54,358 bases of DNA from positions 1 to 54,358 of IMG/VR virus record IMGVR_UViG_3300023174_000214. One strand, written 5' to 3'. The position numbers and the translations under genes were made by a program. This document shows positions 1 through 54,358 of the stretch, in pieces. The notes beneath the pieces are model-generated. The model saw nothing but the letters and a program-made list of their open reading frames with translations. It ran no database searches and had not been told where the DNA came from. How positions within the stretch are numbered: position 1 is the first letter of the stretch; each line of letters opens with the position of its first letter. This stretch comes from a virus.

Positions 1-42
1 GCGAAAACTAGAACTAGAAAAACAAAAACTCAACAAATATGA
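1..42 (+). CDS. C-terminal end of a gene entering the window
   Basis: An open frame from the first base ends with TGA at 40-42. Only 13 residues are present, rich in Lys, Arg and Thr. Its stop overlaps the ATG of the next gene (ATGA at 39-42), an arrangement seen repeatedly in this genome. Too little is present for a function. Confidence 0.4.
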   Translation, partial: AKTRTRKTKTQQI

Positions 43-179
43 AAAAATTCGTAAGACACATTGAATTTCTATTCGATTATTATGTAGGACACATGCTTAC
101 AAACGGCAATAAATTAGATGTATGGTCAGAGAATATAATAACAAAATACCCAGAAAAATTTAAAAACAAAAATAAATAG
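39..179 (+). CDS. Small hypothetical protein, 46 aa
   Basis: ATG in an ATGA overlap with the upstream frame, ending TAG one base before the next gene. The product has an aromatic N-terminal half (motif FLFDYYVGHML) and a basic Lys/Asn-rich tail. No family recognised. Tight spacing on both sides supports that it is translated. Confidence 0.55.
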   Translation: MKKFVRHIEFLFDYYVGHMLTNGNKLDVWSENIITKYPEKFKNKNK

Positions 180-180
180 T

Positions 181-411
181 ATGGAACAACAACAAATGAA
201 GCTAAACATAAGTTTAGATAAAACTACACCAATAGTGTGTGAAAAATGTGACAACTCTACTTTTCAAGAGGGTATAATGATTAGAAAAGCATCTAAGTTT
301 TTAACGGGCACTGCTCAAGACGCTTTAGTACCAATTCCTACTTTCTATTGCACAAAATGCGGTCACACAAATGAAGAATTTCTTCCAGCAGAATTAAAAC
401 AAAACCAATAG
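181..411 (+). CDS. Zinc-ribbon protein, 76 aa
   Basis: Two CxxC knuckles (CEKC near residue 20, CTKC near residue 57) flank the segment SKFLTGTAQDALVPIP, a pattern I associate with small zinc-ribbon proteins of T4-like phages. It probably binds one Zn2+ and acts in nucleic-acid or protein contacts, but no reaction is known. It starts one base after the previous stop and is followed 4 nt later by the next gene. Family recognition comes from the pattern only. Confidence 0.85.
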   Translation: MEQQQMKLNISLDKTTPIVCEKCDNSTFQEGIMIRKASKFLTGTAQDALVPIPTFYCTKCGHTNEEFLPAELKQNQ

Positions 412-415
412 TAAA

Positions 416-673
416 ATGAAAGAAACTCAAGTTATTAGTTATGATTCTTCGAATTCTAGAACAGTTCGTAAAACCGATACTATAGTAGATTCTATAGTTG
501 ATAAATTTATAGATCGAGCTTCATTTGGAAAAACTAAATATGGAAAAACTTTAGATAGACAAGATTTAAGTTTAGAAGATTGGATAAATCACTGTTTAGA
601 AGAACATATGGATGCGATACTCTATTTACAAAAAATTAAATCAGTTATAGGTGGCTCAAAAACAAAACTATGA
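416..673 (+). CDS. Phage protein with MazG-like helix motif, 85 aa
   Basis: The core reads FGKTKYGKTLDR, then LSLEDWINHCLEEHMDAILYL. The EExxD-like helix (LEEHMDAILYLQ) resembles the metal-binding helix of MazG-type nucleotide pyrophosphohydrolases, but the protein is shorter than a full MazG domain and catalysis is uncertain. It overlaps the following GTG-started nuclease gene by 23 nt, implying translational coupling. It could instead be a small non-catalytic MazG relative. Confidence 0.8.
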   Translation: MKETQVISYDSSNSRTVRKTDTIVDSIVDKFIDRASFGKTKYGKTLDRQDLSLEDWINHCLEEHMDAILYLQKIKSVIGGSKTKL

Positions 674-1559
674 TATTGATTGGGCAACTCAAAAAGCAAT
701 TAGTTACTCTCAATATTCATTATACAATCAATGCCAACACAGGTGGTATCTTCAATACGTAAAGAAGATAAAAGTATTCGAACCATCTATTTATTTGTGT
801 TTTGGTACTGCATTTCATGAAACTTTACAAGAGTACATTAGAGTTATGTATGCAGAATCGGCAAAATCTGCAGATTCTTTAGATCTTGAAACTTTTCTTA
901 AAGAGAAAATGTTAGAGAGTTATAAAGAAATATACGATAATAATGGCAATGTACACTTTGTAAAACCTGATGATTTCAAAGAATTTATAGAAGATGGAAT
1001 AGTATTATTAAATTGGATTAAGAAAAGAAGAGCCAACTACTTTAATATACGAAATACAAAACTTGTAGGCATTGAAATACCTCTTACTGAATTGATTTCT
1101 CAAGATCGACCTAATCTATTTATGATTGGCGCAATAGACTTGGTTATTTATGAAAAACAAACTGAGTCTTATACAATATATGATATAAAAACATCTACTC
1201 GAGGTTGGAATGACGATGATAAAAGAGATCAAATAAAAATCAATCAGATTCTACTGTACAAACACTTCTATTCTAAAAAACTAAAAGTGCCTATTGATAA
1301 AATAGACGTGAAGTTCTTTATCGTAAAAAGAAAACCATATGAAAATCCAGATTATGCAACGCATAGAGTACAAGAGTTTGTGCCTGCTAATGGAACAAAA
1401 AAGGTGGCAACCGCAGCATCAGAATTTGAAAAATTTGTATTAAGTTGTTATAATCCAAATGGAGATTTAATAGATCGTGCATATGAAAAAAATACTAATT
1501 CGTGCAAATATTGTCCATTCAAAGATAATCTAGAAATGTGTAATAAGTCACAAGAATAA
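651..1559 (+). CDS. PD-(D/E)XK nuclease with AddB/Cas4-like Fe-S cysteines
   Basis: 302-residue RecB-family nuclease. Visible motifs: YSQYSLYNQCQHRWYL at the N-terminus, GTAFHETLQ (motif I-like), GAIDLV and YDIKTS (the D and ExK-type metal site, with Asp-x-Lys), then QILLY (motif IV). Four cysteines are spaced C28, C285, C288, C297, the layout of the 4Fe-4S cluster of AddB and Cas4 nucleases. It probably processes DNA ends in recombination or replication. Start is GTG at 651, inside the upstream gene; the ATG at 670 is out of frame. The Fe-S assignment is by spacing only. Confidence 0.9.
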   Translation: MAQKQNYDIDWATQKAISYSQYSLYNQCQHRWYLQYVKKIKVFEPSIYLCFGTAFHETLQEYIRVMYAESAKSADSLDLETFLKEKMLESYKEIYDNNGNVHFVKPDDFKEFIEDGIVLLNWIKKRRANYFNIRNTKLVGIEIPLTELISQDRPNLFMIGAIDLVIYEKQTESYTIYDIKTSTRGWNDDDKRDQIKINQILLYKHFYSKKLKVPIDKIDVKFFIVKRKPYENPDYATHRVQEFVPANGTKKVATAASEFEKFVLSCYNPNGDLIDRAYEKNTNSCKYCPFKDNLEMCNKSQE

Positions 1560-1599
1560 AATATTTTTTATTTACAGATATATTACCTATATTTATGTA

Positions 1600-1607
1600 T
1601 ATTTATA
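1600..1607 (+). promoter_or_regulatory. TATTTATA start-proximal promoter-like box
   Basis: TATTTATA lies exactly 13 nt before the ATG at 1621, embedded in TATATTTATATAA. The same box with the same 13-nt gap precedes the genes at 18451 and 36414. It resembles a Bacteroidota -7 element with A in place of the final G. This is an inference from repetition and spacing. Confidence 0.5.
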
Positions 1608-1620
1608 TAAAAACATAAAT

Positions 1621-1836
1621 ATGTCCGCAAAAAGAACAATTACATCGGTAAAAATCCCAGACAATCTTTACGAAGATTTTAAAATCATCAACGTAAGAAC
1701 CAAAATGAATCTTCAAGATTTAGTAGAAAGATCTATATTTTTATATCTAACTCAAGATGATTTTAGAAAAATAGTGCATGAACAATATAACACGTACTAT
1801 ACAGGCAGTGAAACATTAAACAAAATAAGAAAATAA
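1621..1836 (+). CDS. Ribbon-helix-helix-like DNA-binding protein, 71 aa
   Basis: The N-terminus (RTITSVKIPDNLYEDFKI) looks like the beta-strand plus helix A of a ribbon-helix-helix fold, followed by a second helix (NLQDLVERSIFLYL). Such proteins bind operators as dimers. It stands alone between the nuclease and the glycan locus with its own promoter-like box, so it could regulate the locus; that role is a guess. Confidence 0.75.
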   Translation: MSAKRTITSVKIPDNLYEDFKIINVRTKMNLQDLVERSIFLYLTQDDFRKIVHEQYNTYYTGSETLNKIRK

Positions 1837-1841
1837 AAAGT

Positions 1842-2441
1842 ATGAAAAATTACACTGTAGATTGGTTTAGCGGAAATATTCCTAATTGGGATGTTATATT
1901 TCAACATTATTCATTTATAGGAAAAGAAAATTTAAAATTTTTAGAAATTGGTTGTTTTGAAGGTAGAGCTACTAATTATCTATTGGAAAATGTATTAATT
2001 CATGAAACAAGTCAAATGCATGTAATAGATACATTTGAAGGATCTAGAGAAGAAGCTGGTATGAATTGGGACGAAAATTATGATTTCAATGCATTATATA
2101 ATACTTTTATAGATAATATTAGCGAATATAAAAATAAAGTAATAGTACATAGAGGATTATCAGGAGATATTCTTAAAAAAGATTTTGAGAAAAATACATT
2201 TGATTTTATATATGTAGATGGATCTCATACTGCATATGATGTTTTACAAGATGCTATATTATGTCACTCTCTTTTAAAATCTGGAGGCATAATGATATTC
2301 GATGATTTTGGATGGAAAGATCCAAATAATCTTCATCCAACCAATAGCCCAGAATTAGGAGTAAATTGTTTTATGGTAACTCATGAAACTCAATATGAAT
2401 GCATAATGAAAGGTTATCAAGTTGGTTTAATAAAAAAATAA
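1842..2441 (+). CDS. Class I SAM-dependent methyltransferase
   Basis: 199 residues with the motif I LEIGCFEGRA (34-43), an acidic strand end at VIDTFEGS (about 61-68) and FDFIYVDGSHTAYD (about 120-133), typical of the Methyltransf_24 group that often sits in glycan clusters. It lacks a membrane segment and should be cytoplasmic. It opens the sugar locus, 5 nt after the ribbon-helix-helix gene, so a sugar or glycolipid methyl acceptor is likely, though a protein or small-molecule substrate is possible. Confidence 0.85.
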   Translation: MKNYTVDWFSGNIPNWDVIFQHYSFIGKENLKFLEIGCFEGRATNYLLENVLIHETSQMHVIDTFEGSREEAGMNWDENYDFNALYNTFIDNISEYKNKVIVHRGLSGDILKKDFEKNTFDFIYVDGSHTAYDVLQDAILCHSLLKSGGIMIFDDFGWKDPNNLHPTNSPELGVNCFMVTHETQYECIMKGYQVGLIKK

Positions 2442-2453
2442 TAATAACAATAT

Positions 2454-3917
2454 ATGAATTTTACAGGACCGTTAATGAAGAGTGGATATATTCCACAAAA
2501 AGACAGAAAAAAAGTATTACTTCTGTGTGACGATATTCGTATGACATCTGGCATTTCTACAATGGCTAGAGAAATAGTTGTCGGTACTTCTCACAGATAC
2601 AATTGGGTCAATGTAGGTGGTGCTATAAATCACCCCGAACAAGGCAAAAGATTAGACATTTGCGCAGATACAAACGCGATAAATGGTATAGATGACTCCT
2701 CAGTGTTTATATATCCAATAGCAGGATACGGATCTCCTGAATTGATTAGAACTCTGATCGATGCAGAAAAACCAGACGCTATAATGTTCTTCACTGATCC
2801 GAGATATTGGATCTGGTTATTTCAAATGGAAAACGAAATTAGAAGAAACATTCCAATGGTGTATCTAAACATATGGGATGATTTACCTGCGCCATTATAT
2901 AATAAAGCCTACTACGAATCTTGTGATGCACTTATGGCTATTTCAAAACAAACTGAAAATATTAACAGGATGGTTTTGGGAGAGAAAGCAAATGATAAGA
3001 TAATAAAGTATGTGCCTCACGGAATCAACGAAAAAATGTTTTATCCAATTAATGAGTATATGATTGAGGACACAGAGAAACTCAATCAAAAGCGCAAAGA
3101 GCTATTTGGAGAAGATCAACCAGAATTCGTAGTATTCTATAATGCTAGAAATATCAGACGCAAATCTACGTCGGATTTAGTTGCAGCGTATGCTCAATTT
3201 TGTGATAAGATAGGAAAAGACAAAGCCAAAAAGTGTAGATTACTTTTACACACAGACAAAGCAGATGATAATGGCACAGATTTGCCAGCAGTAATAAATT
3301 TATTGTGTGATCCAGAATATCAAAAAGTTACATTTACACCTGGTAGAACCTCTACATTCGATGTTAATTTGTACTATAATCTATCAGATGTGACTGCGTT
3401 GGTATCTTCTAATGAAGGATGGGGATTGTCTTTAACAGAATCGATGATGTGTGGAAAGATGATTATTGCTACTGTAACAGGTGGAATGCAAGATCAAATG
3501 AGATTTGAGAATGAGAATGGCGAGTGGTTGAATTTTGATGAAAATTTCTGCTCTAATCACTTTGGAACGTATAAAAAACATGGAGATTGGGCAATACCAG
3601 TATTTCCTTCAAATAGCAGTTTAGTCGGATCTATACCTACACCATATATCTGGGACGATAGAGCAGATTTTAGAGATATTGCTTCTGCTATACAACAAGT
3701 CTATGAACTTCCAACAACAGAAAGAGAAAAGCGAGGAATGAATGGAAGAGATTGGGTACAATCAGACGAATCTATGATGAGCGCAAGAAAGATGTGTGAA
3801 AATGTAATAAGCTGCATAGATGAAACTTTCAGTACATTCAAAAAGAGAAAGAAATATGATTTGATAAAAATAGAAAAATTACAAACAAAAAAATTAGTTC
3901 ACCCTCTTACATATTAA
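2454..3917 (+). CDS. GT-B glycosyltransferase (GT4-like)
   Basis: 487 residues. The C-terminal half carries VVFYNARNIRRKS (about 226-238) and SSNEGWGLSLTESMMCGK (about 318-335), the nucleotide-sugar binding signature with the acidic ExxxxxxxE-type pair of GT4 enzymes. It should transfer a hexose from an activated donor in the cytoplasm. The N-terminal part (KVLLLCDDIRMTSGISTM) fits the acceptor-binding lobe. The next gene starts after 1 nt and is a second, diverged GT-B enzyme, so the two may act successively. Confidence 0.9.
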   Translation: MNFTGPLMKSGYIPQKDRKKVLLLCDDIRMTSGISTMAREIVVGTSHRYNWVNVGGAINHPEQGKRLDICADTNAINGIDDSSVFIYPIAGYGSPELIRTLIDAEKPDAIMFFTDPRYWIWLFQMENEIRRNIPMVYLNIWDDLPAPLYNKAYYESCDALMAISKQTENINRMVLGEKANDKIIKYVPHGINEKMFYPINEYMIEDTEKLNQKRKELFGEDQPEFVVFYNARNIRRKSTSDLVAAYAQFCDKIGKDKAKKCRLLLHTDKADDNGTDLPAVINLLCDPEYQKVTFTPGRTSTFDVNLYYNLSDVTALVSSNEGWGLSLTESMMCGKMIIATVTGGMQDQMRFENENGEWLNFDENFCSNHFGTYKKHGDWAIPVFPSNSSLVGSIPTPYIWDDRADFRDIASAIQQVYELPTTEREKRGMNGRDWVQSDESMMSARKMCENVISCIDETFSTFKKRKKYDLIKIEKLQTKKLVHPLTY

Positions 3918-3918
3918 T

Positions 3919-5229
3919 ATGAATAAACAATATTGCGTAATAAGCGCACCAATAGATACATACAGCGGATACGGAGCAAGATGTAGAGATTTCGTTAAAG
4001 CTCTTTATGAATTAAAAAAAGACGAATGGAGAATTGAAATAATACCTCAAAGATGGGGAGTAACTCCTTGGAATTATATAAAAGATCACGAATCTGAATG
4101 GGGATGGATAAATCCTATGCTAAATAAGCAAGGTCAAATGACACAACAACCAGATGTTTGGATTCAAGTCACAGTGCCAAACGAATTTCAACCCATAGGA
4201 AAATATAATATTGGTGTGACAGCAGGAATAGAAACCACTTTGTGTGATCATAGTTGGATTGATGGATGTAATAGAATGAATGTAATTCTTACTTCATCAG
4301 AGCATGCAAAAAATACATTTAATTTTACTTCGTTCCAAGAAAAAGATCAGACTGGTAGAATAGTGAGAGATGTTAAATTACAAAAACCAGTAGAGATTCT
4401 TTTTGAAGGAGCAGATCTAAACAAGTATTTTTATTTGGATCCTAAAGAAATTAAAAAGACAGATCTAGTTAATAGTTTAGACGAAATTAAAGAAGCTTTT
4501 TGTTATTTGTTTGTAGGACACTGGCTCCAAGGAGAATTTGGAGAAGATAGAAAAAATGTTGGATTAACAATAAAAACATTTTTAGAAACATTTAAAGACA
4601 AGAAAAACAAACCAGCTTTGATACTAAAGTGCTCAGGCGCAGGAGCGAGTATTATGGATAGAGATCAGATGTTAGAGAAAATAGATGCCATACGTAATTC
4701 AGTTGATAGCAAAGACATACCTAATGTTTATTTGCTTCACGGAGAATTAGATGATGAGGATATGAATAATCTGTACAATCATCAAAAGGTCAAGGCTATG
4801 ATAAACCTAACCAAAGGTGAAGGATTCGGTAGACCTCTATTGGAATTCAGCTTAGTAAAAAAACCTATTATTGCTAGCAATTGGTCAGGTCATATAGATT
4901 TTTTATCAAAAGAATTTTGTTGTCTAGTTTCTGGAGAAGTAAAGCAAATCCATCCATCAGCAATAGTTCCAAATATTCTCATACCAGAATCAGGATGGTT
5001 CGCTCCAAATATTGCAGAAGCAAAACACTTTTTAAAAGACGTTTTTGATAATTACGATAAGTACACAGAAAACGCTAAGAGGCAATCATATAGATCTAAA
5101 ACTCAATATTCTTTCGATAAAATGAAAGAACTTCTAAGCGCCAACTTAGAAATTATCCCGAAAAAAGTAGAACTAAAATTACCTACATTAAAGAAAATTG
5201 AATTACCTAAACTTAAAAAAGCAGAATAA
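3919..5229 (+). CDS. GT-B glycosyltransferase (GT4-like), second of pair
   Basis: 436 residues with a SGYGARCRDFV N-terminal glycine-rich loop, a FVGHW domain hinge near the middle, and TKGEGFGRPLLEFS (about 297-310), the conserved donor-binding GEGFGxPxxE motif of GT4. The last 25 residues are a low-complexity Lys/Leu/Pro tail (KKVELKLPTLKKIELPKLKK) that may tether it to membrane or partner. The stop shares one base with the next ATG. Confidence 0.9.
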   Translation: MNKQYCVISAPIDTYSGYGARCRDFVKALYELKKDEWRIEIIPQRWGVTPWNYIKDHESEWGWINPMLNKQGQMTQQPDVWIQVTVPNEFQPIGKYNIGVTAGIETTLCDHSWIDGCNRMNVILTSSEHAKNTFNFTSFQEKDQTGRIVRDVKLQKPVEILFEGADLNKYFYLDPKEIKKTDLVNSLDEIKEAFCYLFVGHWLQGEFGEDRKNVGLTIKTFLETFKDKKNKPALILKCSGAGASIMDRDQMLEKIDAIRNSVDSKDIPNVYLLHGELDDEDMNNLYNHQKVKAMINLTKGEGFGRPLLEFSLVKKPIIASNWSGHIDFLSKEFCCLVSGEVKQIHPSAIVPNILIPESGWFAPNIAEAKHFLKDVFDNYDKYTENAKRQSYRSKTQYSFDKMKELLSANLEIIPKKVELKLPTLKKIELPKLKKAE

Positions 5230-5492
5230 TGACAGCTAATGAATTTATAATATGGTTAAAAGGATTTGCAGATGCTGCAAACCCGTATAATATAACTCCA
5301 AAACAGTGGGATGATATTTGTAGTCAACTTGCGAAAGTAAAAATAGATAACAATTCTATCGCCGGAACTAGATATAATATAGATAATAATCAAATTTGGG
5401 GAGTAGCTAATACAACTGGTCGTTTAGATGTATCTCATAAAACAGATAACCACGAAACAAAAACACTATTAACTGATAATACAATATTTTAA
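5229..5492 (+). CDS. Small phage protein (EFIIWLKGF type), 87 aa
   Basis: The N-terminus NEFIIWLKGFADAANPYNIT followed by PKQWDDICSQLAKV matches a small phage protein type I have seen in many unrelated phages, function unknown. The C-terminal half is polar and probably disordered. It overlaps the upstream glycosyltransferase by one base. That a phage house-keeping gene sits between glycosyltransferases shows the glycan genes are interleaved with phage genes rather than lying in a separate element. Confidence 0.8.
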   Translation: MTANEFIIWLKGFADAANPYNITPKQWDDICSQLAKVKIDNNSIAGTRYNIDNNQIWGVANTTGRLDVSHKTDNHETKTLLTDNTIF

Positions 5493-5495
5493 AAA

Positions 5496-5939
5496 ATGAT
5501 TGATAATTTAACAGATTGTCCGTGCTGCGATCAAAAAGCTTGTTGCTACGAAGTTAGAATAAATGAATCTAAGAAAATGTATTCATGTTATGGATGCGGA
5601 TTTTATAGTTCAGATCTTATGATTGATGGTGAATTTGATTCGGAAGAATTTGAATCAACTATGCCACAATTACATGCTGATATGAAAAGAATAGACTCTC
5701 AAAATAGAGTATGGTATCCACAATCAATTTCTATAGAGCATAAAGGCCATGTATTTGCGAACGGATCTAACAAAGATAATTGGAATTGGAGCGGAATAAA
5801 AACTATTCCTATATTAGAAGAAGAAAAACATTTACCTAGATTTCAAGGAAAAACTCATAAAACAGATTCTAAAAGTTTACAAAACTTTGAAAAAGATTTT
5901 ATTGAAGCATTAGACTACATAAACTTCTTTGAAATATGA
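5496..5939 (+). CDS. Zinc-ribbon protein, 147 aa
   Basis: CPCCDQKACCYEVR and YSCYGCGFYSSD give a CxxC...CxxC zinc ribbon in the first 45 residues, followed by an acidic segment and a tryptophan-rich region (NWNWSG). Similar ribbon proteins occur in T4-like genomes. The acidic tail ends in the next gene (ATGA overlap at 5936-5939). Function is unknown; nucleic-acid binding is the obvious possibility. Confidence 0.8.
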   Translation: MIDNLTDCPCCDQKACCYEVRINESKKMYSCYGCGFYSSDLMIDGEFDSEEFESTMPQLHADMKRIDSQNRVWYPQSISIEHKGHVFANGSNKDNWNWSGIKTIPILEEEKHLPRFQGKTHKTDSKSLQNFEKDFIEALDYINFFEI

Positions 5940-6556
5940 TATATATCTCCTATGCAATCCCAGTTTGCAATGAACACAAAGAGTTAGATGCATTATTAAC
6001 TATGCTTAAAAATGGTATAACTCCTCAAGACGAAATAGTAGTACAGTGCGATCAAGGAAATACAACACGAGAGGTTTACGAAGTCATAAATAAACATTCT
6101 GACCGTATTAAAGTAATCGAATTTCCTCTTAGAGGTGATTTCGCTTCATTTAAAAATAACCTAAAGAATCACTGTGTTGGAAGTTGGATATTTCAAATAG
6201 ACGCGGATGAACTATTACATGATAGTTTTTTATCTGCTCTTCCTGAAATCTTAAAAGCAAATCCCGAGGTGCATCTTTTTTGTGTACCGAGAATCAATAC
6301 TGTAGATGGACTTACACAAGATCATATTACCAAATGGGGATGGAATGTTAATGAAAAAGGTTGGGTAAATTTCCCTGACGTGCAAACTAGAATAATTCAA
6401 AATTCTCCAAAAATACAATGGGTTGGCAAAGTTCATGAGGTAATATTTGGACATAGATCCCAAGCTGTATTACCAATTGAAGAGGAATATTGTTTACTAC
6501 ACCATAAACATATACAGCGTCAAGAACATCAAAATACATTATATTCAATGATATAA
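5936..6556 (+). CDS. GT2-type glycosyltransferase, 206 aa
   Basis: GT-A fold signatures: ISYAIPVCNEHKELD at the start, an acidic EIVVQCDQGN strand end, and FQIDADELL (about 84-92) with the DxD metal and nucleotide-sugar motif. The C-terminus LLHHKHIQRQEHQN is a conserved tail of compact phage and LPS-type GT2 enzymes. It overlaps the upstream gene by 4 nt. Donor and acceptor are not predictable. Confidence 0.88.
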   Translation: MIYISYAIPVCNEHKELDALLTMLKNGITPQDEIVVQCDQGNTTREVYEVINKHSDRIKVIEFPLRGDFASFKNNLKNHCVGSWIFQIDADELLHDSFLSALPEILKANPEVHLFCVPRINTVDGLTQDHITKWGWNVNEKGWVNFPDVQTRIIQNSPKIQWVGKVHEVIFGHRSQAVLPIEEEYCLLHHKHIQRQEHQNTLYSMI

Positions 6557-6571
6557 ATAAAACACAAAGTT

Positions 6572-7885
6572 ATGCAAGAAATTTTAAAATTAGTTCAAGA
6601 GTTTATAGAAAAAAAACATTCAGAAAAATCTTGGGAAGCTGGTAAAGATTGGGTGCAATATGCTGGCCCTTATTTTGATTCACAAGAATATGTAGCCGCA
6701 GTAAAAACTTTATTAGGAGAATGGTTAGTTTTAGGCGCTGAAGCAATTAAGTTTGAAAGTAAATTCCCTAAATTATTTGGTAAAAAATACGGACTATTAA
6801 CTAATAGTGGATCAAGTGCTAATTTGCTAATGATGTTAGCTATGACATCAAAACGAGGATATAATTTTCCTAAAGGCACTAAAGTAATTACTCCTATAGC
6901 TGGATTTCCTACAACCATCAATCCAATTATTCAATTAGGTTTTACGCCTATATTTGTAGACATAGAATTAGAGACACTTAATTTAGACTTAGATCAAGTG
7001 GAACAAGCTTGTATAGATAATCCAGATGCAAAAATTATTACTTTTGCTCACGTACTAGGTAATCCACCTAATATGAATCGATTAATGGAGATAGTAGAAA
7101 AATACAAATTAATTCTACTAGAAGATTGCTGCGATGCATTAGGATCTACTTATGAAGGCAAACCTCTAGGATCATTTGGAGAAATAGCAAGTTGTTCATT
7201 TTATCCAGCTCATCACATGACTATGGGAGAAGGGGGTTTTGTTGCTATGAATAGTGAAAATTCAGAAAGAATTGTTCGTAGCTTTAGAGAATGGGGTCGA
7301 GGATGCTATTGCGTAGGAAAACAAAATTTACTTGAAAATGGATCGTGTAAATGTAGATTTAATAATTGGTTACCTGCATTGCCAAATGATGTTTTTGATC
7401 ACAAATATGTTTACGAAGAAATAGGCTATAATTTAAAACCAATTGAACTACAAGCTTCGATTGGATTAGTTCAAATGACTAAATTAGAAGAGATAGGAAT
7501 TAAACGTAGAGAAAATTATAAAAACTTATTTGCTGCTTTTAACAAGTATAAAGAGTATTTTCATTTACATGAAGCACAATCTGGCGCAGATGTAGATTGG
7601 TTCGCATTTCCGATTACAGTTAAAGACGACGCTCCATTTAAACGTTCTGACATTTGTCAATTTTTTGAATCGAATAAAATACAAACACGTCCGTATTTCG
7701 CTGGAAATATTATGTTACAACCTGCATATACTCACTTGATGGATTCCAAAGAGGTGATAGAAAAATATCCTGTTGCTAGAAAAGTTACAACAGATACATT
7801 TTTTCTTGGAACATCTCCAGTCATAAACAAAGAAAAAACAGATTACATAGAATCAATACTCGATAAATTTGCAGCATCATTATGA
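6572..7885 (+). CDS. rfbH: RfbH-type CDP-6-deoxy-4-hexulose 3-dehydrase (E1)
   Basis: 437-residue DegT/DnrJ/EryC1/StrS-fold enzyme. Instead of the PLP-binding lysine it has YPAHHMTMGEGG (211-222), the His substitution that defines the PMP-dependent 3-dehydrase E1. Cys187-X57-Cys245-X1-Cys247 exactly matches the known spacing of the E1 2Fe-2S ligands; the fourth ligand would be Cys259 or Cys261, after a loop about four to six residues longer than usual. The reaction removes the C3 hydroxyl of a CDP-4-keto-6-deoxyhexose, committing to 3,6-dideoxy sugars. No reductase E3 gene is visible here. The next gene overlaps by 4 nt. Confidence 0.93.
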   Translation: MQEILKLVQEFIEKKHSEKSWEAGKDWVQYAGPYFDSQEYVAAVKTLLGEWLVLGAEAIKFESKFPKLFGKKYGLLTNSGSSANLLMMLAMTSKRGYNFPKGTKVITPIAGFPTTINPIIQLGFTPIFVDIELETLNLDLDQVEQACIDNPDAKIITFAHVLGNPPNMNRLMEIVEKYKLILLEDCCDALGSTYEGKPLGSFGEIASCSFYPAHHMTMGEGGFVAMNSENSERIVRSFREWGRGCYCVGKQNLLENGSCKCRFNNWLPALPNDVFDHKYVYEEIGYNLKPIELQASIGLVQMTKLEEIGIKRRENYKNLFAAFNKYKEYFHLHEAQSGADVDWFAFPITVKDDAPFKRSDICQFFESNKIQTRPYFAGNIMLQPAYTHLMDSKEVIEKYPVARKVTTDTFFLGTSPVINKEKTDYIESILDKFAASL

Positions 7886-8865
7886 GAATAGCTTTTTTAA
7901 CAGAAATGGGATTTTATGGAAAAATTCCAAATGATCATCCAAACATGAGAACTGAATTTGCTTGGATGAATGCATTAAATGCAGATCATCATCCTATTTC
8001 AACATATATAAATGTTCAAGATTATGATCATGTATTTCTTATATTTCCTAAAGGAGAAGTTTATCTGAATGCAATAGGTAGTAAATTGTCAGATAAAATA
8101 AACCCAGTTAGTACACTATTACAATCTAATTTCTATCAATTCCTAAAAGATAAGAATAAAAGATTACATTTTGTTCAAGAAGGCCCGCATTGGTTATATA
8201 ATGATTACGAAATTATAGATCAAATAAACTATTATAATTTAATAAGTGAATGCGATTCTATATTTTGTCACAATCAAGAAGATAGAAAATATTATACGGG
8301 AATATTCCCTGATAAGCCTGTTCATGTTTTGCCTACTCTGATGATAGAAACTCTAATAAAAGATATACAGCCTAGTAAAACAGATCTGGCAATCATTGGA
8401 GGTAATTTTTCTAGATGGTATGGAGGATTCGAAAGTTATACTGTAGCTCAAGAATTTCAAGTGCCTATTTGGGCACAAGATTCACATTCTAAAAGAGAAT
8501 ATGAAGATCAACTAGAAAATATAAATCATTTCCCCAGAATGATATGGAATGAATGGATGCAACAACTTTCAAAGTTTAAATACGCAGTGCATCTAATGCC
8601 AACAGTCGCAGCAGGAACATTTAGTTTAAATTGCGCATATTTTGGAATACCATGCATAGGAAATAAAAAAGTGGATACTCAATCTATGTGCCATCCATTA
8701 CTATCTGTGGATGTAGAAGATATTTCTTCAGCAAGAAGTTTAGCAAAAAGATTGAAAGAGGATGAAGATTTCTATAAGATGTGCAGTAAATTAGCTAAAG
8801 ATCAATATAAATTCCATTACAATAAAGATAATTGGTTATATTATATGAATAAAATATTAAATTGA
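7882..8865 (+). CDS. Glycosyltransferase-like protein (GT-B half), 327 aa
   Basis: Begins MRIAFLTEMGFYGKIPNDHPN like GT-B enzymes, with ECDSIFCHNQEDRKYY (end of the acceptor lobe), IIGGNFSRWYGG and a C-terminal HLMPTVAAGTFSLNCAYFGIPCIG that occupies the place of the GT4 donor-binding helix. The acidic pair of GT4 is not obvious, so it is a diverged family. It overlaps RfbH by 4 nt, suggesting it uses or delivers the dideoxy sugar. Confidence 0.78.
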   Translation: MRIAFLTEMGFYGKIPNDHPNMRTEFAWMNALNADHHPISTYINVQDYDHVFLIFPKGEVYLNAIGSKLSDKINPVSTLLQSNFYQFLKDKNKRLHFVQEGPHWLYNDYEIIDQINYYNLISECDSIFCHNQEDRKYYTGIFPDKPVHVLPTLMIETLIKDIQPSKTDLAIIGGNFSRWYGGFESYTVAQEFQVPIWAQDSHSKREYEDQLENINHFPRMIWNEWMQQLSKFKYAVHLMPTVAAGTFSLNCAYFGIPCIGNKKVDTQSMCHPLLSVDVEDISSARSLAKRLKEDEDFYKMCSKLAKDQYKFHYNKDNWLYYMNKILN

Positions 8866-8869
8866 TACC

Positions 8870-10507
8870 ATGAAACAAAATAAATTTAGAATATTAATAG
8901 CTTCATATAACAATGAAGACTGGGTAGAATATAACATAGCGAGTGTATTAAATCAAACATATGAAAATTATCACGTCACATACATAGATGATTTTTCTCA
9001 AGATAATACATTTGAAAAAGTTAAAGCTTTAGTTGGAAATAGTAGTAAATTCACGCTAATAAAAAACGAAAGTAATTTAGGTGGATCTTATAATCACATT
9101 AGATTCTTTAATTCATTTGATGATGATGATGTTATTGTTCTATTAGACGGAGACGATTGGTTTTTTGATGATCACGTTTTAGAGAATCTTAATAATGCTT
9201 ATAATGAAAAAGATTTGTGGATGACGTACGGAAAATTTTACGTTTACAATGGAACAGAGCATGTTAGCGAGGCAGATCCACAAAATTCCCCATATCCAGA
9301 ATTTATACATAAACATAAACTATATAGAAAGGATATTTGGAGAGCATCTCATTTAAGAACATACAAATCTTTCTTGATTAAAAAAGTAGATCAAGATGAT
9401 TATATTTCAAAAATAAATGGGAAGTTGTTTTGGCATGCAGCAGACTTATCGCTAGCTTTTCCATGTTTAGAGATGTGCCCGCAAGAAAAAATAGGTGTTG
9501 TAGATTTTCCTACATATATATATAATGCTTCTCCAAAATCTCAAGAAAGAACAAAACAAAGAGAAATTTCTGATAATAATAAATACGAAATAGAAATAAG
9601 AAATAAAAAAAGATATAAAGAAGGTCTTTCTGGAGAAAAGCTACCAAATATAAATGTTATAGGGGATTTTAGAGAGAGAAATAGCATAGCAAAAAGTTGT
9701 TCATATGTGTATAATGCACCAGACTATATTGATTACGAAGCTACAATAATTCAAGACATGGATTGCATAAAATACATAAATCGAGAATTCAATATAACCA
9801 AAGGTAAAATTATAGCCGATATTCATGAACCTCCTCATCTTTTTGAGCAGAAACAAGTATATGATAAAGTTTATGAAAATGCTCATATGTTCGATTTAAT
9901 ACTCACATATGATAATAAATTATTACAACTTTCTAATGCTAAATTTAGAAACGGAGGGGGAGAATGCGTTCTCAATAAAAATGTTCATTCTTTAGAATAT
10001 CCGAATATAGCAAATGAAAATTTATATAATATATATGCCAAAAAAGATTTGATCTCTATAATAACGTCCAATAAAACATTTACAGAAGGTCATAGATTTA
10101 GAGTTAAATGCGTTAATCATTTAATCGCTCAAAATAGTAAAATAGATTTATTTGGAGTAGGATATAAAGAAATTAAGGGTAAAATAAATGCATTGGCTAG
10201 TTACTGCTTTTCAGTAGCTATGGAAAACGGAATACATAAAAATTATTTTACAGAAAAAATACTTGACTGTTTTTTAACTGGCACAATACCCGTTTATAAG
10301 GGATGTGAAAATATATCTGAATTCTTTGACGAAAACGGTATAATAATTTTTGAAGACGAAAAAGATTTACAACAAATAATAGATTCATTATCTATAGATT
10401 TATACTATTCTAAGCTAGAGTATGTTAAAAAGAATTATGAACTCGCGCTAAAGTACAAGTATAATAACGAAGATTATTTTAATAAATACATAAAAGACAT
10501 CATTTAA
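8870..10507 (+). CDS. Fusion glycosyltransferase: GT2 domain plus GT10-like domain
   Basis: 545 residues. Residues 1 to about 235 are a GT2 enzyme (ILIASYNNEDWVEYNIASVL, YIDDFSQDNT, LLDGDDWFFDD near 92-102). After a linker, residues about 260-545 resemble GT10 alpha-1,3-fucosyltransferases: FDLILTYDNKLL, FRNGGGE and especially FSVAMENGIHKNYFTEKILD plus LTGTIPVYKGCENISEFF, the conserved donor-binding core of GT10. One chain could therefore add two successive sugars, one of them fucose-like. Ends in a 1-nt overlap with the next gene. Confidence 0.87.
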   Translation: MKQNKFRILIASYNNEDWVEYNIASVLNQTYENYHVTYIDDFSQDNTFEKVKALVGNSSKFTLIKNESNLGGSYNHIRFFNSFDDDDVIVLLDGDDWFFDDHVLENLNNAYNEKDLWMTYGKFYVYNGTEHVSEADPQNSPYPEFIHKHKLYRKDIWRASHLRTYKSFLIKKVDQDDYISKINGKLFWHAADLSLAFPCLEMCPQEKIGVVDFPTYIYNASPKSQERTKQREISDNNKYEIEIRNKKRYKEGLSGEKLPNINVIGDFRERNSIAKSCSYVYNAPDYIDYEATIIQDMDCIKYINREFNITKGKIIADIHEPPHLFEQKQVYDKVYENAHMFDLILTYDNKLLQLSNAKFRNGGGECVLNKNVHSLEYPNIANENLYNIYAKKDLISIITSNKTFTEGHRFRVKCVNHLIAQNSKIDLFGVGYKEIKGKINALASYCFSVAMENGIHKNYFTEKILDCFLTGTIPVYKGCENISEFFDENGIIIFEDEKDLQQIIDSLSIDLYYSKLEYVKKNYELALKYKYNNEDYFNKYIKDII

Positions 10508-11874
10508 TGAAAAAATTAAAACAAATAACTCTAGTCAATATAAATTGTATAGATCCAGAGATAAGTATAAAATCATTAGAATATTCTATGAGAGAAATAG
10601 AGTTCGCTAAAGTTGTACTTTTTTCAGATAAAAAACCGTTTAATATAAAAGATGATATTGAATTTATAAAAATTAATAAAATAAATTCATTAGATGATTA
10701 TAGTAGATTTTGCATAAATGAACTTCTAAAATATATAGAAACTGATTACGTAATAAATTGTCAAAATGATGGATTCATAATCAATCCCCATCTTTGGACA
10801 GAAGAATTCTTAAATTACGATTATATCGGTGCGCCTTGGGCTTCTAATAGTGAATGGGCGAAAAAAAATAGAGTGGGTAATGGAGGATTTTGTCTAAAGA
10901 GCAAAAAATTTCTGGAGTTGTGCACGCAAATACACTATATATCGGGTCATGATGATGTTATTGTAACAAATGATTATTACGATTTTTTTACTAGAAACGG
11001 TATAAAATACGCGCCAGTTGAAGTTGCAATGAAATTTTCTTTAGAGATGAAAATACCAGAATGCGATTATGACTTAAACAATTGTTTTGGGTTTCATGGA
11101 AAAGGCATAGCCTGGCATCATTTGGGAGAAGGTCAAATGTTTAAAGAAAAACTTGATATGATTAGAAACGTAGGATTAGTATTAGAGAATAATATGGAAG
11201 TTGAAGATATAAATTCTTTTTATAGAGACGAATTAATAAACTTACCCCATGAAGAATTGTATAATTTTTTAGATTCAAAAGTTGGAGTATCTGATACTGA
11301 ATACTTTGGAGCAAAATACAAAGGAAATCTTCAAATTCAACAAATTCCAGAAGAATATATACAACTTTTAAATTTCTTCAAATCAAATACAATAGATAGA
11401 TATCTAGAATTGGGTGTTGCTAACGGAGGAAGTTTTTTTATGAACTCTATTTTTCTACAGAATACAGCAAAGATAATTCATTGTGTAGATTGCTTAGCAT
11501 ATAAAGATGTTCCATGGGTAGGACAAACATCTCAAAAAATACAATCAAAGGTAGATAGATTGCAAGAGTACTTTCCTAATAAAAACGTCAAATTTTATAA
11601 TATGACTACTGACGACTTTTTTAAAATAAACTCTCAAGAATATGATTGTATATTCATAGATGCTGATCATGATTATGATGGAGTAATGAAAGATTACATA
11701 AATAGTTTGAAATTTATTAGAAAAGAGGGGTGGATTGTTTTCCATGATATAAGAAATTATAATACTGGAGTTAAAAAATGTTGGGAAGAAGTTAGTAAAA
11801 ATTACTCAATAAAATATGAATTTTGTCACCCAACAAGTCCTAATTGCGGAATAGGCATAATTAAAATAATATAA
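10507..11874 (+). CDS. DUF5672 glycosyltransferase-like domain fused to methyltransferase
   Basis: 455 residues. The N-terminal part (to about 235) has the DUF5672 layout: LVNINCIDPEISIKSLEYSM, CQNDGFIINPHLW, YDYIGAPW, GNGGFCLKSKKFLELC and a terminal FGFHGKGIAWHH. The C-terminal part is a class I methyltransferase: RYLELGVANGGSFFMNSIF (about 297-315), CVDCLAY and YDCIFIDADHDYDGVMKDY. The fusion probably transfers and then methylates a sugar residue. Both halves are inferred from motifs; acceptor unknown. Confidence 0.85.
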   Translation: MKKLKQITLVNINCIDPEISIKSLEYSMREIEFAKVVLFSDKKPFNIKDDIEFIKINKINSLDDYSRFCINELLKYIETDYVINCQNDGFIINPHLWTEEFLNYDYIGAPWASNSEWAKKNRVGNGGFCLKSKKFLELCTQIHYISGHDDVIVTNDYYDFFTRNGIKYAPVEVAMKFSLEMKIPECDYDLNNCFGFHGKGIAWHHLGEGQMFKEKLDMIRNVGLVLENNMEVEDINSFYRDELINLPHEELYNFLDSKVGVSDTEYFGAKYKGNLQIQQIPEEYIQLLNFFKSNTIDRYLELGVANGGSFFMNSIFLQNTAKIIHCVDCLAYKDVPWVGQTSQKIQSKVDRLQEYFPNKNVKFYNMTTDDFFKINSQEYDCIFIDADHDYDGVMKDYINSLKFIRKEGWIVFHDIRNYNTGVKKCWEEVSKNYSIKYEFCHPTSPNCGIGIIKII

Positions 11875-11877
11875 TAT

Positions 11878-12669
11878 ATGATTTACGATTGTTTTACTTT
11901 TTTTAATGAACATACAATTTTAGATATTAGATTAAATACTTTGTATGATCATGTTGATAAATTTATCATTGTAGAGGCTACAAGAAGTCATCAAAATTTA
12001 GAAAAGAAATTATTTTTTAGCGAGAAAAAACATGAATATTCTAAATTTTTGGACAAAATTATACACGTAGTTCTAGATGAATATCCTGAACACACGTATT
12101 GGTCTTATGAAGAAAATCAAAGAGATGCTATAATTAAAGAATTAAGTAAAATAGCAACAGAAGATGATATAGTATTTATCTCAGATGTAGATGAAATATG
12201 GAATCCTGAGATGATTGATCTTAATAATGTAGAATCTGATAAAATATATAAGTGGCCAAGTTATGTTTGTTTTAGATACTTTAATTTAATGGCGCAAAAA
12301 GAATTATGGTATCAACCTCTCTATTGTAAATTTTCAATATTAGATAAAATGTGTAATAAAGAAAAATTAAAATTTTCATACGATGTTTTTAGAAATCGAG
12401 GCAATAAAATAGACAAAAATAGTTATATAGAATTAAATACAATATCGGGATGGCATTTATCTTATACAGAAGATATTGAAAATAAACTTCAAAATTTCTT
12501 ACACTCTGAATATAGAAATATGTCGAATGAGTATTTCCAAAAATCAATAAAATCAGGAGTCAATCCATTTTCTGGAAATGAAGTTTTTTTAATAGATAAT
12601 ATTCAAGATCATCTACCAGAATATGTTAAAAACAATATTGATAAATTTTCAAATTATATTCTCATTTAA
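11878..12669 (+). CDS. GT17-type glycosyltransferase
   Basis: 263 residues. MIYDCFTFFNEHTILDIRLN, FIIVEATRSHQN, YWSYEENQRDAI, and DIVFISDVDEIWNPE with a DxDE metal motif are the hallmarks of GT17 (GnT-III like N-acetylglucosaminyltransferases). The later GWHLSY segment is also typical. Bacterial and phage homologues usually act on surface glycans. It starts 3 nt after the preceding stop and shares one base with the next start. Confidence 0.88.
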   Translation: MIYDCFTFFNEHTILDIRLNTLYDHVDKFIIVEATRSHQNLEKKLFFSEKKHEYSKFLDKIIHVVLDEYPEHTYWSYEENQRDAIIKELSKIATEDDIVFISDVDEIWNPEMIDLNNVESDKIYKWPSYVCFRYFNLMAQKELWYQPLYCKFSILDKMCNKEKLKFSYDVFRNRGNKIDKNSYIELNTISGWHLSYTEDIENKLQNFLHSEYRNMSNEYFQKSIKSGVNPFSGNEVFLIDNIQDHLPEYVKNNIDKFSNYILI

Positions 12670-13442
12670 TGATTAAAGTAAATTTTATAGGGAGATTAGG
12701 AAATAATATGATTCAGTATTCGATAGCAAAGTTTATATCTGATATAAAAAAACAAAAATTATGTTATTCTATTACGGGGAATACTAATTGTGATTTAATG
12801 TTTAATATATTTCCAAAAACGCAAATACAAAATAATGAATCTTTTACAAATAATAATACAAAAATTTTTGGATATGATAGTACGGATAATCAAATTCAGA
12901 ATTTTAATATGCAAGATTTATTAGATCATGATGGAGATATATTATTAAATGGATTTTTTCAAAAAAAAGAATTTTTATTTGATAATTTTAACATTATTAA
13001 AAATTATTTTCAATACGATTTCCAATCATTAAAAGACTCAAGTCAATATGATGTTGTTATTCATCTAAGATTAGGGGATTATATCCAATTAAATCATTTC
13101 ATACATCCAGATAAAATATATAATTTATATAAGAATTTAGGATTTTCAAATGCGTTAATTCTATCTGATGATCCAAATCACTTTTTTCTTTCGAAATTTA
13201 AAAGTGATCATACATGTACAATCCAAAACAATTCTGCAATACAAGATTTACATTATATGATAACATCAAAAAACATAATAATAAGTCAATCTACATTTAG
13301 TTGGTGGGGATCTTATTTAGGGAATTTAAAAAATATATATGTACCATATGATGATAATCAATATCTATGGCCATATGAACCAAAAAATGATGATATAGAT
13401 TTAATACCGAATAAAAAAAACTATCACAAAATAAAATTATAA
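12669..13442 (+). CDS. GT11-type alpha-1,2-fucosyltransferase-like enzyme
   Basis: 257 residues. The opening KVNFIGRLGNNMIQYSIAK is the conserved N-terminal RLGNxxFQY-like motif of GT11, HLRLGDY (132-138) is the GDP-fucose binding HxRxGDY motif, and IISQSTFSWWGSYL is the C-terminal STFSWW signature. It should add fucose or a similar 6-deoxy sugar. The DNA here is among the most AT-rich of the locus. Confidence 0.9.
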   Translation: MIKVNFIGRLGNNMIQYSIAKFISDIKKQKLCYSITGNTNCDLMFNIFPKTQIQNNESFTNNNTKIFGYDSTDNQIQNFNMQDLLDHDGDILLNGFFQKKEFLFDNFNIIKNYFQYDFQSLKDSSQYDVVIHLRLGDYIQLNHFIHPDKIYNLYKNLGFSNALILSDDPNHFFLSKFKSDHTCTIQNNSAIQDLHYMITSKNIIISQSTFSWWGSYLGNLKNIYVPYDDNQYLWPYEPKNDDIDLIPNKKNYHKIKL

Positions 13443-13446
13443 AAAT

Positions 13447-13674
13447 ATGTTTATTAATTTAGATATACAAGGAGTTGAATTAAGAGCAATTAAAGGATTG
13501 GGTGAATATCTATCGCATATAGATTACATATATACAGAAGTGAATGAAGATTCAGTGTATGAAAATAATGATCTATTAAAAGACATAGATAAATATCTTT
13601 TATTAAAAGGTTTTTCAAGAAAAGAAACTTGCATAATAAATGGAAATTGGGGAGATGCTTTATACACTAGATAA
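13447..13674 (+). pseudogene. C-terminal remnant of an FkbM-family methyltransferase
   Basis: 75 residues: FINLDIQGVELRAIKGLGEY, then IDYIYTEVNEDSVYENND, LLLKGFSRKET and WGDALY, which correspond to the last third of FkbM methyltransferases (normally 200 residues or more). The SAM-binding motif I half is absent, and the upstream gene is a complete GT11 enzyme ending 4 nt before. It has an ATG and an open frame, so it may still be translated, but should not be catalytic by itself. Confidence 0.8.
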
Positions 13675-13690
13675 TTTTAAATAAAAAAAA

Positions 13691-14653
13691 ATGGAAAATA
13701 AAAAAGTAGTATACGTTACTGGTTGTTTTGGTTTTATTGGATCATATGTAACACAAGCCTGTTTAAATAAAGGGTGGTATGTAAAAGGTGTGGATAAATT
13801 AACTTACGCCGCAAATAAAAGTTTGTATAAAGAATTTATGGATCATCCGAACTTTTCTTTTGTTCACTGCGACATAAACGATTTAAAGTTTTTATATGAT
13901 TGTGATTACGTAATTAATACAGCTGCAGAAACTCACGTAGGGAATAGCATATCCAGCAGTTCAGAATTTGTCAAATCTAATATAGACGGAGTTCATAACT
14001 TATTAGAATTGATTAAAAATCACAGAGGAGAGAACGTAGGAAAACCAGTACTTATTCACTTTAGCACTGATGAAGTCTATGGAGATATAGAATCAGGAGC
14101 TCATAAAGAGTCAGATATGCTAAAGCCAAGTAATCCATATTCAGCGACAAAAGCTGCTGCAGATATGCTTGTAATGGCTTGGGGAAGAACGCATAAAGTT
14201 CCATATATGATTATAAGACCAACCAATAACTATGGTGTGGGACAATATGTGGAAAAGTTAATACCAAAAACAATAAAATACCTAAACCTCGGTCGTAAAA
14301 TTCCATTACACAATAATGGAGAACCGTACAGAAACTGGCTTCACGCTTACGATACAGCTAGAGCAGTTATATGCCTTATTGAAAAAGGTCAGATAGGAGA
14401 AATTTATAATGTTGCTGGTGGATTCGAACAGAAAAATATCGATACTGTAAAACAGATTATCGAATCATATAAAGATAAGGATTTAGAATCTTATACAAAT
14501 TATATAGATTTTTCTTGTGATCGTCCTGGACAAGATGTTAGATACGCTTTAAATGATTCTAAACTAAAATCTTTAGGATGGTCACCGAAAAAGAATTTTT
14601 CTTTAGAAATAAAAAATATTGTAAATTATTATAAGAAAAAATTTATTTGGTAA
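13691..14653 (+). CDS. RmlB-like NDP-glucose 4,6-dehydratase (extended SDR)
   Basis: 320 residues. GCFGFIGSYV (11-20) is the NAD-binding GxxGxxG loop; VDKLTYAANKS matches the RmlB-type DKLTYAGN region; FSTDEVYGD carries the Thr-Asp-Glu catalytic triplet; Y150SATK154 is the YxxxK pair; RPTNNYGVGQY and PLHNNGEPYRNWLH bind substrate. It should make an NDP-4-keto-6-deoxyhexose. The sequence looks dTDP/UDP-type rather than like CDP-glucose dehydratase RfbG, so its link to the RfbH step is uncertain. Confidence 0.9.
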   Translation: MENKKVVYVTGCFGFIGSYVTQACLNKGWYVKGVDKLTYAANKSLYKEFMDHPNFSFVHCDINDLKFLYDCDYVINTAAETHVGNSISSSSEFVKSNIDGVHNLLELIKNHRGENVGKPVLIHFSTDEVYGDIESGAHKESDMLKPSNPYSATKAAADMLVMAWGRTHKVPYMIIRPTNNYGVGQYVEKLIPKTIKYLNLGRKIPLHNNGEPYRNWLHAYDTARAVICLIEKGQIGEIYNVAGGFEQKNIDTVKQIIESYKDKDLESYTNYIDFSCDRPGQDVRYALNDSKLKSLGWSPKKNFSLEIKNIVNYYKKKFIW

Positions 14654-14654
14654 T

Positions 14655-16391
14655 ATGAGAGTTAGCGATTACGTAGCTAGATTCATTTCTAGTAAGAAAA
14701 TTAACCATGTGTTCACCGTTCCAGGTGGAGGATGCATTTTTTTAAATGATGCATTCGCAAGAGAGGAATCAATAGAAGTCGTTGCTAATCACCATGAACA
14801 AGCATGTGCTTTAGCAGCTGAAGGATACGCTAAATTTAATGGACATCTGGGTGTCTGTTTAGTTACCTCGGGCCCAGGAGGATCTAACGCATGGACAGGA
14901 ACACTATGCTCATATCAAGATAGCGTACCAGTAATGGTTATAAGTGGCAATGTTAATAGAGAATTAACTACAAATTTCACCAAGCTTAAACTAAGGCAAT
15001 TAGGAGATCAAGAATTCGATGTTGTTAATACCGTTAAGAATTTTACTAAGTATGCTGTTCAAGTAAATGATCCACTAGAAATTAGATACCATTTAGAAAA
15101 AGCATATCATCTAGCTACAACAGGTAGGAAAGGGCCCGTGTGGATTGATGTACCGTTAGATGTACAATCTACAGAGGTAGATCCCGATATACTTCAAGCA
15201 TATGAACCGAATAAAGAGAGTCTATTTGTATCAGAAAGAGATTTGTTAGAGTTATTAACAAAACTAAAAAATAGCAAAAAGCCACTGATAATAGCAGGGC
15301 ACGGTGTCAGATTATCTAACTCAGTTGATCTATTAAATGAAATTTTAGAAAAGCACAAAATACCAGCAATAACATCCTTTAATGGAAACGATGCTGTATC
15401 GAACGAATATGAATACTATTGTGGTAGATTTGGAACCCATGCACAGATAGCCGCAAATAAGATTCTACAAGAAGCTGATTTTGTTTTATCGCTTGGTAGT
15501 AGATTATACGTTAGACAAACAGGCTATAACTTTAAGTCATTCGCTAAGAATGCCTATAAAGCGTATGCTGATATAGATAAAGAAGAGTTATACAAACCAA
15601 CAATATTTCCAGATCTTAGACTACACTGCGATGTTAACACATTACTAACTTGCATAAAAGATTATATTAAGATTGGAGATGTGGATCACTGGAGACAGTA
15701 CTGCAAAGACGAAGTACTCTGCAATCCAACAGTGCTACCAAGACACCGAAGTAGCGAACCTACTAATATTTATGGAGTTGTTGATGTATTAAATCAATTT
15801 ATGAGATCAGATCTTCCAGTGATAACATCTGATGGATCTGCTAATATAGTTGGAATGCAAGTACTTAGATTAAAAAAGCATCAAAGATTATTTAGCAACA
15901 AATCAACAGCTCCAATGGGATATGGATTACCTGCAGCGATAGGAGCTTGCTTTGCAAATAATAAAAAGCAACTATTATGTTTAGAAGGTGATGGTAGTTT
16001 GCATATGAATATACACGAATTGCAAGTTATAGTTCAAAATCAATTACCTATAAAGTTAGTAGTATTTAATAACGATGGATACTTATCCATAAAAATAACT
16101 CAAAAAACTTTCTGCAACGGATTACTATCGGTATCAAATAGTTCTAGCGGATTAACATTACCCGACTATGAAAAGATATCGTTAGCCTATGGTATCAATT
16201 ATAAAAGGATTGATAACTTATTACAATTAAAAGATGAACTAACTAAATCATTCAGCACAAATCTACCGGAACTAATTGAAGTGTTTGTAGATCCTAATGG
16301 AGTACACGAACCTAAGGTATCAGCTATGTTAGGAGCAGATGGGAAATTTATACCTGGAAGTCTTGAAAATATAAAATGGATACAAGAATGA
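14655..16391 (+). CDS. Thiamine-diphosphate enzyme, acetolactate-synthase fold (YerE-like candidate)
   Basis: 578 residues, full length for the family. Glu48 in NHHEQACALAAEGYAK is the cofactor-activating glutamate; ILQEADFVLSLGSRL marks the central domain; GDGSLHMNIHELQ to VVFNNDGY (about 445-472) is the ThDP/Mg2+ motif. In Yersinia, YerE of this fold transfers an acetyl unit from pyruvate to a CDP-3,6-dideoxy-4-keto sugar made by RfbH, giving branched yersiniose. The neighbourhood (RfbH upstream, reductase overlapping downstream) fits. An ordinary acetolactate synthase role is less likely in this context. GC content is visibly higher than in flanking glycosyltransferase genes. Confidence 0.88.
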   Translation: MRVSDYVARFISSKKINHVFTVPGGGCIFLNDAFAREESIEVVANHHEQACALAAEGYAKFNGHLGVCLVTSGPGGSNAWTGTLCSYQDSVPVMVISGNVNRELTTNFTKLKLRQLGDQEFDVVNTVKNFTKYAVQVNDPLEIRYHLEKAYHLATTGRKGPVWIDVPLDVQSTEVDPDILQAYEPNKESLFVSERDLLELLTKLKNSKKPLIIAGHGVRLSNSVDLLNEILEKHKIPAITSFNGNDAVSNEYEYYCGRFGTHAQIAANKILQEADFVLSLGSRLYVRQTGYNFKSFAKNAYKAYADIDKEELYKPTIFPDLRLHCDVNTLLTCIKDYIKIGDVDHWRQYCKDEVLCNPTVLPRHRSSEPTNIYGVVDVLNQFMRSDLPVITSDGSANIVGMQVLRLKKHQRLFSNKSTAPMGYGLPAAIGACFANNKKQLLCLEGDGSLHMNIHELQVIVQNQLPIKLVVFNNDGYLSIKITQKTFCNGLLSVSNSSSGLTLPDYEKISLAYGINYKRIDNLLQLKDELTKSFSTNLPELIEVFVDPNGVHEPKVSAMLGADGKFIPGSLENIKWIQE

Positions 16392-17158
16392 ACATACTAA
16401 TAACAGGAGGAAACGGATATATAGCAAAATCACTATATTCATCATTAAGCAATAATTACAATATAATAAGTGTATCTAGAAAAGATTTTGATTTGACTGA
16501 TAGAAAAGATACAGACAATTTTTTTAGAGGCAAATTATTTGATGTCGTTATCCATTGCGCAGTTAAAGGTGGTAGCAGATTGAAACAAGAGAGTTGGAAA
16601 GACATGGATGATAATTTAAAAATGTATTATAATATAATAGGAAATAAAAGTAGTTTTAATAAACTAATTCATTTCGGATCAGGCGCAGAATTTAATGCAT
16701 CGAATACTCCATATGGATTCAGTAAAAAAGTTATAGCAAATTCCATTTCAGAACTAGAAGATTCTTATAATCTAAGAATATATGGGTTATTTGATGAGAA
16801 CGAATTAGATAGTAGATTTATAAAAGCAAATATAAAAAGATATATAAATAAACAACCAATTGAAATATATCAAGATAAATACATGAGTTTCTTCTATATG
16901 AAAGATCTTATAAAAGTTATAGAATATTACTTACTAAATAGTAATGCGCAGAAAGATCTCGATTGTTGTTATAGTCACATATACACATTAAGCGCAATCG
17001 CTGATATTATTAATTGTTTATCTGATTATAAAGTTGAAATCATAAAACAAAATGCGGATATAGGCAATGGATATTATGGAAATAATTTACAAAGACCTAA
17101 TATAGATTATTTAGGATTACAATATGGAATAAAAGAAGTTTATAAAAAATTAAAATGA
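16388..17158 (+). CDS. NAD(P)-dependent sugar reductase/epimerase (SDR)
   Basis: 256 residues from the ATG at 16388, which makes an ATGA overlap with the TPP enzyme; an in-frame ATG at 16376 is less likely. GGNGYIAKSL (7-16) is the Rossmann loop, VIHCAVKGGS follows, and YGFSK gives the catalytic YxxxK. It resembles short 4-keto-sugar reductases (RmlD/Fcl/YerF-like in role). After the TPP enzyme it could reduce the new acetyl or the keto group. Confidence 0.85.
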   Translation: MNILITGGNGYIAKSLYSSLSNNYNIISVSRKDFDLTDRKDTDNFFRGKLFDVVIHCAVKGGSRLKQESWKDMDDNLKMYYNIIGNKSSFNKLIHFGSGAEFNASNTPYGFSKKVIANSISELEDSYNLRIYGLFDENELDSRFIKANIKRYINKQPIEIYQDKYMSFFYMKDLIKVIEYYLLNSNAQKDLDCCYSHIYTLSAIADIINCLSDYKVEIIKQNADIGNGYYGNNLQRPNIDYLGLQYGIKEVYKKLK

Positions 17159-18429
17159 GGAATATAACAATTGCAACAAATCCTGGCGCGGATAGTTTAG
17201 AGTACATTAAACTCTTAATAGAATCATTAAAACAAAATCTAGATAACAAATATCATGAAATACTAATTTTTATAGATAAAGACACTGATGGAATTGTTGA
17301 CTATTTAAAATCAGAAAAAAATAATTTTCATGATTTAAAAATAATTACCCATTCAGTAAATCCCGTTATTAGTTATCAAAGAAATTCTAGTTTGATAGTA
17401 GATTTTGCAAAATATGACATAGTAAGTTATTTGCATAGCGATATGGTCATATCTAAAGGTTATGATACAGCTATAATTTCAGAATTAGAAGATAATATGA
17501 TATTGAGTTCTACAAGAATAGAACCTCCACTACATCCAGAATCTCCTATAACCTTTACTCAAGATTTTGGTCTAAATCCAGAAGATTTTAATTTTGAATC
17601 ATTTACAAAATATGCAGAGACTGTAAAATCAAATAAGAGTTTAAATTATTTTTTCGCACCATACACTTTTCACAAGGAAACATGGAATAAGTTAGGAGGA
17701 TATGATACTCTGTTTAGAAGATCTAGAGAAGATTCAGATTTTGTACAAAGATGTTTGCATGCAGGAATAAAATTAAAACAAACGTATGCAGCAAATGTAT
17801 ATCATTTTACTTGCGTTACTTCTAGAGGAAAAAATTGGTTTGATCAATCGAATCAAGAAGCACAAGACCGAGTTCAATTACAAAATTCTGCGGATCAAAT
17901 AGAGATTAGACGATTCTTTAAAAAATGGGGAAACTTTAATCATGGAGAAAATTTAATTAAGAAATATGATTGCGATTTAGTTATAAAAAAATCTCATAAT
18001 CAATTGAACTTAGCTTATCAATTAGAACCATTTTTTACAAGAGTTTTCGTAGAATCTCAAGATTGCATAGATCAATTACTTGAAGCACATAAGAATCAAC
18101 ACGAACCAGCAAATAGACTTTTAAATTTTACAGAACAAGATTGGCAAGAATCAAGTAAGTATTATAATCAAATAGACTATTCTAAAATTTATTTTGTTGG
18201 AGAACCTGAAAATTATAACGCTAAAATAGTTGTTGATTTGGATAGCACAGAATATAATTTTCTCACTCAAGAAACTCTATTAATTCTATCTCATTTAATT
18301 GAACAAACAGAACCTGGAGATTATCAATCTGGAAATTGTATATTTAGCTTAAAACAAAAAGTAGATATCACACCACCATTTAAAGTAGAAAATCCTCCAT
18401 TCGATATGACTTTATTAACCATAGAATAA
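17155..18429 (+). CDS. GT2-type glycosyltransferase, 424 aa
   Basis: ITIATNPGADSLEYIKLLIESL and ILIFIDKDTDG begin a GT-A domain; YLHSDMVISKGYD supplies the acidic DxD-like site and RRSREDSDFVQRCLHAG is the conserved ED motif near the active site. About 150 C-terminal residues after the GT domain have no recognised family. The gene overlaps the reductase by 4 nt and is the last glycan gene; a new promoter-like box follows. Confidence 0.87.
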   Translation: MRNITIATNPGADSLEYIKLLIESLKQNLDNKYHEILIFIDKDTDGIVDYLKSEKNNFHDLKIITHSVNPVISYQRNSSLIVDFAKYDIVSYLHSDMVISKGYDTAIISELEDNMILSSTRIEPPLHPESPITFTQDFGLNPEDFNFESFTKYAETVKSNKSLNYFFAPYTFHKETWNKLGGYDTLFRRSREDSDFVQRCLHAGIKLKQTYAANVYHFTCVTSRGKNWFDQSNQEAQDRVQLQNSADQIEIRRFFKKWGNFNHGENLIKKYDCDLVIKKSHNQLNLAYQLEPFFTRVFVESQDCIDQLLEAHKNQHEPANRLLNFTEQDWQESSKYYNQIDYSKIYFVGEPENYNAKIVVDLDSTEYNFLTQETLLILSHLIEQTEPGDYQSGNCIFSLKQKVDITPPFKVENPPFDMTLLTIE

Positions 18430-18437
18430 TATTTATA
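18430..18437 (+). promoter_or_regulatory. TATTTATA start-proximal promoter-like box
   Basis: TATTTATA immediately after the last glycosyltransferase stop, exactly 13 nt before the ATG at 18451, repeating the geometry at 1600 and 36393. Likely marks a fresh transcript after the glycan operon. Confidence 0.5.
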
Positions 18438-18450
18438 TAAAACAAAATAA

Positions 18451-18756
18451 ATGGAAGCAGTAAAACCCAAAGCTCACGTAACTATAGATGGTAAAAAATT
18501 AGGATTACTTTTTGATGTTAACTCAAATCCTACTAAAAAAGGTGTTAAGCTGCATTTTATTCTCGAAGAGAAATTCCAAGATCCAAGAGACAAACAAGCT
18601 TTAGCTTCAAAAATATCTACAGCATTGCAAAAAAAATTCGGAGAAGCAGGTATAGTTATTGACTATGATGAAAGATCGCCTTATGAAAACGCTATATCGT
18701 ATATAGTTCCATTGCAATCAATATCTGAGTTGCTAATAAAAGCATTAAAAAATTAA
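18451..18756 (+). CDS. Hypothetical protein, 101 aa
   Basis: Soluble mixed alpha/beta protein with a beta-hairpin-like start (AHVTIDGKKLGLLFDV) and a C-terminal helix (SISELLIKALKN). No family recognised. It heads a four-gene group (18451-20214) ending in an HNH-like gene, behind a TATTTATA box, so it may be a late or structural gene. Confidence 0.8.
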   Translation: MEAVKPKAHVTIDGKKLGLLFDVNSNPTKKGVKLHFILEEKFQDPRDKQALASKISTALQKKFGEAGIVIDYDERSPYENAISYIVPLQSISELLIKALKN

Positions 18757-18771
18757 AGATATAAAAAAGTT

Positions 18772-19116
18772 ATGGCGAAAAGAAAAACTATACGCGCTAT
18801 ATTCGAAAACATAGATAGCTTAACTCCAGAAGATATATCAAAATCTCAACAGTTAAAAGAATTGTTGATGTCTCAAGTGCCAATTAGTGTTTATGAGTCG
18901 CACTCCGCAAGAAAACAATATGCAACCATATTCGAGATAAATTCTACAGATCATTATATAGAAATTCCAAAAAGAGATTGGGTGCCAGCTTTAGAAACAT
19001 GTATCATGTGGTTTTTAGAAATTGAACAGTACGAAAAGTGTACAAAACTAAAACAAATCATCGACGAGATTCAGAAAAAATCAAGTAAAAAACTAAACGT
19101 TAAATCTGATGAGTAA
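18772..19116 (+). CDS. Hypothetical protein, 114 aa
   Basis: Starts in the AAAAAGTTATG context common to this genome. Contains VYESHSARKQYATIFEINST and PALETCIMWFLEIEQYEKC, and a Lys-rich C-terminus. No recognised family. Overlaps the next gene by 8 nt, indicating coupled expression. Confidence 0.78.
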   Translation: MAKRKTIRAIFENIDSLTPEDISKSQQLKELLMSQVPISVYESHSARKQYATIFEINSTDHYIEIPKRDWVPALETCIMWFLEIEQYEKCTKLKQIIDEIQKKSSKKLNVKSDE

Positions 19117-19510
19117 CGAATACAAGAATGTGCAAATAGCAGTAGATAGCATGTTGAATATCAAATCGTCTGTAAGAAGAAAAAGAAAGACTGAGCAAAA
19201 TAAAAAGAAAGAGATATTCATACAAATGATAAATGGCATAGAGCATGCAATAATAAGATCTCACATAGCGTTTACAGATTTCGGTATAGATTATTCGGTA
19301 TACGATGATACATTTATGACTGTAATAGATTCATTAATATACATGCACTTTGGAAAAGACGCCGCGGAACTAATATCCTATTACCTTTGGGATCGTGTTA
19401 ATCCAGATGGATCAATAAATCCAGTAATGGATGAAGATGATAACGAAATACACCTTAAAGACACAGAACAACTTTGGGAATTAGTATGCAAGTTGAATCC
19501 AAAAATATAA
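19109..19510 (+). CDS. Hypothetical protein, 133 aa
   Basis: Basic N-terminal segment (SSVRRKRKTEQNKKKE) followed by an alpha-helical acidic domain (FGKDAAELISYYLWDRVNP). The stretch MHFGKDAAELISYYLWD looks like a conserved phage protein type but I cannot name it. Overlaps its upstream neighbour and is followed after 5 nt by the HNH-like gene. Confidence 0.78.
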   Translation: MSNEYKNVQIAVDSMLNIKSSVRRKRKTEQNKKKEIFIQMINGIEHAIIRSHIAFTDFGIDYSVYDDTFMTVIDSLIYMHFGKDAAELISYYLWDRVNPDGSINPVMDEDDNEIHLKDTEQLWELVCKLNPKI

Positions 19511-19515
19511 TGTAG

Positions 19516-20214
19516 ATGGACAAAAAACCATTTAAATACGACGGTTACGCTTTCACAGAAGAAGACATACGCCAAGCGATGTCAAAAACCAGAAGCAATG
19601 CAGAAGCAGCAAGACATTTACAAGTCAGCGTAACGACCTATCAAAAATACGCTAAGAAATACACAGACGCGCTGACAGGCAAGACTTTATGGCATTTGCA
19701 TATGAATATATCTTCCAAAGGAATTCCAAAGAAATGGAACACGGGTGAGCTAAAGGGAGATCTAGATAAGATGCTTACAGAAAGGCAGCTTAACAATCCA
19801 AAACGACTTGGAATGTTGAAGTCATTATTAATGAAAGATGGTCGATTAGGATATTGCTGCTCAGCGTGCGGACACTCAGAACGCAGACTCACTGATATGA
19901 AGCAACCACTAATGTTGGCATTTAAAAATGGAGTGCGAACTGATTGGAGATTAGAAAATCTCAAGTGGCTTTGTTACAACTGCTCATTTATATTAGGACT
20001 TGATTATTTCTCAAATAGAATGATTCGCGATATAGAATCTTTCACATCTCACACAGATGAAGCCCAGAAAGAAGTGCAGAGCTTCTACGCTCTTGATGAA
20101 TTTTATATGCAACACTTATCAAAGCTAGGCCTGGACGGAGTTGGAGACGTTATAGATAAACCACAAACTCCCGAACCTCTCGAAGACGGTGAGGAATTTA
20201 TAGATCGAGTGTAA
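19516..20214 (+). CDS. HNH-like protein with N-terminal helix-turn-helix
   Basis: 232 residues. An N-terminal HTH (SNAEAARHLQVSVTTYQKYA) is followed by a zinc-finger HNH-type module: CCSACGHSE, then LMLAFKNGVRTDWRLENLKW, then LCYNCSF. The RLENLKWLCYNC part is the usual HNH end, with CxxC pairs holding a structural zinc. The usual HHxdGd segment is replaced by LAFKNG, so the first catalytic histidine is missing; it may bind DNA without cutting. The last 40 residues are acidic and disordered. Confidence 0.82.
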   Translation: MDKKPFKYDGYAFTEEDIRQAMSKTRSNAEAARHLQVSVTTYQKYAKKYTDALTGKTLWHLHMNISSKGIPKKWNTGELKGDLDKMLTERQLNNPKRLGMLKSLLMKDGRLGYCCSACGHSERRLTDMKQPLMLAFKNGVRTDWRLENLKWLCYNCSFILGLDYFSNRMIRDIESFTSHTDEAQKEVQSFYALDEFYMQHLSKLGLDGVGDVIDKPQTPEPLEDGEEFIDRV

Positions 20215-20234
20215 ATTTCCAACGAGTTACATAT

Positions 20235-20340
20235 ATAGAATCTAAATATATGTAAATGATTCATTACCAATCACATACAACTTATTGATTACCAAACAAC
20301 TACATATTAGATTTAAAAATATATGTAAGTGATTGATTCT
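20235..20340 (+). repeat. Diverged direct repeats in the 20.2-20.45 kb gap
   Basis: TAGAATCTAAATATATGTAA (20235 onward, followed by ATGATTCATTACC) and TAGATTTAAAAATATATGTA (20308 onward, followed by AGTGATTGATT) are diverged copies about 73 nt apart; between them lie two further ATTACCAA copies. The second copy forms the front of the promoter module at 20308. They could be binding sites for a regulator. Confidence 0.55.
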
Positions 20341-20406
20341 CCCTGATATTTTTTTGAAAATAATTGCTAAAAAATTTTTTTATAAGCAGGAAAGTAGTAC
20401 TTTTAC
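20308..20406 (+). promoter_or_regulatory. Repeated promoter module, copy 1
   Basis: Shared blocks, in order: AATATATGTAAG, TTGATTCTCCCTGA, TTTTTTTGAAAATAATTGCT, a T-run, and the -7-like box TACTTTTAC (20398-20406), 49 nt before the ATG at 20456. The same ordered blocks recur at 24.4 and 29.3 kb, each before a small-gene operon. No coding potential was seen in this 241-nt gap. A short hairpin (GACC/GGTC) follows in the 5' leader near 20414-20427. Confidence 0.7.
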
Positions 20407-20455
20407 CCTAATCGACCAATATCGGTCAGCATATAATAAAAAAAATTAATAAGTT

Positions 20456-20875
20456 ATGGCAATCAAAAACAATTACTGGAAAACATTAAGTAAAATAGAA
20501 CGTCACTACACAGCTTGGCCTGGCGGATGGGAAATATATGTACACACAAGACAAGCAAGCATATCTTTCGGTAGAGATAAGACAGGCGCATTAACTCACT
20601 TTGATCCACCTAAGCTGAGAATGGAAACTTATTATGATATACCAAAAGGATGCACAAAAGAGGCAAGAGCTGGTTTCAGAAAAGCATTAGCACGCGATAA
20701 ACGAATTGCTCAGTCAGTTACTACAAGAGCTGAGTATGAAGCATTATGGAGAAGAATCGATGAAGGTGATTGGGAATTTATTGAAGAGAAAGATTTAAAA
20801 GATGAAGCGCTAGTATACTGGGCGAACAATACTCGTACAGCTGATGAGTACTATAGATTGCTTAGGTATAATTAA
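20456..20875 (+). CDS. Hypothetical protein, 139 aa
   Basis: First gene after promoter module 1, in an AATAAGTTATG start context. Contains AWPGGWEIYVHTRQASISFG, a basic middle (KEARAGFRKALARDKRIAQ) and an acidic end. No family recognised. Its position directly behind the strong repeated module suggests high or early expression. Confidence 0.8.
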   Translation: MAIKNNYWKTLSKIERHYTAWPGGWEIYVHTRQASISFGRDKTGALTHFDPPKLRMETYYDIPKGCTKEARAGFRKALARDKRIAQSVTTRAEYEALWRRIDEGDWEFIEEKDLKDEALVYWANNTRTADEYYRLLRYN

Positions 20876-20895
20876 TCAAACAAAAATAATAAGTT

Positions 20896-21084
20896 ATGAA
20901 AAAAGAATTAAATGTTAAAAATGCACAAATAGGTGGTTATTTACATTTCTATATAAAAGATGGGGAACTTAAAAGAAAAATCATTCCAGCCGAGTTAAAA
21001 GATGCCTTTATAGACAAATTTGGGCATGATTTACTTAATGCTGATGAGAATGAAGTAGATGAGTTTATTAAAAATTTAAAATAA
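20896..21084 (+). CDS. Hypothetical protein, 62 aa
   Basis: Small charged protein (GGYLHFYIKDGELKRKIIPA, then DAFIDKFGHDLL). Start in AATAAGTTATG. Stop codon runs into the same leader type used by the next mini-gene. Unknown function. Confidence 0.7.
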   Translation: MKKELNVKNAQIGGYLHFYIKDGELKRKIIPAELKDAFIDKFGHDLLNADENEVDEFIKNLK

Positions 21085-21087
21085 GTT

Positions 21088-21204
21088 ATGGCAAATCCAC
21101 AATACAAAAATATAGGTTGGTCACCCCTCGGTATTCTCGTAGCATTAGGAATATCAGCGGGTACTGCAAACATAATTCTTTGGATATTAAAATTATTAAA
21201 CTAA
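21088..21204 (+). CDS. Single-span membrane mini-protein, 38 aa
   Basis: ATG at 21088 in the ATAAGTTATG context directly after the previous stop. The product has a polar start (ANPQYKNIGW) and a hydrophobic span (PLGILVALGISAGTANIILW). The conserved leader argues for real translation. Unknown function; small inner-membrane host-takeover or superinfection proteins are a possibility. Confidence 0.65.
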   Translation: MANPQYKNIGWSPLGILVALGISAGTANIILWILKLLN

Positions 21205-21229
21205 ATATAAACAAAATAAAATAAAAGTT

Positions 21230-21460
21230 ATGGCAATTAAAAAGAAAAAAGAACGTTACGGAAAAATGGTAATTGATTTGACAGGACCTGATGGTAATGC
21301 ATTTGCATTATTGGGTTATGCAAGTAGATTAGGAAAGCAACTCGAATTAAGTAAAGAGCAACAAGAAAAGATTCGTATTGAAATGATGAGTAGCGATTAC
21401 GAGAATTTGATCAAAGTATTCGATCAGAATTTCGGAGACTACGTTGATTTAGAAAGATAA
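21230..21460 (+). CDS. Hypothetical protein, 76 aa
   Basis: Lysine-rich start, then MVIDLTGPDGNAFALLGYAS and a helical KEQQEKIRIEMMSSDYENLI. The GPDGNAFxLxGYA pattern is one I associate with small phage and prophage proteins of unknown function. Start context AAAAGTTATG. Part of the module-1 operon. Confidence 0.78.
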   Translation: MAIKKKKERYGKMVIDLTGPDGNAFALLGYASRLGKQLELSKEQQEKIRIEMMSSDYENLIKVFDQNFGDYVDLER

Positions 21461-21502
21461 TTAATTAAACTAAAAAATAAAACTAAAATTAAAACAAAAG
21501 TT

Positions 21503-22639
21503 ATGGCACTATCTAAAAAAAGCTTATTGCAAGCAAAGCAAGTATTATCAGAAATTTTAGCATCAGGAGAAGATGTTATTGTTACACGCGCTACTCTCGA
21601 TAAAAAAATCGAGTTAGTTAAATTCCCCTATCTGAAGGATTCTCACATGAAAAATCCGCAGAATAGAACACTTTATGTAAATCAACAATACGATCCTATT
21701 CGTTATTGGATGATTAATAATGGATTTTTGTCTTTTAGTAAAGACAATCGAAGTCGATACAACTATAAAGTTAATAAAGATAAAATACGTTCATTATTAC
21801 GATTAGGCGATACTGCATCATATTCTAACAATATTAAAAACCCCAATCCACCAGTTATGACAAAAAGAGAAAAAATATTCAGACACATCGAAGACAATGG
21901 AAATGCAATGCGTTACACTGATATTATTAAATTTGCTTACGAATTGAGTTATGGTAAGGGTTCATTCGACAAGAAAGAAAATCGAGGCTATTATTCTTCT
22001 GCATTCTCTTATCACTCTTATTTTAGTTGGTTATCAGACGCTAAATACAAAAAAGTTGGTGCACCAAAAGGGCACTTCGTAATTCCTACAAGAAATGGTT
22101 ATTTAGTAAAATTGCCAACTGGAAATTGGAGTGTTGTACGTCCTTCTAATTACATACGTAAAACATACGATACAATATTAGTGCCTGATGTTTCAAATAA
22201 TACACCAGAAACATGTTTACCTAAAGAAGAATATAACGATATGTGTAACACTCTAAAAAAATATAATATTAAGCCATTTGAATTAGATGAGCTTGCTACA
22301 AAATATTGGGAAGAAAAGCAATGCGATGTGGCTTCATCATATCATTTCGCTTACTATGATCTTCTAGAAAAAGGTGGTGCTATATCAGATGCGACTAGAG
22401 ATCTACAAAAAGAAATAGAAGCATTGGCTGATAGCATGATTGCTGAAGATAAAAAAGAAGTAAAATATCAGAAATATATTGTTATATCTAGATCAGATAA
22501 CTATTATGAAGGAATATTCACAGCGTCTGAATTAGAAACATTTTTTACTGAAAATGATCCAGAAGAATATATGATAATTGAAGCTGGTAATTTAATAACT
22601 CTTGAAAAGAAAGTAACAACAATATTCACAATAAAATAA
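21503..22639 (+). CDS. Hypothetical protein, 378 aa
   Basis: The largest product of the module-1 operon, behind a long A-rich leader ending AAAAGTTATG. Repeated aromatic/basic segments (RTLYVNQQYDPIRYWMINN and REKIFRHIEDNGNAMRYTDI) suggest consecutive winged-helix-like modules of the kind found in nucleic-acid-binding proteins. The C-terminus has YQKYIVISRSDNYYEGIF. No family recognised. Soluble, no signal peptide. Confidence 0.75.
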   Translation: MALSKKSLLQAKQVLSEILASGEDVIVTRATLDKKIELVKFPYLKDSHMKNPQNRTLYVNQQYDPIRYWMINNGFLSFSKDNRSRYNYKVNKDKIRSLLRLGDTASYSNNIKNPNPPVMTKREKIFRHIEDNGNAMRYTDIIKFAYELSYGKGSFDKKENRGYYSSAFSYHSYFSWLSDAKYKKVGAPKGHFVIPTRNGYLVKLPTGNWSVVRPSNYIRKTYDTILVPDVSNNTPETCLPKEEYNDMCNTLKKYNIKPFELDELATKYWEEKQCDVASSYHFAYYDLLEKGGAISDATRDLQKEIEALADSMIAEDKKEVKYQKYIVISRSDNYYEGIFTASELETFFTENDPEEYMIIEAGNLITLEKKVTTIFTIK

Positions 22640-22646
22640 TTTAATT

Positions 22647-22826
22647 ATGAAAAAGAATAACAGAATATCAACAGTAATATCTTTTACAAACGACTTTAAT
22701 GAATGGTGCAGACAATTTAATTTTGGATTTATGACGCCTCGACCCGACCAAAAACGAATCCACATACCAGGAGAATTTGATTCTTTAAAATTTAAAAAAA
22801 TAGTAGAAAAAAAGAAATTTGCATAA
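22647..22826 (+). CDS. Small basic protein, 59 aa
   Basis: ATG at 22647 (TTAATTATG context), stop 22826, one base before the metallopeptidase start. Contains NDFNEWCRQFNFGFMTPRPD and a Lys-rich tail. No family recognised. Tight packing supports it. Confidence 0.6.
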   Translation: MKKNNRISTVISFTNDFNEWCRQFNFGFMTPRPDQKRIHIPGEFDSLKFKKIVEKKKFA

Positions 22827-22827
22827 A

Positions 22828-23226
22828 ATGAAAATAAAATTAAATCATCACACAGCTGGAAAGATTTTGCATTGGTGCATAGAAAAATATGGACCAAGTA
22901 AAATAAACGGCAATAGATTATATATGCAATATAGAAGGCCAACCCATGATCAAGAAGGGTTGGCTGGATATTACGATAAAGATGATGATCTAATATACGT
23001 AAATAAAGATCTCAATACATCTCTAAAAGAGTTGACTAAGACTATCATACATGAATATACTCATTATAGGTGTCATAATATGAATCATTATCACATATTA
23101 GCAAAATACGTAGATTACGATTCTAATCCTATGGAAATAGAAGCTGAGCGAATAGAAAATAGAGACTATAAAGAGTGCGTGACATATATAAAAAAAACAT
23201 GTCAAAAAAACAAATCAACCGAATAA
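22828..23226 (+). CDS. HExxH zinc metallopeptidase-like protein
   Basis: 132 residues from ATG 22828; an upstream in-frame TTG is unnecessary. KTIIHEYTHYRCHN supplies HEYTH (75-79), the HExxH zinc site, and NPMEIEAERIEN (100-111) supplies a downstream glutamate, as in gluzincin or SprT/ImmA-like peptidases. Its lack of a signal peptide points to a cytoplasmic role, for example processing of a phage or host protein. It stands just before the probable lysis genes but is not an obvious endolysin. Confidence 0.82.
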   Translation: MKIKLNHHTAGKILHWCIEKYGPSKINGNRLYMQYRRPTHDQEGLAGYYDKDDDLIYVNKDLNTSLKELTKTIIHEYTHYRCHNMNHYHILAKYVDYDSNPMEIEAERIENRDYKECVTYIKKTCQKNKSTE

Positions 23227-23231
23227 ACAAG

Positions 23232-23239
23232 TATTTATA
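23232..23239 (+). promoter_or_regulatory. TATTTATA box before GTG gene
   Basis: TATTTATA ending 17 nt before the GTG at 23257, just after the metallopeptidase stop. Same core as the boxes at 1600, 18430 and 36393 but a longer gap. Confidence 0.4.
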
Positions 23240-23256
23240 ATTAGAAAAATAAAAGG

Positions 23257-23469
23257 GTGGTATTACAACAAAAGATAGATAAATTAGCAGAGTTAACAGT
23301 GCCTGATAAAGTTCATCCATTGTTACATGTAAATTGTCAGACCGCTTGGACAAATGCAGTTATAGATCTAATAAAGACAAAAACAATAAAAGCAGATTAT
23401 CAGTCATTGATGTTATTAGCTAAAAATTGGGAATACGTTTTGTATAAAACATATAGCAATTTAAATTAA
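23257..23469 (+). CDS. Hypothetical protein, 70 aa, GTG start
   Basis: GTG start; no ATG is available early in the frame. Sequence features include LTVPDKVHPLLHVNCQTAWT and LMLLAKNWEYVLYKTYS. Soluble and helical. No recognised family. Followed 6 nt later by a membrane protein gene. Confidence 0.65.
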   Translation: MVLQQKIDKLAELTVPDKVHPLLHVNCQTAWTNAVIDLIKTKTIKADYQSLMLLAKNWEYVLYKTYSNLN

Positions 23470-23475
23470 TAGAGA

Positions 23476-23790
23476 ATGCATTTTTTACAAGCGCCTGTCG
23501 GCCAAATTTCAGAAATATTATTACAATACGGAGTACTAGGTATCTTAGCTCTTGTTCTTGGTTATTTTGCATGGCATACATACAAACAAATAGCTAAAAA
23601 AAATGATGAAGAATATAATAGATTAGTAGAAAGAAACGAAAGACTAGAGCAAGAGGTCGAAAATCTAAGACAAGACATGATGAAGCTTATAGTAGAAGAA
23701 AGAGATCGTATGGCAAACTTAGTTAAAGCAAATACTGATGCATTAAATGAATTACGCAGAACAATTACAGAATTCATAATCCGCTCATAA
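23476..23790 (+). CDS. TM plus coiled-coil protein, holin/spanin-like
   Basis: 104 residues: one hydrophobic span (QYGVLGILALVLGYFAWHTY, about 16-35) then a long charged heptad-like coiled coil (YNRLVERNERLEQEVENLRQ onward). This is the layout of BhlA/UviB-like holins and of some spanins. It is followed by a GTG gene and then a two-span holin-like gene, supporting a lysis role. A structural role cannot be excluded. Confidence 0.72.
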   Translation: MHFLQAPVGQISEILLQYGVLGILALVLGYFAWHTYKQIAKKNDEEYNRLVERNERLEQEVENLRQDMMKLIVEERDRMANLVKANTDALNELRRTITEFIIRS

Positions 23791-24069
23791 GTGACAAACA
23801 AGTCTACCATATTAAATAAATTGGCAGACAAGTTACTTAAATCAAAAGATTTATCTGATCAATTTAATTCGTCTAGAGAAAAATCCAATAGAATAAAAAA
23901 GCTTCACGAGAGTTTAACTGAGAAGTATAAATTTAATATCCGCCGAGGATACTCAAATACGGATGTAGAAAACGATATAAACTTTCTAAAAAAATCAGAA
24001 AAGAAATTAACACTTTCAGATGATGAAAACAAAAAATTAGATTTATTATTTTTCAAGTATCGCATTTAA
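23791..24069 (+). CDS. Hypothetical protein, 92 aa, GTG start
   Basis: GTG immediately after the upstream stop. Charged helical protein (LNKLADKLLKSKDLSDQF and ENDINFLKKSEKKLTLSDDE), perhaps coiled coil. No family recognised. Zero spacing to the TM/coiled-coil gene suggests they work together. Confidence 0.68.
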   Translation: MTNKSTILNKLADKLLKSKDLSDQFNSSREKSNRIKKLHESLTEKYKFNIRRGYSNTDVENDINFLKKSEKKLTLSDDENKKLDLLFFKYRI

Positions 24070-24073
24070 GTCG

Positions 24074-24120
24074 ATCTTATCATATTTATATAAGATAAAA
24101 AATGGTTAAGTATTTAACCA
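24074..24120 (+). promoter_or_regulatory. Two inverted repeats around a TATTTATA box
   Basis: ATCTTAT (24074-24080) and ATAAGAT (24090-24096) are perfect inverted arms with TATTTATA (24083-24090) between them. Directly downstream TGGTTAA (24103-24109), GTAT, TTAACCA (24114-24120) is a second perfect inverted repeat. Located 26 nt before the holin-like gene, these look like operators on the holin promoter, or RNA hairpins controlling its translation. Confidence 0.55.
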
Positions 24121-24145
24121 ATTAATAACAAAAAAATAAAAACAA

Positions 24146-24325
24146 ATGAACAAAGAACAAATTTTAGGAATTATCCGTCACGCTTTAACTTTTGTTGGTG
24201 GTATCTTCATCATCAAAGGAATGTCTACTGAAGCTGTAACTCAAGAGACAATCGGAGCAATCATGACAGCAGTTGGTGCTGTTTGGTCTTTCATAAAAAA
24301 CAAAGCAACAACTAAAGCATCTTAA
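24146..24325 (+). CDS. Two-span holin-like protein, 59 aa
   Basis: Short protein with N-terminal KEQILGIIRHALTFVGGIFI, a polar turn (KGMSTEAVTQE) and a second hydrophobic span (TIGAIMTAVGAVWSFI) ending in a basic tail. The order LRHALTxxGG...A...GAxxTxVGxxWSxxxK resembles the Pam3-gp28-type holin family. It would form membrane lesions for lysis. It ends just before a strong terminator, consistent with the last gene of a late operon. Confidence 0.78.
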   Translation: MNKEQILGIIRHALTFVGGIFIIKGMSTEAVTQETIGAIMTAVGAVWSFIKNKATTKAS

Positions 24326-24349
24326 TTTATTATCTATCTATTTGGTGAG

Positions 24350-24372
24350 GGCCCCCTACATGGGGGCCTTTC
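24350..24372 (+). terminator. Rho-independent terminator after holin-like gene
   Basis: Perfect 7-bp GC stem GGCCCCC (24350-24356) / GGGGGCC (24362-24368), loop TACAT, then TTTCT. Strikingly GC-rich in AT-rich surroundings. Separates the lysis group from promoter module 2. Confidence 0.85.
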
Positions 24373-24407
24373 TATTGGGAATCAATTAGTTAAGGGTATT
24401 AAGAAAA

Positions 24408-24498
24408 AGTATATACATAAAGCGTTGGTTCTCCCTGAAGTATTTTTAAAATAGTTGCTAAATTATTTTTTTATGTCAACAGTACGCGGTACTTTTAC
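24408..24498 (+). promoter_or_regulatory. Repeated promoter module, copy 2
   Basis: Blocks in order: AGTATATACATAAAGCGTTG, GTTCTCCCTGAAG, TATTTTTAAAATAGTTGCTA, a T-run, and -7-like TACTTTTAC (24490-24498) 49 nt before ATG 24548. Spacing from box to ATG is identical to copy 1 (49 nt). Lies in a 222-nt gap with no coding potential. Confidence 0.72.
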
Positions 24499-24547
24499 CC
24501 TGTTCTCGACAATAAAGCCATCAAATTATAAAAAAAAATAATAAGTT

Positions 24548-25330
24548 ATGAAAAAATTAAACTACAAAAATGCTGCTCAAGCAAAACGCGAAACTGGACT
24601 TTCTTACATTGGTGCTACTAATTCAAGTGCTAAGATCTTAAAAAACGAAAAGTATAACGAACTTACTTACATCATCTATCTGGCGCCTGCCAACCTGAGT
24701 GGATACGAAGTGTGTCCTAAACGTACAGAAGAATGTACGCATGCATGTTTATTTGGCAGCGGCCAAGTTATCATGGATAAAACGAATCGTATTGTTGAAT
24801 CACGTATCAAGAAGACACAGATGTTCTTTACTAACAGAGAATATTTTATGGCTTGGGTTGTAAAAGAAATCGAACAAGCTAAAGCGAAAGCTGAAAAGAA
24901 AGGTATGAAGTTCTCAGTACGTTTAAATGGTACTTCGGATTTGCAACCTACATTATTCAAGCATAATGGTAAAGTGTTATTCGATATATTTCCAGATGTT
25001 CAATTCTACGATTATACAAAAGTAGCCAATCGTTTCTATTTGCCAGATCAGTATCTAAACTATGATCTTACATTCAGTTATTCTGGACACAATTGGGACG
25101 AATGCGAGCATATATTAAATAATGAGTATGGTCGTGTCGCAGTCGTATTTGAAAAGAGTTTACCTGAAACATACAAAGGTTATAAGGTTATCGATGGCGA
25201 TGCATACGATATGCGATATGTAGACGATAAGAATGTTATTGTAGGTCTCAAATTCAAAAGAGTTAAAAACAAAGTAGAAAAAACTAATAATGCTTTCATC
25301 GTTGCAATAGACGATATTAATAGAAAATAA
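24548..25330 (+). CDS. GP88-family phage protein
   Basis: 260 residues. IIYLAPANLSGYEVCPKRTE, ECTHACLFGSGQ, and KFSVRLNGTSDLQPTLF are the signature segments of the GP88 family (phage gene product 88). The conserved cysteines (EVCP, ECTHAC) and an RLNGTSD motif suggest a radical-SAM-like or metal-dependent fold, but no reaction is established. First gene behind promoter module 2, so probably strongly expressed. Confidence 0.88.
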   Translation: MKKLNYKNAAQAKRETGLSYIGATNSSAKILKNEKYNELTYIIYLAPANLSGYEVCPKRTEECTHACLFGSGQVIMDKTNRIVESRIKKTQMFFTNREYFMAWVVKEIEQAKAKAEKKGMKFSVRLNGTSDLQPTLFKHNGKVLFDIFPDVQFYDYTKVANRFYLPDQYLNYDLTFSYSGHNWDECEHILNNEYGRVAVVFEKSLPETYKGYKVIDGDAYDMRYVDDKNVIVGLKFKRVKNKVEKTNNAFIVAIDDINRK

Positions 25331-25354
25331 TTAATCACAATAAAAAATAAAGTT

Positions 25355-25549
25355 ATGAAACATCAATTTTCAATTCAAACACCAAGAGCAAAGTATCTCA
25401 TCGATGAAATGGGAGACAGATTAGAAATCGTTACACAAGATCCTGAATGGACAAGAGTACAAATTACTATTAATTCTGGATTAGACTTACTACAAGTTTA
25501 CCATGCTGGTTGCAAAACTGGATTAGAAGCTGGAATGGCAATAAATTAA
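25355..25549 (+). CDS. Hypothetical protein, 64 aa
   Basis: Start context ATAAAGTTATG. Contains TPRAKYLIDEMGDRLEI and LLQVYHAGCKTGLEAGM. No family recognised. The stop runs into the standard TTAATTAATCAAA leader of the next gene. Confidence 0.72.
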   Translation: MKHQFSIQTPRAKYLIDEMGDRLEIVTQDPEWTRVQITINSGLDLLQVYHAGCKTGLEAGMAIN

Positions 25550-25574
25550 TTAATCAAAAAATAAAATTAAAGTT

Positions 25575-25949
25575 ATGAACAAAGAATTTATCCCTTACGA
25601 ACAAGCATTAGCTTTAAAAGAATTAGGATTTGATGAACCTTGTTTTGCTTGGTTTATTTTAGAAGGTGATGGAGCAAAATCAAGACTTGTGCTTGAAAAA
25701 TGTCCCAAACAAGATTTGGGATTATGTTTAGCACCACTTTACCAACAAGCATTTAGATGGTTTAGAGAAAAGGGTTTGTATTACGATATTAAAATGTTTG
25801 GTGATTTGGATAAACCACAATACTCATACATTGTTTTAAGTAGAATTGAAAATCCTGCAAAGATGTACTATTATGAAGATAAAGATTCTTACGAAGAAGC
25901 AGAGCTTGCTTGTCTAAATAAATTAATCCAAATAATAAAAACTAAGTAG
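25575..25949 (+). CDS. Hypothetical protein, 124 aa
   Basis: FIPYEQALALKELGFDEPCF, APLYQQAFRWFREKGLYYDI, and a C-terminal EEAELACLNKLIQIIK. The pattern (EQALALKELGFDEPC... QAFxWFREKxGL... EEAExxCLxKLIxII) is one I recognise from many Bacteroidota phages and prophages; function unknown. Preceded by the consensus leader. Confidence 0.82.
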   Translation: MNKEFIPYEQALALKELGFDEPCFAWFILEGDGAKSRLVLEKCPKQDLGLCLAPLYQQAFRWFREKGLYYDIKMFGDLDKPQYSYIVLSRIENPAKMYYYEDKDSYEEAELACLNKLIQIIKTK

Positions 25950-25951
25950 TT

Positions 25952-26203
25952 ATGAAATACATACTAACAACTAATAAAGATATTTACGAAGAGTGTTGTG
26001 GCTCAACAGCACTTAGACATAAAAAAGGCAGTAAAGTAGCAATGAGCGAAAAGCACTTTAATGAATTAAAAGAGACTGGCACTGTCGAATTAATTTCAGG
26101 ATTCCGCGAATATATATCTACTGCTAAATATCAACTATCAGACTTCGAATCAGAAGTAACTGTCGAAAAACAAATTAATCAAAAAATAAAATTAAAGTTA
26201 TGA
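25952..26203 (+). CDS. Hypothetical protein with C-terminus made from leader DNA
   Basis: 83 residues. Contains YEECCGSTALRHKKGSKVAM. The final residues QINQKIKLKL are encoded by the same A-rich leader (ATTAATCAAAAAATAAAA then TTAAAGTTATG) that is non-coding in front of the gene at 25575. The stop TGA overlaps the next ATG (26200-26203). It appears that the original stop was lost and translation now runs through the leader. Confidence 0.75.
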   Translation: MKYILTTNKDIYEECCGSTALRHKKGSKVAMSEKHFNELKETGTVELISGFREYISTAKYQLSDFESEVTVEKQINQKIKLKL

Positions 26204-26523
26204 CACCAAGACAATTCAATGAATTACAACGTCAAGCGGATGTAATTGAACAAGCCGCGAAACAAAAAATTGTAAAAGAAGCAATGGATCTGTATATAGA
26301 GACTGTGCCTCTTGAGACAAAAGATATAAATGTTGAGTCTGAGAAATGGCATCATTTATATTCTCAAGAATGTAAACTATTTGATTTGCTTCGCAAAATG
26401 AATTGGGAACAAGGCGAAGAGTACAGGCATCAAGTTAGAATATATAATATCAATCATGGCATTTCAAATGAAAATCCTTGTTCTGAAGAAGATCTATATG
26501 AAAACGAAGATGAAAATTGTTAA
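26200..26523 (+). CDS. Hypothetical protein, 107 aa
   Basis: Helical, Gln/Glu-rich start (NELQRQADVIEQAAKQKIVK) and an acidic C-terminus (SEEDLYENEDENC). No family recognised. Translation probably couples with the upstream gene through ATGA. Confidence 0.72.
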   Translation: MTPRQFNELQRQADVIEQAAKQKIVKEAMDLYIETVPLETKDINVESEKWHHLYSQECKLFDLLRKMNWEQGEEYRHQVRIYNINHGISNENPCSEEDLYENEDENC

Positions 26524-26542
26524 TCATTAAAAAATAAAAGTT

Positions 26543-26791
26543 ATGAAAATAAAATTAGAAATGTGTAAGTGTTTTAAATGCGGTAATGATATGCCACTAC
26601 TTCGTAAAATAAAATACGGTTATAATAATTGTATAAACTGTTCCACTGTTCAACAAGTAGGCGGAGTGCAAATCGCTAATCATAAAACAGGAAACGAGAT
26701 ACAAATCATGCCAATGGAATTGGCGAATAAAATGAATATGCTGGCTTCAAGACAAGGTTATGGTGTTTGTTCAGGTATGAAACATAATTAA
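26543..26791 (+). CDS. Zinc-finger protein (DksA/TraR-like knuckles), paralogue of 32831
   Basis: 82 residues with CKCFKCGNDMPLLRKIKYGY and CINC, a four-cysteine zinc site, followed by QIANHKTGNEIQIM and a helix. The same order (CxxC, PLRxxxGY, C, then AxxKTxxxIQII) occurs in the protein at 32831, so the two are paralogues. Small zinc fingers of this kind may bind RNA polymerase. Function inferred only. Confidence 0.78.
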   Translation: MKIKLEMCKCFKCGNDMPLLRKIKYGYNNCINCSTVQQVGGVQIANHKTGNEIQIMPMELANKMNMLASRQGYGVCSGMKHN

Positions 26792-26810
26792 TCAAATAAA
26801 AATAAAAGTT

Positions 26811-27071
26811 ATGAACAAGAAAGAAATTAGAAATGCTATCAACAAATCTGTGTATATTTATGCAGAATCTTTAGGTTATACTGTATCTGACGATAATGAT
26901 GGATCATACGTTACTTTTAGTAAGAGTCACTCTGATAATAATAATACTATCGACTACGGCAGATCTACACACTCTGCTTGCTGTTTGAATTGGGCAAAAC
27001 AAGAAGTTAAATCTGATACATATAAAATAAATCAATTCGCGAAAAATCAAATTAGAATGTATGAAAAATAA
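26811..27071 (+). CDS. Hypothetical protein, 86 aa
   Basis: Standard leader then ATG. Contains YIYAESLGYTVSDDNDGSYV and TYKINQFAKNQIRMYEK. Overlaps the metallophosphatase gene by 11 nt. No family recognised. Confidence 0.7.
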   Translation: MNKKEIRNAINKSVYIYAESLGYTVSDDNDGSYVTFSKSHSDNNNTIDYGRSTHSACCLNWAKQEVKSDTYKINQFAKNQIRMYEK

Positions 27072-27810
27072 AACAATAGTATTAGGTGATACACACGGAA
27101 GATCTGTATGGAAACTAATAGTTGAAATGGAAAAACCTGATAGAGTTATCTTTATAGGCGATTATTTTGATTCGTTTGATATCAAAGGCGTAGATCAACT
27201 AAGTAACTTTCAGGACATAATAGCATTTAAGGAAAGCGGTCAATGCGAAGTAATTATGTTGATTGGCAATCATGATCACCACTACTTTCCAGAAATAGGA
27301 GACACAGGCACAAGTGGCTATCAACATTTATTAGCTCCATCAATTCAATATGTTATAGATCAAAATAGACAGCATCTACAAATGGCCTACCAAATGGATG
27401 AGTTTTTATTTACACACGCTGGCGTAAGTAGTGATTTTATGGATAGTGTATTTGGTAAAGGCGATTGGAAAGTAGAGACTATAGTTGATGATTTAAATGA
27501 AATGTTTAAACACAAACCTAAAACATTTGAATTTGGAATGGCTATTAGCGCTAAACAAATATATTCGATGGATCCTTCAGGTGATAACGTAGAACAGTCA
27601 CCAATATGGATACGTCCAAGATCATTAATGAATGCCAATTACAATACGCTACGTAAACAAGTAGTACAAATAGTTGGTCACACTCAAGTAATAAAAATTG
27701 ATACTGAAGGAATGGCTACTGGAAATAGATATTGGTTTATAGATGCTTTAGGTACTAGTGGACAATATATGGTGATCAATGACGGTGAAATATCATTTAA
27801 CAAAATATAA
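27061..27810 (+). CDS. Metallophosphoesterase (calcineurin-like)
   Basis: 249 residues with all family blocks: GDTHGR (9-14), GDYFDS (33-38), GNHDHHY (69-75), FTHAGVSSDF (117-126) and a late VGHTQV. These ligate two metals for phosphoester hydrolysis. Phage members include RNA/DNA 3'-phosphatases, protein phosphatases and lambda-type PP; the substrate cannot be set from sequence. Cytoplasmic. Embedded in the small-gene operon after module 2. Confidence 0.92.
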   Translation: MKNKTIVLGDTHGRSVWKLIVEMEKPDRVIFIGDYFDSFDIKGVDQLSNFQDIIAFKESGQCEVIMLIGNHDHHYFPEIGDTGTSGYQHLLAPSIQYVIDQNRQHLQMAYQMDEFLFTHAGVSSDFMDSVFGKGDWKVETIVDDLNEMFKHKPKTFEFGMAISAKQIYSMDPSGDNVEQSPIWIRPRSLMNANYNTLRKQVVQIVGHTQVIKIDTEGMATGNRYWFIDALGTSGQYMVINDGEISFNKI

Positions 27811-27815
27811 TTGCG

Positions 27816-28121
27816 ATGTTTTATATTATCTTAGAAACGCTTGTATTAGCACTTTTATGGTTTATTGTATCTAAAGGATGGGGATCTATTTACCAAATCG
27901 TATATAAAATAAAAAATAAAAAGAAATCATCAAAAGATTCACATGAAAGAGTTGGCAATATGATATTCATTATTTGGATTCTGCAATTGATGATTTGTAT
28001 TTTCGCATTATCAGACACAACAATACCAGAAAAATATTTCAGCATATATATGGACATTCAATTATTGTTCGTATTTTTATCAGTATTAACATTTATTAAT
28101 TACGTTATAAAAAACAAATAA
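27816..28121 (+). CDS. Membrane protein, 101 aa
   Basis: Hydrophobic spans at LETLVLALLWFIVSKGW (about 7-23), IFIIWILQLMICIFAL (about 50-65) and IQLLFVFLSVLTFI (about 82-95), with a Lys-rich loop between the first two. No family recognised. Possibly a phage-encoded inner-membrane modifier. Confidence 0.7.
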   Translation: MFYIILETLVLALLWFIVSKGWGSIYQIVYKIKNKKKSSKDSHERVGNMIFIIWILQLMICIFALSDTTIPEKYFSIYMDIQLLFVFLSVLTFINYVIKNK

Positions 28122-28127
28122 AAAATT

Positions 28128-28325
28128 ATGAAACAACAAGAAGTTACGTTAGAAATGAAAATAGTTTTTGCAATCATTTTCATGGGATTGCTATCTAGCA
28201 TGTTTAGCTGTACAAAATCATCGTATCCATCAAAGAGAAAAATAAATAGAGCAATGAAATACTCCTCATGGGAATATGAGATGCCGAAAATAAAAAATAG
28301 TGTATCAATTTATTATAATAAATAG
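28128..28325 (+). CDS. Small putative lipoprotein, 65 aa
   Basis: Hydrophobic signal (IVFAIIFMGLLSSMFSC) ending at a cysteine (residue 28) followed by TKSS, compatible with a lipobox though the -3 Met and -2 Phe are not ideal. The remainder is a short basic domain. In Bacteroidota phages such lipoproteins could act at the envelope or as outer-membrane spanins. Moderately sure only. Confidence 0.6.
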   Translation: MKQQEVTLEMKIVFAIIFMGLLSSMFSCTKSSYPSKRKINRAMKYSSWEYEMPKIKNSVSIYYNK

Positions 28326-28372
28326 AGACAATGGCATAGGATTTGCAATAGTATAGTAAAACCCAATACTAT

Positions 28373-28486
28373 ATGAAAACACTATTATGCACCCTGCTTG
28401 GTCACACGTGGATGACAGTATATTCATTCAGTCAAACTGTAAACATGAAATGCATTCGATGTTCAGAGCGACATTGCGAAAATTAA
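28373..28486 (+). CDS. DUF1660-like zinc mini-protein, 37 aa
   Basis: Starts MKTLLCTLLGHTW and ends with MKCIRCSERHC, the LLCxLxGHxW...CxRC pattern of small prophage proteins (DUF1660-like). Cys/His ligands probably bind zinc. Function unknown. Not preceded by the standard leader. Confidence 0.65.
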   Translation: MKTLLCTLLGHTWMTVYSFSQTVNMKCIRCSERHCEN

Positions 28487-28498
28487 AAACAATATAAC

Positions 28499-28597
28499 AT
28501 GAAAAATAGAGAATCCGAATTTTTAACTGCAATAATAATATCTGTTTCTACATTTTTGATGATGGTAATATCTATTGTAATTATAAGTTCTTACTAA
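28499..28597 (+). CDS. Single-span membrane mini-protein, 32 aa
   Basis: ATG at 28499, charged N-terminus (MKNRESE) and a hydrophobic span (LTAIIISVSTFLMMVISIVI). No family recognised. Kept because it fits the packed array and is a plausible membrane peptide. Confidence 0.45.
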   Translation: MKNRESEFLTAIIISVSTFLMMVISIVIISSY

Positions 28598-28653
28598 GAA
28601 GAAAAAACTTTAATCACCTAAGAAATAGATTGTATAAGTTAAAAAACAATCGT

Positions 28654-28662
28654 TATATTTAC
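28654..28662 (+). promoter_or_regulatory. TATATTTAC promoter box of HTH gene
   Basis: CGTTATATTTACTACA contains the -7-like TATATTTAC identical to modules 3 and 4, 27 nt before the HTH gene ATG. Upstream TTG-like sequence is present near 28629. Suggests the regulator has its own promoter. Confidence 0.6.
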
Positions 28663-28689
28663 TACATAACAATAAAACAAAAACACGTT

Positions 28690-28983
28690 ATGAGCAAAAA
28701 CAAAACAAACCGTGCGTCAGTAAAGACCACATCCGTTGCAGAAAGCAATCGTCCTTCAAGTTACACGAAGTTGACTTACATTCAAAAAGTTAGCAGAGTT
28801 AATCGTAAGTTGCGCACAGGCGATATCAGCAAAATCGCAAGCGAAACAGGTTATTCAACGACTCACGTATCAGACGTAGTAAGTGGTAAACATGTAAACG
28901 AATCTATTATGAATCGTATTTATGATTTGACTCGCAATCGTCTTTCAAACGCGGTGAAGTTGTCGAAGATGACGAATAACTAA
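28690..28983 (+). CDS. HTH transcriptional regulator, 97 aa
   Basis: Start ATG 28690 chosen over an upstream TTG because the GTTATG context fits. An XRE-like HTH occupies about 43-65: GDISKIASETGYSTTHVSDV, with a recognition helix HVSDVVSGKHVN and an extra basic helix (NRIYDLTRNR). It is flanked by its own promoter box and a strong terminator, making a monocistronic regulator between the module-2 and module-3 operons; it is a natural candidate to bind the repeated modules. Confidence 0.82.
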   Translation: MSKNKTNRASVKTTSVAESNRPSSYTKLTYIQKVSRVNRKLRTGDISKIASETGYSTTHVSDVVSGKHVNESIMNRIYDLTRNRLSNAVKLSKMTNN

Positions 28984-29014
28984 TAAATTAGTTAGCTTTA
29001 ATTAAAACCACAAT

Positions 29015-29067
29015 AGATCAATTATTCATTTGCTTTTCTAGGCTGAATGTTTAATTGATCTTTTTTT
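29015..29067 (+). terminator. Terminator after HTH gene
   Basis: AGATCAATTA (29015-29024) pairs perfectly with TAATTGATCT (29052-29061), with an additional TTCA/TGAA (29025-29028/29044-29047), followed by seven T. Isolates the regulator transcript. Confidence 0.85.
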
Positions 29068-29177
29068 ATATATGATATTTCACTTGATAATTAATTATAA
29101 TATGAGCAATATATACGTATATAAATGCCAATATAAAGTATATTCTGAGCTCACCCGATGCTCACCATTCTATCAAA

Positions 29178-29240
29178 AGGGGGCCGGCCAATAGGCTAAC
29201 ATGGGGGCCTACCCCTATATACACCCCAAGGGGCCCCTCA
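29178..29240 (+). other. GC-rich hairpin island
   Basis: Within the 433-nt gene-free gap 28984-29416 lies a GC-rich block with GGGGGCCGGCC, GGGG (29204-29207) CCTA CCCC (29212-29215) and AGGGGCCCCT. Several mutually exclusive stems are possible; no U-tract follows. It could be a terminator or a structured RNA end just upstream of promoter module 3. The rest of the gap (29068-29177) shows nothing convincing. Confidence 0.6.
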
Positions 29241-29274
29241 TAACTAATTGAACACCAAAAACATATACATTCAC

Positions 29275-29370
29275 TAGAAATATATGTGTAAAGCGTTGAT
29301 TCTCCCTGAAGTATTTTTGAAAATAATTGCTTAAATATTTTTTTATGTGAAACAGTCGTCGTATATTTAC
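29275..29370 (+). promoter_or_regulatory. Repeated promoter module, copy 3
   Basis: Blocks: AGAAATATATGTGTAAAGCG, TTGATTCTCCCTGAAG, TATTTTTGAAAATAATTGCT, a T-run, GTCGTATATTTACTC containing TATATTTAC (29362-29370). The ATG follows 46 nt later at 29417. This is the copy closest to a consensus between copies 1 and 2 and shares GTCGTATATTTACT with copy 4. Confidence 0.75.
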
Positions 29371-29416
29371 TCTATTAACGGCAACAGACAGCCTAATCAT
29401 TAAAAAAAAACATAAT

Positions 29417-29773
29417 ATGAACAAAGCAATTACTTACAACGACGCAATCTGGAACACTTCATCTCAAGAGCAAACTGTTTATCTAAACAAAGCAGCCACT
29501 AAGTTTACTGAAAAAGCTTCTAGTGGTACACACGTAGAATACGTTGACTTCTTTGGTAAGAAGCAAATTATCCCATGTCGTACTAATAAACAATTGAAAG
29601 AAGCAATGCAATTCTTATCAATGTTGAAACGCGAGTCAAATACTATCAATCAGATTTGTGCTCAATACAACGTTAAGAATGGTAAGTTTCAAAACTTATC
29701 TAAACTTAAGCAAGACTTAAGAAATGCGGGACTTACAGCAGCAGCTGTTAATCGTTTAGCTGTTATTAAGTAA
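29417..29773 (+). CDS. Hypothetical protein, 118 aa, first gene of module-3 operon
   Basis: Contains TYNDAIWNTSSQEQTVYLNK, an IPCRTNKQLKEAMQFLSMLK helix and a C-terminal LRNAGLTAAAVNRLAVIK. No family recognised. Codon choice is less AT-extreme than in neighbouring genes, as in other first-position genes (24548, 51089), consistent with high expression. Confidence 0.78.
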   Translation: MNKAITYNDAIWNTSSQEQTVYLNKAATKFTEKASSGTHVEYVDFFGKKQIIPCRTNKQLKEAMQFLSMLKRESNTINQICAQYNVKNGKFQNLSKLKQDLRNAGLTAAAVNRLAVIK

Positions 29774-29822
29774 TAGCTATCTTATCACATTCACAAATTA
29801 TTAAATACAAAAAATCAAAGTT

Positions 29823-30251
29823 ATGAAAAAAGTACAAATTATCAATTCAGAAAAAATCAGTCAAGTAGAATTCATTGAAAATCGTAAAGGTCAATACAGA
29901 GCCATCGTTAAAGTCCAAGCCGGCTTTATGACGGTAGTAGACGACATCGGTATTCAAAACAATTGGGGTAAGCAACAATGGAATTCAGCTATCGATGTAT
30001 TTCGCGGCTTTAAGAAAGGCGCGCTACAAACGATTCAATTCAAAGCTGAAGGTACTGATTCGTGGTTGACTATATTTGCCAAAGCCGGTAACAAAGTAAA
30101 GCTTATGGACTATCAATTATTCAAAGATATGGAAGTTGGTGACATCAATCAGAATTGGTCACGTACTAATCTATATAGTCAAACTAACTATACGTTGTGT
30201 AAAGCAAAAACGTGGGCTGATAAAGCATTCGTTGTAAACAAATCTAAATAA
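29823..30251 (+). CDS. Hypothetical protein, 142 aa
   Basis: Basic beta-rich protein (VEFIENRKGQYRAIVKVQAG, WLTIFAKAGNKVKLMDYQLF). Possibly nucleic-acid binding from its charge, but no family recognised. Leader ends ATCAAAGTTATG. Confidence 0.75.
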   Translation: MKKVQIINSEKISQVEFIENRKGQYRAIVKVQAGFMTVVDDIGIQNNWGKQQWNSAIDVFRGFKKGALQTIQFKAEGTDSWLTIFAKAGNKVKLMDYQLFKDMEVGDINQNWSRTNLYSQTNYTLCKAKTWADKAFVVNKSK

Positions 30252-30281
30252 TCAATTCAATCAAAATATAAAATTAAAGTT

Positions 30282-30515
30282 ATGCAAAAAAACAATCCTT
30301 ACATCGACACTAACAACATTGACAGATCACAAGAGATCGAAGATATGTTTCAACCAACATTAGAAGACATTAAGAATGATCCAGAATTTTATGCTGAATT
30401 AGTTAACGATCTTATGTATCACGTTAAGTATGGTACTAGTATTACAAAGATTATGAAAATAGGCTTAGCATCAATGGAAGCATTTGATGCGCCTGATGTA
30501 GAAATGCCAATGTAA
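30282..30515 (+). CDS. Acidic hypothetical protein, 77 aa
   Basis: Acidic helical protein (SQEIEDMFQPTLEDIKNDPE, then ELVNDLMYHVKYGTSITKIM). Consensus leader upstream. No family recognised. Confidence 0.72.
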   Translation: MQKNNPYIDTNNIDRSQEIEDMFQPTLEDIKNDPEFYAELVNDLMYHVKYGTSITKIMKIGLASMEAFDAPDVEMPM

Positions 30516-30540
30516 TTAAATTCACTAAAAAATAAAAGTT

Positions 30541-30744
30541 ATGAACATGAGAAAAGTCAAAGCAATGATCGAATCAGCATTCACAAAAAGAGATGCTATG
30601 AATATGTTAGAAACTTGGAAAATATTCAAAGGCTTATCAGAAGTTGATTATCAAAAAGGTAGAGAACTTATTAGAAAACAATTTTATAAAAATAAAACAT
30701 CAGAAAGTTTCGAAGATTTTTGTAAATTTAAAAATGGACTTTAA
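30541..30744 (+). CDS. Hypothetical protein, 67 aa
   Basis: Helical and basic (KAMIESAFTKRDAMNMLETW, GRELIRKQFYKNKTSE). Consensus leader AAATAAAAGTTATG. No family recognised. Confidence 0.7.
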   Translation: MNMRKVKAMIESAFTKRDAMNMLETWKIFKGLSEVDYQKGRELIRKQFYKNKTSESFEDFCKFKNGL

Positions 30745-30769
30745 TTAATCAAATCAAAAAATAAAAGTT

Positions 30770-31138
30770 ATGACGCAAAAAGAAATTAAAGCAATGGCAA
30801 AAGAAACGGTTGGAGATGGACAAACGCCAAATTTATGGTTCGTTACTTACGGTCCTCATGTAGCTGTTCACGACGGAGATATGTCTTACGATTTTGAATT
30901 GATCGAAGGTTATGATGAAAATATAGATACTGAAACATTTGGACCTTTCACATCTTATGAAGATGCATTAAGAGCTTATAATAAAATAGAATTAAGTTTT
31001 GATTATGGAGTTGGACAAGCATTCATTGAAGACAGAGAATGTGGCACAGTTACAGAGAAATGGTTGTACAAAAGAATAAGAACAGAATACGTAGAAGACG
31101 AATACGATAATTCAAAAAGGTTCTACAAAAATAATTAA
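30770..31138 (+). CDS. Hypothetical protein, 122 aa
   Basis: Contains LWFVTYGPHVAVHDGDMSYD, then FGPFTSYEDALRAYNKIEL, a segment reminiscent of small phage proteins with an EDAxxAY helix. Acidic C-terminus. Consensus leader. Unknown function. Confidence 0.72.
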   Translation: MTQKEIKAMAKETVGDGQTPNLWFVTYGPHVAVHDGDMSYDFELIEGYDENIDTETFGPFTSYEDALRAYNKIELSFDYGVGQAFIEDRECGTVTEKWLYKRIRTEYVEDEYDNSKRFYKNN

Positions 31139-31158
31139 TCACAATAAAAATAAAAGTT

Positions 31159-31293
31159 ATGAAAAAGATATTTAAACAATTTCACAAACTTATGACAGAA
31201 GCATGTCATCCTATTGATCCAATACTTGTTTATATTTTTATGGTGATTGCGTTACTTATTCCTATTTTATATTACTTCAAATTAATAAATTAA
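31159..31293 (+). CDS. Single-span membrane mini-protein, 44 aa
   Basis: ATG at 31159 with the full AAAAATAAAAGTTATG context; the basic/amphipathic N-terminus (KKIFKQFHKLM) is followed by a hydrophobic span (PILVYIFMVIALLIPILYYF). The conserved leader is good evidence it is expressed. Function unknown. Confidence 0.68.
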   Translation: MKKIFKQFHKLMTEACHPIDPILVYIFMVIALLIPILYYFKLIN

Positions 31294-31304
31294 AAATAAA
31301 AGTT

Positions 31305-31598
31305 ATGAAACAAAAAAAATTAACATTCCAACAAGTAGTAGCTCGCTTAGAAAAAGCTAACATTCCATGCACAGTTAAACGTTATGGATATGACGACGAA
31401 ATAACTTACTCGATAGAATTCGGCTTTAATTGGCCAGAAGAATTAGTCGAACAAGTTGATAAAGCATTTGAATGGTACGGCGAAAAAGTGCCAGATTACA
31501 TAGGACTGTGTGGCAGTTCAATCAGCGATAATATGACAGCGAATAAGAAAATAGCTGGTGGTCCTAAACTATATTCAGGCTGTTATAATAAGTGGTAA
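31305..31598 (+). CDS. Hypothetical protein, 97 aa
   Basis: Contains QQVVARLEKANIPCTVKRYG, EFGFNWPEELVEQVDKAFEW and a Gly/Ser/Tyr-rich end. No family recognised. Consensus leader upstream. Confidence 0.72.
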   Translation: MKQKKLTFQQVVARLEKANIPCTVKRYGYDDEITYSIEFGFNWPEELVEQVDKAFEWYGEKVPDYIGLCGSSISDNMTANKKIAGGPKLYSGCYNKW

Positions 31599-31651
31599 TT
31601 CACATCAAAAAATTGTAATAGAAAAAAAATTAATAATAAAAATATACAACT

Positions 31652-31864
31652 ATGTTTAACGATTTTGACTATCCAGAATTTAACGATCAATTTGACAACG
31701 ACGATTTGTTGCCATTCGAAGAAAACACAAAAGCTTTCAAAGCTGCCAAAAAAGATTTAGCGAAAGTTATGCCGAAACCTGAAGAACAAGAAGAGGTTGA
31801 AGACAACGACGATTATGTAGGTGATTGGATCACCATCACAGAAGACGACGGTGAAGATGACTAA
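31652..31864 (+). CDS. Highly acidic protein, 70 aa
   Basis: Very Asp/Glu-rich at both ends (FDYPEFNDQFDNDDLLPFEE, DDYVGDWITITEDDGEDD) with a basic centre (KAAKKDLAKVMPK). Phages use such acidic proteins as DNA mimics or chaperone-like inhibitors; here that is speculation. It has a different leader (ATATACAACTATG). Confidence 0.68.
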   Translation: MFNDFDYPEFNDQFDNDDLLPFEENTKAFKAAKKDLAKVMPKPEEQEEVEDNDDYVGDWITITEDDGEDD

Positions 31865-31920
31865 ATAGATAAATTATACTAATCAAAAATAATTAATTAA
31901 TTTTAACCCCAATTAAAAGT

Positions 31921-32133
31921 ATGAAGCACAAAACAAATCGTGAAGTATTGACAAAAGCAATCAAAGAATTAAGTGATATTGACTTAGTATTTTTACGTGA
32001 GCGTATGCTTACATCGTGTGATGAAATTCTAAGCAATAAAGAAGAGTTTATTAAAGGCACACAATTCGGTATAATATCACCGCATTTAATAATCGAGTGT
32101 ATAGAGAATATACAAGAAAAAATAAAGTTCTAA
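31921..32133 (+). CDS. Hypothetical protein, 70 aa
   Basis: Helical (LTKAIKELSDIDLVFLRERM, then SPHLIIECIENIQEKIKF). No family recognised. Leader AATTAAAAGTATG is a variant of the consensus. Confidence 0.7.
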   Translation: MKHKTNREVLTKAIKELSDIDLVFLRERMLTSCDEILSNKEEFIKGTQFGIISPHLIIECIENIQEKIKF

Positions 32134-32193
32134 CACTTCGACTTAAAATTTCTTTATCTTAAAAAAATTATTTACATTTAATAAATTAAAGTT

Positions 32194-32553
32194 ATGAAAG
32201 CATTATTGATCGACTCAAAAAACAAAGTCGTAAAACAGATCGAAATCGGTGAACACTTCACTGAAATTTCAAAGGCAATAGATTGCGAAGTATTCGCAGC
32301 ACCTCACATTATGCACAACAATGATACTTTGTATTGCGATGATGAAGGTCTACTCAAGAATCCAGAAAATTTCTTCTTACTCGATAGCTATCCTCAACCA
32401 ATCGCAGGAAATGGTTTAATTTTGGGATGCGATGATGAAGGCGATAGCGTAGACGTTAGCATGAGTCTTGATGAATTATCAAACAAAGTCACATTCATGG
32501 ATATGCAAGCAGCATACACATGGTCATTAAAACAATCTTATCAATTCAACTAA
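32194..32553 (+). CDS. DUF3846-like phage protein, 119 aa
   Basis: Starts KALLIDSKNKVVKQIEIGEH, has LYCDDEGLLKN, and PQPIAGNGLILGCDDEGDSV, the order of the DUF3846 (phage/plasmid small domain) family. Soluble, acidic. Role unknown. Confidence 0.75.
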   Translation: MKALLIDSKNKVVKQIEIGEHFTEISKAIDCEVFAAPHIMHNNDTLYCDDEGLLKNPENFFLLDSYPQPIAGNGLILGCDDEGDSVDVSMSLDELSNKVTFMDMQAAYTWSLKQSYQFN

Positions 32554-32565
32554 AAAATAAAACGT

Positions 32566-32790
32566 ATGAATATAGAAACAATCACACGAGAAGAATTAGA
32601 ATTTTGTTATTATAAGCAAGGTAATGCAGGAGGATTTAAAACAAGACTAATTGAAGCCATTTTTGCAGCTGATGACAACAATCGTAATAGAATAGCTCAA
32701 GGTTTTCCAGAATTGGTAGAAGTAATTAATAGATACGGAAAAGAACGAGGCTATTGGGAAGATCTACAAGAGAGATTCAAAAATTGCTAA
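32566..32790 (+). CDS. Hypothetical protein, 74 aa
   Basis: Contains CYYKQGNAGGFKTRLIEAIF, then AADDNNRNRIAQGFPELVEV and a C-terminal NRYGKERGYWEDLQERF. The IFxADxxNRxRIxxGFPELVE pattern is a widespread small phage protein of unknown function. Leader AAAATAAAACGTATG variant. Confidence 0.78.
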   Translation: MNIETITREELEFCYYKQGNAGGFKTRLIEAIFAADDNNRNRIAQGFPELVEVINRYGKERGYWEDLQERFKNC

Positions 32791-32830
32791 ACAAATCATT
32801 CAAAAATTGTAAACTAAAAAAATTAAAGTT

Positions 32831-33037
32831 ATGAGTACATGTAAAGTATGTCAAGAAGAAATACACCCGCTTCGAGTAAAAATGGGATATAAGACAACAT
32901 GTGTTAAGCACTCAACCGCTGAGCGATACACTGGATTTGTAGTTGCTGATAGCAAAACTGCTGACGCAATACAAATCATTAAAGATCCAGAAGTTGGTCG
33001 TAAATTAGTAGAATTAAGTAACGTTTACGGACACTAA
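32831..33037 (+). CDS. Zinc-finger protein, paralogue of 26543
   Basis: 68 residues: CKVCQEEIHPLRVKMGYKTT then C-x-K-H as the second metal pair, and FVVADSKTADAIQIIKDPEV. The shared order with 26543 (CxxC, PLRxxxGY, KTxxxIQI) shows duplication; here the last cysteine is His, giving a CCCH site. Confidence 0.76.
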   Translation: MSTCKVCQEEIHPLRVKMGYKTTCVKHSTAERYTGFVVADSKTADAIQIIKDPEVGRKLVELSNVYGH

Positions 33038-33041
33038 TAGA

Positions 33042-33049
33042 TATTTATT
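33042..33049 (+). promoter_or_regulatory. TATTTATT promoter-like box
   Basis: GATATTTATTACATATG: the box lies only 4 nt before the ATG at 33054, suggesting a leaderless or nearly leaderless transcript if it is a -7 element. Confidence 0.4.
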
Positions 33050-33053
33050 ACAT

Positions 33054-33653
33054 ATGTCTATAGAACTTAAAACATACGGAGATTTAAAGAAGTTGATTAA
33101 AGCCATATCGCTTAAACAAAAAGGAGAGAAAATCATTTCTCAAGGAAAAGAATTTGCTTTAGATCAAATATTAGGTCTTATACCTGGAGCATCTAATGCC
33201 AAAACTGCGTTTAATTTTTTTTCAGCAGCATTCAAAAAGCCTGATACAAAAAAGACAGGAACATGGTTAGATAGATTGGATATAGATGATGATATGTCAG
33301 ATATTGTAGATGATACTGTTGAAAATGGTTTTATGAAAGCGCTATCAGCAACACTAGAAAAGGAACCAGATACCAAAGAATTAGAATCTGATTTTAATAT
33401 GAATGCAAAAATGGTTGACTATCTCAAAAATAAACACAATGGAAGATCTATATCAGGAATTAAAGAAAATAAAACTATGAAATACAACTTTGAAAATTTG
33501 AGTCCAGACGAAAAGACGCAATTAGAAGAATACATATCAAGTGTTAAAGAGATACAAAAAGAAATAAAGAAACTAGTAAAAAAAGCTAAAGTATCTCAAA
33601 TGAAAGAAATTGGAGGAAACATGTCCAAAGGTTTAAATTTAAAAGACGAATAA
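33054..33653 (+). CDS. Probable virion-associated protein, 199 aa
   Basis: YGDLKKLIKAISLKQKGEKI, ILGLIPGASNAKTAFNFFSA, KKTGTWLDRLDIDDDMSDIV, and a C-terminal coiled coil. The GLIPGAS...KKPDTKKTxTWLDKLxIDDxxSxIVDD layout is a protein type I recall from T4-like marine phages, of unknown or structural function. Followed by a terminator. Confidence 0.72.
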   Translation: MSIELKTYGDLKKLIKAISLKQKGEKIISQGKEFALDQILGLIPGASNAKTAFNFFSAAFKKPDTKKTGTWLDRLDIDDDMSDIVDDTVENGFMKALSATLEKEPDTKELESDFNMNAKMVDYLKNKHNGRSISGIKENKTMKYNFENLSPDEKTQLEEYISSVKEIQKEIKKLVKKAKVSQMKEIGGNMSKGLNLKDE

Positions 33654-33682
33654 AAATAATTTTAAAACACCTACAAAATAAA

Positions 33683-33709
33683 GCTCCTCTTTTTAGAGGA
33701 GTTTTTTTA
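33683..33709 (+). terminator. Rho-independent terminator
   Basis: CTCCTCT (33684-33690), loop TTTT, AGAGGAG (33695-33701), then seven T. Separates the small-gene array from the next transcript. Confidence 0.9.
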
Positions 33710-33716
33710 TATTTAC
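33708..33716 (+). promoter_or_regulatory. TATATTTAC promoter box overlapping terminator end
   Basis: TATATTTAC follows the T-run of the terminator directly and lies 19 nt before ATG 33736; the -7-like sequence is the same as at 29362, 28654, 51026 and 53746. Confidence 0.55.
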
Positions 33717-33735
33717 ATACAAGCAAATCATAAAT

Positions 33736-34317
33736 ATGGCAGACATAAAAACAATAAAAATCACAGACACTATCCCTTCTCGAGTGAGAAGTTATATAAG
33801 ACGTAAATATATAGACATCACATATCCTATCAAACAGTTTATATCGATCATTCACAATTTATGTCGTTGGTTTCCCGTTATTGTCAAAGACAGAGATTGG
33901 GACGATTATTATATTTGGGAAATACTAAAGTTTAAATTGACTAATCAAGCAAAATATATCTCATCTAAAGATAGACACTTAAATGCACAGCGAGATGCTC
34001 AAAAGATGAGACTGTGCGCCAAATTAATAGAAAAAATACAATCAGAATATTATCTTTCAGAGTATATGGATTACGAAGAAATAGAATTTGCATTTATGCC
34101 ATCAGAAATCAACGATAGATGTAAGATATTAGATATAAAAACAATAAAAGACAATCTCGATGATTACTATGCTAAGTATCCTCTTCAATATAAAAAGCTG
34201 GACAAATCACAATCAAAAAGAAGTATCGCTATAAAACTAGCAATCGCAAATCATACTAGAGCAAAAAAAATATTATTCACATTATTAGAAACAAATATTG
34301 AATCATGGTGGGATTAA
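33736..34317 (+). CDS. Phage protein of unknown function, 193 aa
   Basis: Contains IHNLCRWFPVIVKDRDWDDY, IWEILKFKLTNQAKYI and QRDAQKMRLCAKLIEKIQSE. The WxPxIxxDRDWDxxYxxxxLxxKL pattern occurs in many T4-like and Bacteroidota phages without known role. Overlaps the next mini-gene by 13 nt. Confidence 0.82.
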   Translation: MADIKTIKITDTIPSRVRSYIRRKYIDITYPIKQFISIIHNLCRWFPVIVKDRDWDDYYIWEILKFKLTNQAKYISSKDRHLNAQRDAQKMRLCAKLIEKIQSEYYLSEYMDYEEIEFAFMPSEINDRCKILDIKTIKDNLDDYYAKYPLQYKKLDKSQSKRSIAIKLAIANHTRAKKILFTLLETNIESWWD

Positions 34318-34454
34318 TAATAACATTATCTATATCGGCAATAATATCTATATTGTGGGTAATAGGAATAGATAATCACATGAAATATAAAAACAAACAT
34401 CCTGACCATAAAGATGATGGATGGTTGGATTGGGATAAAAAACAAGATCAATGA
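34305..34454 (+). CDS. Membrane mini-protein, 49 aa
   Basis: N-terminal hydrophobic span (GLIITLSISAIISILWVIGI) and a charged tail (HKDDGWLDWDKKQDQ). Its ATG lies inside the preceding gene and its stop overlaps the next ATG (34451). Function unknown. Confidence 0.62.
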   Translation: MVGLIITLSISAIISILWVIGIDNHMKYKNKHPDHKDDGWLDWDKKQDQ

Positions 34455-34594
34455 ATCAAACAGAGAAATATATTACATTAGACGATAACACTCGAGTGAA
34501 AGTAATAACAATCAAAAGAAAAGGGCCAAAAAGCAAATACCAAAGATCAAAATTAAAGTTAAACAAAGACGGATCTATAACGATATATGAATAG
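34451..34594 (+). CDS. Basic mini-protein, 47 aa
   Basis: ATGA overlap with the preceding gene. Product TEKYITLDDNTRVKVITIKR then a Lys-rich segment and SITIYE: a compact beta-rich basic protein, possibly nucleic-acid binding. No family recognised. Confidence 0.6.
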   Translation: MNQTEKYITLDDNTRVKVITIKRKGPKSKYQRSKLKLNKDGSITIYE

Positions 34595-34769
34595 ATGGTG
34601 GCAGCTGCATATAAGCTCAAATCTGCTGAAAAATAGACTAACCAATATATACATATATCCACAAAATAGACATCATTCTGGTAAGCTCAAAACAGCTCTA
34701 AAACTGCTCGGTAACTGGTTGAAAACCAATCAGTTGCAATGCATTGATAATCAAGTTGTTACATATTAA
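34587..34769 (+). CDS. Hypothetical protein, 60 aa
   Basis: ATG within the end of the upstream gene (8-nt overlap). Basic with several Trp (NRWWQLHISSNLL) and repeated KLKTALKLLGNWLK. Composition differs from neighbours; could be fortuitous, but there is no other coding option in this stretch. Confidence 0.5.
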   Translation: MNRWWQLHISSNLLKNRLTNIYIYPQNRHHSGKLKTALKLLGNWLKTNQLQCIDNQVVTY

Positions 34770-34780
34770 AAATAAAATTT

Positions 34781-34954
34781 ATGATAGACAAAAAAAAGTA
34801 CGTTATTAAGCCGCCTAAATTTGAATCAACAAGACAAAGCAAAACGATTTATCAAAGTGAAATAGAAACCGCACTTTGGAAATTAGGCGCAAACTACCAT
34901 AATTTAACTAAACAAGATGAGGATTTAATTTTAAAACTAGCAAACAGATTTTAA
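34781..34954 (+). CDS. Hypothetical protein, 57 aa
   Basis: Start ATG 34781 after AAAATTT, stop 2 nt before the thioredoxin-like gene. KYVIKPPKFESTRQSKTIYQ and a C-terminal helix DEDLILKLANRF. No family recognised. Confidence 0.62.
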   Translation: MIDKKKYVIKPPKFESTRQSKTIYQSEIETALWKLGANYHNLTKQDEDLILKLANRF

Positions 34955-34956
34955 TT

Positions 34957-35205
34957 ATGAAAAAAGCAATTTACTTCTCTACACAAACATGTGCTCCATG
35001 TAAAGCTCTAAAACCTATAGTGCAACAAGTATCAAATAATTTAAAAGTGCCAGTACAATATATAGATGCACAGATCCATACTCAAGAAGCCGCAAAATAT
35101 TCAATTAATCAAGTTCCTACTATATTGATATTGGATGGTGACACTGTTATTCGTCGACATATCGGACTTGCATCTCAATCTCAAATTCAAATCCTATTTT
35201 CATGA
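34957..35205 (+). CDS. Thioredoxin-like protein
   Basis: 82 residues. TCAPCKAL gives the CxxC active site (12-15) near the N-terminus, PVQYIDAQ the central strand and NQVPTILIL the cis-proline (54) loop. Compact phage thioredoxins/glutaredoxins often reduce ribonucleotide reductase or form disulfides in virion proteins. Overlaps the next gene by 4 nt. Confidence 0.9.
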   Translation: MKKAIYFSTQTCAPCKALKPIVQQVSNNLKVPVQYIDAQIHTQEAAKYSINQVPTILILDGDTVIRRHIGLASQSQIQILFS

Positions 35206-35528
35206 TATACGAAACTTATTTACACTATTTTTTAGATTTAAAGAATTGCATAGGAAAATTTAAAGATAGACAATATGAAGCGATATTTCATGATCTATTA
35301 TTGCAAGCCACAGAAAATGCATGGAACGCCCGCGAATTGGGACTTAGCGAAACATTCAAACTATCTGAACGAGATATAGAAGATTTGTTTTCTGCAGCAA
35401 CAGATGAGTTAGTATCTAAAAATCTGGCATCTCTATCTGAAAAAGGAATGATCGATATTTCAGTGAATGAATCAGGAAATATGGTATATTCTATTTCTGA
35501 TTTAGGTAAAATATTTGTACAGAAATAA
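35202..35528 (+). CDS. Hypothetical protein, possible winged helix, 108 aa
   Basis: Helical segments followed by ASLSEKGMIDISVNESGNMV and YSISDLGKIFV, which resembles the wing of a winged-helix domain (DELVSKNLASLSEKGMI...SLTxxGxxxx). Fold guess only. ATGA overlap with thioredoxin suggests co-expression. Confidence 0.7.
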   Translation: MIYETYLHYFLDLKNCIGKFKDRQYEAIFHDLLLQATENAWNARELGLSETFKLSERDIEDLFSAATDELVSKNLASLSEKGMIDISVNESGNMVYSISDLGKIFVQK

Positions 35529-35546
35529 TTAGAATTAGAATCTGCG

Positions 35547-35554
35547 TATTTATT
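35547..35554 (+). promoter_or_regulatory. TATTTATT promoter-like box
   Basis: GCGTATTTATTTACAGTATG; box ends 6 nt before ATG 35561. Another start-proximal element of the TATTTAT class. Confidence 0.4.
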
Positions 35555-35560
35555 TACAGT

Positions 35561-36370
35561 ATGAATAATAAAAAGATAAACACAGAATCTGACATAAATA
35601 CATTTGAAGTAAGAGGCTATTTCAAACCAGAAAGCAGCTTTAAAACTATATCAGAATGGGAACAAATAGCAAATCAATTTCTTGATCAACAAAATCAAGG
35701 ATTCGATACACGAGGCGGAAAAGTATCTGATAGTCCAAAGTTGGTGGGTTTAATAAATCGTTATTTTAATTATCAATATTACGTAGAACCTATCCAGTTT
35801 CCAAAGCTGAGTCAAAAAGTGGTACTTGACTTTATAGAAGACTTTGTTAATTATAGAGTGTGGGAAATGAGACACGATTTTGAAGACCACTTGCCAGATA
35901 TAGAGTCTTGTAGATTTGCATACTTTTATTCAAGAGGAAATATAGAACCATACGTATTACTCGATAGCGAGTTTACTAAAAATGCATATGGATCTAATGA
36001 CATAGACACAGTTACATATCACTGGACTACAGAAGCTGGACTAATTAACTTGATAGAGTCAATTAAAAAAGGTAATACGTTTCCTATTTCTACATTTACA
36101 GTGCAATCTAAACAATTTTTCAGGCCTGAAAGTCGATACTTGGTTAAATTAGTAGGTAAACTAATCGCAGCATTTCAATCTGATACGAAATCTTTTTCTA
36201 CGGATACGGGCAATAAGGCTGCTAATATGTATAGATTCACTTTGCCTAATCACGAAGAAAATCTGTGTCCAGATTGGAAAACTTGTACAAGAGATCAAAC
36301 TCATTTGTGGAATGAAATAATTGTTACGCCAACTGGAATATTAAAGTACAAGAAAGTAGAAAGTCTATAA
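35561..36370 (+). CDS. Unknown protein with possible ADP-ribosyltransferase-like tail, 269 aa
   Basis: N-terminal half is helical (SFKTISEWEQIANQFLDQQN). C-terminal half has TYHWTTEAGLINLIESI, FPISTFTVQSK, YLVKLVGKLIAAFQSD, NKAANMYRF and HLWNEIIVTP. A His in the first strand, an STF strand and a WNE strand are the order of the H-S-E (ART) fold, but overall identity is not evident. It may instead be a tail-associated structural protein, being next to the fibre gene. Confidence 0.72.
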   Translation: MNNKKINTESDINTFEVRGYFKPESSFKTISEWEQIANQFLDQQNQGFDTRGGKVSDSPKLVGLINRYFNYQYYVEPIQFPKLSQKVVLDFIEDFVNYRVWEMRHDFEDHLPDIESCRFAYFYSRGNIEPYVLLDSEFTKNAYGSNDIDTVTYHWTTEAGLINLIESIKKGNTFPISTFTVQSKQFFRPESRYLVKLVGKLIAAFQSDTKSFSTDTGNKAANMYRFTLPNHEENLCPDWKTCTRDQTHLWNEIIVTPTGILKYKKVESL

Positions 36371-36392
36371 TAAGACAATCGCAACAGCCGCA

Positions 36393-36400
36393 TATTTATA
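36393..36400 (+). promoter_or_regulatory. TATTTATA start-proximal promoter-like box of fibre gene
   Basis: TATTTATA exactly 13 nt before ATG 36414, identical geometry to 1600/1621 and 18430/18451. Confidence 0.5.
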
Positions 36401-36413
36401 CATAAACAATTAG

Positions 36414-39158
36414 ATGCCACTAGTTTTAAGACTCAATAAGCTTAGCTCTCTTACTTTCACCGAACTCGATGGAAACTTTACATATCTTAATGGATTGATT
36501 GGAAACAATACATCGAATATTGCTACGAATACAGCAAATATTAGTACGAACACTACTGATATTACTAATCTAGCAAGCAGCAGAGTTACTACTTCAAGTT
36601 ATAATGCATTTACAGGATCTGTACTAACTACTTCTAGCTTCAATACATTTACAGCTTCTGTTGTTACAACAAGTTCTTTCAACACATTTACGGCTTCTGT
36701 TGTTACAACAAGCAGCTTTAATACATTTACATCAAGTGTTGTTACAACAAGTAGTTTCAATACATTTACAGCTTCTGTAGTAACTACATCTAGCTTCAAT
36801 ACGTTTACTTCAAGTGTAGTAACTACATCTAGCTTTAATACATTTACATCATCTGTTGTTACAACAAGCAGTTTTAATACGTTTACTGCTTCAGTTGTTA
36901 CAACTTCTAGCTTCAATACGTTTACTTCAAGTGTTGTTACAACAAGTTCATTTAATGCATTTACTTCAAGTGTTGTTACAACAAGTTCATTTAATGCATT
37001 TACTTCAAGTGTTGTTACAACAAGTTCATTTAATGCATTTACGAGTTCTGTCGTCACAACGTCTAGTTTTAATGCATTTACGAGTTCTATAGTCACAACA
37101 AGTTCTTTCAACACATTTACGTCAAGTGTTGTTACAACTTCTAGCTTTAATGCATTCACATCATCTGTTGTAACTACATCTAGCTTTAATGCATTTACAG
37201 CGAGCGTTATAACGACTGGAAGTTCTACTGCTAATCAAAGTATATCAGGAAGTTTAATAGTCTCTAGTAGTTTTGTAGTAACAGGATCTTTGAAATTATC
37301 AGGATCTGCATATCTATCCAGTCTTGTTACAGCATCTGTGCCTATAACAACACCAAATGTGCTAGTTGTTAGCAGTTCAGGACAAGTATTTGTGACAGCA
37401 TCGTCAGCGATTGGCGGAGGAGGAAGTATAGTAAATAATTTCTACAATACAGCATCCTTTATAGCAACAGGTAGCATAACCGCAAGTGTGAATGTAACTG
37501 GATCTAGTATATTTCAAATTACTAGTGGAAGTAGCACGTTTATAGTTATTAACAATAGTGGAAGTGTGGGTATAGGAACAAACACTCCCTCATCTAAATT
37601 AGAAGTATCGGCCTCTACAAGTAATACCTTTGTAATATCAGGAGTAGCATCATCCGCTACTAATCTTATATCAGTAACAGGATCAGGAGGGCAAATATTA
37701 AAATTAGATACTAATGCCACTGCTACAACCATGTCATTAAAAATGAATGGTATTGGAAATACATCAACATGGGATTTTATTACGGCAGGCGGAACAAATG
37801 TCAATGGAGGTTCTAATAATAATTATATAGTATCAAATCAATATGCTGATTTAAACGTGAAGCAATATAGTGCTTTAGTAGTACAGCAGACAGGAACACC
37901 TGCAGATAATCCAATAGTATTTCAAGTAAAAGATTCATCTTCAAAAAAATATCTTCAAATTGATACAGGCAGCACCACAATATCAGGTTCATTCAATGCT
38001 AATAATGTATTATTTGTAAGTGCAAGTGCTGTAACTATATCTGGTTCTCTATCAGTAGTAAGTGGTAGTACAGAATTTCAAGTATTAGGCAGTGGCATAA
38101 AAATGGGTAATACAGGATCAGATGCTCATACGATGACTGGTTCATTTGCAATACAGGTAACTCCTACAAGTCCTAGTAATATACCTGGAGGAATAAAAGT
38201 TACTTCAGGAATCAATAATGTATCTCACTCTACTAATTTTACAATAGGTAATTATACTATAGTCTCACAAAGAACTAATGAATTATACTTTGGAGCAAAT
38301 AGTCCTGGAGAAGCGGGAGCATATTTTCTAGGTACACAAATGTATACAGGTCAAGCTAGTCCTAGATTTATACTTGGAGGAGCAACAGGTCCAAATAATG
38401 TTTCTTATATGAGTGTAGGAGCCAATACAGGAAGTGAATATCAATCTGCAGGCTCTTATCCTTCAACGGAAAATAATTTCTTCCTTATTAATACCAATTT
38501 TTCTTCTCCTAATCCAGGAACTATTCAACGTAGATCATTATATATTGGAGCACAGGATATAAGATTCTTTGTATCAGCAAGTACTAATAACGATACATTT
38601 AGTTCTGCTGCTCCTGTTATGACTATAGGTAGTGCAAATACAGTAACAATAACAGGTTCAACAAGCGTATTAACAGTACGAGGCTCAGGCTCAACAGCAC
38701 CGCTATTTACAGTACAAGGATCACAAGTCGAATTATTCAGTGTAACAGACAGTTTATCTGGATCTCTATTCTCGGTTAATGATATATCTGGCCTACCAAT
38801 CATAGATGTAAATTCAGATCAAACAACAAAAATAGGCAGCTATCTAGCACCAGGAATGTATGCATCTACTAAGGTAACTGCTAATACAGGTGTAACAGTA
38901 ATATACAGTATTCCTACAGCATCATATGACTCAGCATATTTCGATTACAATATTAGATTAGGATCCTTAGCTAGAGCAGGCAGTATAATAGCAATATGGA
39001 GTGGTAGCAACGTTAATTATAGTGAAGTATCAGCATCTTCATTCGGAACAACAAATACATTTGTGTTTGGAGTTAGTATATCAGGCAGCAATATGATATT
39101 ATCAGGTTCAGCTCCATCAAATGGATGGACAGTTAAAACAATAGTAAAAGCAATATAA
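36414..39158 (+). CDS. Tail fibre / adhesin with 13-residue tandem repeats
   Basis: 914 residues. The N-terminus LVLRLNKLSSLTFTELDGNF is the typical virion-anchoring start of phage fibre proteins. Residues 58-265 are 16 tandem 13-residue repeats of the type VTTSSFNTFTASV, expected to form a trimeric beta or coiled rod. The rest is Ser/Gly/Thr-rich beta repeats with SGSVGIGTNTPSSKLEVSAS, a common fibre motif in Bacteroidota phages. No recognisable chaperone or lysozyme domain. Likely the receptor-binding rod, followed by tip candidates. Confidence 0.9.
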   Translation: MPLVLRLNKLSSLTFTELDGNFTYLNGLIGNNTSNIATNTANISTNTTDITNLASSRVTTSSYNAFTGSVLTTSSFNTFTASVVTTSSFNTFTASVVTTSSFNTFTSSVVTTSSFNTFTASVVTTSSFNTFTSSVVTTSSFNTFTSSVVTTSSFNTFTASVVTTSSFNTFTSSVVTTSSFNAFTSSVVTTSSFNAFTSSVVTTSSFNAFTSSVVTTSSFNAFTSSIVTTSSFNTFTSSVVTTSSFNAFTSSVVTTSSFNAFTASVITTGSSTANQSISGSLIVSSSFVVTGSLKLSGSAYLSSLVTASVPITTPNVLVVSSSGQVFVTASSAIGGGGSIVNNFYNTASFIATGSITASVNVTGSSIFQITSGSSTFIVINNSGSVGIGTNTPSSKLEVSASTSNTFVISGVASSATNLISVTGSGGQILKLDTNATATTMSLKMNGIGNTSTWDFITAGGTNVNGGSNNNYIVSNQYADLNVKQYSALVVQQTGTPADNPIVFQVKDSSSKKYLQIDTGSTTISGSFNANNVLFVSASAVTISGSLSVVSGSTEFQVLGSGIKMGNTGSDAHTMTGSFAIQVTPTSPSNIPGGIKVTSGINNVSHSTNFTIGNYTIVSQRTNELYFGANSPGEAGAYFLGTQMYTGQASPRFILGGATGPNNVSYMSVGANTGSEYQSAGSYPSTENNFFLINTNFSSPNPGTIQRRSLYIGAQDIRFFVSASTNNDTFSSAAPVMTIGSANTVTITGSTSVLTVRGSGSTAPLFTVQGSQVELFSVTDSLSGSLFSVNDISGLPIIDVNSDQTTKIGSYLAPGMYASTKVTANTGVTVIYSIPTASYDSAYFDYNIRLGSLARAGSIIAIWSGSNVNYSEVSASSFGTTNTFVFGVSISGSNMILSGSAPSNGWTVKTIVKAI
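36585..37208 (+). repeat. 16-copy 39-nt tandem repeat inside fibre gene
   Basis: Sixteen in-frame 39-nt units encode 13-residue repeats. Most units differ synonymously (TCAAGT/TCATCT/GCTTCT; AATACA/AATGCA), but three consecutive units near 36946-37032 are identical at the DNA level (each contains GTTACAACAAGTTCATTTAA), marking recent expansion. Such repeats can change copy number by slippage and alter fibre length. Confidence 0.95.
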
Positions 39159-39159
39159 C

Positions 39160-39840
39160 GTGGCATTTAGTTTTGGAAATAAAATAATAACAGATGGATT
39201 AGTATCTTATTTAGATGTGGCTAATTCACGTAGTTATCCAGGTAGTGGAACTGTATTGAATGATTTAACTAATAATAAAAATAGTGGATCTTTAATTTTA
39301 GGTCCCGTATATAACAGTACATATGGCGGTAATATTACGTGTGATGGTATTGATGATTATATTCGAACAAAAAATATAACTCTCACATCATTTTCATTAT
39401 CTATTATATATATGCCATTAGTGTTTGATACTAATACAGGAACTGCTAGATATAATTGCGTTCTTGAAACAGATGGTGGTGGTGGTGGTAATATGCTCAT
39501 CAGATATGATAACACATTAGGAAATGCAATATTAATAGGAAACCATGACGGAGGTAGATATGGATATGTATATTTAAATTCAAATCCTGTACAAACAGTA
39601 AATAAAGTATATGAAATCACTGTAACATATGATGATACAACTAACTTATTATCTGGATATTTAGGCGGCGTGTTTATAAATAGCACTACACTAACAACAA
39701 ATTTAAAGTATGCAGGAATAATACAATTAGGATATACATTTAATTGTAGAATATTTAATTATAAAGTATATAACAGAGTATTATCATCAACAGAAGTAAC
39801 ACAAAACTATAATGCACTAAAGGCTAGATTCGGTTTATAA
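39160..39840 (+). CDS. LamG/concanavalin-like tail protein 1, GTG start
   Basis: 226 residues, GTG start 1 nt after the fibre stop. DGLVSYLDVANSRSYPGSGT, ITCDGIDDYIRT, FSLSIIYMPLVF and a C-terminal VYNRVLSSTEVTQNYNALKA match LamG/ConA-like jelly-roll domains in phage tails. Probably binds a surface polysaccharide. A paralogue follows. Confidence 0.88.
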   Translation: MAFSFGNKIITDGLVSYLDVANSRSYPGSGTVLNDLTNNKNSGSLILGPVYNSTYGGNITCDGIDDYIRTKNITLTSFSLSIIYMPLVFDTNTGTARYNCVLETDGGGGGNMLIRYDNTLGNAILIGNHDGGRYGYVYLNSNPVQTVNKVYEITVTYDDTTNLLSGYLGGVFINSTTLTTNLKYAGIIQLGYTFNCRIFNYKVYNRVLSSTEVTQNYNALKARFGL

Positions 39841-39841
39841 T

Positions 39842-40564
39842 ATGGCAAGAAGCACAATTCAGAATGGAAGCATAGTAACAGATGGATTATTAGTACACTT
39901 AGATGCTGCTAATCCAAAAAGTTATATTGGAAATGGAACTAGTTGGAATAATTTAGCAAATGTTGATAGATCAACGTTATTTAATACACCTGTCTATAAT
40001 TCCGAAGGAGTTGCATCTTCCTTTACATTTGATGGAATAAATCAATGTGCAACTTTTACAAACTCAAATCAATTTCTACTTCCTACTCTTACCGTTTGTT
40101 GCTGGAGTTATCCACTATTCTTCAATGCCCAAGGATCAGTTGTATTTAGCGCAGGAGATAGCAATCGTTTATTACTAGGTCTAAATTATGGTACAGCAGG
40201 CGTATCTGCAGGTGGAATATATTTCTATGTTCGTGGGAATACTGCTCCTCCTATTGAAGTATTTACCGCAATGCCGTCAGTTACACTAAATAAGTGGCAT
40301 CATCACACATTTGTAGTTGATTTACCCGGATCAAATATCAAAGGTTACGTTAATGGACAACAAGTTTATTCAAATACAAACAGTTTAGGCTCAGATTTTT
40401 TAAACGGTTTCGGGTCATATCCACCAGTTTTAGCTTCTAGATATGGTGGAGGAGGCGATGCAACTAATACGAGAATTGCAACATTCTCATTCTATAATAA
40501 AGTACTAACACAAGCAGAAGTAATACAAAATTATAACACAATAAAAGGCCGATTCGGTTTATAA
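39842..40564 (+). CDS. LamG/concanavalin-like tail protein 2
   Basis: 240 residues, paralogue of the preceding gene: IVTDGLLVHLDAANPKSYIG, FTFDGINQCATF, WHHHTFVVDLPGSNIKGYVN, and YNKVLTQAEVIQNYNTIKGR. Both end in the same RFGL. Tandem duplication followed by divergence could widen the receptor range. Confidence 0.88.
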   Translation: MARSTIQNGSIVTDGLLVHLDAANPKSYIGNGTSWNNLANVDRSTLFNTPVYNSEGVASSFTFDGINQCATFTNSNQFLLPTLTVCCWSYPLFFNAQGSVVFSAGDSNRLLLGLNYGTAGVSAGGIYFYVRGNTAPPIEVFTAMPSVTLNKWHHHTFVVDLPGSNIKGYVNGQQVYSNTNSLGSDFLNGFGSYPPVLASRYGGGGDATNTRIATFSFYNKVLTQAEVIQNYNTIKGRFGL

Positions 40565-40565
40565 T

Positions 40566-41165
40566 ATGGCAGGAAGAATAGGACCATTACCACCATTTGC
40601 AACATCTCTTGATTATTTTGGAAGACGATGGGAAACAAAATATGCAACTATAACCACTTATAGAAATGGAGATACAATACCGCAAGTAACCGATAATACA
40701 GCATGGGCAAATCTTACAACAGGAGCTTGGTGCTGGTACGACAATAATAGTGCAAACGAAGCAACATATGGTAAATTATATAATGGATATGCTATAACTG
40801 ATCCTAGAGGCATAGCACCATATGGATATAGATGTCCTAAGCTAGTTGATGGACAACCTCCTTTTTTTAATGATTTTATAAAAAGTAATGGATATGGTGG
40901 AAATGCTTGGTATTTTGCCCAACCTGGTAATGAATTTCCTAGCCCATATCTTCAAATTACATTTGCTGGATTAAGATCTGGAACTGATGGTAGTTTTTAT
41001 GGTATAGATTCATTTTCATATTTTGGTTTATCTGATGTTTATGACAGTCCCCCTAATCTCCCTGCCCAATTTTATTTTTATATAGTTGATACAGGTAATG
41101 CTGACTACGAAATTGGATCTGATTACAAAACAGCAGGATATACAGTATGGTTTATTCAAGAATAA
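40566..41165 (+). CDS. FISUMP-domain tail protein
   Basis: 199 residues with YRNGDTIPQVTDNTAWANLT, TGAWCWYDNNSANEATYGKL, and YNGYAITDPRGIAPYGYRCP, the hallmark of the Fib_succ_major (FISUMP) domain common in Bacteroidota and Fibrobacterota surface proteins. In a phage tail cluster it is a candidate tip or adhesin domain. The C-terminal 40 residues may form a separate strand. Confidence 0.85.
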   Translation: MAGRIGPLPPFATSLDYFGRRWETKYATITTYRNGDTIPQVTDNTAWANLTTGAWCWYDNNSANEATYGKLYNGYAITDPRGIAPYGYRCPKLVDGQPPFFNDFIKSNGYGGNAWYFAQPGNEFPSPYLQITFAGLRSGTDGSFYGIDSFSYFGLSDVYDSPPNLPAQFYFYIVDTGNADYEIGSDYKTAGYTVWFIQE

Positions 41166-41217
41166 TCAAAATTCTTTTCCTATATTACTAGAAATTTATT
41201 TTGAATACAATCAAAAG

Positions 41218-41242
41218 TATTGATTATATTTAATTATCAATA
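41218..41242 (+). promoter_or_regulatory. Inverted repeat around TATATTTAA box
   Basis: TATTGAT (41218-41224) and ATCAATA (41236-41242) flank TATATTTAATT upstream of the gene at 41261. An operator overlapping a -7-like box, or a small RNA hairpin. Confidence 0.45.
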
Positions 41243-41260
41243 ACCAAAATCAAATAATAT

Positions 41261-41500
41261 ATGGCAGATTTCTCAAAACAATGGTGCGAGCTTTATGATC
41301 CTGAAATGCCGCACGATTTCGACATAGAAGATATAGTAAAAAAAATAGAACCAGGTTATTATCGTTCAGAAATATGTGAAGGATTTGGATTCACAGCTAT
41401 AGCAAAAGAAGAATCAGGTGATATCTCTCTATACATTCCTAATCAAGGTTGGCAGAATTACGAGAAGTTTATCAATGAACATACAAGACGAGAACTATAA
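41261..41500 (+). CDS. Hypothetical protein, 79 aa
   Basis: CELYDPEMPHDFDIEDIVKK, PGYYRSEICEGFGFTAIAKE, DISLYIPNQGWQNYEKFINE. Acidic. No family recognised. First gene of a new group after tail genes. Confidence 0.7.
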   Translation: MADFSKQWCELYDPEMPHDFDIEDIVKKIEPGYYRSEICEGFGFTAIAKEESGDISLYIPNQGWQNYEKFINEHTRREL

Positions 41501-41551
41501 TCGAGAACATTACTAGATAAAAAACTATATATCACCAATAAAATAAAAGTT

Positions 41552-42496
41552 ATGATTAATAAAATAGGTTACGCGTGTATCAATTTATCCTTAGGCAAGT
41601 CTGTCACCACAAACAGAGGCATGACACTTAAAACATTCAAAGCCAAAGGACCTGATTATGTATCTGAACTTGCACTCAAGAATGCTCAAGACGTTATTAA
41701 AATCCTCCAATGGAATGAACAGCATAACATAAAGATGTTTAGGCTCTCATCTGCGCTGATTCCGTGGGGCAATGTAGTTGATATAGATTCTCTAAAAGAC
41801 ATAGACCAAATAGCCGCAGCACTCAAACAAGCTGGAGATTATGCAGATCAACACGGCCACAGAATTAGTACTCATCCCGGTCCATACACAGTTATAGCAT
41901 CAACAAATAATAACGTAGTAGTAAACGCTATTAAAGATTTAGAGATGCATGCTAAAGTATTCGATCTTATGGGTCTAAGTAAGACTCCATACAATAAAAT
42001 AAACATACACGTCAATACTACAACAAATGGCAAGAAAGAATCTATGAAGAGATTCTGCGATGCATTCTGGCATCTATCAGATTCAGTAAGATCTAGATTA
42101 GTAGTAGAGAATGACGACAAAGCAAGTCAATATGCTGTAGAAGATCTGATGTATGTACACGAATCGATAGGCATTCCAATAACATTCGACTATTTCCATC
42201 ATTCTCACCAACCAGGATCATTATCAGAAGAGCAAGCATTAAAGTTGGCAGCAACAACATGGCCTGAAGGCATTGTACAAGCTGTACATTACAGCGAAAG
42301 CAAGAGATTACACGAAAACAATCCTAAAGAAAATGCAAGAGCACACTCAGATATGATACACAATTTACCAGAAACATATGGTGTTACCATTGATATTATG
42401 ACAGAGTGTAAGTTAAAAGATTTAGCCATATTACCGCACTTACCACTCAAATCTAATTATCTTACAAGTAGAAAACATTCATTAATATTATCATAA
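41552..42496 (+). CDS. uvsE: UV damage endonuclease UvsE/UvdE
   Basis: 314 residues, TIM-barrel UvdE family: KIGYACINLSL, KMFRLSSALIPWG, HRISTHPGPYTVIAS, KINIHVNTTTNG, RLVVENDDKA, ITFDYFHHSH and EGIVQAVHYSES, containing the conserved His/Glu/Asp metal ligands. It nicks 5' to UV photoproducts. Starts with the consensus AAAAGTTATG leader; its stop is embedded in a terminator hairpin. Confidence 0.93.
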   Translation: MINKIGYACINLSLGKSVTTNRGMTLKTFKAKGPDYVSELALKNAQDVIKILQWNEQHNIKMFRLSSALIPWGNVVDIDSLKDIDQIAAALKQAGDYADQHGHRISTHPGPYTVIASTNNNVVVNAIKDLEMHAKVFDLMGLSKTPYNKINIHVNTTTNGKKESMKRFCDAFWHLSDSVRSRLVVENDDKASQYAVEDLMYVHESIGIPITFDYFHHSHQPGSLSEEQALKLAATTWPEGIVQAVHYSESKRLHENNPKENARAHSDMIHNLPETYGVTIDIMTECKLKDLAILPHLPLKSNYLTSRKHSLILS

Positions 42497-42518
42497 CTTG
42501 CAAAAACTGCAAGTTTTG
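42496..42518 (+). terminator. Terminator overlapping UvsE stop
   Basis: ACTTGCA (42496-42502), loop AAAAC, TGCAAGT (42508-42514), then TTTG. The stem begins in the UvsE stop codon. Confidence 0.65.
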
Positions 42519-42627
42519 TCACTTTATAAGAAATTAAAATCCAAGTCTCTATAATTTACATACGTAAAACATAATCTTTATTAGTAATCCAAGAATTAGT
42601 ATATTTAATTAACTAAAAAAAACAATT

Positions 42628-42909
42628 ATGCCACTAAAACAAAAAACAAAACCAGTAAATCAAGAAGAAGTAGTACCACAAAACAATTTTAATTTAACAC
42701 AGACACAATTTGAAGAATTAAAAAACGTTATAGACATATTAGGAGATGCTAGACGTATGTGTAACGAGTTTAACGAGAATGACACTTTTCAAAATTCATT
42801 TGTAATGTTCCAGCTTGGTAAAATTTACAGTGCAATTGACAGATCAGAAGATATGCTACTTAGCATAACAGATGTTGTAGATTCATGCGAAGATTGTGAT
42901 GACTTATAA
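42628..42909 (+). CDS. Hypothetical protein, 93 aa
   Basis: Soluble helical acidic protein with FELTQxQ-like start: NNFNLTQTQFEELKNVIDIL and a C-terminal acidic Cys pair (SCEDCDDL). No family recognised. Upstream gap includes a TAATTTAC -7-like sequence near 42552. Confidence 0.7.
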   Translation: MPLKQKTKPVNQEEVVPQNNFNLTQTQFEELKNVIDILGDARRMCNEFNENDTFQNSFVMFQLGKIYSAIDRSEDMLLSITDVVDSCEDCDDL

Positions 42910-42924
42910 ATAAAACTTACTCAT

Positions 42925-43212
42925 ATGAAAAAATATCTTGGAGCTATACTCAGTTTATCTAGTGTTGCTATGCTATTCATAGCACTACGTTACCAAATGA
43001 ATGAGCTAAAAACAGTTAGACAACAAGCAGAATCTCAGCGTCTAAAAGTAGTAGCGTATGATTCATTAAAAAGAACATGCGATTCTATTGAATCTGAATT
43101 ATTTATAGAGAAAATAAATATAGGCAGATATGAATCTGCACTATATAGTTTAGAATCAGAAGACTCAATAACAGCTGCTATATTTAAAATATACTTAAAC
43201 CAATCAGAATAA
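42925..43212 (+). CDS. TM plus coiled-coil protein, 95 aa
   Basis: N-terminal hydrophobic span (YLGAILSLSSVAMLFIAL) then a helical charged region (LKTVRQQAESQRLKVV). Layout of an inner-membrane spanin or holin-like anchor; not assigned. One-base overlap with the next membrane gene, so they may form a pair. Confidence 0.68.
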   Translation: MKKYLGAILSLSSVAMLFIALRYQMNELKTVRQQAESQRLKVVAYDSLKRTCDSIESELFIEKINIGRYESALYSLESEDSITAAIFKIYLNQSE

Positions 43213-43550
43213 TGTATGTATTTTACGGAATTTTATGGGGAGTTATTGCACAAGTAATTACTTACTTTCAATTACAAGGTCAATTGAAGTATGATATACT
43301 AAAAGAAAACATGTGGTTTACCGTTCTACTTGGTATTCCTATCTCATATATGTTTATGCAATCAGTTAAGAACTTTGTATTAGCATTCGATGGTCAGATT
43401 TGGCCAAGTAGATTATTAGGTTTTGGCATTGGAGTTATTATATTCACTATAATGTCAGGACTTCTATTCAAAGAACCATTTACATTAAAAACTGGAATAT
43501 GCTTGCTTTTGGGATTGGCTATAATATTGGTACAACTATTTTGGAAATAA
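43212..43550 (+). CDS. Four-span membrane protein, 112 aa
   Basis: Hydrophobic spans: FYGILWGVIAQVITYF, FTVLLGIPISYMFM, LLGFGIGVIIFTIMSGLLF and ICLLLGLAIILVQLF. Small DMT-like (half EamA) membrane protein common in phages. Transport role unproven. Confidence 0.78.
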   Translation: MYVFYGILWGVIAQVITYFQLQGQLKYDILKENMWFTVLLGIPISYMFMQSVKNFVLAFDGQIWPSRLLGFGIGVIIFTIMSGLLFKEPFTLKTGICLLLGLAIILVQLFWK

Positions 43551-43562
43551 AAAAATAATTTG

Positions 43563-43856
43563 ATGCAAACAGGAATATTACATTTAACACAAGATCGAGG
43601 TTGGATTATTAAATACGAAAAAACCATCCACACATTAGTCGGCAAACATGATTATAAGATCAACAGAAAAGAATCAGAAATCATGATACATCCTAAACAC
43701 AATTTATGGTTGATCGCTCATGCCAAACAAGGAGCTAATATATGTTTTGAAGTAGAGACTATCGCCACTGGTCAAGATGAATGGACTGTGTCAGATACAG
43801 ACGTAGCTGTGTTAAAGCAATCCAATACAGCAGTAATAACAAATCCTCAAGACTGA
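43563..43856 (+). CDS. Small phage protein (GILHLT..GWIIKY type), 97 aa
   Basis: ATG 43563 chosen over the adjacent TTG. QTGILHLTQDRGWIIKYEKT and later CFEVETIATGQDEWT. The GxLxxTxxGWxVxY opening followed by xFExxxxxTG recurs in the protein at 44783, suggesting a shared beta-rich phage family. Function unknown. Confidence 0.75.
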   Translation: MQTGILHLTQDRGWIIKYEKTIHTLVGKHDYKINRKESEIMIHPKHNLWLIAHAKQGANICFEVETIATGQDEWTVSDTDVAVLKQSNTAVITNPQD

Positions 43857-43857
43857 T

Positions 43858-44061
43858 ATGACAGTAAGAGAATTAGTAGAACATCTACAATCAGTAGATC
43901 CTGAGCTAAGAGTATTCACAAAAGGATATGAAGGTGGATACGAAGATGCTACAGCTCCAACTATTATTCACAACTTTGCACTAAACTACCACGAACAGTG
44001 GTATTATGGTCCACATGAAATAGTTGAAGAGAATAGCGATGTAAAAGGTATAGTATTATAA
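43858..44061 (+). CDS. Small conserved phage protein (LxVFTKGYEGG type), 67 aa
   Basis: TVRELVEHLQSVDPELRVFT, KGYEGGYEDATAP and a C-terminal acidic tail. The M-x-V-x-EL-x-L...VFxxGYEGGxxD pattern is common in phages; no known function. It follows the previous gene after 1 nt. Confidence 0.82.
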   Translation: MTVRELVEHLQSVDPELRVFTKGYEGGYEDATAPTIIHNFALNYHEQWYYGPHEIVEENSDVKGIVL

Positions 44062-44076
44062 AAAAATAATTTATCA

Positions 44077-44277
44077 ATGCTAGAGTTTAAGAATCCAATA
44101 CCCGTAATAGTAGAAACTAATAAAGAAGGCTACGCCATTTATGTTACATGTGGCGGCGCTTTTGAAAACGATATATGGTGTGTAGTGCTGTGTGATAGTG
44201 GTACAATTAGACACTACAGATCCGATCAGATTAAGATGCATCACAATGCAACGTTAGACATTAAAAAAGTAACGTAA
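44077..44277 (+). CDS. Small conserved phage protein (HFRSDQIKxHxNATxxI type), 66 aa
   Basis: FKNPIPVIVETNKEGYAIYV, GGAFENDIWCVVL and GTIRHYRSDQIKMHHNATLD match a small phage beta-barrel-like protein seen in many phages. Ends in a 1-nt overlap. Confidence 0.82.
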   Translation: MLEFKNPIPVIVETNKEGYAIYVTCGGAFENDIWCVVLCDSGTIRHYRSDQIKMHHNATLDIKKVT

Positions 44278-44465
44278 TGAATAGCTCAATCAAACCGGGT
44301 GATAAAATAAAAATAATCAAAGACAGGATCGGAAATAAGATGTTAGCAAATGTAGAATTAGGAGAAGAGCTAGTTATCACCAGCATATCTGAATGTGGCA
44401 AGATAATGTATCATCACAATAGTCTGGCTTTGCCTGTAAACAGCGACTGCTATAAAAAAATATAA
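44277..44465 (+). CDS. Hypothetical protein, 62 aa
   Basis: SIKPGDKIKIIKDRIGNKML and ELGEELVITSISECGKIMYH: a small beta-barrel (SH3/KOW-like) pattern. No family assignment. Overlaps the upstream stop by one base. Confidence 0.7.
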   Translation: MNSSIKPGDKIKIIKDRIGNKMLANVELGEELVITSISECGKIMYHHNSLALPVNSDCYKKI

Positions 44466-44543
44466 AATAAAAAATACGAAAATTATCAATCACACCCATC
44501 AATTAAAGCTCCGCTTTCGAATTAAAAAGTTTAAATTAATAAT

Positions 44544-44786
44544 ATGAAATTTATAACACTAACAGATACCGAAGGACATAAAGTCTTAATCAACCCAATA
44601 ATGATAACAACTCTACAGGAAGTACAACCATGTCCAGCTGAGTTATTAATACACGCAAAAGTATACACAATAGCAGGAGATAGACGACATGTAAGAGAGA
44701 CTATAGAAGAGATCCTAAAATTAATACAAGAATCAGAAAACATTCACACTGTCACTTGGAAGACAGGAACAACACCGCATATATGA
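44544..44786 (+). CDS. Hypothetical protein, 80 aa
   Basis: FITLTDTEGHKVLINPIMIT, RRHVRETIEEILKLIQ. The start TLxDxxGxxVLxNxxxIxxV resembles small flagellin-like or phage beta proteins. Overlaps the next gene via ATGA. Confidence 0.7.
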   Translation: MKFITLTDTEGHKVLINPIMITTLQEVQPCPAELLIHAKVYTIAGDRRHVRETIEEILKLIQESENIHTVTWKTGTTPHI

Positions 44787-45268
44787 AAGGAATATTAAAA
44801 CACACACCAGCAGGTTGGTTTGTTATGTATAGCGTAATGAGAGATGAAATAACATCTGGTTATGACTCTCTTCCTTTATACCAAGAAATATTTGATCAAA
44901 CTGCAGATCAGCCAATAATACCATTAGTAGATGGCAAACAAGTAGAGTTCGAGATACTGATAGAAACACCAACATTTATTACAGTAGCCAAACTAATCAA
45001 AGAATATCCAGAATTAGAAGGTACAATGAACCTATGTGAAGATATCATCGAGAAGAGGACAGGGAAGATGACAGAAGAAGAGTGGCAAGCAGCAGAGAAT
45101 AAACTAAAACCAAAATACACAGCAGATAAAGGTATATCATTCTATATTGAAAAATTAGATTCACAAAGAATGTATAGTGAGGAAGAAGTTAAAAGTATAT
45201 TAATGAAAACAGATAGATTTCTAAAGGCAGATTTAGATATATGGTTTGAACAATTTAAAAAGAAATAA
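44783..45268 (+). CDS. Phage protein with GILKHTxxGW domain and helical C-terminal extension, 161 aa
   Basis: ATG 44783 chosen for its ATGA overlap. The N-terminal MKGILKHTPAGWFVMYSVM and EFEILIETP mirror the 43563 protein, with an added helical acidic region (MTEEEWQAAENKLKPKYTAD, MYSEEEVKSILMKTDRFLK). Apparent paralogue plus fused module. Unknown function. Confidence 0.75.
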   Translation: MKGILKHTPAGWFVMYSVMRDEITSGYDSLPLYQEIFDQTADQPIIPLVDGKQVEFEILIETPTFITVAKLIKEYPELEGTMNLCEDIIEKRTGKMTEEEWQAAENKLKPKYTADKGISFYIEKLDSQRMYSEEEVKSILMKTDRFLKADLDIWFEQFKKK

Positions 45269-45357
45269 TGGTATACATACTAATAATAATAACAGGATGG
45301 GAGATATTAAAATGGGGAGTAGGCAAGATAGCTGACAATTTTTTAAACAACGACTAA
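45268..45357 (+). CDS. Membrane mini-peptide, 29 aa
   Basis: ATG shares one base with the preceding stop. VYILIIITGWEILKWGVGK is a short amphipathic/hydrophobic helix. Tentative. Confidence 0.4.
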   Translation: MVYILIIITGWEILKWGVGKIADNFLNND

Positions 45358-45368
45358 AAATAAAGACT

Positions 45369-45575
45369 ATGATAATAGATTACATTAGATCACATTATGA
45401 AGTAAGAGCAAAAGATATAGATCCAGATACAGGAGAGATATCTAAAGACTGGCCAATAGCAATAACAAGAAGCAATGCATCAGCAGATATGATTATATAT
45501 GCTTTGAATAAATGCTCAGATGAACCTAATAGAGAATTCTATATAGTCTATAGAGACACGATAATAACCTGTTAA
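45369..45575 (+). CDS. Hypothetical protein, 68 aa
   Basis: IIDYIRSHYEVRAKDIDPDT, NASADMIIYALNKC. Small alpha/beta protein. No family recognised. Confidence 0.68.
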   Translation: MIIDYIRSHYEVRAKDIDPDTGEISKDWPIAITRSNASADMIIYALNKCSDEPNREFYIVYRDTIITC

Positions 45576-45590
45576 AATAAAACGTATAAT

Positions 45591-45923
45591 ATGACAGAGA
45601 AAAAAGTAATACTCGCAAAGACAGAATACGATGCAATGGAAGCAGAATTGCAAGACTTGAGAGCTATAGTCAGAAGCAGAACTGTAGTTCAGATATTAGA
45701 AGAGTCCTTAAAATGGCATGTAGTTTATAATACAGCAAGCGGCACCAGAATCAAATACATATTAGGAACTGATAGCGATGAAGAAAAAATGAAAGTACTA
45801 GCAGAGGGAATTGAATATGCGTATAAGAAATTAGCGAAGGCAGAATCGGATTTGTGTGATAGTCATTTAGAAATAAAACAATTAAAAGCTCAAACATGGT
45901 ACCAAAAATTATTCAACCGATAA
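45591..45923 (+). CDS. Hypothetical coiled-coil protein, 110 aa
   Basis: Starts KKVILAKTEYDAMEAELQDL, a helical, glutamate-rich region, and ends in a long helix (YKKLAKAESDLCDSHLEIKQ) with basic tail. No family recognised. Confidence 0.7.
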   Translation: MTEKKVILAKTEYDAMEAELQDLRAIVRSRTVVQILEESLKWHVVYNTASGTRIKYILGTDSDEEKMKVLAEGIEYAYKKLAKAESDLCDSHLEIKQLKAQTWYQKLFNR

Positions 45924-45933
45924 AACGCATAAT

Positions 45934-46284
45934 ATGGCACAGTTAGAACAACTACAACAAGAATTAATAGACGTGCTTACTACTCAAGTAGTAGACCTTA
46001 GCATGATGTCCAAGATCGAACTCGGAGACGATGTGATCAAGGAAATAAAAAGACTCAATGAAGAAATAGACAAAGCAAAGCAGAGTAATGAACAACATCC
46101 TCTAGTAAACACACTACAGAACTTAAAGGATTTTAGAGATGCATTAATTAACTTCAGTGCTTCTGAAAATGTAGATGGGTGGTCTTTATCAAATTTGCCA
46201 ACCCATTTTTGGGAAACCATTGGTGAATGTATAAATGATATTGAGGAACATATGGAACATATAAAAATAGAAAGTTATGGATAA
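45934..46284 (+). CDS. Hypothetical helical protein, 116 aa
   Basis: Two helical regions (LEQLQQELIDVLTTQVVDLS; VIKEIKRLNEEIDKAKQSNE). No family recognised. Its last codons form an AAAGTTATGG sequence that mimics the leader. Confidence 0.68.
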   Translation: MAQLEQLQQELIDVLTTQVVDLSMMSKIELGDDVIKEIKRLNEEIDKAKQSNEQHPLVNTLQNLKDFRDALINFSASENVDGWSLSNLPTHFWETIGECINDIEEHMEHIKIESYG

Positions 46285-46351
46285 CTACCAAAGTACAAAT
46301 GTAATAATGCAACTACGATAATCGACCCATAAAACCAAAGAAAAAGTAAAT

Positions 46352-46738
46352 ATGAAAAAAGTATCACTCATAGTAGTAAGTCTACTCTTAACGGTATTCA
46401 GTTATGCACAAGACTATAATAGGGTAGTTAATATTACCAAAAGTGAATGGACAGGTGACACGTGGAAAGTGGTATCATCTAATAGACCAACGGACATGTT
46501 TGTAATTATCAATGAGTGGGACATTACAATTGGCACATACAAGTTTAGGACATATGATACGCCAGATAAATCAACATACCAAGACCATGTATGTTATACT
46601 TGGAAGTGCGTTGATAAGGATGGCGATAAGTGTTTTTTCTTGATGAAGAAGTTTAGACCGGAAGTTAGTACGCATATGCTATACGCAATACTATACCCAG
46701 AGAATCTAGTTATGTACGAATACGAAACACTACAATAA
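46352..46738 (+). CDS. Secreted protein with Sec signal peptide, 128 aa
   Basis: MKKVSLIVVSLLLTVFSYAQ is a textbook signal peptide with an AxA-like end (SYA-QD). Mature part has KSEWTGDTWKVVSSNRPTDM and Cys-containing WKCVDKDGDKCFF. Similar periplasmic proteins exist in Bacteroidota. A phage-encoded periplasmic protein could act at the cell envelope or in superinfection exclusion; that is inference. Confidence 0.75.
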   Translation: MKKVSLIVVSLLLTVFSYAQDYNRVVNITKSEWTGDTWKVVSSNRPTDMFVIINEWDITIGTYKFRTYDTPDKSTYQDHVCYTWKCVDKDGDKCFFLMKKFRPEVSTHMLYAILYPENLVMYEYETLQ

Positions 46739-46739
46739 T

Positions 46740-47015
46740 ATGGAATTAAAAATAGTAAAAAGACCACTTCAAGACGCATATAGCATAGAAGATATACAAT
46801 ACCCAGGTGAAAAATGGTGTGTTAAAACAGCAATATATAGAGAAGGAGATGGTGGTATGAATTTGTGGTTTAAAGAAATAGAAAGAGTTAATCCTGATAT
46901 TGTTTATCTTTATGAGATTAGGTCTTGGCTAGGCAAAATAGCAAATGGAAATAATCAGGAGGATTGGATTGAAGATACTCTTTATAGTGTTAGGTACGAA
47001 TTTAAAAAACAATAG
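46740..47015 (+). CDS. Hypothetical protein, 91 aa
   Basis: ELKIVKRPLQDAYSIEDIQY, MNLWFKEIERVNPDIVYLYE. One nt after the previous stop. No family recognised. Confidence 0.7.
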   Translation: MELKIVKRPLQDAYSIEDIQYPGEKWCVKTAIYREGDGGMNLWFKEIERVNPDIVYLYEIRSWLGKIANGNNQEDWIEDTLYSVRYEFKKQ

Positions 47016-47021
47016 AAAGTT

Positions 47022-47258
47022 ATGAATAACGAACAACAACAGATTATTGATGAGGTGTATGAGAACTATGAATCACGACAAATCAATATGTATGTTCCAA
47101 TATGGTCACAAGAAGAGTTCATCAACAAATGTAAAACCGATAATGAGTTTGCTAAGAAGTGGGGTGAACTCGGAAAAATTTATGGGCATGGTTGGCGTAA
47201 CTGGAATGGTAAATCTGATGACGAGTTATATGAAGATTATTTGAAAAAAGTTAAATAG
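47022..47258 (+). CDS. Small phage protein (W..EEFINKxKTDxEF type), 78 aa
   Basis: IWSQEEFINKCKTDNEFAKK followed by WGELGKIYGHGWRNW. The EEFxxKxKTDxEFxxKWG segment is shared with the gene at 49097, so the two are related. Leader AGAAAGTTATG. Unknown function. Confidence 0.78.
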   Translation: MNNEQQQIIDEVYENYESRQINMYVPIWSQEEFINKCKTDNEFAKKWGELGKIYGHGWRNWNGKSDDELYEDYLKKVK

Positions 47259-47284
47259 TTTTGGTCTTTTTCCATTTATTACCA

Positions 47285-47292
47285 TATTTATA
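47285..47292 (+). promoter_or_regulatory. TATTTATA box upstream of HNH gene
   Basis: ATATTTATATATAG, 22 nt before the HNH ATG. Similar core to the other start-proximal boxes. Confidence 0.35.
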
Positions 47293-47314
47293 TATAGTAA
47301 ACAATGGAAATAAT

Positions 47315-48007
47315 ATGGACTATAAAAAAATACACGACAATATAATTGATAGAGCAAAAAATAGGGTATTAGAAGGGTATGTTGAAACACACCACATTAT
47401 ACCAAAATGTATGAACGGAACCAATGAACCAAATAATTTAGTGAAATTAACTGCAAGAGAACATTTTTTAATTCATTAGTTATTGCATGAAATATATCCT
47501 AGTAACACCGATTTGAGATATGCATTCTGGTCAATGTGTCGTAGTTCAGGTAATCAAACGAGATATAAACCATCATCAAGGGTTTATGAATATGCCAAAC
47601 AACAAATGATAGAAGTGTGGTTAAAATTCAAACCATCGGAAAATCAAATAAGTTCTATTAAAGAAAGTTTAACAGGTACTAAATGGTATCATAAACCCGA
47701 TGGAAGAAATTTAAGAGTTTTTCCAAATGACCCGAAGATTGTTCAGGAAGGTTGGTTATTGGGTAGGTTTAATGGAAAATTAATATCAGATAAGGCAAAT
47801 AAAGATAGAGAAAAAAAATATGCGGGTAAAAAGATGCCATCAACATCAAACAAAAGATGTTCAATAGATGGTGTTGAATTTGAATCGGCCAAAGCTGCTG
47901 CGGATTTTCTTAATATGAATGAGTTTTCTATTAGGTGGATATTACAGGGTAGAGGTCGTTCACAAAAGCATAAAGAAAAATATAAAAATTGGTATTATAT
48001 AAATTAA
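47315..48007 (+). pseudogene. HNH homing endonuclease interrupted by in-frame TAG
   Basis: From ATG 47315 (an upstream TTG is not needed): YKKIHDNIIDRAKNR, ETHHIIPKCMNGTN, EPNNLVKLTAREHFLIH with the HNH catalytic His pair and Asn/His, then TAG at 47477-47479, then in the same frame LLHEIYPSNTDLRYAFW and a C-terminal IENR1/NUMOD-like DNA-binding repeat (CSIDGVEFESAKAAADFLN). Homologues carry REHFxxHWLL at this point, so TGG to TAG (Trp to amber) is the simplest change. All catalytic parts are otherwise intact. TAG ends many real genes here, so it is a genuine stop unless suppressed. Confidence 0.88.
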
Positions 48008-48063
48008 TTTTGAGTGTTAGAATTATAAAATGTATTAAATTAATACAAACCTAAAAAATAAGG

Positions 48064-48094
48064 TTGTTAAGTTAAAATATTTTATGTATTTTTG
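48064..48094 (+). promoter_or_regulatory. Bacteroidota-type promoter
   Basis: TTG (48064-48066), 20-nt spacer, TATTTTTG (48087-48094). This matches the published Bacteroidota vegetative consensus (TTTG, 19-21 nt, TAnnTTTG) closely, including the final G that other boxes in this window lack. It drives the gene at 48123. Confidence 0.65.
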
Positions 48095-48122
48095 TATTCT
48101 AAACAAATAAAACTTAAATAAA

Positions 48123-48371
48123 ATGAAACAATTAGAACTTGAAATCGGCGTAGAACAACCCATATTTCAGATGGTAATAAATAATCCCAATAAAGTATTA
48201 ATACTACCAAAAGAGTTTTATGATAAATTTATAAAATATATGATACAAGAAGAAATGTATGAGCATATTCCAAAGTTAGAAGGGCTCAAAGATAAAACCA
48301 TTGATAAAACATTTGAACAATTAATGGAAGAAAGTTACAACAGTCCTCAAAACGGAAACATATTTTTATAA
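48123..48371 (+). CDS. Hypothetical protein, 82 aa
   Basis: ELEIGVEQPIFQMVINNPNK and YMIQEEMYEHIPKLEGL. Leader AAAACTTAAATAAAATG (48109-48125), shared base for base with the next gene but absent elsewhere. No family recognised. Confidence 0.72.
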   Translation: MKQLELEIGVEQPIFQMVINNPNKVLILPKEFYDKFIKYMIQEEMYEHIPKLEGLKDKTIDKTFEQLMEESYNSPQNGNIFL

Positions 48372-48399
48372 ATCAGAAACTATCTAAAACTTAAATAAA

Positions 48400-48702
48400 A
48401 TGGAAAACAAACTAATTGCAAAAGGTATAACAACAGACCTTAACTCGTACACATTTAATATTATTAAAGATGAACCTATTATAGTAATAACTGAAGATGG
48501 GTTTAAATACAAAGGAGAACTTATTGAAGATGGTGGTGAAATCTATAAACTATTAAAAGAATTTCTTCAAAAATCACAAATTACTAAATCAAATGAAAGT
48601 AAACAAAGTGATGAATGTTTATCTTTTATTTCTCTTACTAAAACAACATCACCAACCATCTGTTCAATATGTGGTAAAGAAAAATCTTCCCATAAATTTT
48701 AA
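48400..48702 (+). CDS. Hypothetical protein with C-terminal CxxC, 100 aa
   Basis: NKLIAKGITTDLNSYTFNII, then VITEDGFKYKGELIEDGGEI, and a terminal CSICGKEKSSHKF that could hold zinc with the late His. Same 17-nt leader as 48123. No family recognised. Confidence 0.7.
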   Translation: MENKLIAKGITTDLNSYTFNIIKDEPIIVITEDGFKYKGELIEDGGEIYKLLKEFLQKSQITKSNESKQSDECLSFISLTKTTSPTICSICGKEKSSHKF

Positions 48703-48728
48703 AATTTAAAACTTAAAAACAGAAAATT

Positions 48729-48974
48729 ATGAACCGAGAAAGTAAAAATGGAAAATTAATTGAAGAAATTATTACACAATATGTTGACGAAAACATATTT
48801 GAACCCACCGATGAATTTAGGGAATCATTACAGGAAAATCTTAATTCAATACTAAAATTTCAAACAATAGTTACCAACATAGAAAATAAAAACGATTTTA
48901 TTGTTGGGACTGTTATGTTTAAAAATGAGGATGAGATTAATAGCGTTATGGATTTTACAATAATTAAAAACTAA
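48729..48974 (+). CDS. Hypothetical protein, 81 aa
   Basis: Acidic helical protein (NGKLIEEIITQYVDENIFEP and LNSILKFQTIVTNIENKN). No family recognised. It lies just before the tRNA. Confidence 0.68.
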   Translation: MNRESKNGKLIEEIITQYVDENIFEPTDEFRESLQENLNSILKFQTIVTNIENKNDFIVGTVMFKNEDEINSVMDFTIIKN

Positions 48975-48988
48975 AAACGATTAATTAT

Positions 48989-49081
48989 AGTCAGGTGGCG
49001 GAATTGGTAGACGCTTTTGGATTCTCTGTCCGATACCTTTGTTAAGGCAAAAAGCTTGCAGGTTCAAATCCTGCCCTGACT
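48989..49081 (+). tRNA. Class II tRNA, Leu-type body with atypical anticodon arm
   Basis: 93 nt. Acceptor AGTCAGG (48989-48995) pairs with CCTGACT (49075-49081). TGGCGGAATTGGTAGACGC is a Leu-type D arm. T arm GCAGG TTCAAAT CCTGC is perfect. Best anticodon stem is TTGGA/TCCGA with loop TTCTCTG, so the anticodon reads CTC (GAG, Glu), with T at position 37. A 24-nt variable region can fold (CTTTG/CAAAAG). The leucine-like body and CTC conflict. An alternative reading puts an AAG (Leu) anticodon in the second hairpin (loop TTAAGGC). No CCA is encoded beyond GCA. Confidence 0.8.
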
Positions 49082-49096
49082 GCAAAATTAAAAATT

Positions 49097-49384
49097 ATGA
49101 GTAAAACACTAACAAAAGAAGAGTTTTTAGAAAAGTTAAAAACAGATAGCGAGTTTAATTCTAAATACGGAAGAAAGCATATTACAGAAGGAAAAATGGT
49201 ACTTCCACCCTGTCATTATGGATTTCAAGTTTATACGAGAGAGTTGACTTGGTACGAAAGACATGAATTAGCAGAGACTAAGTATCGAATAGATGATGTA
49301 GACGATGTATTAGATAAGGAGGATATCCCAACCCGACTAATCACAATAACATACAACGATAAAAAAATAGAAAGTTATAAATAA
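49097..49384 (+). CDS. Small phage protein, paralogue of 47022 type, 95 aa
   Basis: TLTKEEFLEKLKTDSEFNSK, then LTWYERHELAETKYRIDDVD, DKEDIPTRLITITYNDKKIE. The EEFxxKxKTDxEF start repeats that of 47022; the KEDIPTxLITxTYN ending is one I associate with a Bacteroidota phage family. Unknown function. Confidence 0.8.
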   Translation: MSKTLTKEEFLEKLKTDSEFNSKYGRKHITEGKMVLPPCHYGFQVYTRELTWYERHELAETKYRIDDVDDVLDKEDIPTRLITITYNDKKIESYK

Positions 49385-49395
49385 AAAATAAAATT

Positions 49396-49638
49396 ATGGA
49401 AAACTACAAAGCGGTTTCTATCAATCCAGAAACATTTGAAAAAACAGAAATTGAAACTAAAATTCCCGTTTCTTTAGTAAAACAAATACATTTAGATTTA
49501 ACCAATTTAAAAGATTATCTCGTAACACCTACATTAATTAATCCTGTTGATATGGATTCTGTTGTATTTGGTCTTATGGATATGAATGACGCAACAATGA
49601 AGTATATGGTAACAATTTCACCAAAGCAATCACAATAA
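49396..49638 (+). CDS. Hypothetical protein, 80 aa
   Basis: ENYKAVSINPETFEKTEIET, VDMDSVVFGLMDMNDATMKY. No family recognised. Short A-rich leader. Confidence 0.68.
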   Translation: MENYKAVSINPETFEKTEIETKIPVSLVKQIHLDLTNLKDYLVTPTLINPVDMDSVVFGLMDMNDATMKYMVTISPKQSQ

Positions 49639-49653
49639 CAAAAATAGAAAGTT

Positions 49654-49929
49654 ATGAATAAAGAAAAAATAATTTTAATTCATTATATCAATGTAGGTAA
49701 TATTGATGGTAATGATGTATCAAAAATGATGGAAGAAGTTATTAACAAATTATCTTTAAAGGAAGAAGATAATATAATTTCATATTGGATACCAGTTAGA
49801 GAAGGAGAAACAAGAGTAGAATGTATAAATCCTAAACTTGTATCAGAAGAAGATTTCACAGAAGCGAAACGAGTATTAGATAGAAATCAAGAAATTGTAA
49901 ATAATATTATTAATTGGAAAACAAAATAA
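49654..49929 (+). CDS. Hypothetical protein, 91 aa
   Basis: KIILIHYINVGNIDGNDVSK and YWIPVREGETRVECINPKLV. The IxVxNIDxxxVxxxMEEV opening is familiar from T4-like phages; function unknown. Leader AGAAAGTTATG. Confidence 0.75.
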   Translation: MNKEKIILIHYINVGNIDGNDVSKMMEEVINKLSLKEEDNIISYWIPVREGETRVECINPKLVSEEDFTEAKRVLDRNQEIVNNIINWKTK

Positions 49930-49938
49930 TAGAAAGTT

Positions 49939-50199
49939 ATGAATGAATTTTATCAACAAATGAAGAGCGAGTGTGAATTACCAGTCGCACAATTAACATA
50001 CACATACCGAGATTTTGAAGGCGTGTTACATCCATACGCTTTTATTTTTATTAATTTTAGAGATAGCGATGAAATTAACATTGAAAAAATGGAAAAGGTG
50101 AAAAGTAAGTACGGAGAATTTTTTATGTTCTTTAATAATAGCAAAGAAGGCAGAGAATTTTGGAAAAATAACCCAATAACGATAACACACAAAGGATAA
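49939..50199 (+). CDS. Hypothetical protein, 86 aa
   Basis: NEFYQQMKSECELPVAQLTY then an aromatic domain (HPYAFIFINFRDSDEI). Leader AGAAAGTTATG. No family recognised. Confidence 0.7.
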   Translation: MNEFYQQMKSECELPVAQLTYTYRDFEGVLHPYAFIFINFRDSDEINIEKMEKVKSKYGEFFMFFNNSKEGREFWKNNPITITHKG

Positions 50200-50271
50200 T
50201 ATAATTAGCAATAGTATCAGAAAGCATAATAAAAGTATAATATAATAAGCATAATAATCCAGATAGAATAA

Positions 50272-50499
50272 ATGATACCAAAAGACAAAGCTTATCAATT
50301 AGTAACCAGATTTTATCTGGCATTACCAAATAATGGATCCCAAACAGGAATAAATAATGTACATCAAAGATGGGAAGAAGGCAAGAAGTGTGCGGCAATG
50401 GCAGTAGATGAAATGACAGAGACCCTGTACAACAATGATCTGATGCAGATGTGGGAATATTGGAGAGAAGTTAAACGAGAAATAGAAAACATAGACTAA
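50272..50499 (+). CDS. Small phage protein (KCAAMAVDEM type), 75 aa
   Basis: PKDKAYQLVTRFYLALPNNG, then KKCAAMAVDEMTETL and MWEYWREVKREIENID. This PKxKAxxLVxxF...KxCAxxAVDEI...YWxxVKxEIE pattern is common in phages; function unknown. A paralogue follows directly. Confidence 0.85.
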   Translation: MIPKDKAYQLVTRFYLALPNNGSQTGINNVHQRWEEGKKCAAMAVDEMTETLYNNDLMQMWEYWREVKREIENID

Positions 50500-50714
50500 T
50501 GACACCGAAAGAAAAAGCAAAAGAAATATATAACAGATACTGCAACATGAAATCACATTGCGATAATGCAATAGAATGTGCATTGATTGCAGTAGATGAA
50601 ATAATAGAATTTATGAAAATGGATGATGAGTATACTGAAACTGCGAGTAATGCTAATTCAAAATGGGTAGAATATTGGCAACAAGTTAAACAAGAAATAG
50701 ATAAGATGGCGTAA
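50499..50714 (+). CDS. Small phage protein, tandem paralogue of 50272, 71 aa
   Basis: PKEKAKEIYNRYCNM, ECALIAVDEIIEFM and KWVEYWQQVKQEIDKMA repeat the plan of the preceding gene. The two share one base (stop/start). Tandem duplication of a small phage gene. Confidence 0.85.
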   Translation: MTPKEKAKEIYNRYCNMKSHCDNAIECALIAVDEIIEFMKMDDEYTETASNANSKWVEYWQQVKQEIDKMA

Positions 50715-50959
50715 TGCTGTACACAGCCATAGAAAAACGATCAAGCCCCAACCGGATTTAGACTGTCATCAAACGTATGATGGCACGACAACAGGAGACA
50801 CGGCAGCTGTTGACTGTCTGTAGCGGTACCTGCCCCGCGCCTCGCACCACCCACCCCCGTACATGGGTGCCCCAATAATTCTGTATATCCATATGGAGAT
50901 CACTCGTAATACATAACCGATTGGAAACACCGCTCCCAAATCCAAGCCTGTCCCTAACT
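50715..50959 (+). ncRNA. GC-rich structured non-coding island, candidate RNA
   Basis: Part of the 374-nt gap 50715-51088. GC content is far above surroundings. Visible helices: CATCA (50767-50771)/TGATG (50778-50782), CAACAG (50789-50794)/CTGTTG (50807-50812), and CACCCA (50848-50853)/TGGGTG (50864-50869). GACTGTC occurs at 50761 and GACTGTCTG at 50812. No convincing + strand ORF. Could be a structured RNA or 3' end of the preceding transcript. RNA status is inference. Confidence 0.45.
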
Positions 50960-51034
50960 CGTTGGTTGCCAATAAAAACTTTTAAAAAAAAGTAAAATAA
51001 ATTTTTTACTGTCAATATGTTGTCGTATATTTAC
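50960..51034 (+). promoter_or_regulatory. Repeated promoter module, diverged copy 4
   Basis: CGTTGGTTG, AACTTTTAAAAAAAAG, a T-run then GTCGTATATTTACTA with TATATTTAC (51026-51034), 54 nt before ATG 51089. Lacks the CTCCCTGAAG block of copies 1-3 but keeps GTTGGTT and GTCGTATATTTACT. Confidence 0.6.
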
Positions 51035-51088
51035 TATGTAGCTGATCGATACGGCTGCCAATCACAGTAAAACTAAAAAAAACATAAT

Positions 51089-51376
51089 ATGACACAAAGC
51101 ACTACCACCAACGGTTACACACTAACAAGCATGGATTCTACATCGGTATACAACTACATGAAACGTATAGCCCGCAAGACTTCTAATGAGACAATCGATT
51201 GCTTAGCAGAAGCTTTAATCCAATCTTACGGAGACGATACAGACATTGATACAGTTGAATTGAAAATGATTCTTATCAATCCAGGACGTTTTACAGATAT
51301 GGACTACAGAGAAATGCAATGCTGCGTTACCACAAAGATGCGTACGGTTAGTTTATCAGAAGCACATTGCGACTAA
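51089..51376 (+). CDS. Hypothetical protein, 95 aa, first gene of module-4 operon
   Basis: TSVYNYMKRIARKTSNETID, then a Cys-containing C-terminal segment (YREMQCCVTTKMRTVSLSEA). No family recognised. Codons are less AT-rich than in the preceding genes, as with other module-headed genes. Confidence 0.75.
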   Translation: MTQSTTTNGYTLTSMDSTSVYNYMKRIARKTSNETIDCLAEALIQSYGDDTDIDTVELKMILINPGRFTDMDYREMQCCVTTKMRTVSLSEAHCD

Positions 51377-51440
51377 GCCCAAACTCAATACCCTATTACA
51401 TTACACACAATTTATTTAAAAATATAAAACAAAACAAGTT

Positions 51441-52328
51441 ATGAACAAACAAATTATCTTATCAGCATTACAATCTCAGTTACAAACAGTTAAGAACTCA
51501 GTTATTACACACGAAGAGCATGTCTACAATCCAGCCGTAGCAAAGCTTACAGCCAAGATCACAGAATGGTTCGAAGCCAACGTCATTACTGGCATACATT
51601 CTATAGAGATTGCATCTGAACGTATCACAATTACTCCTGCAGATACTACTGCTTACGGAAGTACGATCAGCATTGATTATCGTGGCAGTTGGAGAGGCGA
51701 TAACGGTTATTTTGAAAGCAGCGCTTATCGTCCAGATCTAAAGTCTAATGAGGACAACACTCTTAGCGTACACTACTACCAAGTTATGGCTGCAGTTGCT
51801 TGTGCATTCCCTGCTATATGTGATCAGTATAAAGCAAAATGGATGCCAGCTCACACCAAATTGCTTAATGCCAAAAGCGAATTGTACAATGAGATCTATA
51901 AGATCGAACGTGAAATACGTAACTGCGAATCAGAGATTGCTGAGTTAGAGAAAGAGAAGTATAACCAAGCTGGCTTTGAGTGTGTGTTAGCGGATTGGAC
52001 TGACTATAACAGCACGTCAGTTGATAACGACTATGTGTACGTTAAGAAGACTTCACCACACAAGATCAAAGCTCATTACGGTCGTGGCAGATGGGACTAC
52101 TACTACATCAATTCATTCAAGGTGATCTCATTCCCTAAAGCCAAGCACAGCAAGGTTGTATTAGAGTATAAGCAATCAGCTGATGAAAAGGTTATGACGG
52201 CTGAATTGAGTAAACAACGTTACGCTGAGTTTATCAATGATGTATACAATTGGCAGACAAGTGGCGCTGCTACAAGAGAAGCTAACGTAGACGAGAGAGT
52301 AGCAAGATATAACCGAGTAGACGCCTAA
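51441..52328 (+). CDS. Hypothetical coiled-coil protein, 295 aa
   Basis: N-terminal helix, then a beta-rich region (IEIASERITITPADTTAYGS), a long central coiled coil (NEIYKIEREIRNCESEIAEL) and a C-terminal basic beta region (TSPHKIKAHYGRGRWDYYYI). No family recognised. Size and position suggest a conserved function in this phage group. Codon use resembles highly expressed genes. Confidence 0.78.
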   Translation: MNKQIILSALQSQLQTVKNSVITHEEHVYNPAVAKLTAKITEWFEANVITGIHSIEIASERITITPADTTAYGSTISIDYRGSWRGDNGYFESSAYRPDLKSNEDNTLSVHYYQVMAAVACAFPAICDQYKAKWMPAHTKLLNAKSELYNEIYKIEREIRNCESEIAELEKEKYNQAGFECVLADWTDYNSTSVDNDYVYVKKTSPHKIKAHYGRGRWDYYYINSFKVISFPKAKHSKVVLEYKQSADEKVMTAELSKQRYAEFINDVYNWQTSGAATREANVDERVARYNRVDA

Positions 52329-52384
52329 TCATTATCTCCTAACAATTAAATCAATTATAATTAACTAATAAAACAATCAAAGTT

Positions 52385-52597
52385 ATGACACAGTCTACGA
52401 GTACTACTATCGCAAAAGAAACAAGATATGACGTTGTGAAGAAATTCACTAACGAATACAGGAGAGGAATGGGAATTTCAACAGAGATCGTATTGCACGA
52501 CTTGACATGGGATAAAGCAAATATCCACAAGGATATTATGAACATGTATCATCTTGACGATACCACTGCTTGCTTCTACATAGAATCGAGTAGGTAG
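52385..52597 (+). CDS. Hypothetical protein, 70 aa
   Basis: Shares the MTQST start with 51089 but not the rest: KETRYDVVKKFTNEYRRGMG and LDDTTACFYIESSR. Leader ATCAAAGTTATG. Confidence 0.7.
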   Translation: MTQSTSTTIAKETRYDVVKKFTNEYRRGMGISTEIVLHDLTWDKANIHKDIMNMYHLDDTTACFYIESSR

Positions 52598-52658
52598 TCT
52601 AACTAATGCCTTCTATCTTTAAATAATTAAAAACATATGTTATGTAACTTATATACGA

Positions 52659-52733
52659 CCATATTAAATATGGGGTTAGTCTTCCTACCAAAAAGATAAG
52701 CTATACCAGTTCATCAAAATCAATTATATTTAT
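52659..52733 (+). promoter_or_regulatory. Hairpin/operator and promoter box of DUF932 gene
   Basis: CCATAT (52659-52664) TAA ATATGG (52668-52673) is a perfect inverted repeat; AACATATGTT (52632-52641) is another upstream. TATATTTAT (52725-52733) lies 23 nt before ATG 52757. Together they form a regulated promoter region in the 159-nt gap. Confidence 0.5.
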
Positions 52734-52756
52734 CTTATAAAACAAAAATAAAAGTT

Positions 52757-53599
52757 ATGACGCAAACACAAGTATCGCCTAAGGCAACCAAATTCAAAGC
52801 AGGTGCAATCAATTCAATAAGTATGGAAGTGGCCAAGCAACAGGCTCCCGCTATCTTTGCCACCGAACCTGCATCATATATCAATCAGAACAGGTATCAC
52901 TTCACTCCCACCTTCGAGATCATCGACATGATGAAAGACATGGGCTACCTTCTCACCGGAGCCAAGCAGAGCAACACAAAGATTGCATTACGCCGCAACC
53001 ACGGTGTACACATCGTAGAGTTTCAACATCCTGATCTCTATGTTAAAGACAGCACTGCCAATGAAGTAGAAGCCAGACCTACCATTGTGATGGTGAATTC
53101 ATCAGATGGGTCTAGACCGTTTGACTTTCAAATGGGTATGTTCCGTCTTGTATGTTCTAATGGCCTGATCGTTAAGGACAAAGACTTAGGTGGCTTCAAA
53201 GAGAGACACACCAAGTATAACTTTACAGATCTCAAGTCCATGATTAGTCAGAAGGTAGATGCATTACCCAAGACTATAGACAAGATCAATAGCTGGAATG
53301 GCATAGAGATGTCTAGCCGTCAAAGGTTTGATTTTGCCAAGCAGGCATTAGAACTGAGAATGGGAACTGATAGACAAGCCGAAGAGTACGAGATCAGATC
53401 CATATTGGATCCGAAGAGAGCAGCAGACAAACACAACAACCTGTGGTGCACCTACAACGTAGTACAGGAGAATTTGATCCGCGGCGGCTTCCAATTGAAC
53501 GAAAGACAAGCTAGGCCTATCACCAATCCTTGGCAGGACTTGGAATTGAATAAAGGCCTATGGTCGCTGGCCGAGAAGTTTGAAACAGTTGCGAGTTAA
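52757..53599 (+). CDS. DUF932 phage/plasmid-type protein
   Basis: 280 residues. YHFTPTFEIIDMMKDMGYLL, KIALRRNHGVHIVEFQHPDL, RPTIVMVNSSDGSRPFDFQM, GMFRLVCSNGLIV and KHNNLWCTYNVVQENLIRGG match the DUF932 family found on plasmids and phages. The role is unknown; links to replication or host takeover have been suggested for relatives. Its base composition is markedly richer in G and C than its neighbours. Confidence 0.92.
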   Translation: MTQTQVSPKATKFKAGAINSISMEVAKQQAPAIFATEPASYINQNRYHFTPTFEIIDMMKDMGYLLTGAKQSNTKIALRRNHGVHIVEFQHPDLYVKDSTANEVEARPTIVMVNSSDGSRPFDFQMGMFRLVCSNGLIVKDKDLGGFKERHTKYNFTDLKSMISQKVDALPKTIDKINSWNGIEMSSRQRFDFAKQALELRMGTDRQAEEYEIRSILDPKRAADKHNNLWCTYNVVQENLIRGGFQLNERQARPITNPWQDLELNKGLWSLAEKFETVAS

Positions 53600-53735
53600 T
53601 TTTCCAAGCTGGCATTGCATTTCGCAACGCTAGCGCCCTACTAGCACCCCGCCAAAGTCGTAATATTCGGAGCTAGCGCTTTGGTTAGGGGGGCCTGGTG
53701 GTTGATCCATCACCAACACCAAGGAATTTTCAACA
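53600..53735 (+). other. GC-rich structured intergenic island
   Basis: GCTAGCGC occurs at 53629 and 53672. CCAAAG (53652-53657) can pair with CTTTGG (53679-53684), extended by CCCC/GGGG. A second hairpin pairs TGGTGGTTG (53696-53704) with CAACACCA (53714-53721). No U-tract. Likely a terminator or structured RNA separating the DUF932 transcript from the next promoter. Confidence 0.5.
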
Positions 53736-53745
53736 AATCTTAAAG

Positions 53746-53754
53746 TATATTTAC
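53746..53754 (+). promoter_or_regulatory. TATATTTAC promoter box
   Basis: AGTATATTTACATAA, box ending 15 nt before ATG 53770; same core as modules 3 and 4. Confidence 0.55.
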
Positions 53755-53769
53755 ATAAATACATTACAT

Positions 53770-53973
53770 ATGACATCAATAGAATGGTTTGCAGAAATGG
53801 TATCAAAAATGGGTTATGTTTCAGCAGATATTGTTGAACAAGCAAAAGAAATGCACAAGCAAGAAACTATTGACTTTGCAAGACATTGTTTAAATAAAGC
53901 AAAAGATTTAGATGTACTTACTGCATTTATTAATACTCAACAATACTATCAAGAAACATTTAAAAACAAATAA
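53770..53973 (+). CDS. Small phage protein (IEWF...IEQAKEM type), 67 aa
   Basis: ATG 53770 fits the promoter; the frame is open upstream but would run through the GC-rich island. TSIEWFAEMVSKMGYVSADI then VEQAKEMHKQETIDFARHCL is a common phage/Bacteroidota small protein form. Function unknown. Confidence 0.8.
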   Translation: MTSIEWFAEMVSKMGYVSADIVEQAKEMHKQETIDFARHCLNKAKDLDVLTAFINTQQYYQETFKNK

Positions 53974-53976
53974 GTT

Positions 53977-54358
53977 ATGACACAACAAGAAAAAGCCTAT
54001 TCAGCAACACTTGCAAGAGTGATAGAACACAACGCCATCAACGATCATATCAAGTTGGTACAAGATTGTCAAGACAGACTGCCAGCATTGGCCGCAGAAT
54101 TAGGCGCAGACAGTTACAAAGTAGATTGGTCGATAGAGAATGATGGCCATGGCACAGAGTACAACTGTTCGGTTGGTATTCAGATGCCACATCATTGGAT
54201 GGGTAGCTATGTCAGCACATCGCATCCATTCGACAAAGCAGAAAAAAGCATCAGAGAAATGCACGCCAAGTATGCAGAAGAAGCCGCAATCAAAAAGCGC
54301 AGAGCAGAAGAAGAGCTCATCAAGCAGGCTCTATACGAAGACTACAAAAAAATGTACC
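53977..54358 (+). CDS. Hypothetical protein, N-terminal part, runs off window
   Basis: ATG 53977 in the AATAAGTTATG context; open to the window end (127 codons). QQEKAYSATLARVIEHNAIN, IKLVQDCQDRLPALAAELGA, and a long charged C-terminal helix (KYAEEAAIKKRRAEEELIKQ). No family recognised. Composition is richer in G/C like DUF932. Confidence 0.8.
   Translation, partial: MTQQEKAYSATLARVIEHNAINDHIKLVQDCQDRLPALAAELGADSYKVDWSIENDGHGTEYNCSVGIQMPHHWMGSYVSTSHPFDKAEKSIREMHAKYAEEAAIKKRRAEEELIKQALYEDYKKMY

Follow-up and report, generated by a model that had tools for sequence, protein, structure and literature searches.

Genes for a putative branched-chain dideoxy sugar and exchange of the branch cassette among related phages

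ThDP (TPP)-dependent enzymes are known to make branched-chain sugars of bacterial surface polysaccharides and of antibiotics. The locus described here raises the question whether phages make such sugars as well, on which carrier nucleotide and for which glycan. It lies in the IMG/VR record IMGVR_UViG_3300023174_000214, a linear fragment of 54,358 bp from a virus of bacteria, which was analysed at its full length (from here: the window). A preliminary description had proposed a pathway for a 3,6-dideoxy, perhaps yersiniose-like sugar and had considered it an unusual phage cargo. Here we report on the sugar genes of the window and on related viral loci, which are numbered with the letter L.

The glycan cluster and its sugar enzymes

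ORF calls and Pfam, NCBIfam and PHROG profile searches of the window delimited a single glycan cluster on the plus strand (positions 1842–18429), which contains GT1, GT2, GT2+GT10, GT17 and GT11 glycosyltransferases, two methyltransferase-type proteins, RfbH, an RmlB-like protein, a three-domain ThDP enzyme and a short SDR. The cluster starts with a methyltransferase (1842–2441; PF13578) and a GT1-type glycosyltransferase (2454–3917; PF00534), followed by two genes that are found upstream of RfbH also in relatives, a GT1-like glycosyltransferase (3919–5229; phrog_2170, with PF00534 just below the cut-off) and a GT2 glycosyltransferase (5936–6556; PF00535). The RfbH gene (6572–7885) is separated from the RmlB-like gene (13691–14653) by 5.8 kb with five genes. 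These encode a protein that yielded zero matches in Pfam, NCBIfam and PHROG, overlaps the RfbH stop codon and is conserved in many relatives (7882–8865), a GT2 + GT10 fusion (8870–10507; PF00535, PF00852), a fusion of DUF5672 with a methyltransferase (10507–11874; PF18922, PF13578), a GT17 (11878–12669; PF04724) and a GT11 glycosyltransferase (12669–13442; PF01531). The ThDP enzyme (14655–16391), the SDR (16376–17158) and a last GT2 glycosyltransferase (17155–18429; PF00535) complete the cluster. The positions given for the RfbH, RmlB-like, ThDP and SDR genes in the preliminary description were all reproduced by the ORF check.

RfbH belongs to the PMP/[2Fe-2S] type of NDP-4-keto-6-deoxyglucose 3-dehydratases. 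It scored 462 bits against the NCBIfam RfbH equivalog NF011936 (cut-off 423) and had its best PDB matches in Yersinia E1 (3bcx and 3bb8; 3bcx with E 1e-102). The PLP lysine is replaced by His214 within SFYPAHH, and the [2Fe-2S] motif is complete with Cys187-X57-Cys245-X1-Cys247-X11-Cys259, the last spacing being X11 vs X7 in Yersinia E1. The exchange of Lys for His and the first three cysteines had been described exactly; Cys259 is the fourth ligand. All five residues were kept in every phage RfbH aligned. With this profile score, His214 and the four cysteines, the protein is not a PLP/Lys aminotransferase.

The ThDP enzyme contains three Pfam ThDP domains, the catalytic Glu (HHEQ) and a canonical GDG...N motif. 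Among PDB entries it matched best 8rph, which we take to be JanthE from Janthinobacterium (355 bits), followed by PpYerE (5ahk, 234 bits) and AHAS I (204 bits). In a maximum-likelihood tree it grouped with JanthE and bacterial RfbH-linked enzymes, PpYerE came next and AHAS stood apart (support 100/99). A larger tree placed it inside a virus-only clade of 26 rows; viruses and bacteria were interleaved in this tree with at least eight forced label changes, and therefore YerE-like genes moved repeatedly between phages and bacteria. Cultured phages with a YerE-like enzyme were not found, the matches in the phage collection reaching only about 30% identity or less; named matches there were discarded as AHAS genes from bacterial or contaminated records. 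Judged by scores and tree position, the enzyme is a predicted member of the ketone-accepting YerE-like family, nearer to JanthE than to YerE proper. YerE-like enzymes form the decarboxylase subclass known for adding acyl anions to ketones (PMC12247030).

The short extended-SDR reductase (PF01370, PF04321) has the motifs GGNGYIA and YGFSK. Its start overlaps the ThDP gene by 16 bp, an overlap already noticed in the preliminary description, and in relatives the SDR likewise comes after the branch cassette.

Exchange of the branch cassette in viral relatives

The module of His-type 3-dehydratase, RmlB, branch cassette and short reductase was found in more than 100 related viral contigs, which does not bear out its standing as an unusual phage cargo. 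RfbH-seeded viral loci were chosen irrespective of ThDP enzymes and dereplicated to 30 loci including the window. RmlB was present in 25 of these. A ThDP enzyme followed no more than 3 kb downstream in 21 of the 25; among the remaining four, two reach the locus edge or end close to it, and in one E1 alpha/beta comes 5.7 kb further on. The ThDP enzyme in this slot is YerE-like in most loci, an E1_dh alpha plus Transket_pyr beta pair in others and a split transketolase in L031 and L036. Ketone acceptors have been reported for three ThDP superfamilies, the YerE-like enzymes, the alpha-keto-acid-dehydrogenase E1 and the split transketolases (PMC12247030), and the three superfamilies in the slot are exactly these.

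Pairwise DNA comparison located the breakpoints of the exchange at the end of RmlB and at the start of the reductase. L005 and L007 share 86.5% identity along the 9 kb that precede the RmlB end and 88% again from the SDR start; in between, L005 has E1 alpha/beta and L007 has DJ-1, cupin, HAD and TPP genes. The same clean exchange was observed for L005 and L009 (E1 vs TPP plus aldolase) and for L006 and L036 (TPP vs split transketolase), whose RfbH proteins are 98.6% identical. An E1-type gene is also present in the cyanophages S-SM2 and P-TIM68, there in a heptose-like cluster without RfbH.

Enzymes that could supply alpha-keto acids, or precursors of these, are frequent in YerE-like cassettes. 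Acetaldehyde dehydrogenase and 4-hydroxy-2-oxovalerate aldolase occur in L009, L016 and L027 (both above curated cut-offs in L009), PanB in L018 (over the cut-off) and ten other loci, HpaI-like aldolases in L030, L034 and L200, and NeuB-like synthases or AroB-like proteins in many of these cassettes. In the 59 loci in which the RmlB-TPP-SDR interval is complete, genes of these classes, counted together with DJ-1, cupin and LdpA-like cassette genes, numbered 83 inside 150 kb of cassette and 0 in 813 kb outside, the inside count being biased because the classes were picked after being seen in cassettes; general glycan genes would not be expected to be wholly missing outside. None of these classes was found in the E1 and TK cassettes checked. 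JanthE reportedly accepts 4-hydroxy-2-oxovalerate, and hydroxylated donors of this kind are preferred by ErwE (PMC12188165, PMC12247030); the relatives, judged by these genes, appear to use several different donors. No donor-making gene was found in the window, where the ThDP enzyme alone makes up the cassette, and hence the donor must come from the host. Neither the cassette exchange nor the donor genes of relatives were part of the preliminary description.

Because relatives swap the ThDP superfamily or add putative donor genes, it is probably the branch and not the core sugar that varies. Since the branch-adding enzyme is swapped at exactly one spot, the results suggest that exchange of ready-made gene cassettes is a way for phages to diversify their sugar coats. 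The wider reading, to which we assign an even chance, is that aquatic T4-like phages possess a dTDP-linked branched-sugar pathway with a plug-in branch cassette, in which three ThDP superfamilies, with or without donor genes, replace one another at a single precise site, and that the branch of a virion sugar is thereby diversified as bacteria diversify their O-antigens.

Carrier nucleotide, proposed pathway and competing explanations

The RmlB-like NDP-glucose 4,6-dehydratase is not truncated and carries TDE and YxxxK. Its best family was TIGR01181 at 311 bits, below the cut-off of 365, vs 79 bits for the CDP-type TIGR02622 (cut-off 278). The catalytic triad is [ST]DE-YxxxK in dTDP/UDP-glucose 4,6-dehydratases and [ST]DK-YxxxK in the CDP enzyme (PMC8987622). 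TDE and YxxxK occur in each of the 99 RmlB-like proteins of phages, and [ST]DK in all four bacterial RfbGs compared. Among the residues to which we presumptively ascribe substrate-pocket roles in RmlB, the phage proteins keep N196, K206, L207, R231, N266 and R297; at the two others, 224 and 300, they have an invariant His and mostly Gln where Salmonella RmlB has Tyr (Y224) and His (H300). These two changes may have shifted the base specificity.

The genes rfbF, rfbG and the E3 reductase, already listed as missing in the preliminary description, were indeed absent from the window in profile searches: there was no NTP_transferase match in this fragment, no CDP-glucose 4,6-dehydratase above the cut-off and no NAD_binding_1 reductase, the latter being absent also from all 22 phage records. 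Among 67 dereplicated viral TPP loci, a His-type DegT was present in 59, RmlB in 56, RfbG in one (L192) and RfbF in none. The 79 bacterial loci of JanthE-like enzymes contained RfbH in 35, RfbG in 15 and RfbF in six cases and an RmlB-motif protein in none. We thus discard a CDP route in which the phages themselves would encode RfbG or RfbF, for the window as for its relatives, except for the RfbG of L192. With RfbF, RfbG and E3 lacking in the window and in nearly all relatives, dTDP is the probable carrier of the sugar; it is favoured rather than proven, since the whole phage set departs from Salmonella RmlB at the two pocket positions. The use of another nucleotide with the RmlB-like gene had been raised before as an alternative and is now preferred, given the invariant TDE and the 56 loci with RmlB vs one with RfbG. 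SpnQ, an E1-like [2Fe-2S] 3-dehydratase, uses a dTDP sugar with ordinary ferredoxin/flavodoxin reductases (PMC8987622), and such use of general reductases fits the 22 phage records without an E3-type reductase. A search of about 790 genomes from two phyla for a bacterial source of the phage RmlB clade gave no match at E<=1e-75, a strict threshold applied without a positive control.

Considering the observed gene identities, catalytic residues, family placement, co-occurrence and cassette swaps, we infer the substrates, nucleotide, donor, product and glycan target. It is fairly likely that the phage makes a C4-branched 3,6-dideoxyhexose that is used by its own glycosyltransferases. The RmlB-like enzyme would convert host dTDP-glucose to dTDP-4-keto-6-deoxyglucose, from which RfbH would remove the C3 hydroxyl with electrons from host ferredoxin or flavodoxin. 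The YerE/JanthE-like enzyme would then decarboxylate an alpha-keto acid, in the window phage a host-derived one, perhaps pyruvate, and transfer the acyl anion onto the C4 ketone, yielding a tertiary alcohol that bears an acyl branch, whose ketone the overlapping SDR would probably reduce. The branch step would constitute the replaceable cassette between RmlB and SDR. The order of C3 deoxygenation, acyl transfer to C4 and reduction put forward in the preliminary description fits these gene identities. A specifically yersiniose-like product is not supported, the enzyme being closer to JanthE and the relatives appearing to use several donors.

Two other arrangements of the same genes have to be weighed. 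In the canonical CDP route, host RfbF and RfbG would make CDP-4-keto-6-deoxyglucose for RfbH and the RmlB-like gene would serve another sugar. In bacteria, relatives of the TPP enzyme are found together with RfbF, RfbG and RfbH, L192 carries RfbG, and CDP sugars are the substrates of the characterised E1 and YerE (PMC8987622, PMC12247030), in the case of YerE CDP-3,6-dideoxy-4-keto-D-glucose (PMC12247030). However, this route requires a host with both RfbF and RfbG, which the 67 viral loci lack but for that one RfbG, and RmlB is the near-constant viral companion, in several phages overlapping the start codons of RfbH or TPP; we consider it unlikely. Alternatively, RmlB, TPP and SDR could make a C4-branched 6-deoxy sugar without RfbH, which would feed a separate 3,6-dideoxy sugar into the same glycan, as the five genes between RfbH and RmlB in the window and those relatives in which RmlB adjoins TPP with RfbH several kb off might indicate. 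The His-type 3-dehydratase in 59 of the 67 viral TPP loci and the overlap of RfbH with RmlB in L004, L006 and L036 speak against such a division, as does L002, which is devoid of RfbH and has an RfbH-like protein with the His and without the Fe-S cysteines directly before RmlB. This arrangement appears quite improbable.

A third explanation, in which the ThDP protein would be an acetolactate synthase or some other enzyme of amino-acid metabolism acquired as an auxiliary metabolic gene, deserves hardly any credence. Its top NCBIfam scores were indeed to AHAS models, though all far under the cut-off; the constraint placing it inside AHAS was rejected (AU p=1.45e-5), the match to JanthE exceeded that to AHAS by 150 bits, no ilv genes adjoin, and the gene is flanked by sugar genes in viruses and bacteria. 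Tree and AU test thus rule out an AHAS identity and uphold the earlier assignment as YerE-like. The dTDP-linked pathway to a branched dideoxy sugar remains our preferred reading.

As to its target, a simple hydropathy count revealed no transmembrane-like segments in the window cluster proteins and a polytopic ORF in two of 120 viral loci vs 41 of 80 bacterial loci. Flippases and polymerases thus seem to be absent from the viral loci, which favours cytoplasmic glycosylation, e.g. of virion proteins, over O-antigen synthesis. The sugar probably goes onto phage proteins or another cytoplasmic acceptor and not onto a Wzx/Wzy O-antigen. A T4-type Gp23 capsid gene was found in 10 of 22 related records. 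The closest RfbH is that of L004 (93%), whose capsid protein is nearest to Flavobacterium phage immuto (60%), and one window protein has a short stretch in common with the immuto tail fibre; that the host is one of the Bacteroidota is no more than a reasonable guess.

Comparison with known systems

Our literature search found no phage branched-sugar enzymes; only rfbH appears in a list of viral genes (PMC10653327) and 4-hydroxy-2-oxovalerate aldolase as a groundwater viral gene (PMC13303688). Viral ketone-accepting ThDP enzymes were merely speculated about in a review of 2025 (PMC12247030). As far as the literature searched shows, three features are new: a YerE-like pathway in phages, its consistent reliance on a dehydratase of the RmlB type, and one slot in which three ThDP superfamilies, with donor genes, are exchanged. 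One phage locus uses all three ketone-active ThDP superfamilies as interchangeable parts, with putative donor genes alongside. The loci amount to a genome-encoded library of matched donor/carboligase pairs for tertiary alcohol synthesis, they suggest native donors for JanthE-like enzymes, e.g. 4-hydroxy-2-oxovalerate, and they make virion glycan diversification by phages under selection testable.

The yersiniose A pathway of Yersinia, with RfbF, RfbG, RfbH, E3, YerE and a reductase, resembles the phage pathway in the RfbH-type C3 deoxygenation, the ThDP-dependent acyl transfer to the C4 ketone and the reductase. It differs in that the phages have a dTDP/UDP-type RmlB instead of RfbG, no RfbF or E3 and an exchangeable cassette, and the window TPP enzyme is 30% identical to PpYerE. 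JanthE, with its bacterial RfbH-linked relatives, is the closest characterised ThDP enzyme; its rare CDG motif is shared by the phage homologues in L009, L016 and L027, whereas the window enzyme, 34% identical to it, has the canonical GDG. The YerE-like enzymes ErwE (erwiniose) and MMAR_2332 (caryophyllose), likened here without sequence comparison, use hydroxylated alpha-keto acid donors and match the aldolase-bearing phage cassettes, whereas the window is without an aldolase; ErwE acts on a 4-keto-3,6-dideoxy sugar and MMAR_2332 has the same donor preference (PMC12247030). SpnQ from the spinosyn pathway, also likened without sequence comparison, is similar to phage RfbH in cofactor type, dTDP sugar and general reductases but acts on a 2,6-dideoxy substrate. 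In actinobacterial antibiotic clusters, from which no exchange with YerE-like enzymes in one locus is known, AviB1/AviB2, KbDH of kibdelomycin and alpha-KADH2 of aldgamycin branch keto sugars and are of the same type as the phage E1 alpha/beta cassettes, and the split transketolase of miharamycin and amipurimycin, which likewise branches keto sugars, is of the same type as the split-transketolase cassettes of the phages.

RfbH-like proteins lacking the Fe-S cysteines

In several of the loci compared with the window, among them L002 (6759-7901), L134, L145, L154, L165, L166 and L184, the RfbH-like proteins keep the active-site His while the Fe-S cysteines are missing. These proteins are nearer to E1 than to ColD and fill the position beside the RmlB and TPP genes that is normally occupied by RfbH. 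They perhaps represent an Fe-S-free variant of the 3-dehydratase.

Putative branch-adding enzymes and accompanying genes of related phages

The rare CDG motif of JanthE was also found in the phage ThDP enzymes of L009, L016 and L027, and in all three loci genes for acetaldehyde dehydrogenase and 4-hydroxy-2-oxovalerate aldolase lie near the TPP gene. In both L028 and L029 the TPP gene consists of two ORFs in overlapping frames (12282-14043), reflecting a frameshift, a real split or an assembly error.

The isolated cyanophages S-SM2 (L228, 8983-10191) and P-TIM68 (L227, 9049-10194) encode a single, longer E1 alpha-like protein, the N-terminal part of which is ~41% identical to phage E1 alpha; its gene belongs to a heptose-type sugar cluster without RfbH.

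A HAD_2 hydrolase-nucleotidyltransferase fusion of 451-452 aa, possibly a sugar-1-phosphate activating enzyme, is present in some related phages (L002, 13402-14757; L004, 19591-20946; L040, 12300). YerE-like cassettes with an HpaI-like aldolase contain an LdpA-like Fe-S protein (L034, 18836-19996; L030, 15478-16635; also L200), perhaps serving as an electron carrier or in donor synthesis.

The RmlB-like pocket and its upstream neighbour

Directly 5′ of the RmlB-like gene, a short ORF (window 13447-13674) resembles, by eye, the C-terminus of an FkbM-type methyltransferase and looks like a gene remnant.

The position equivalent to 224 of Salmonella RmlB is His in all 99 phage RmlB-like proteins and in the window protein (13691-14653), and position 300 is Gln in 92 of the 99. 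This substrate-pocket signature is phage-specific: neither Salmonella RmlB nor bacterial RfbG shares it.
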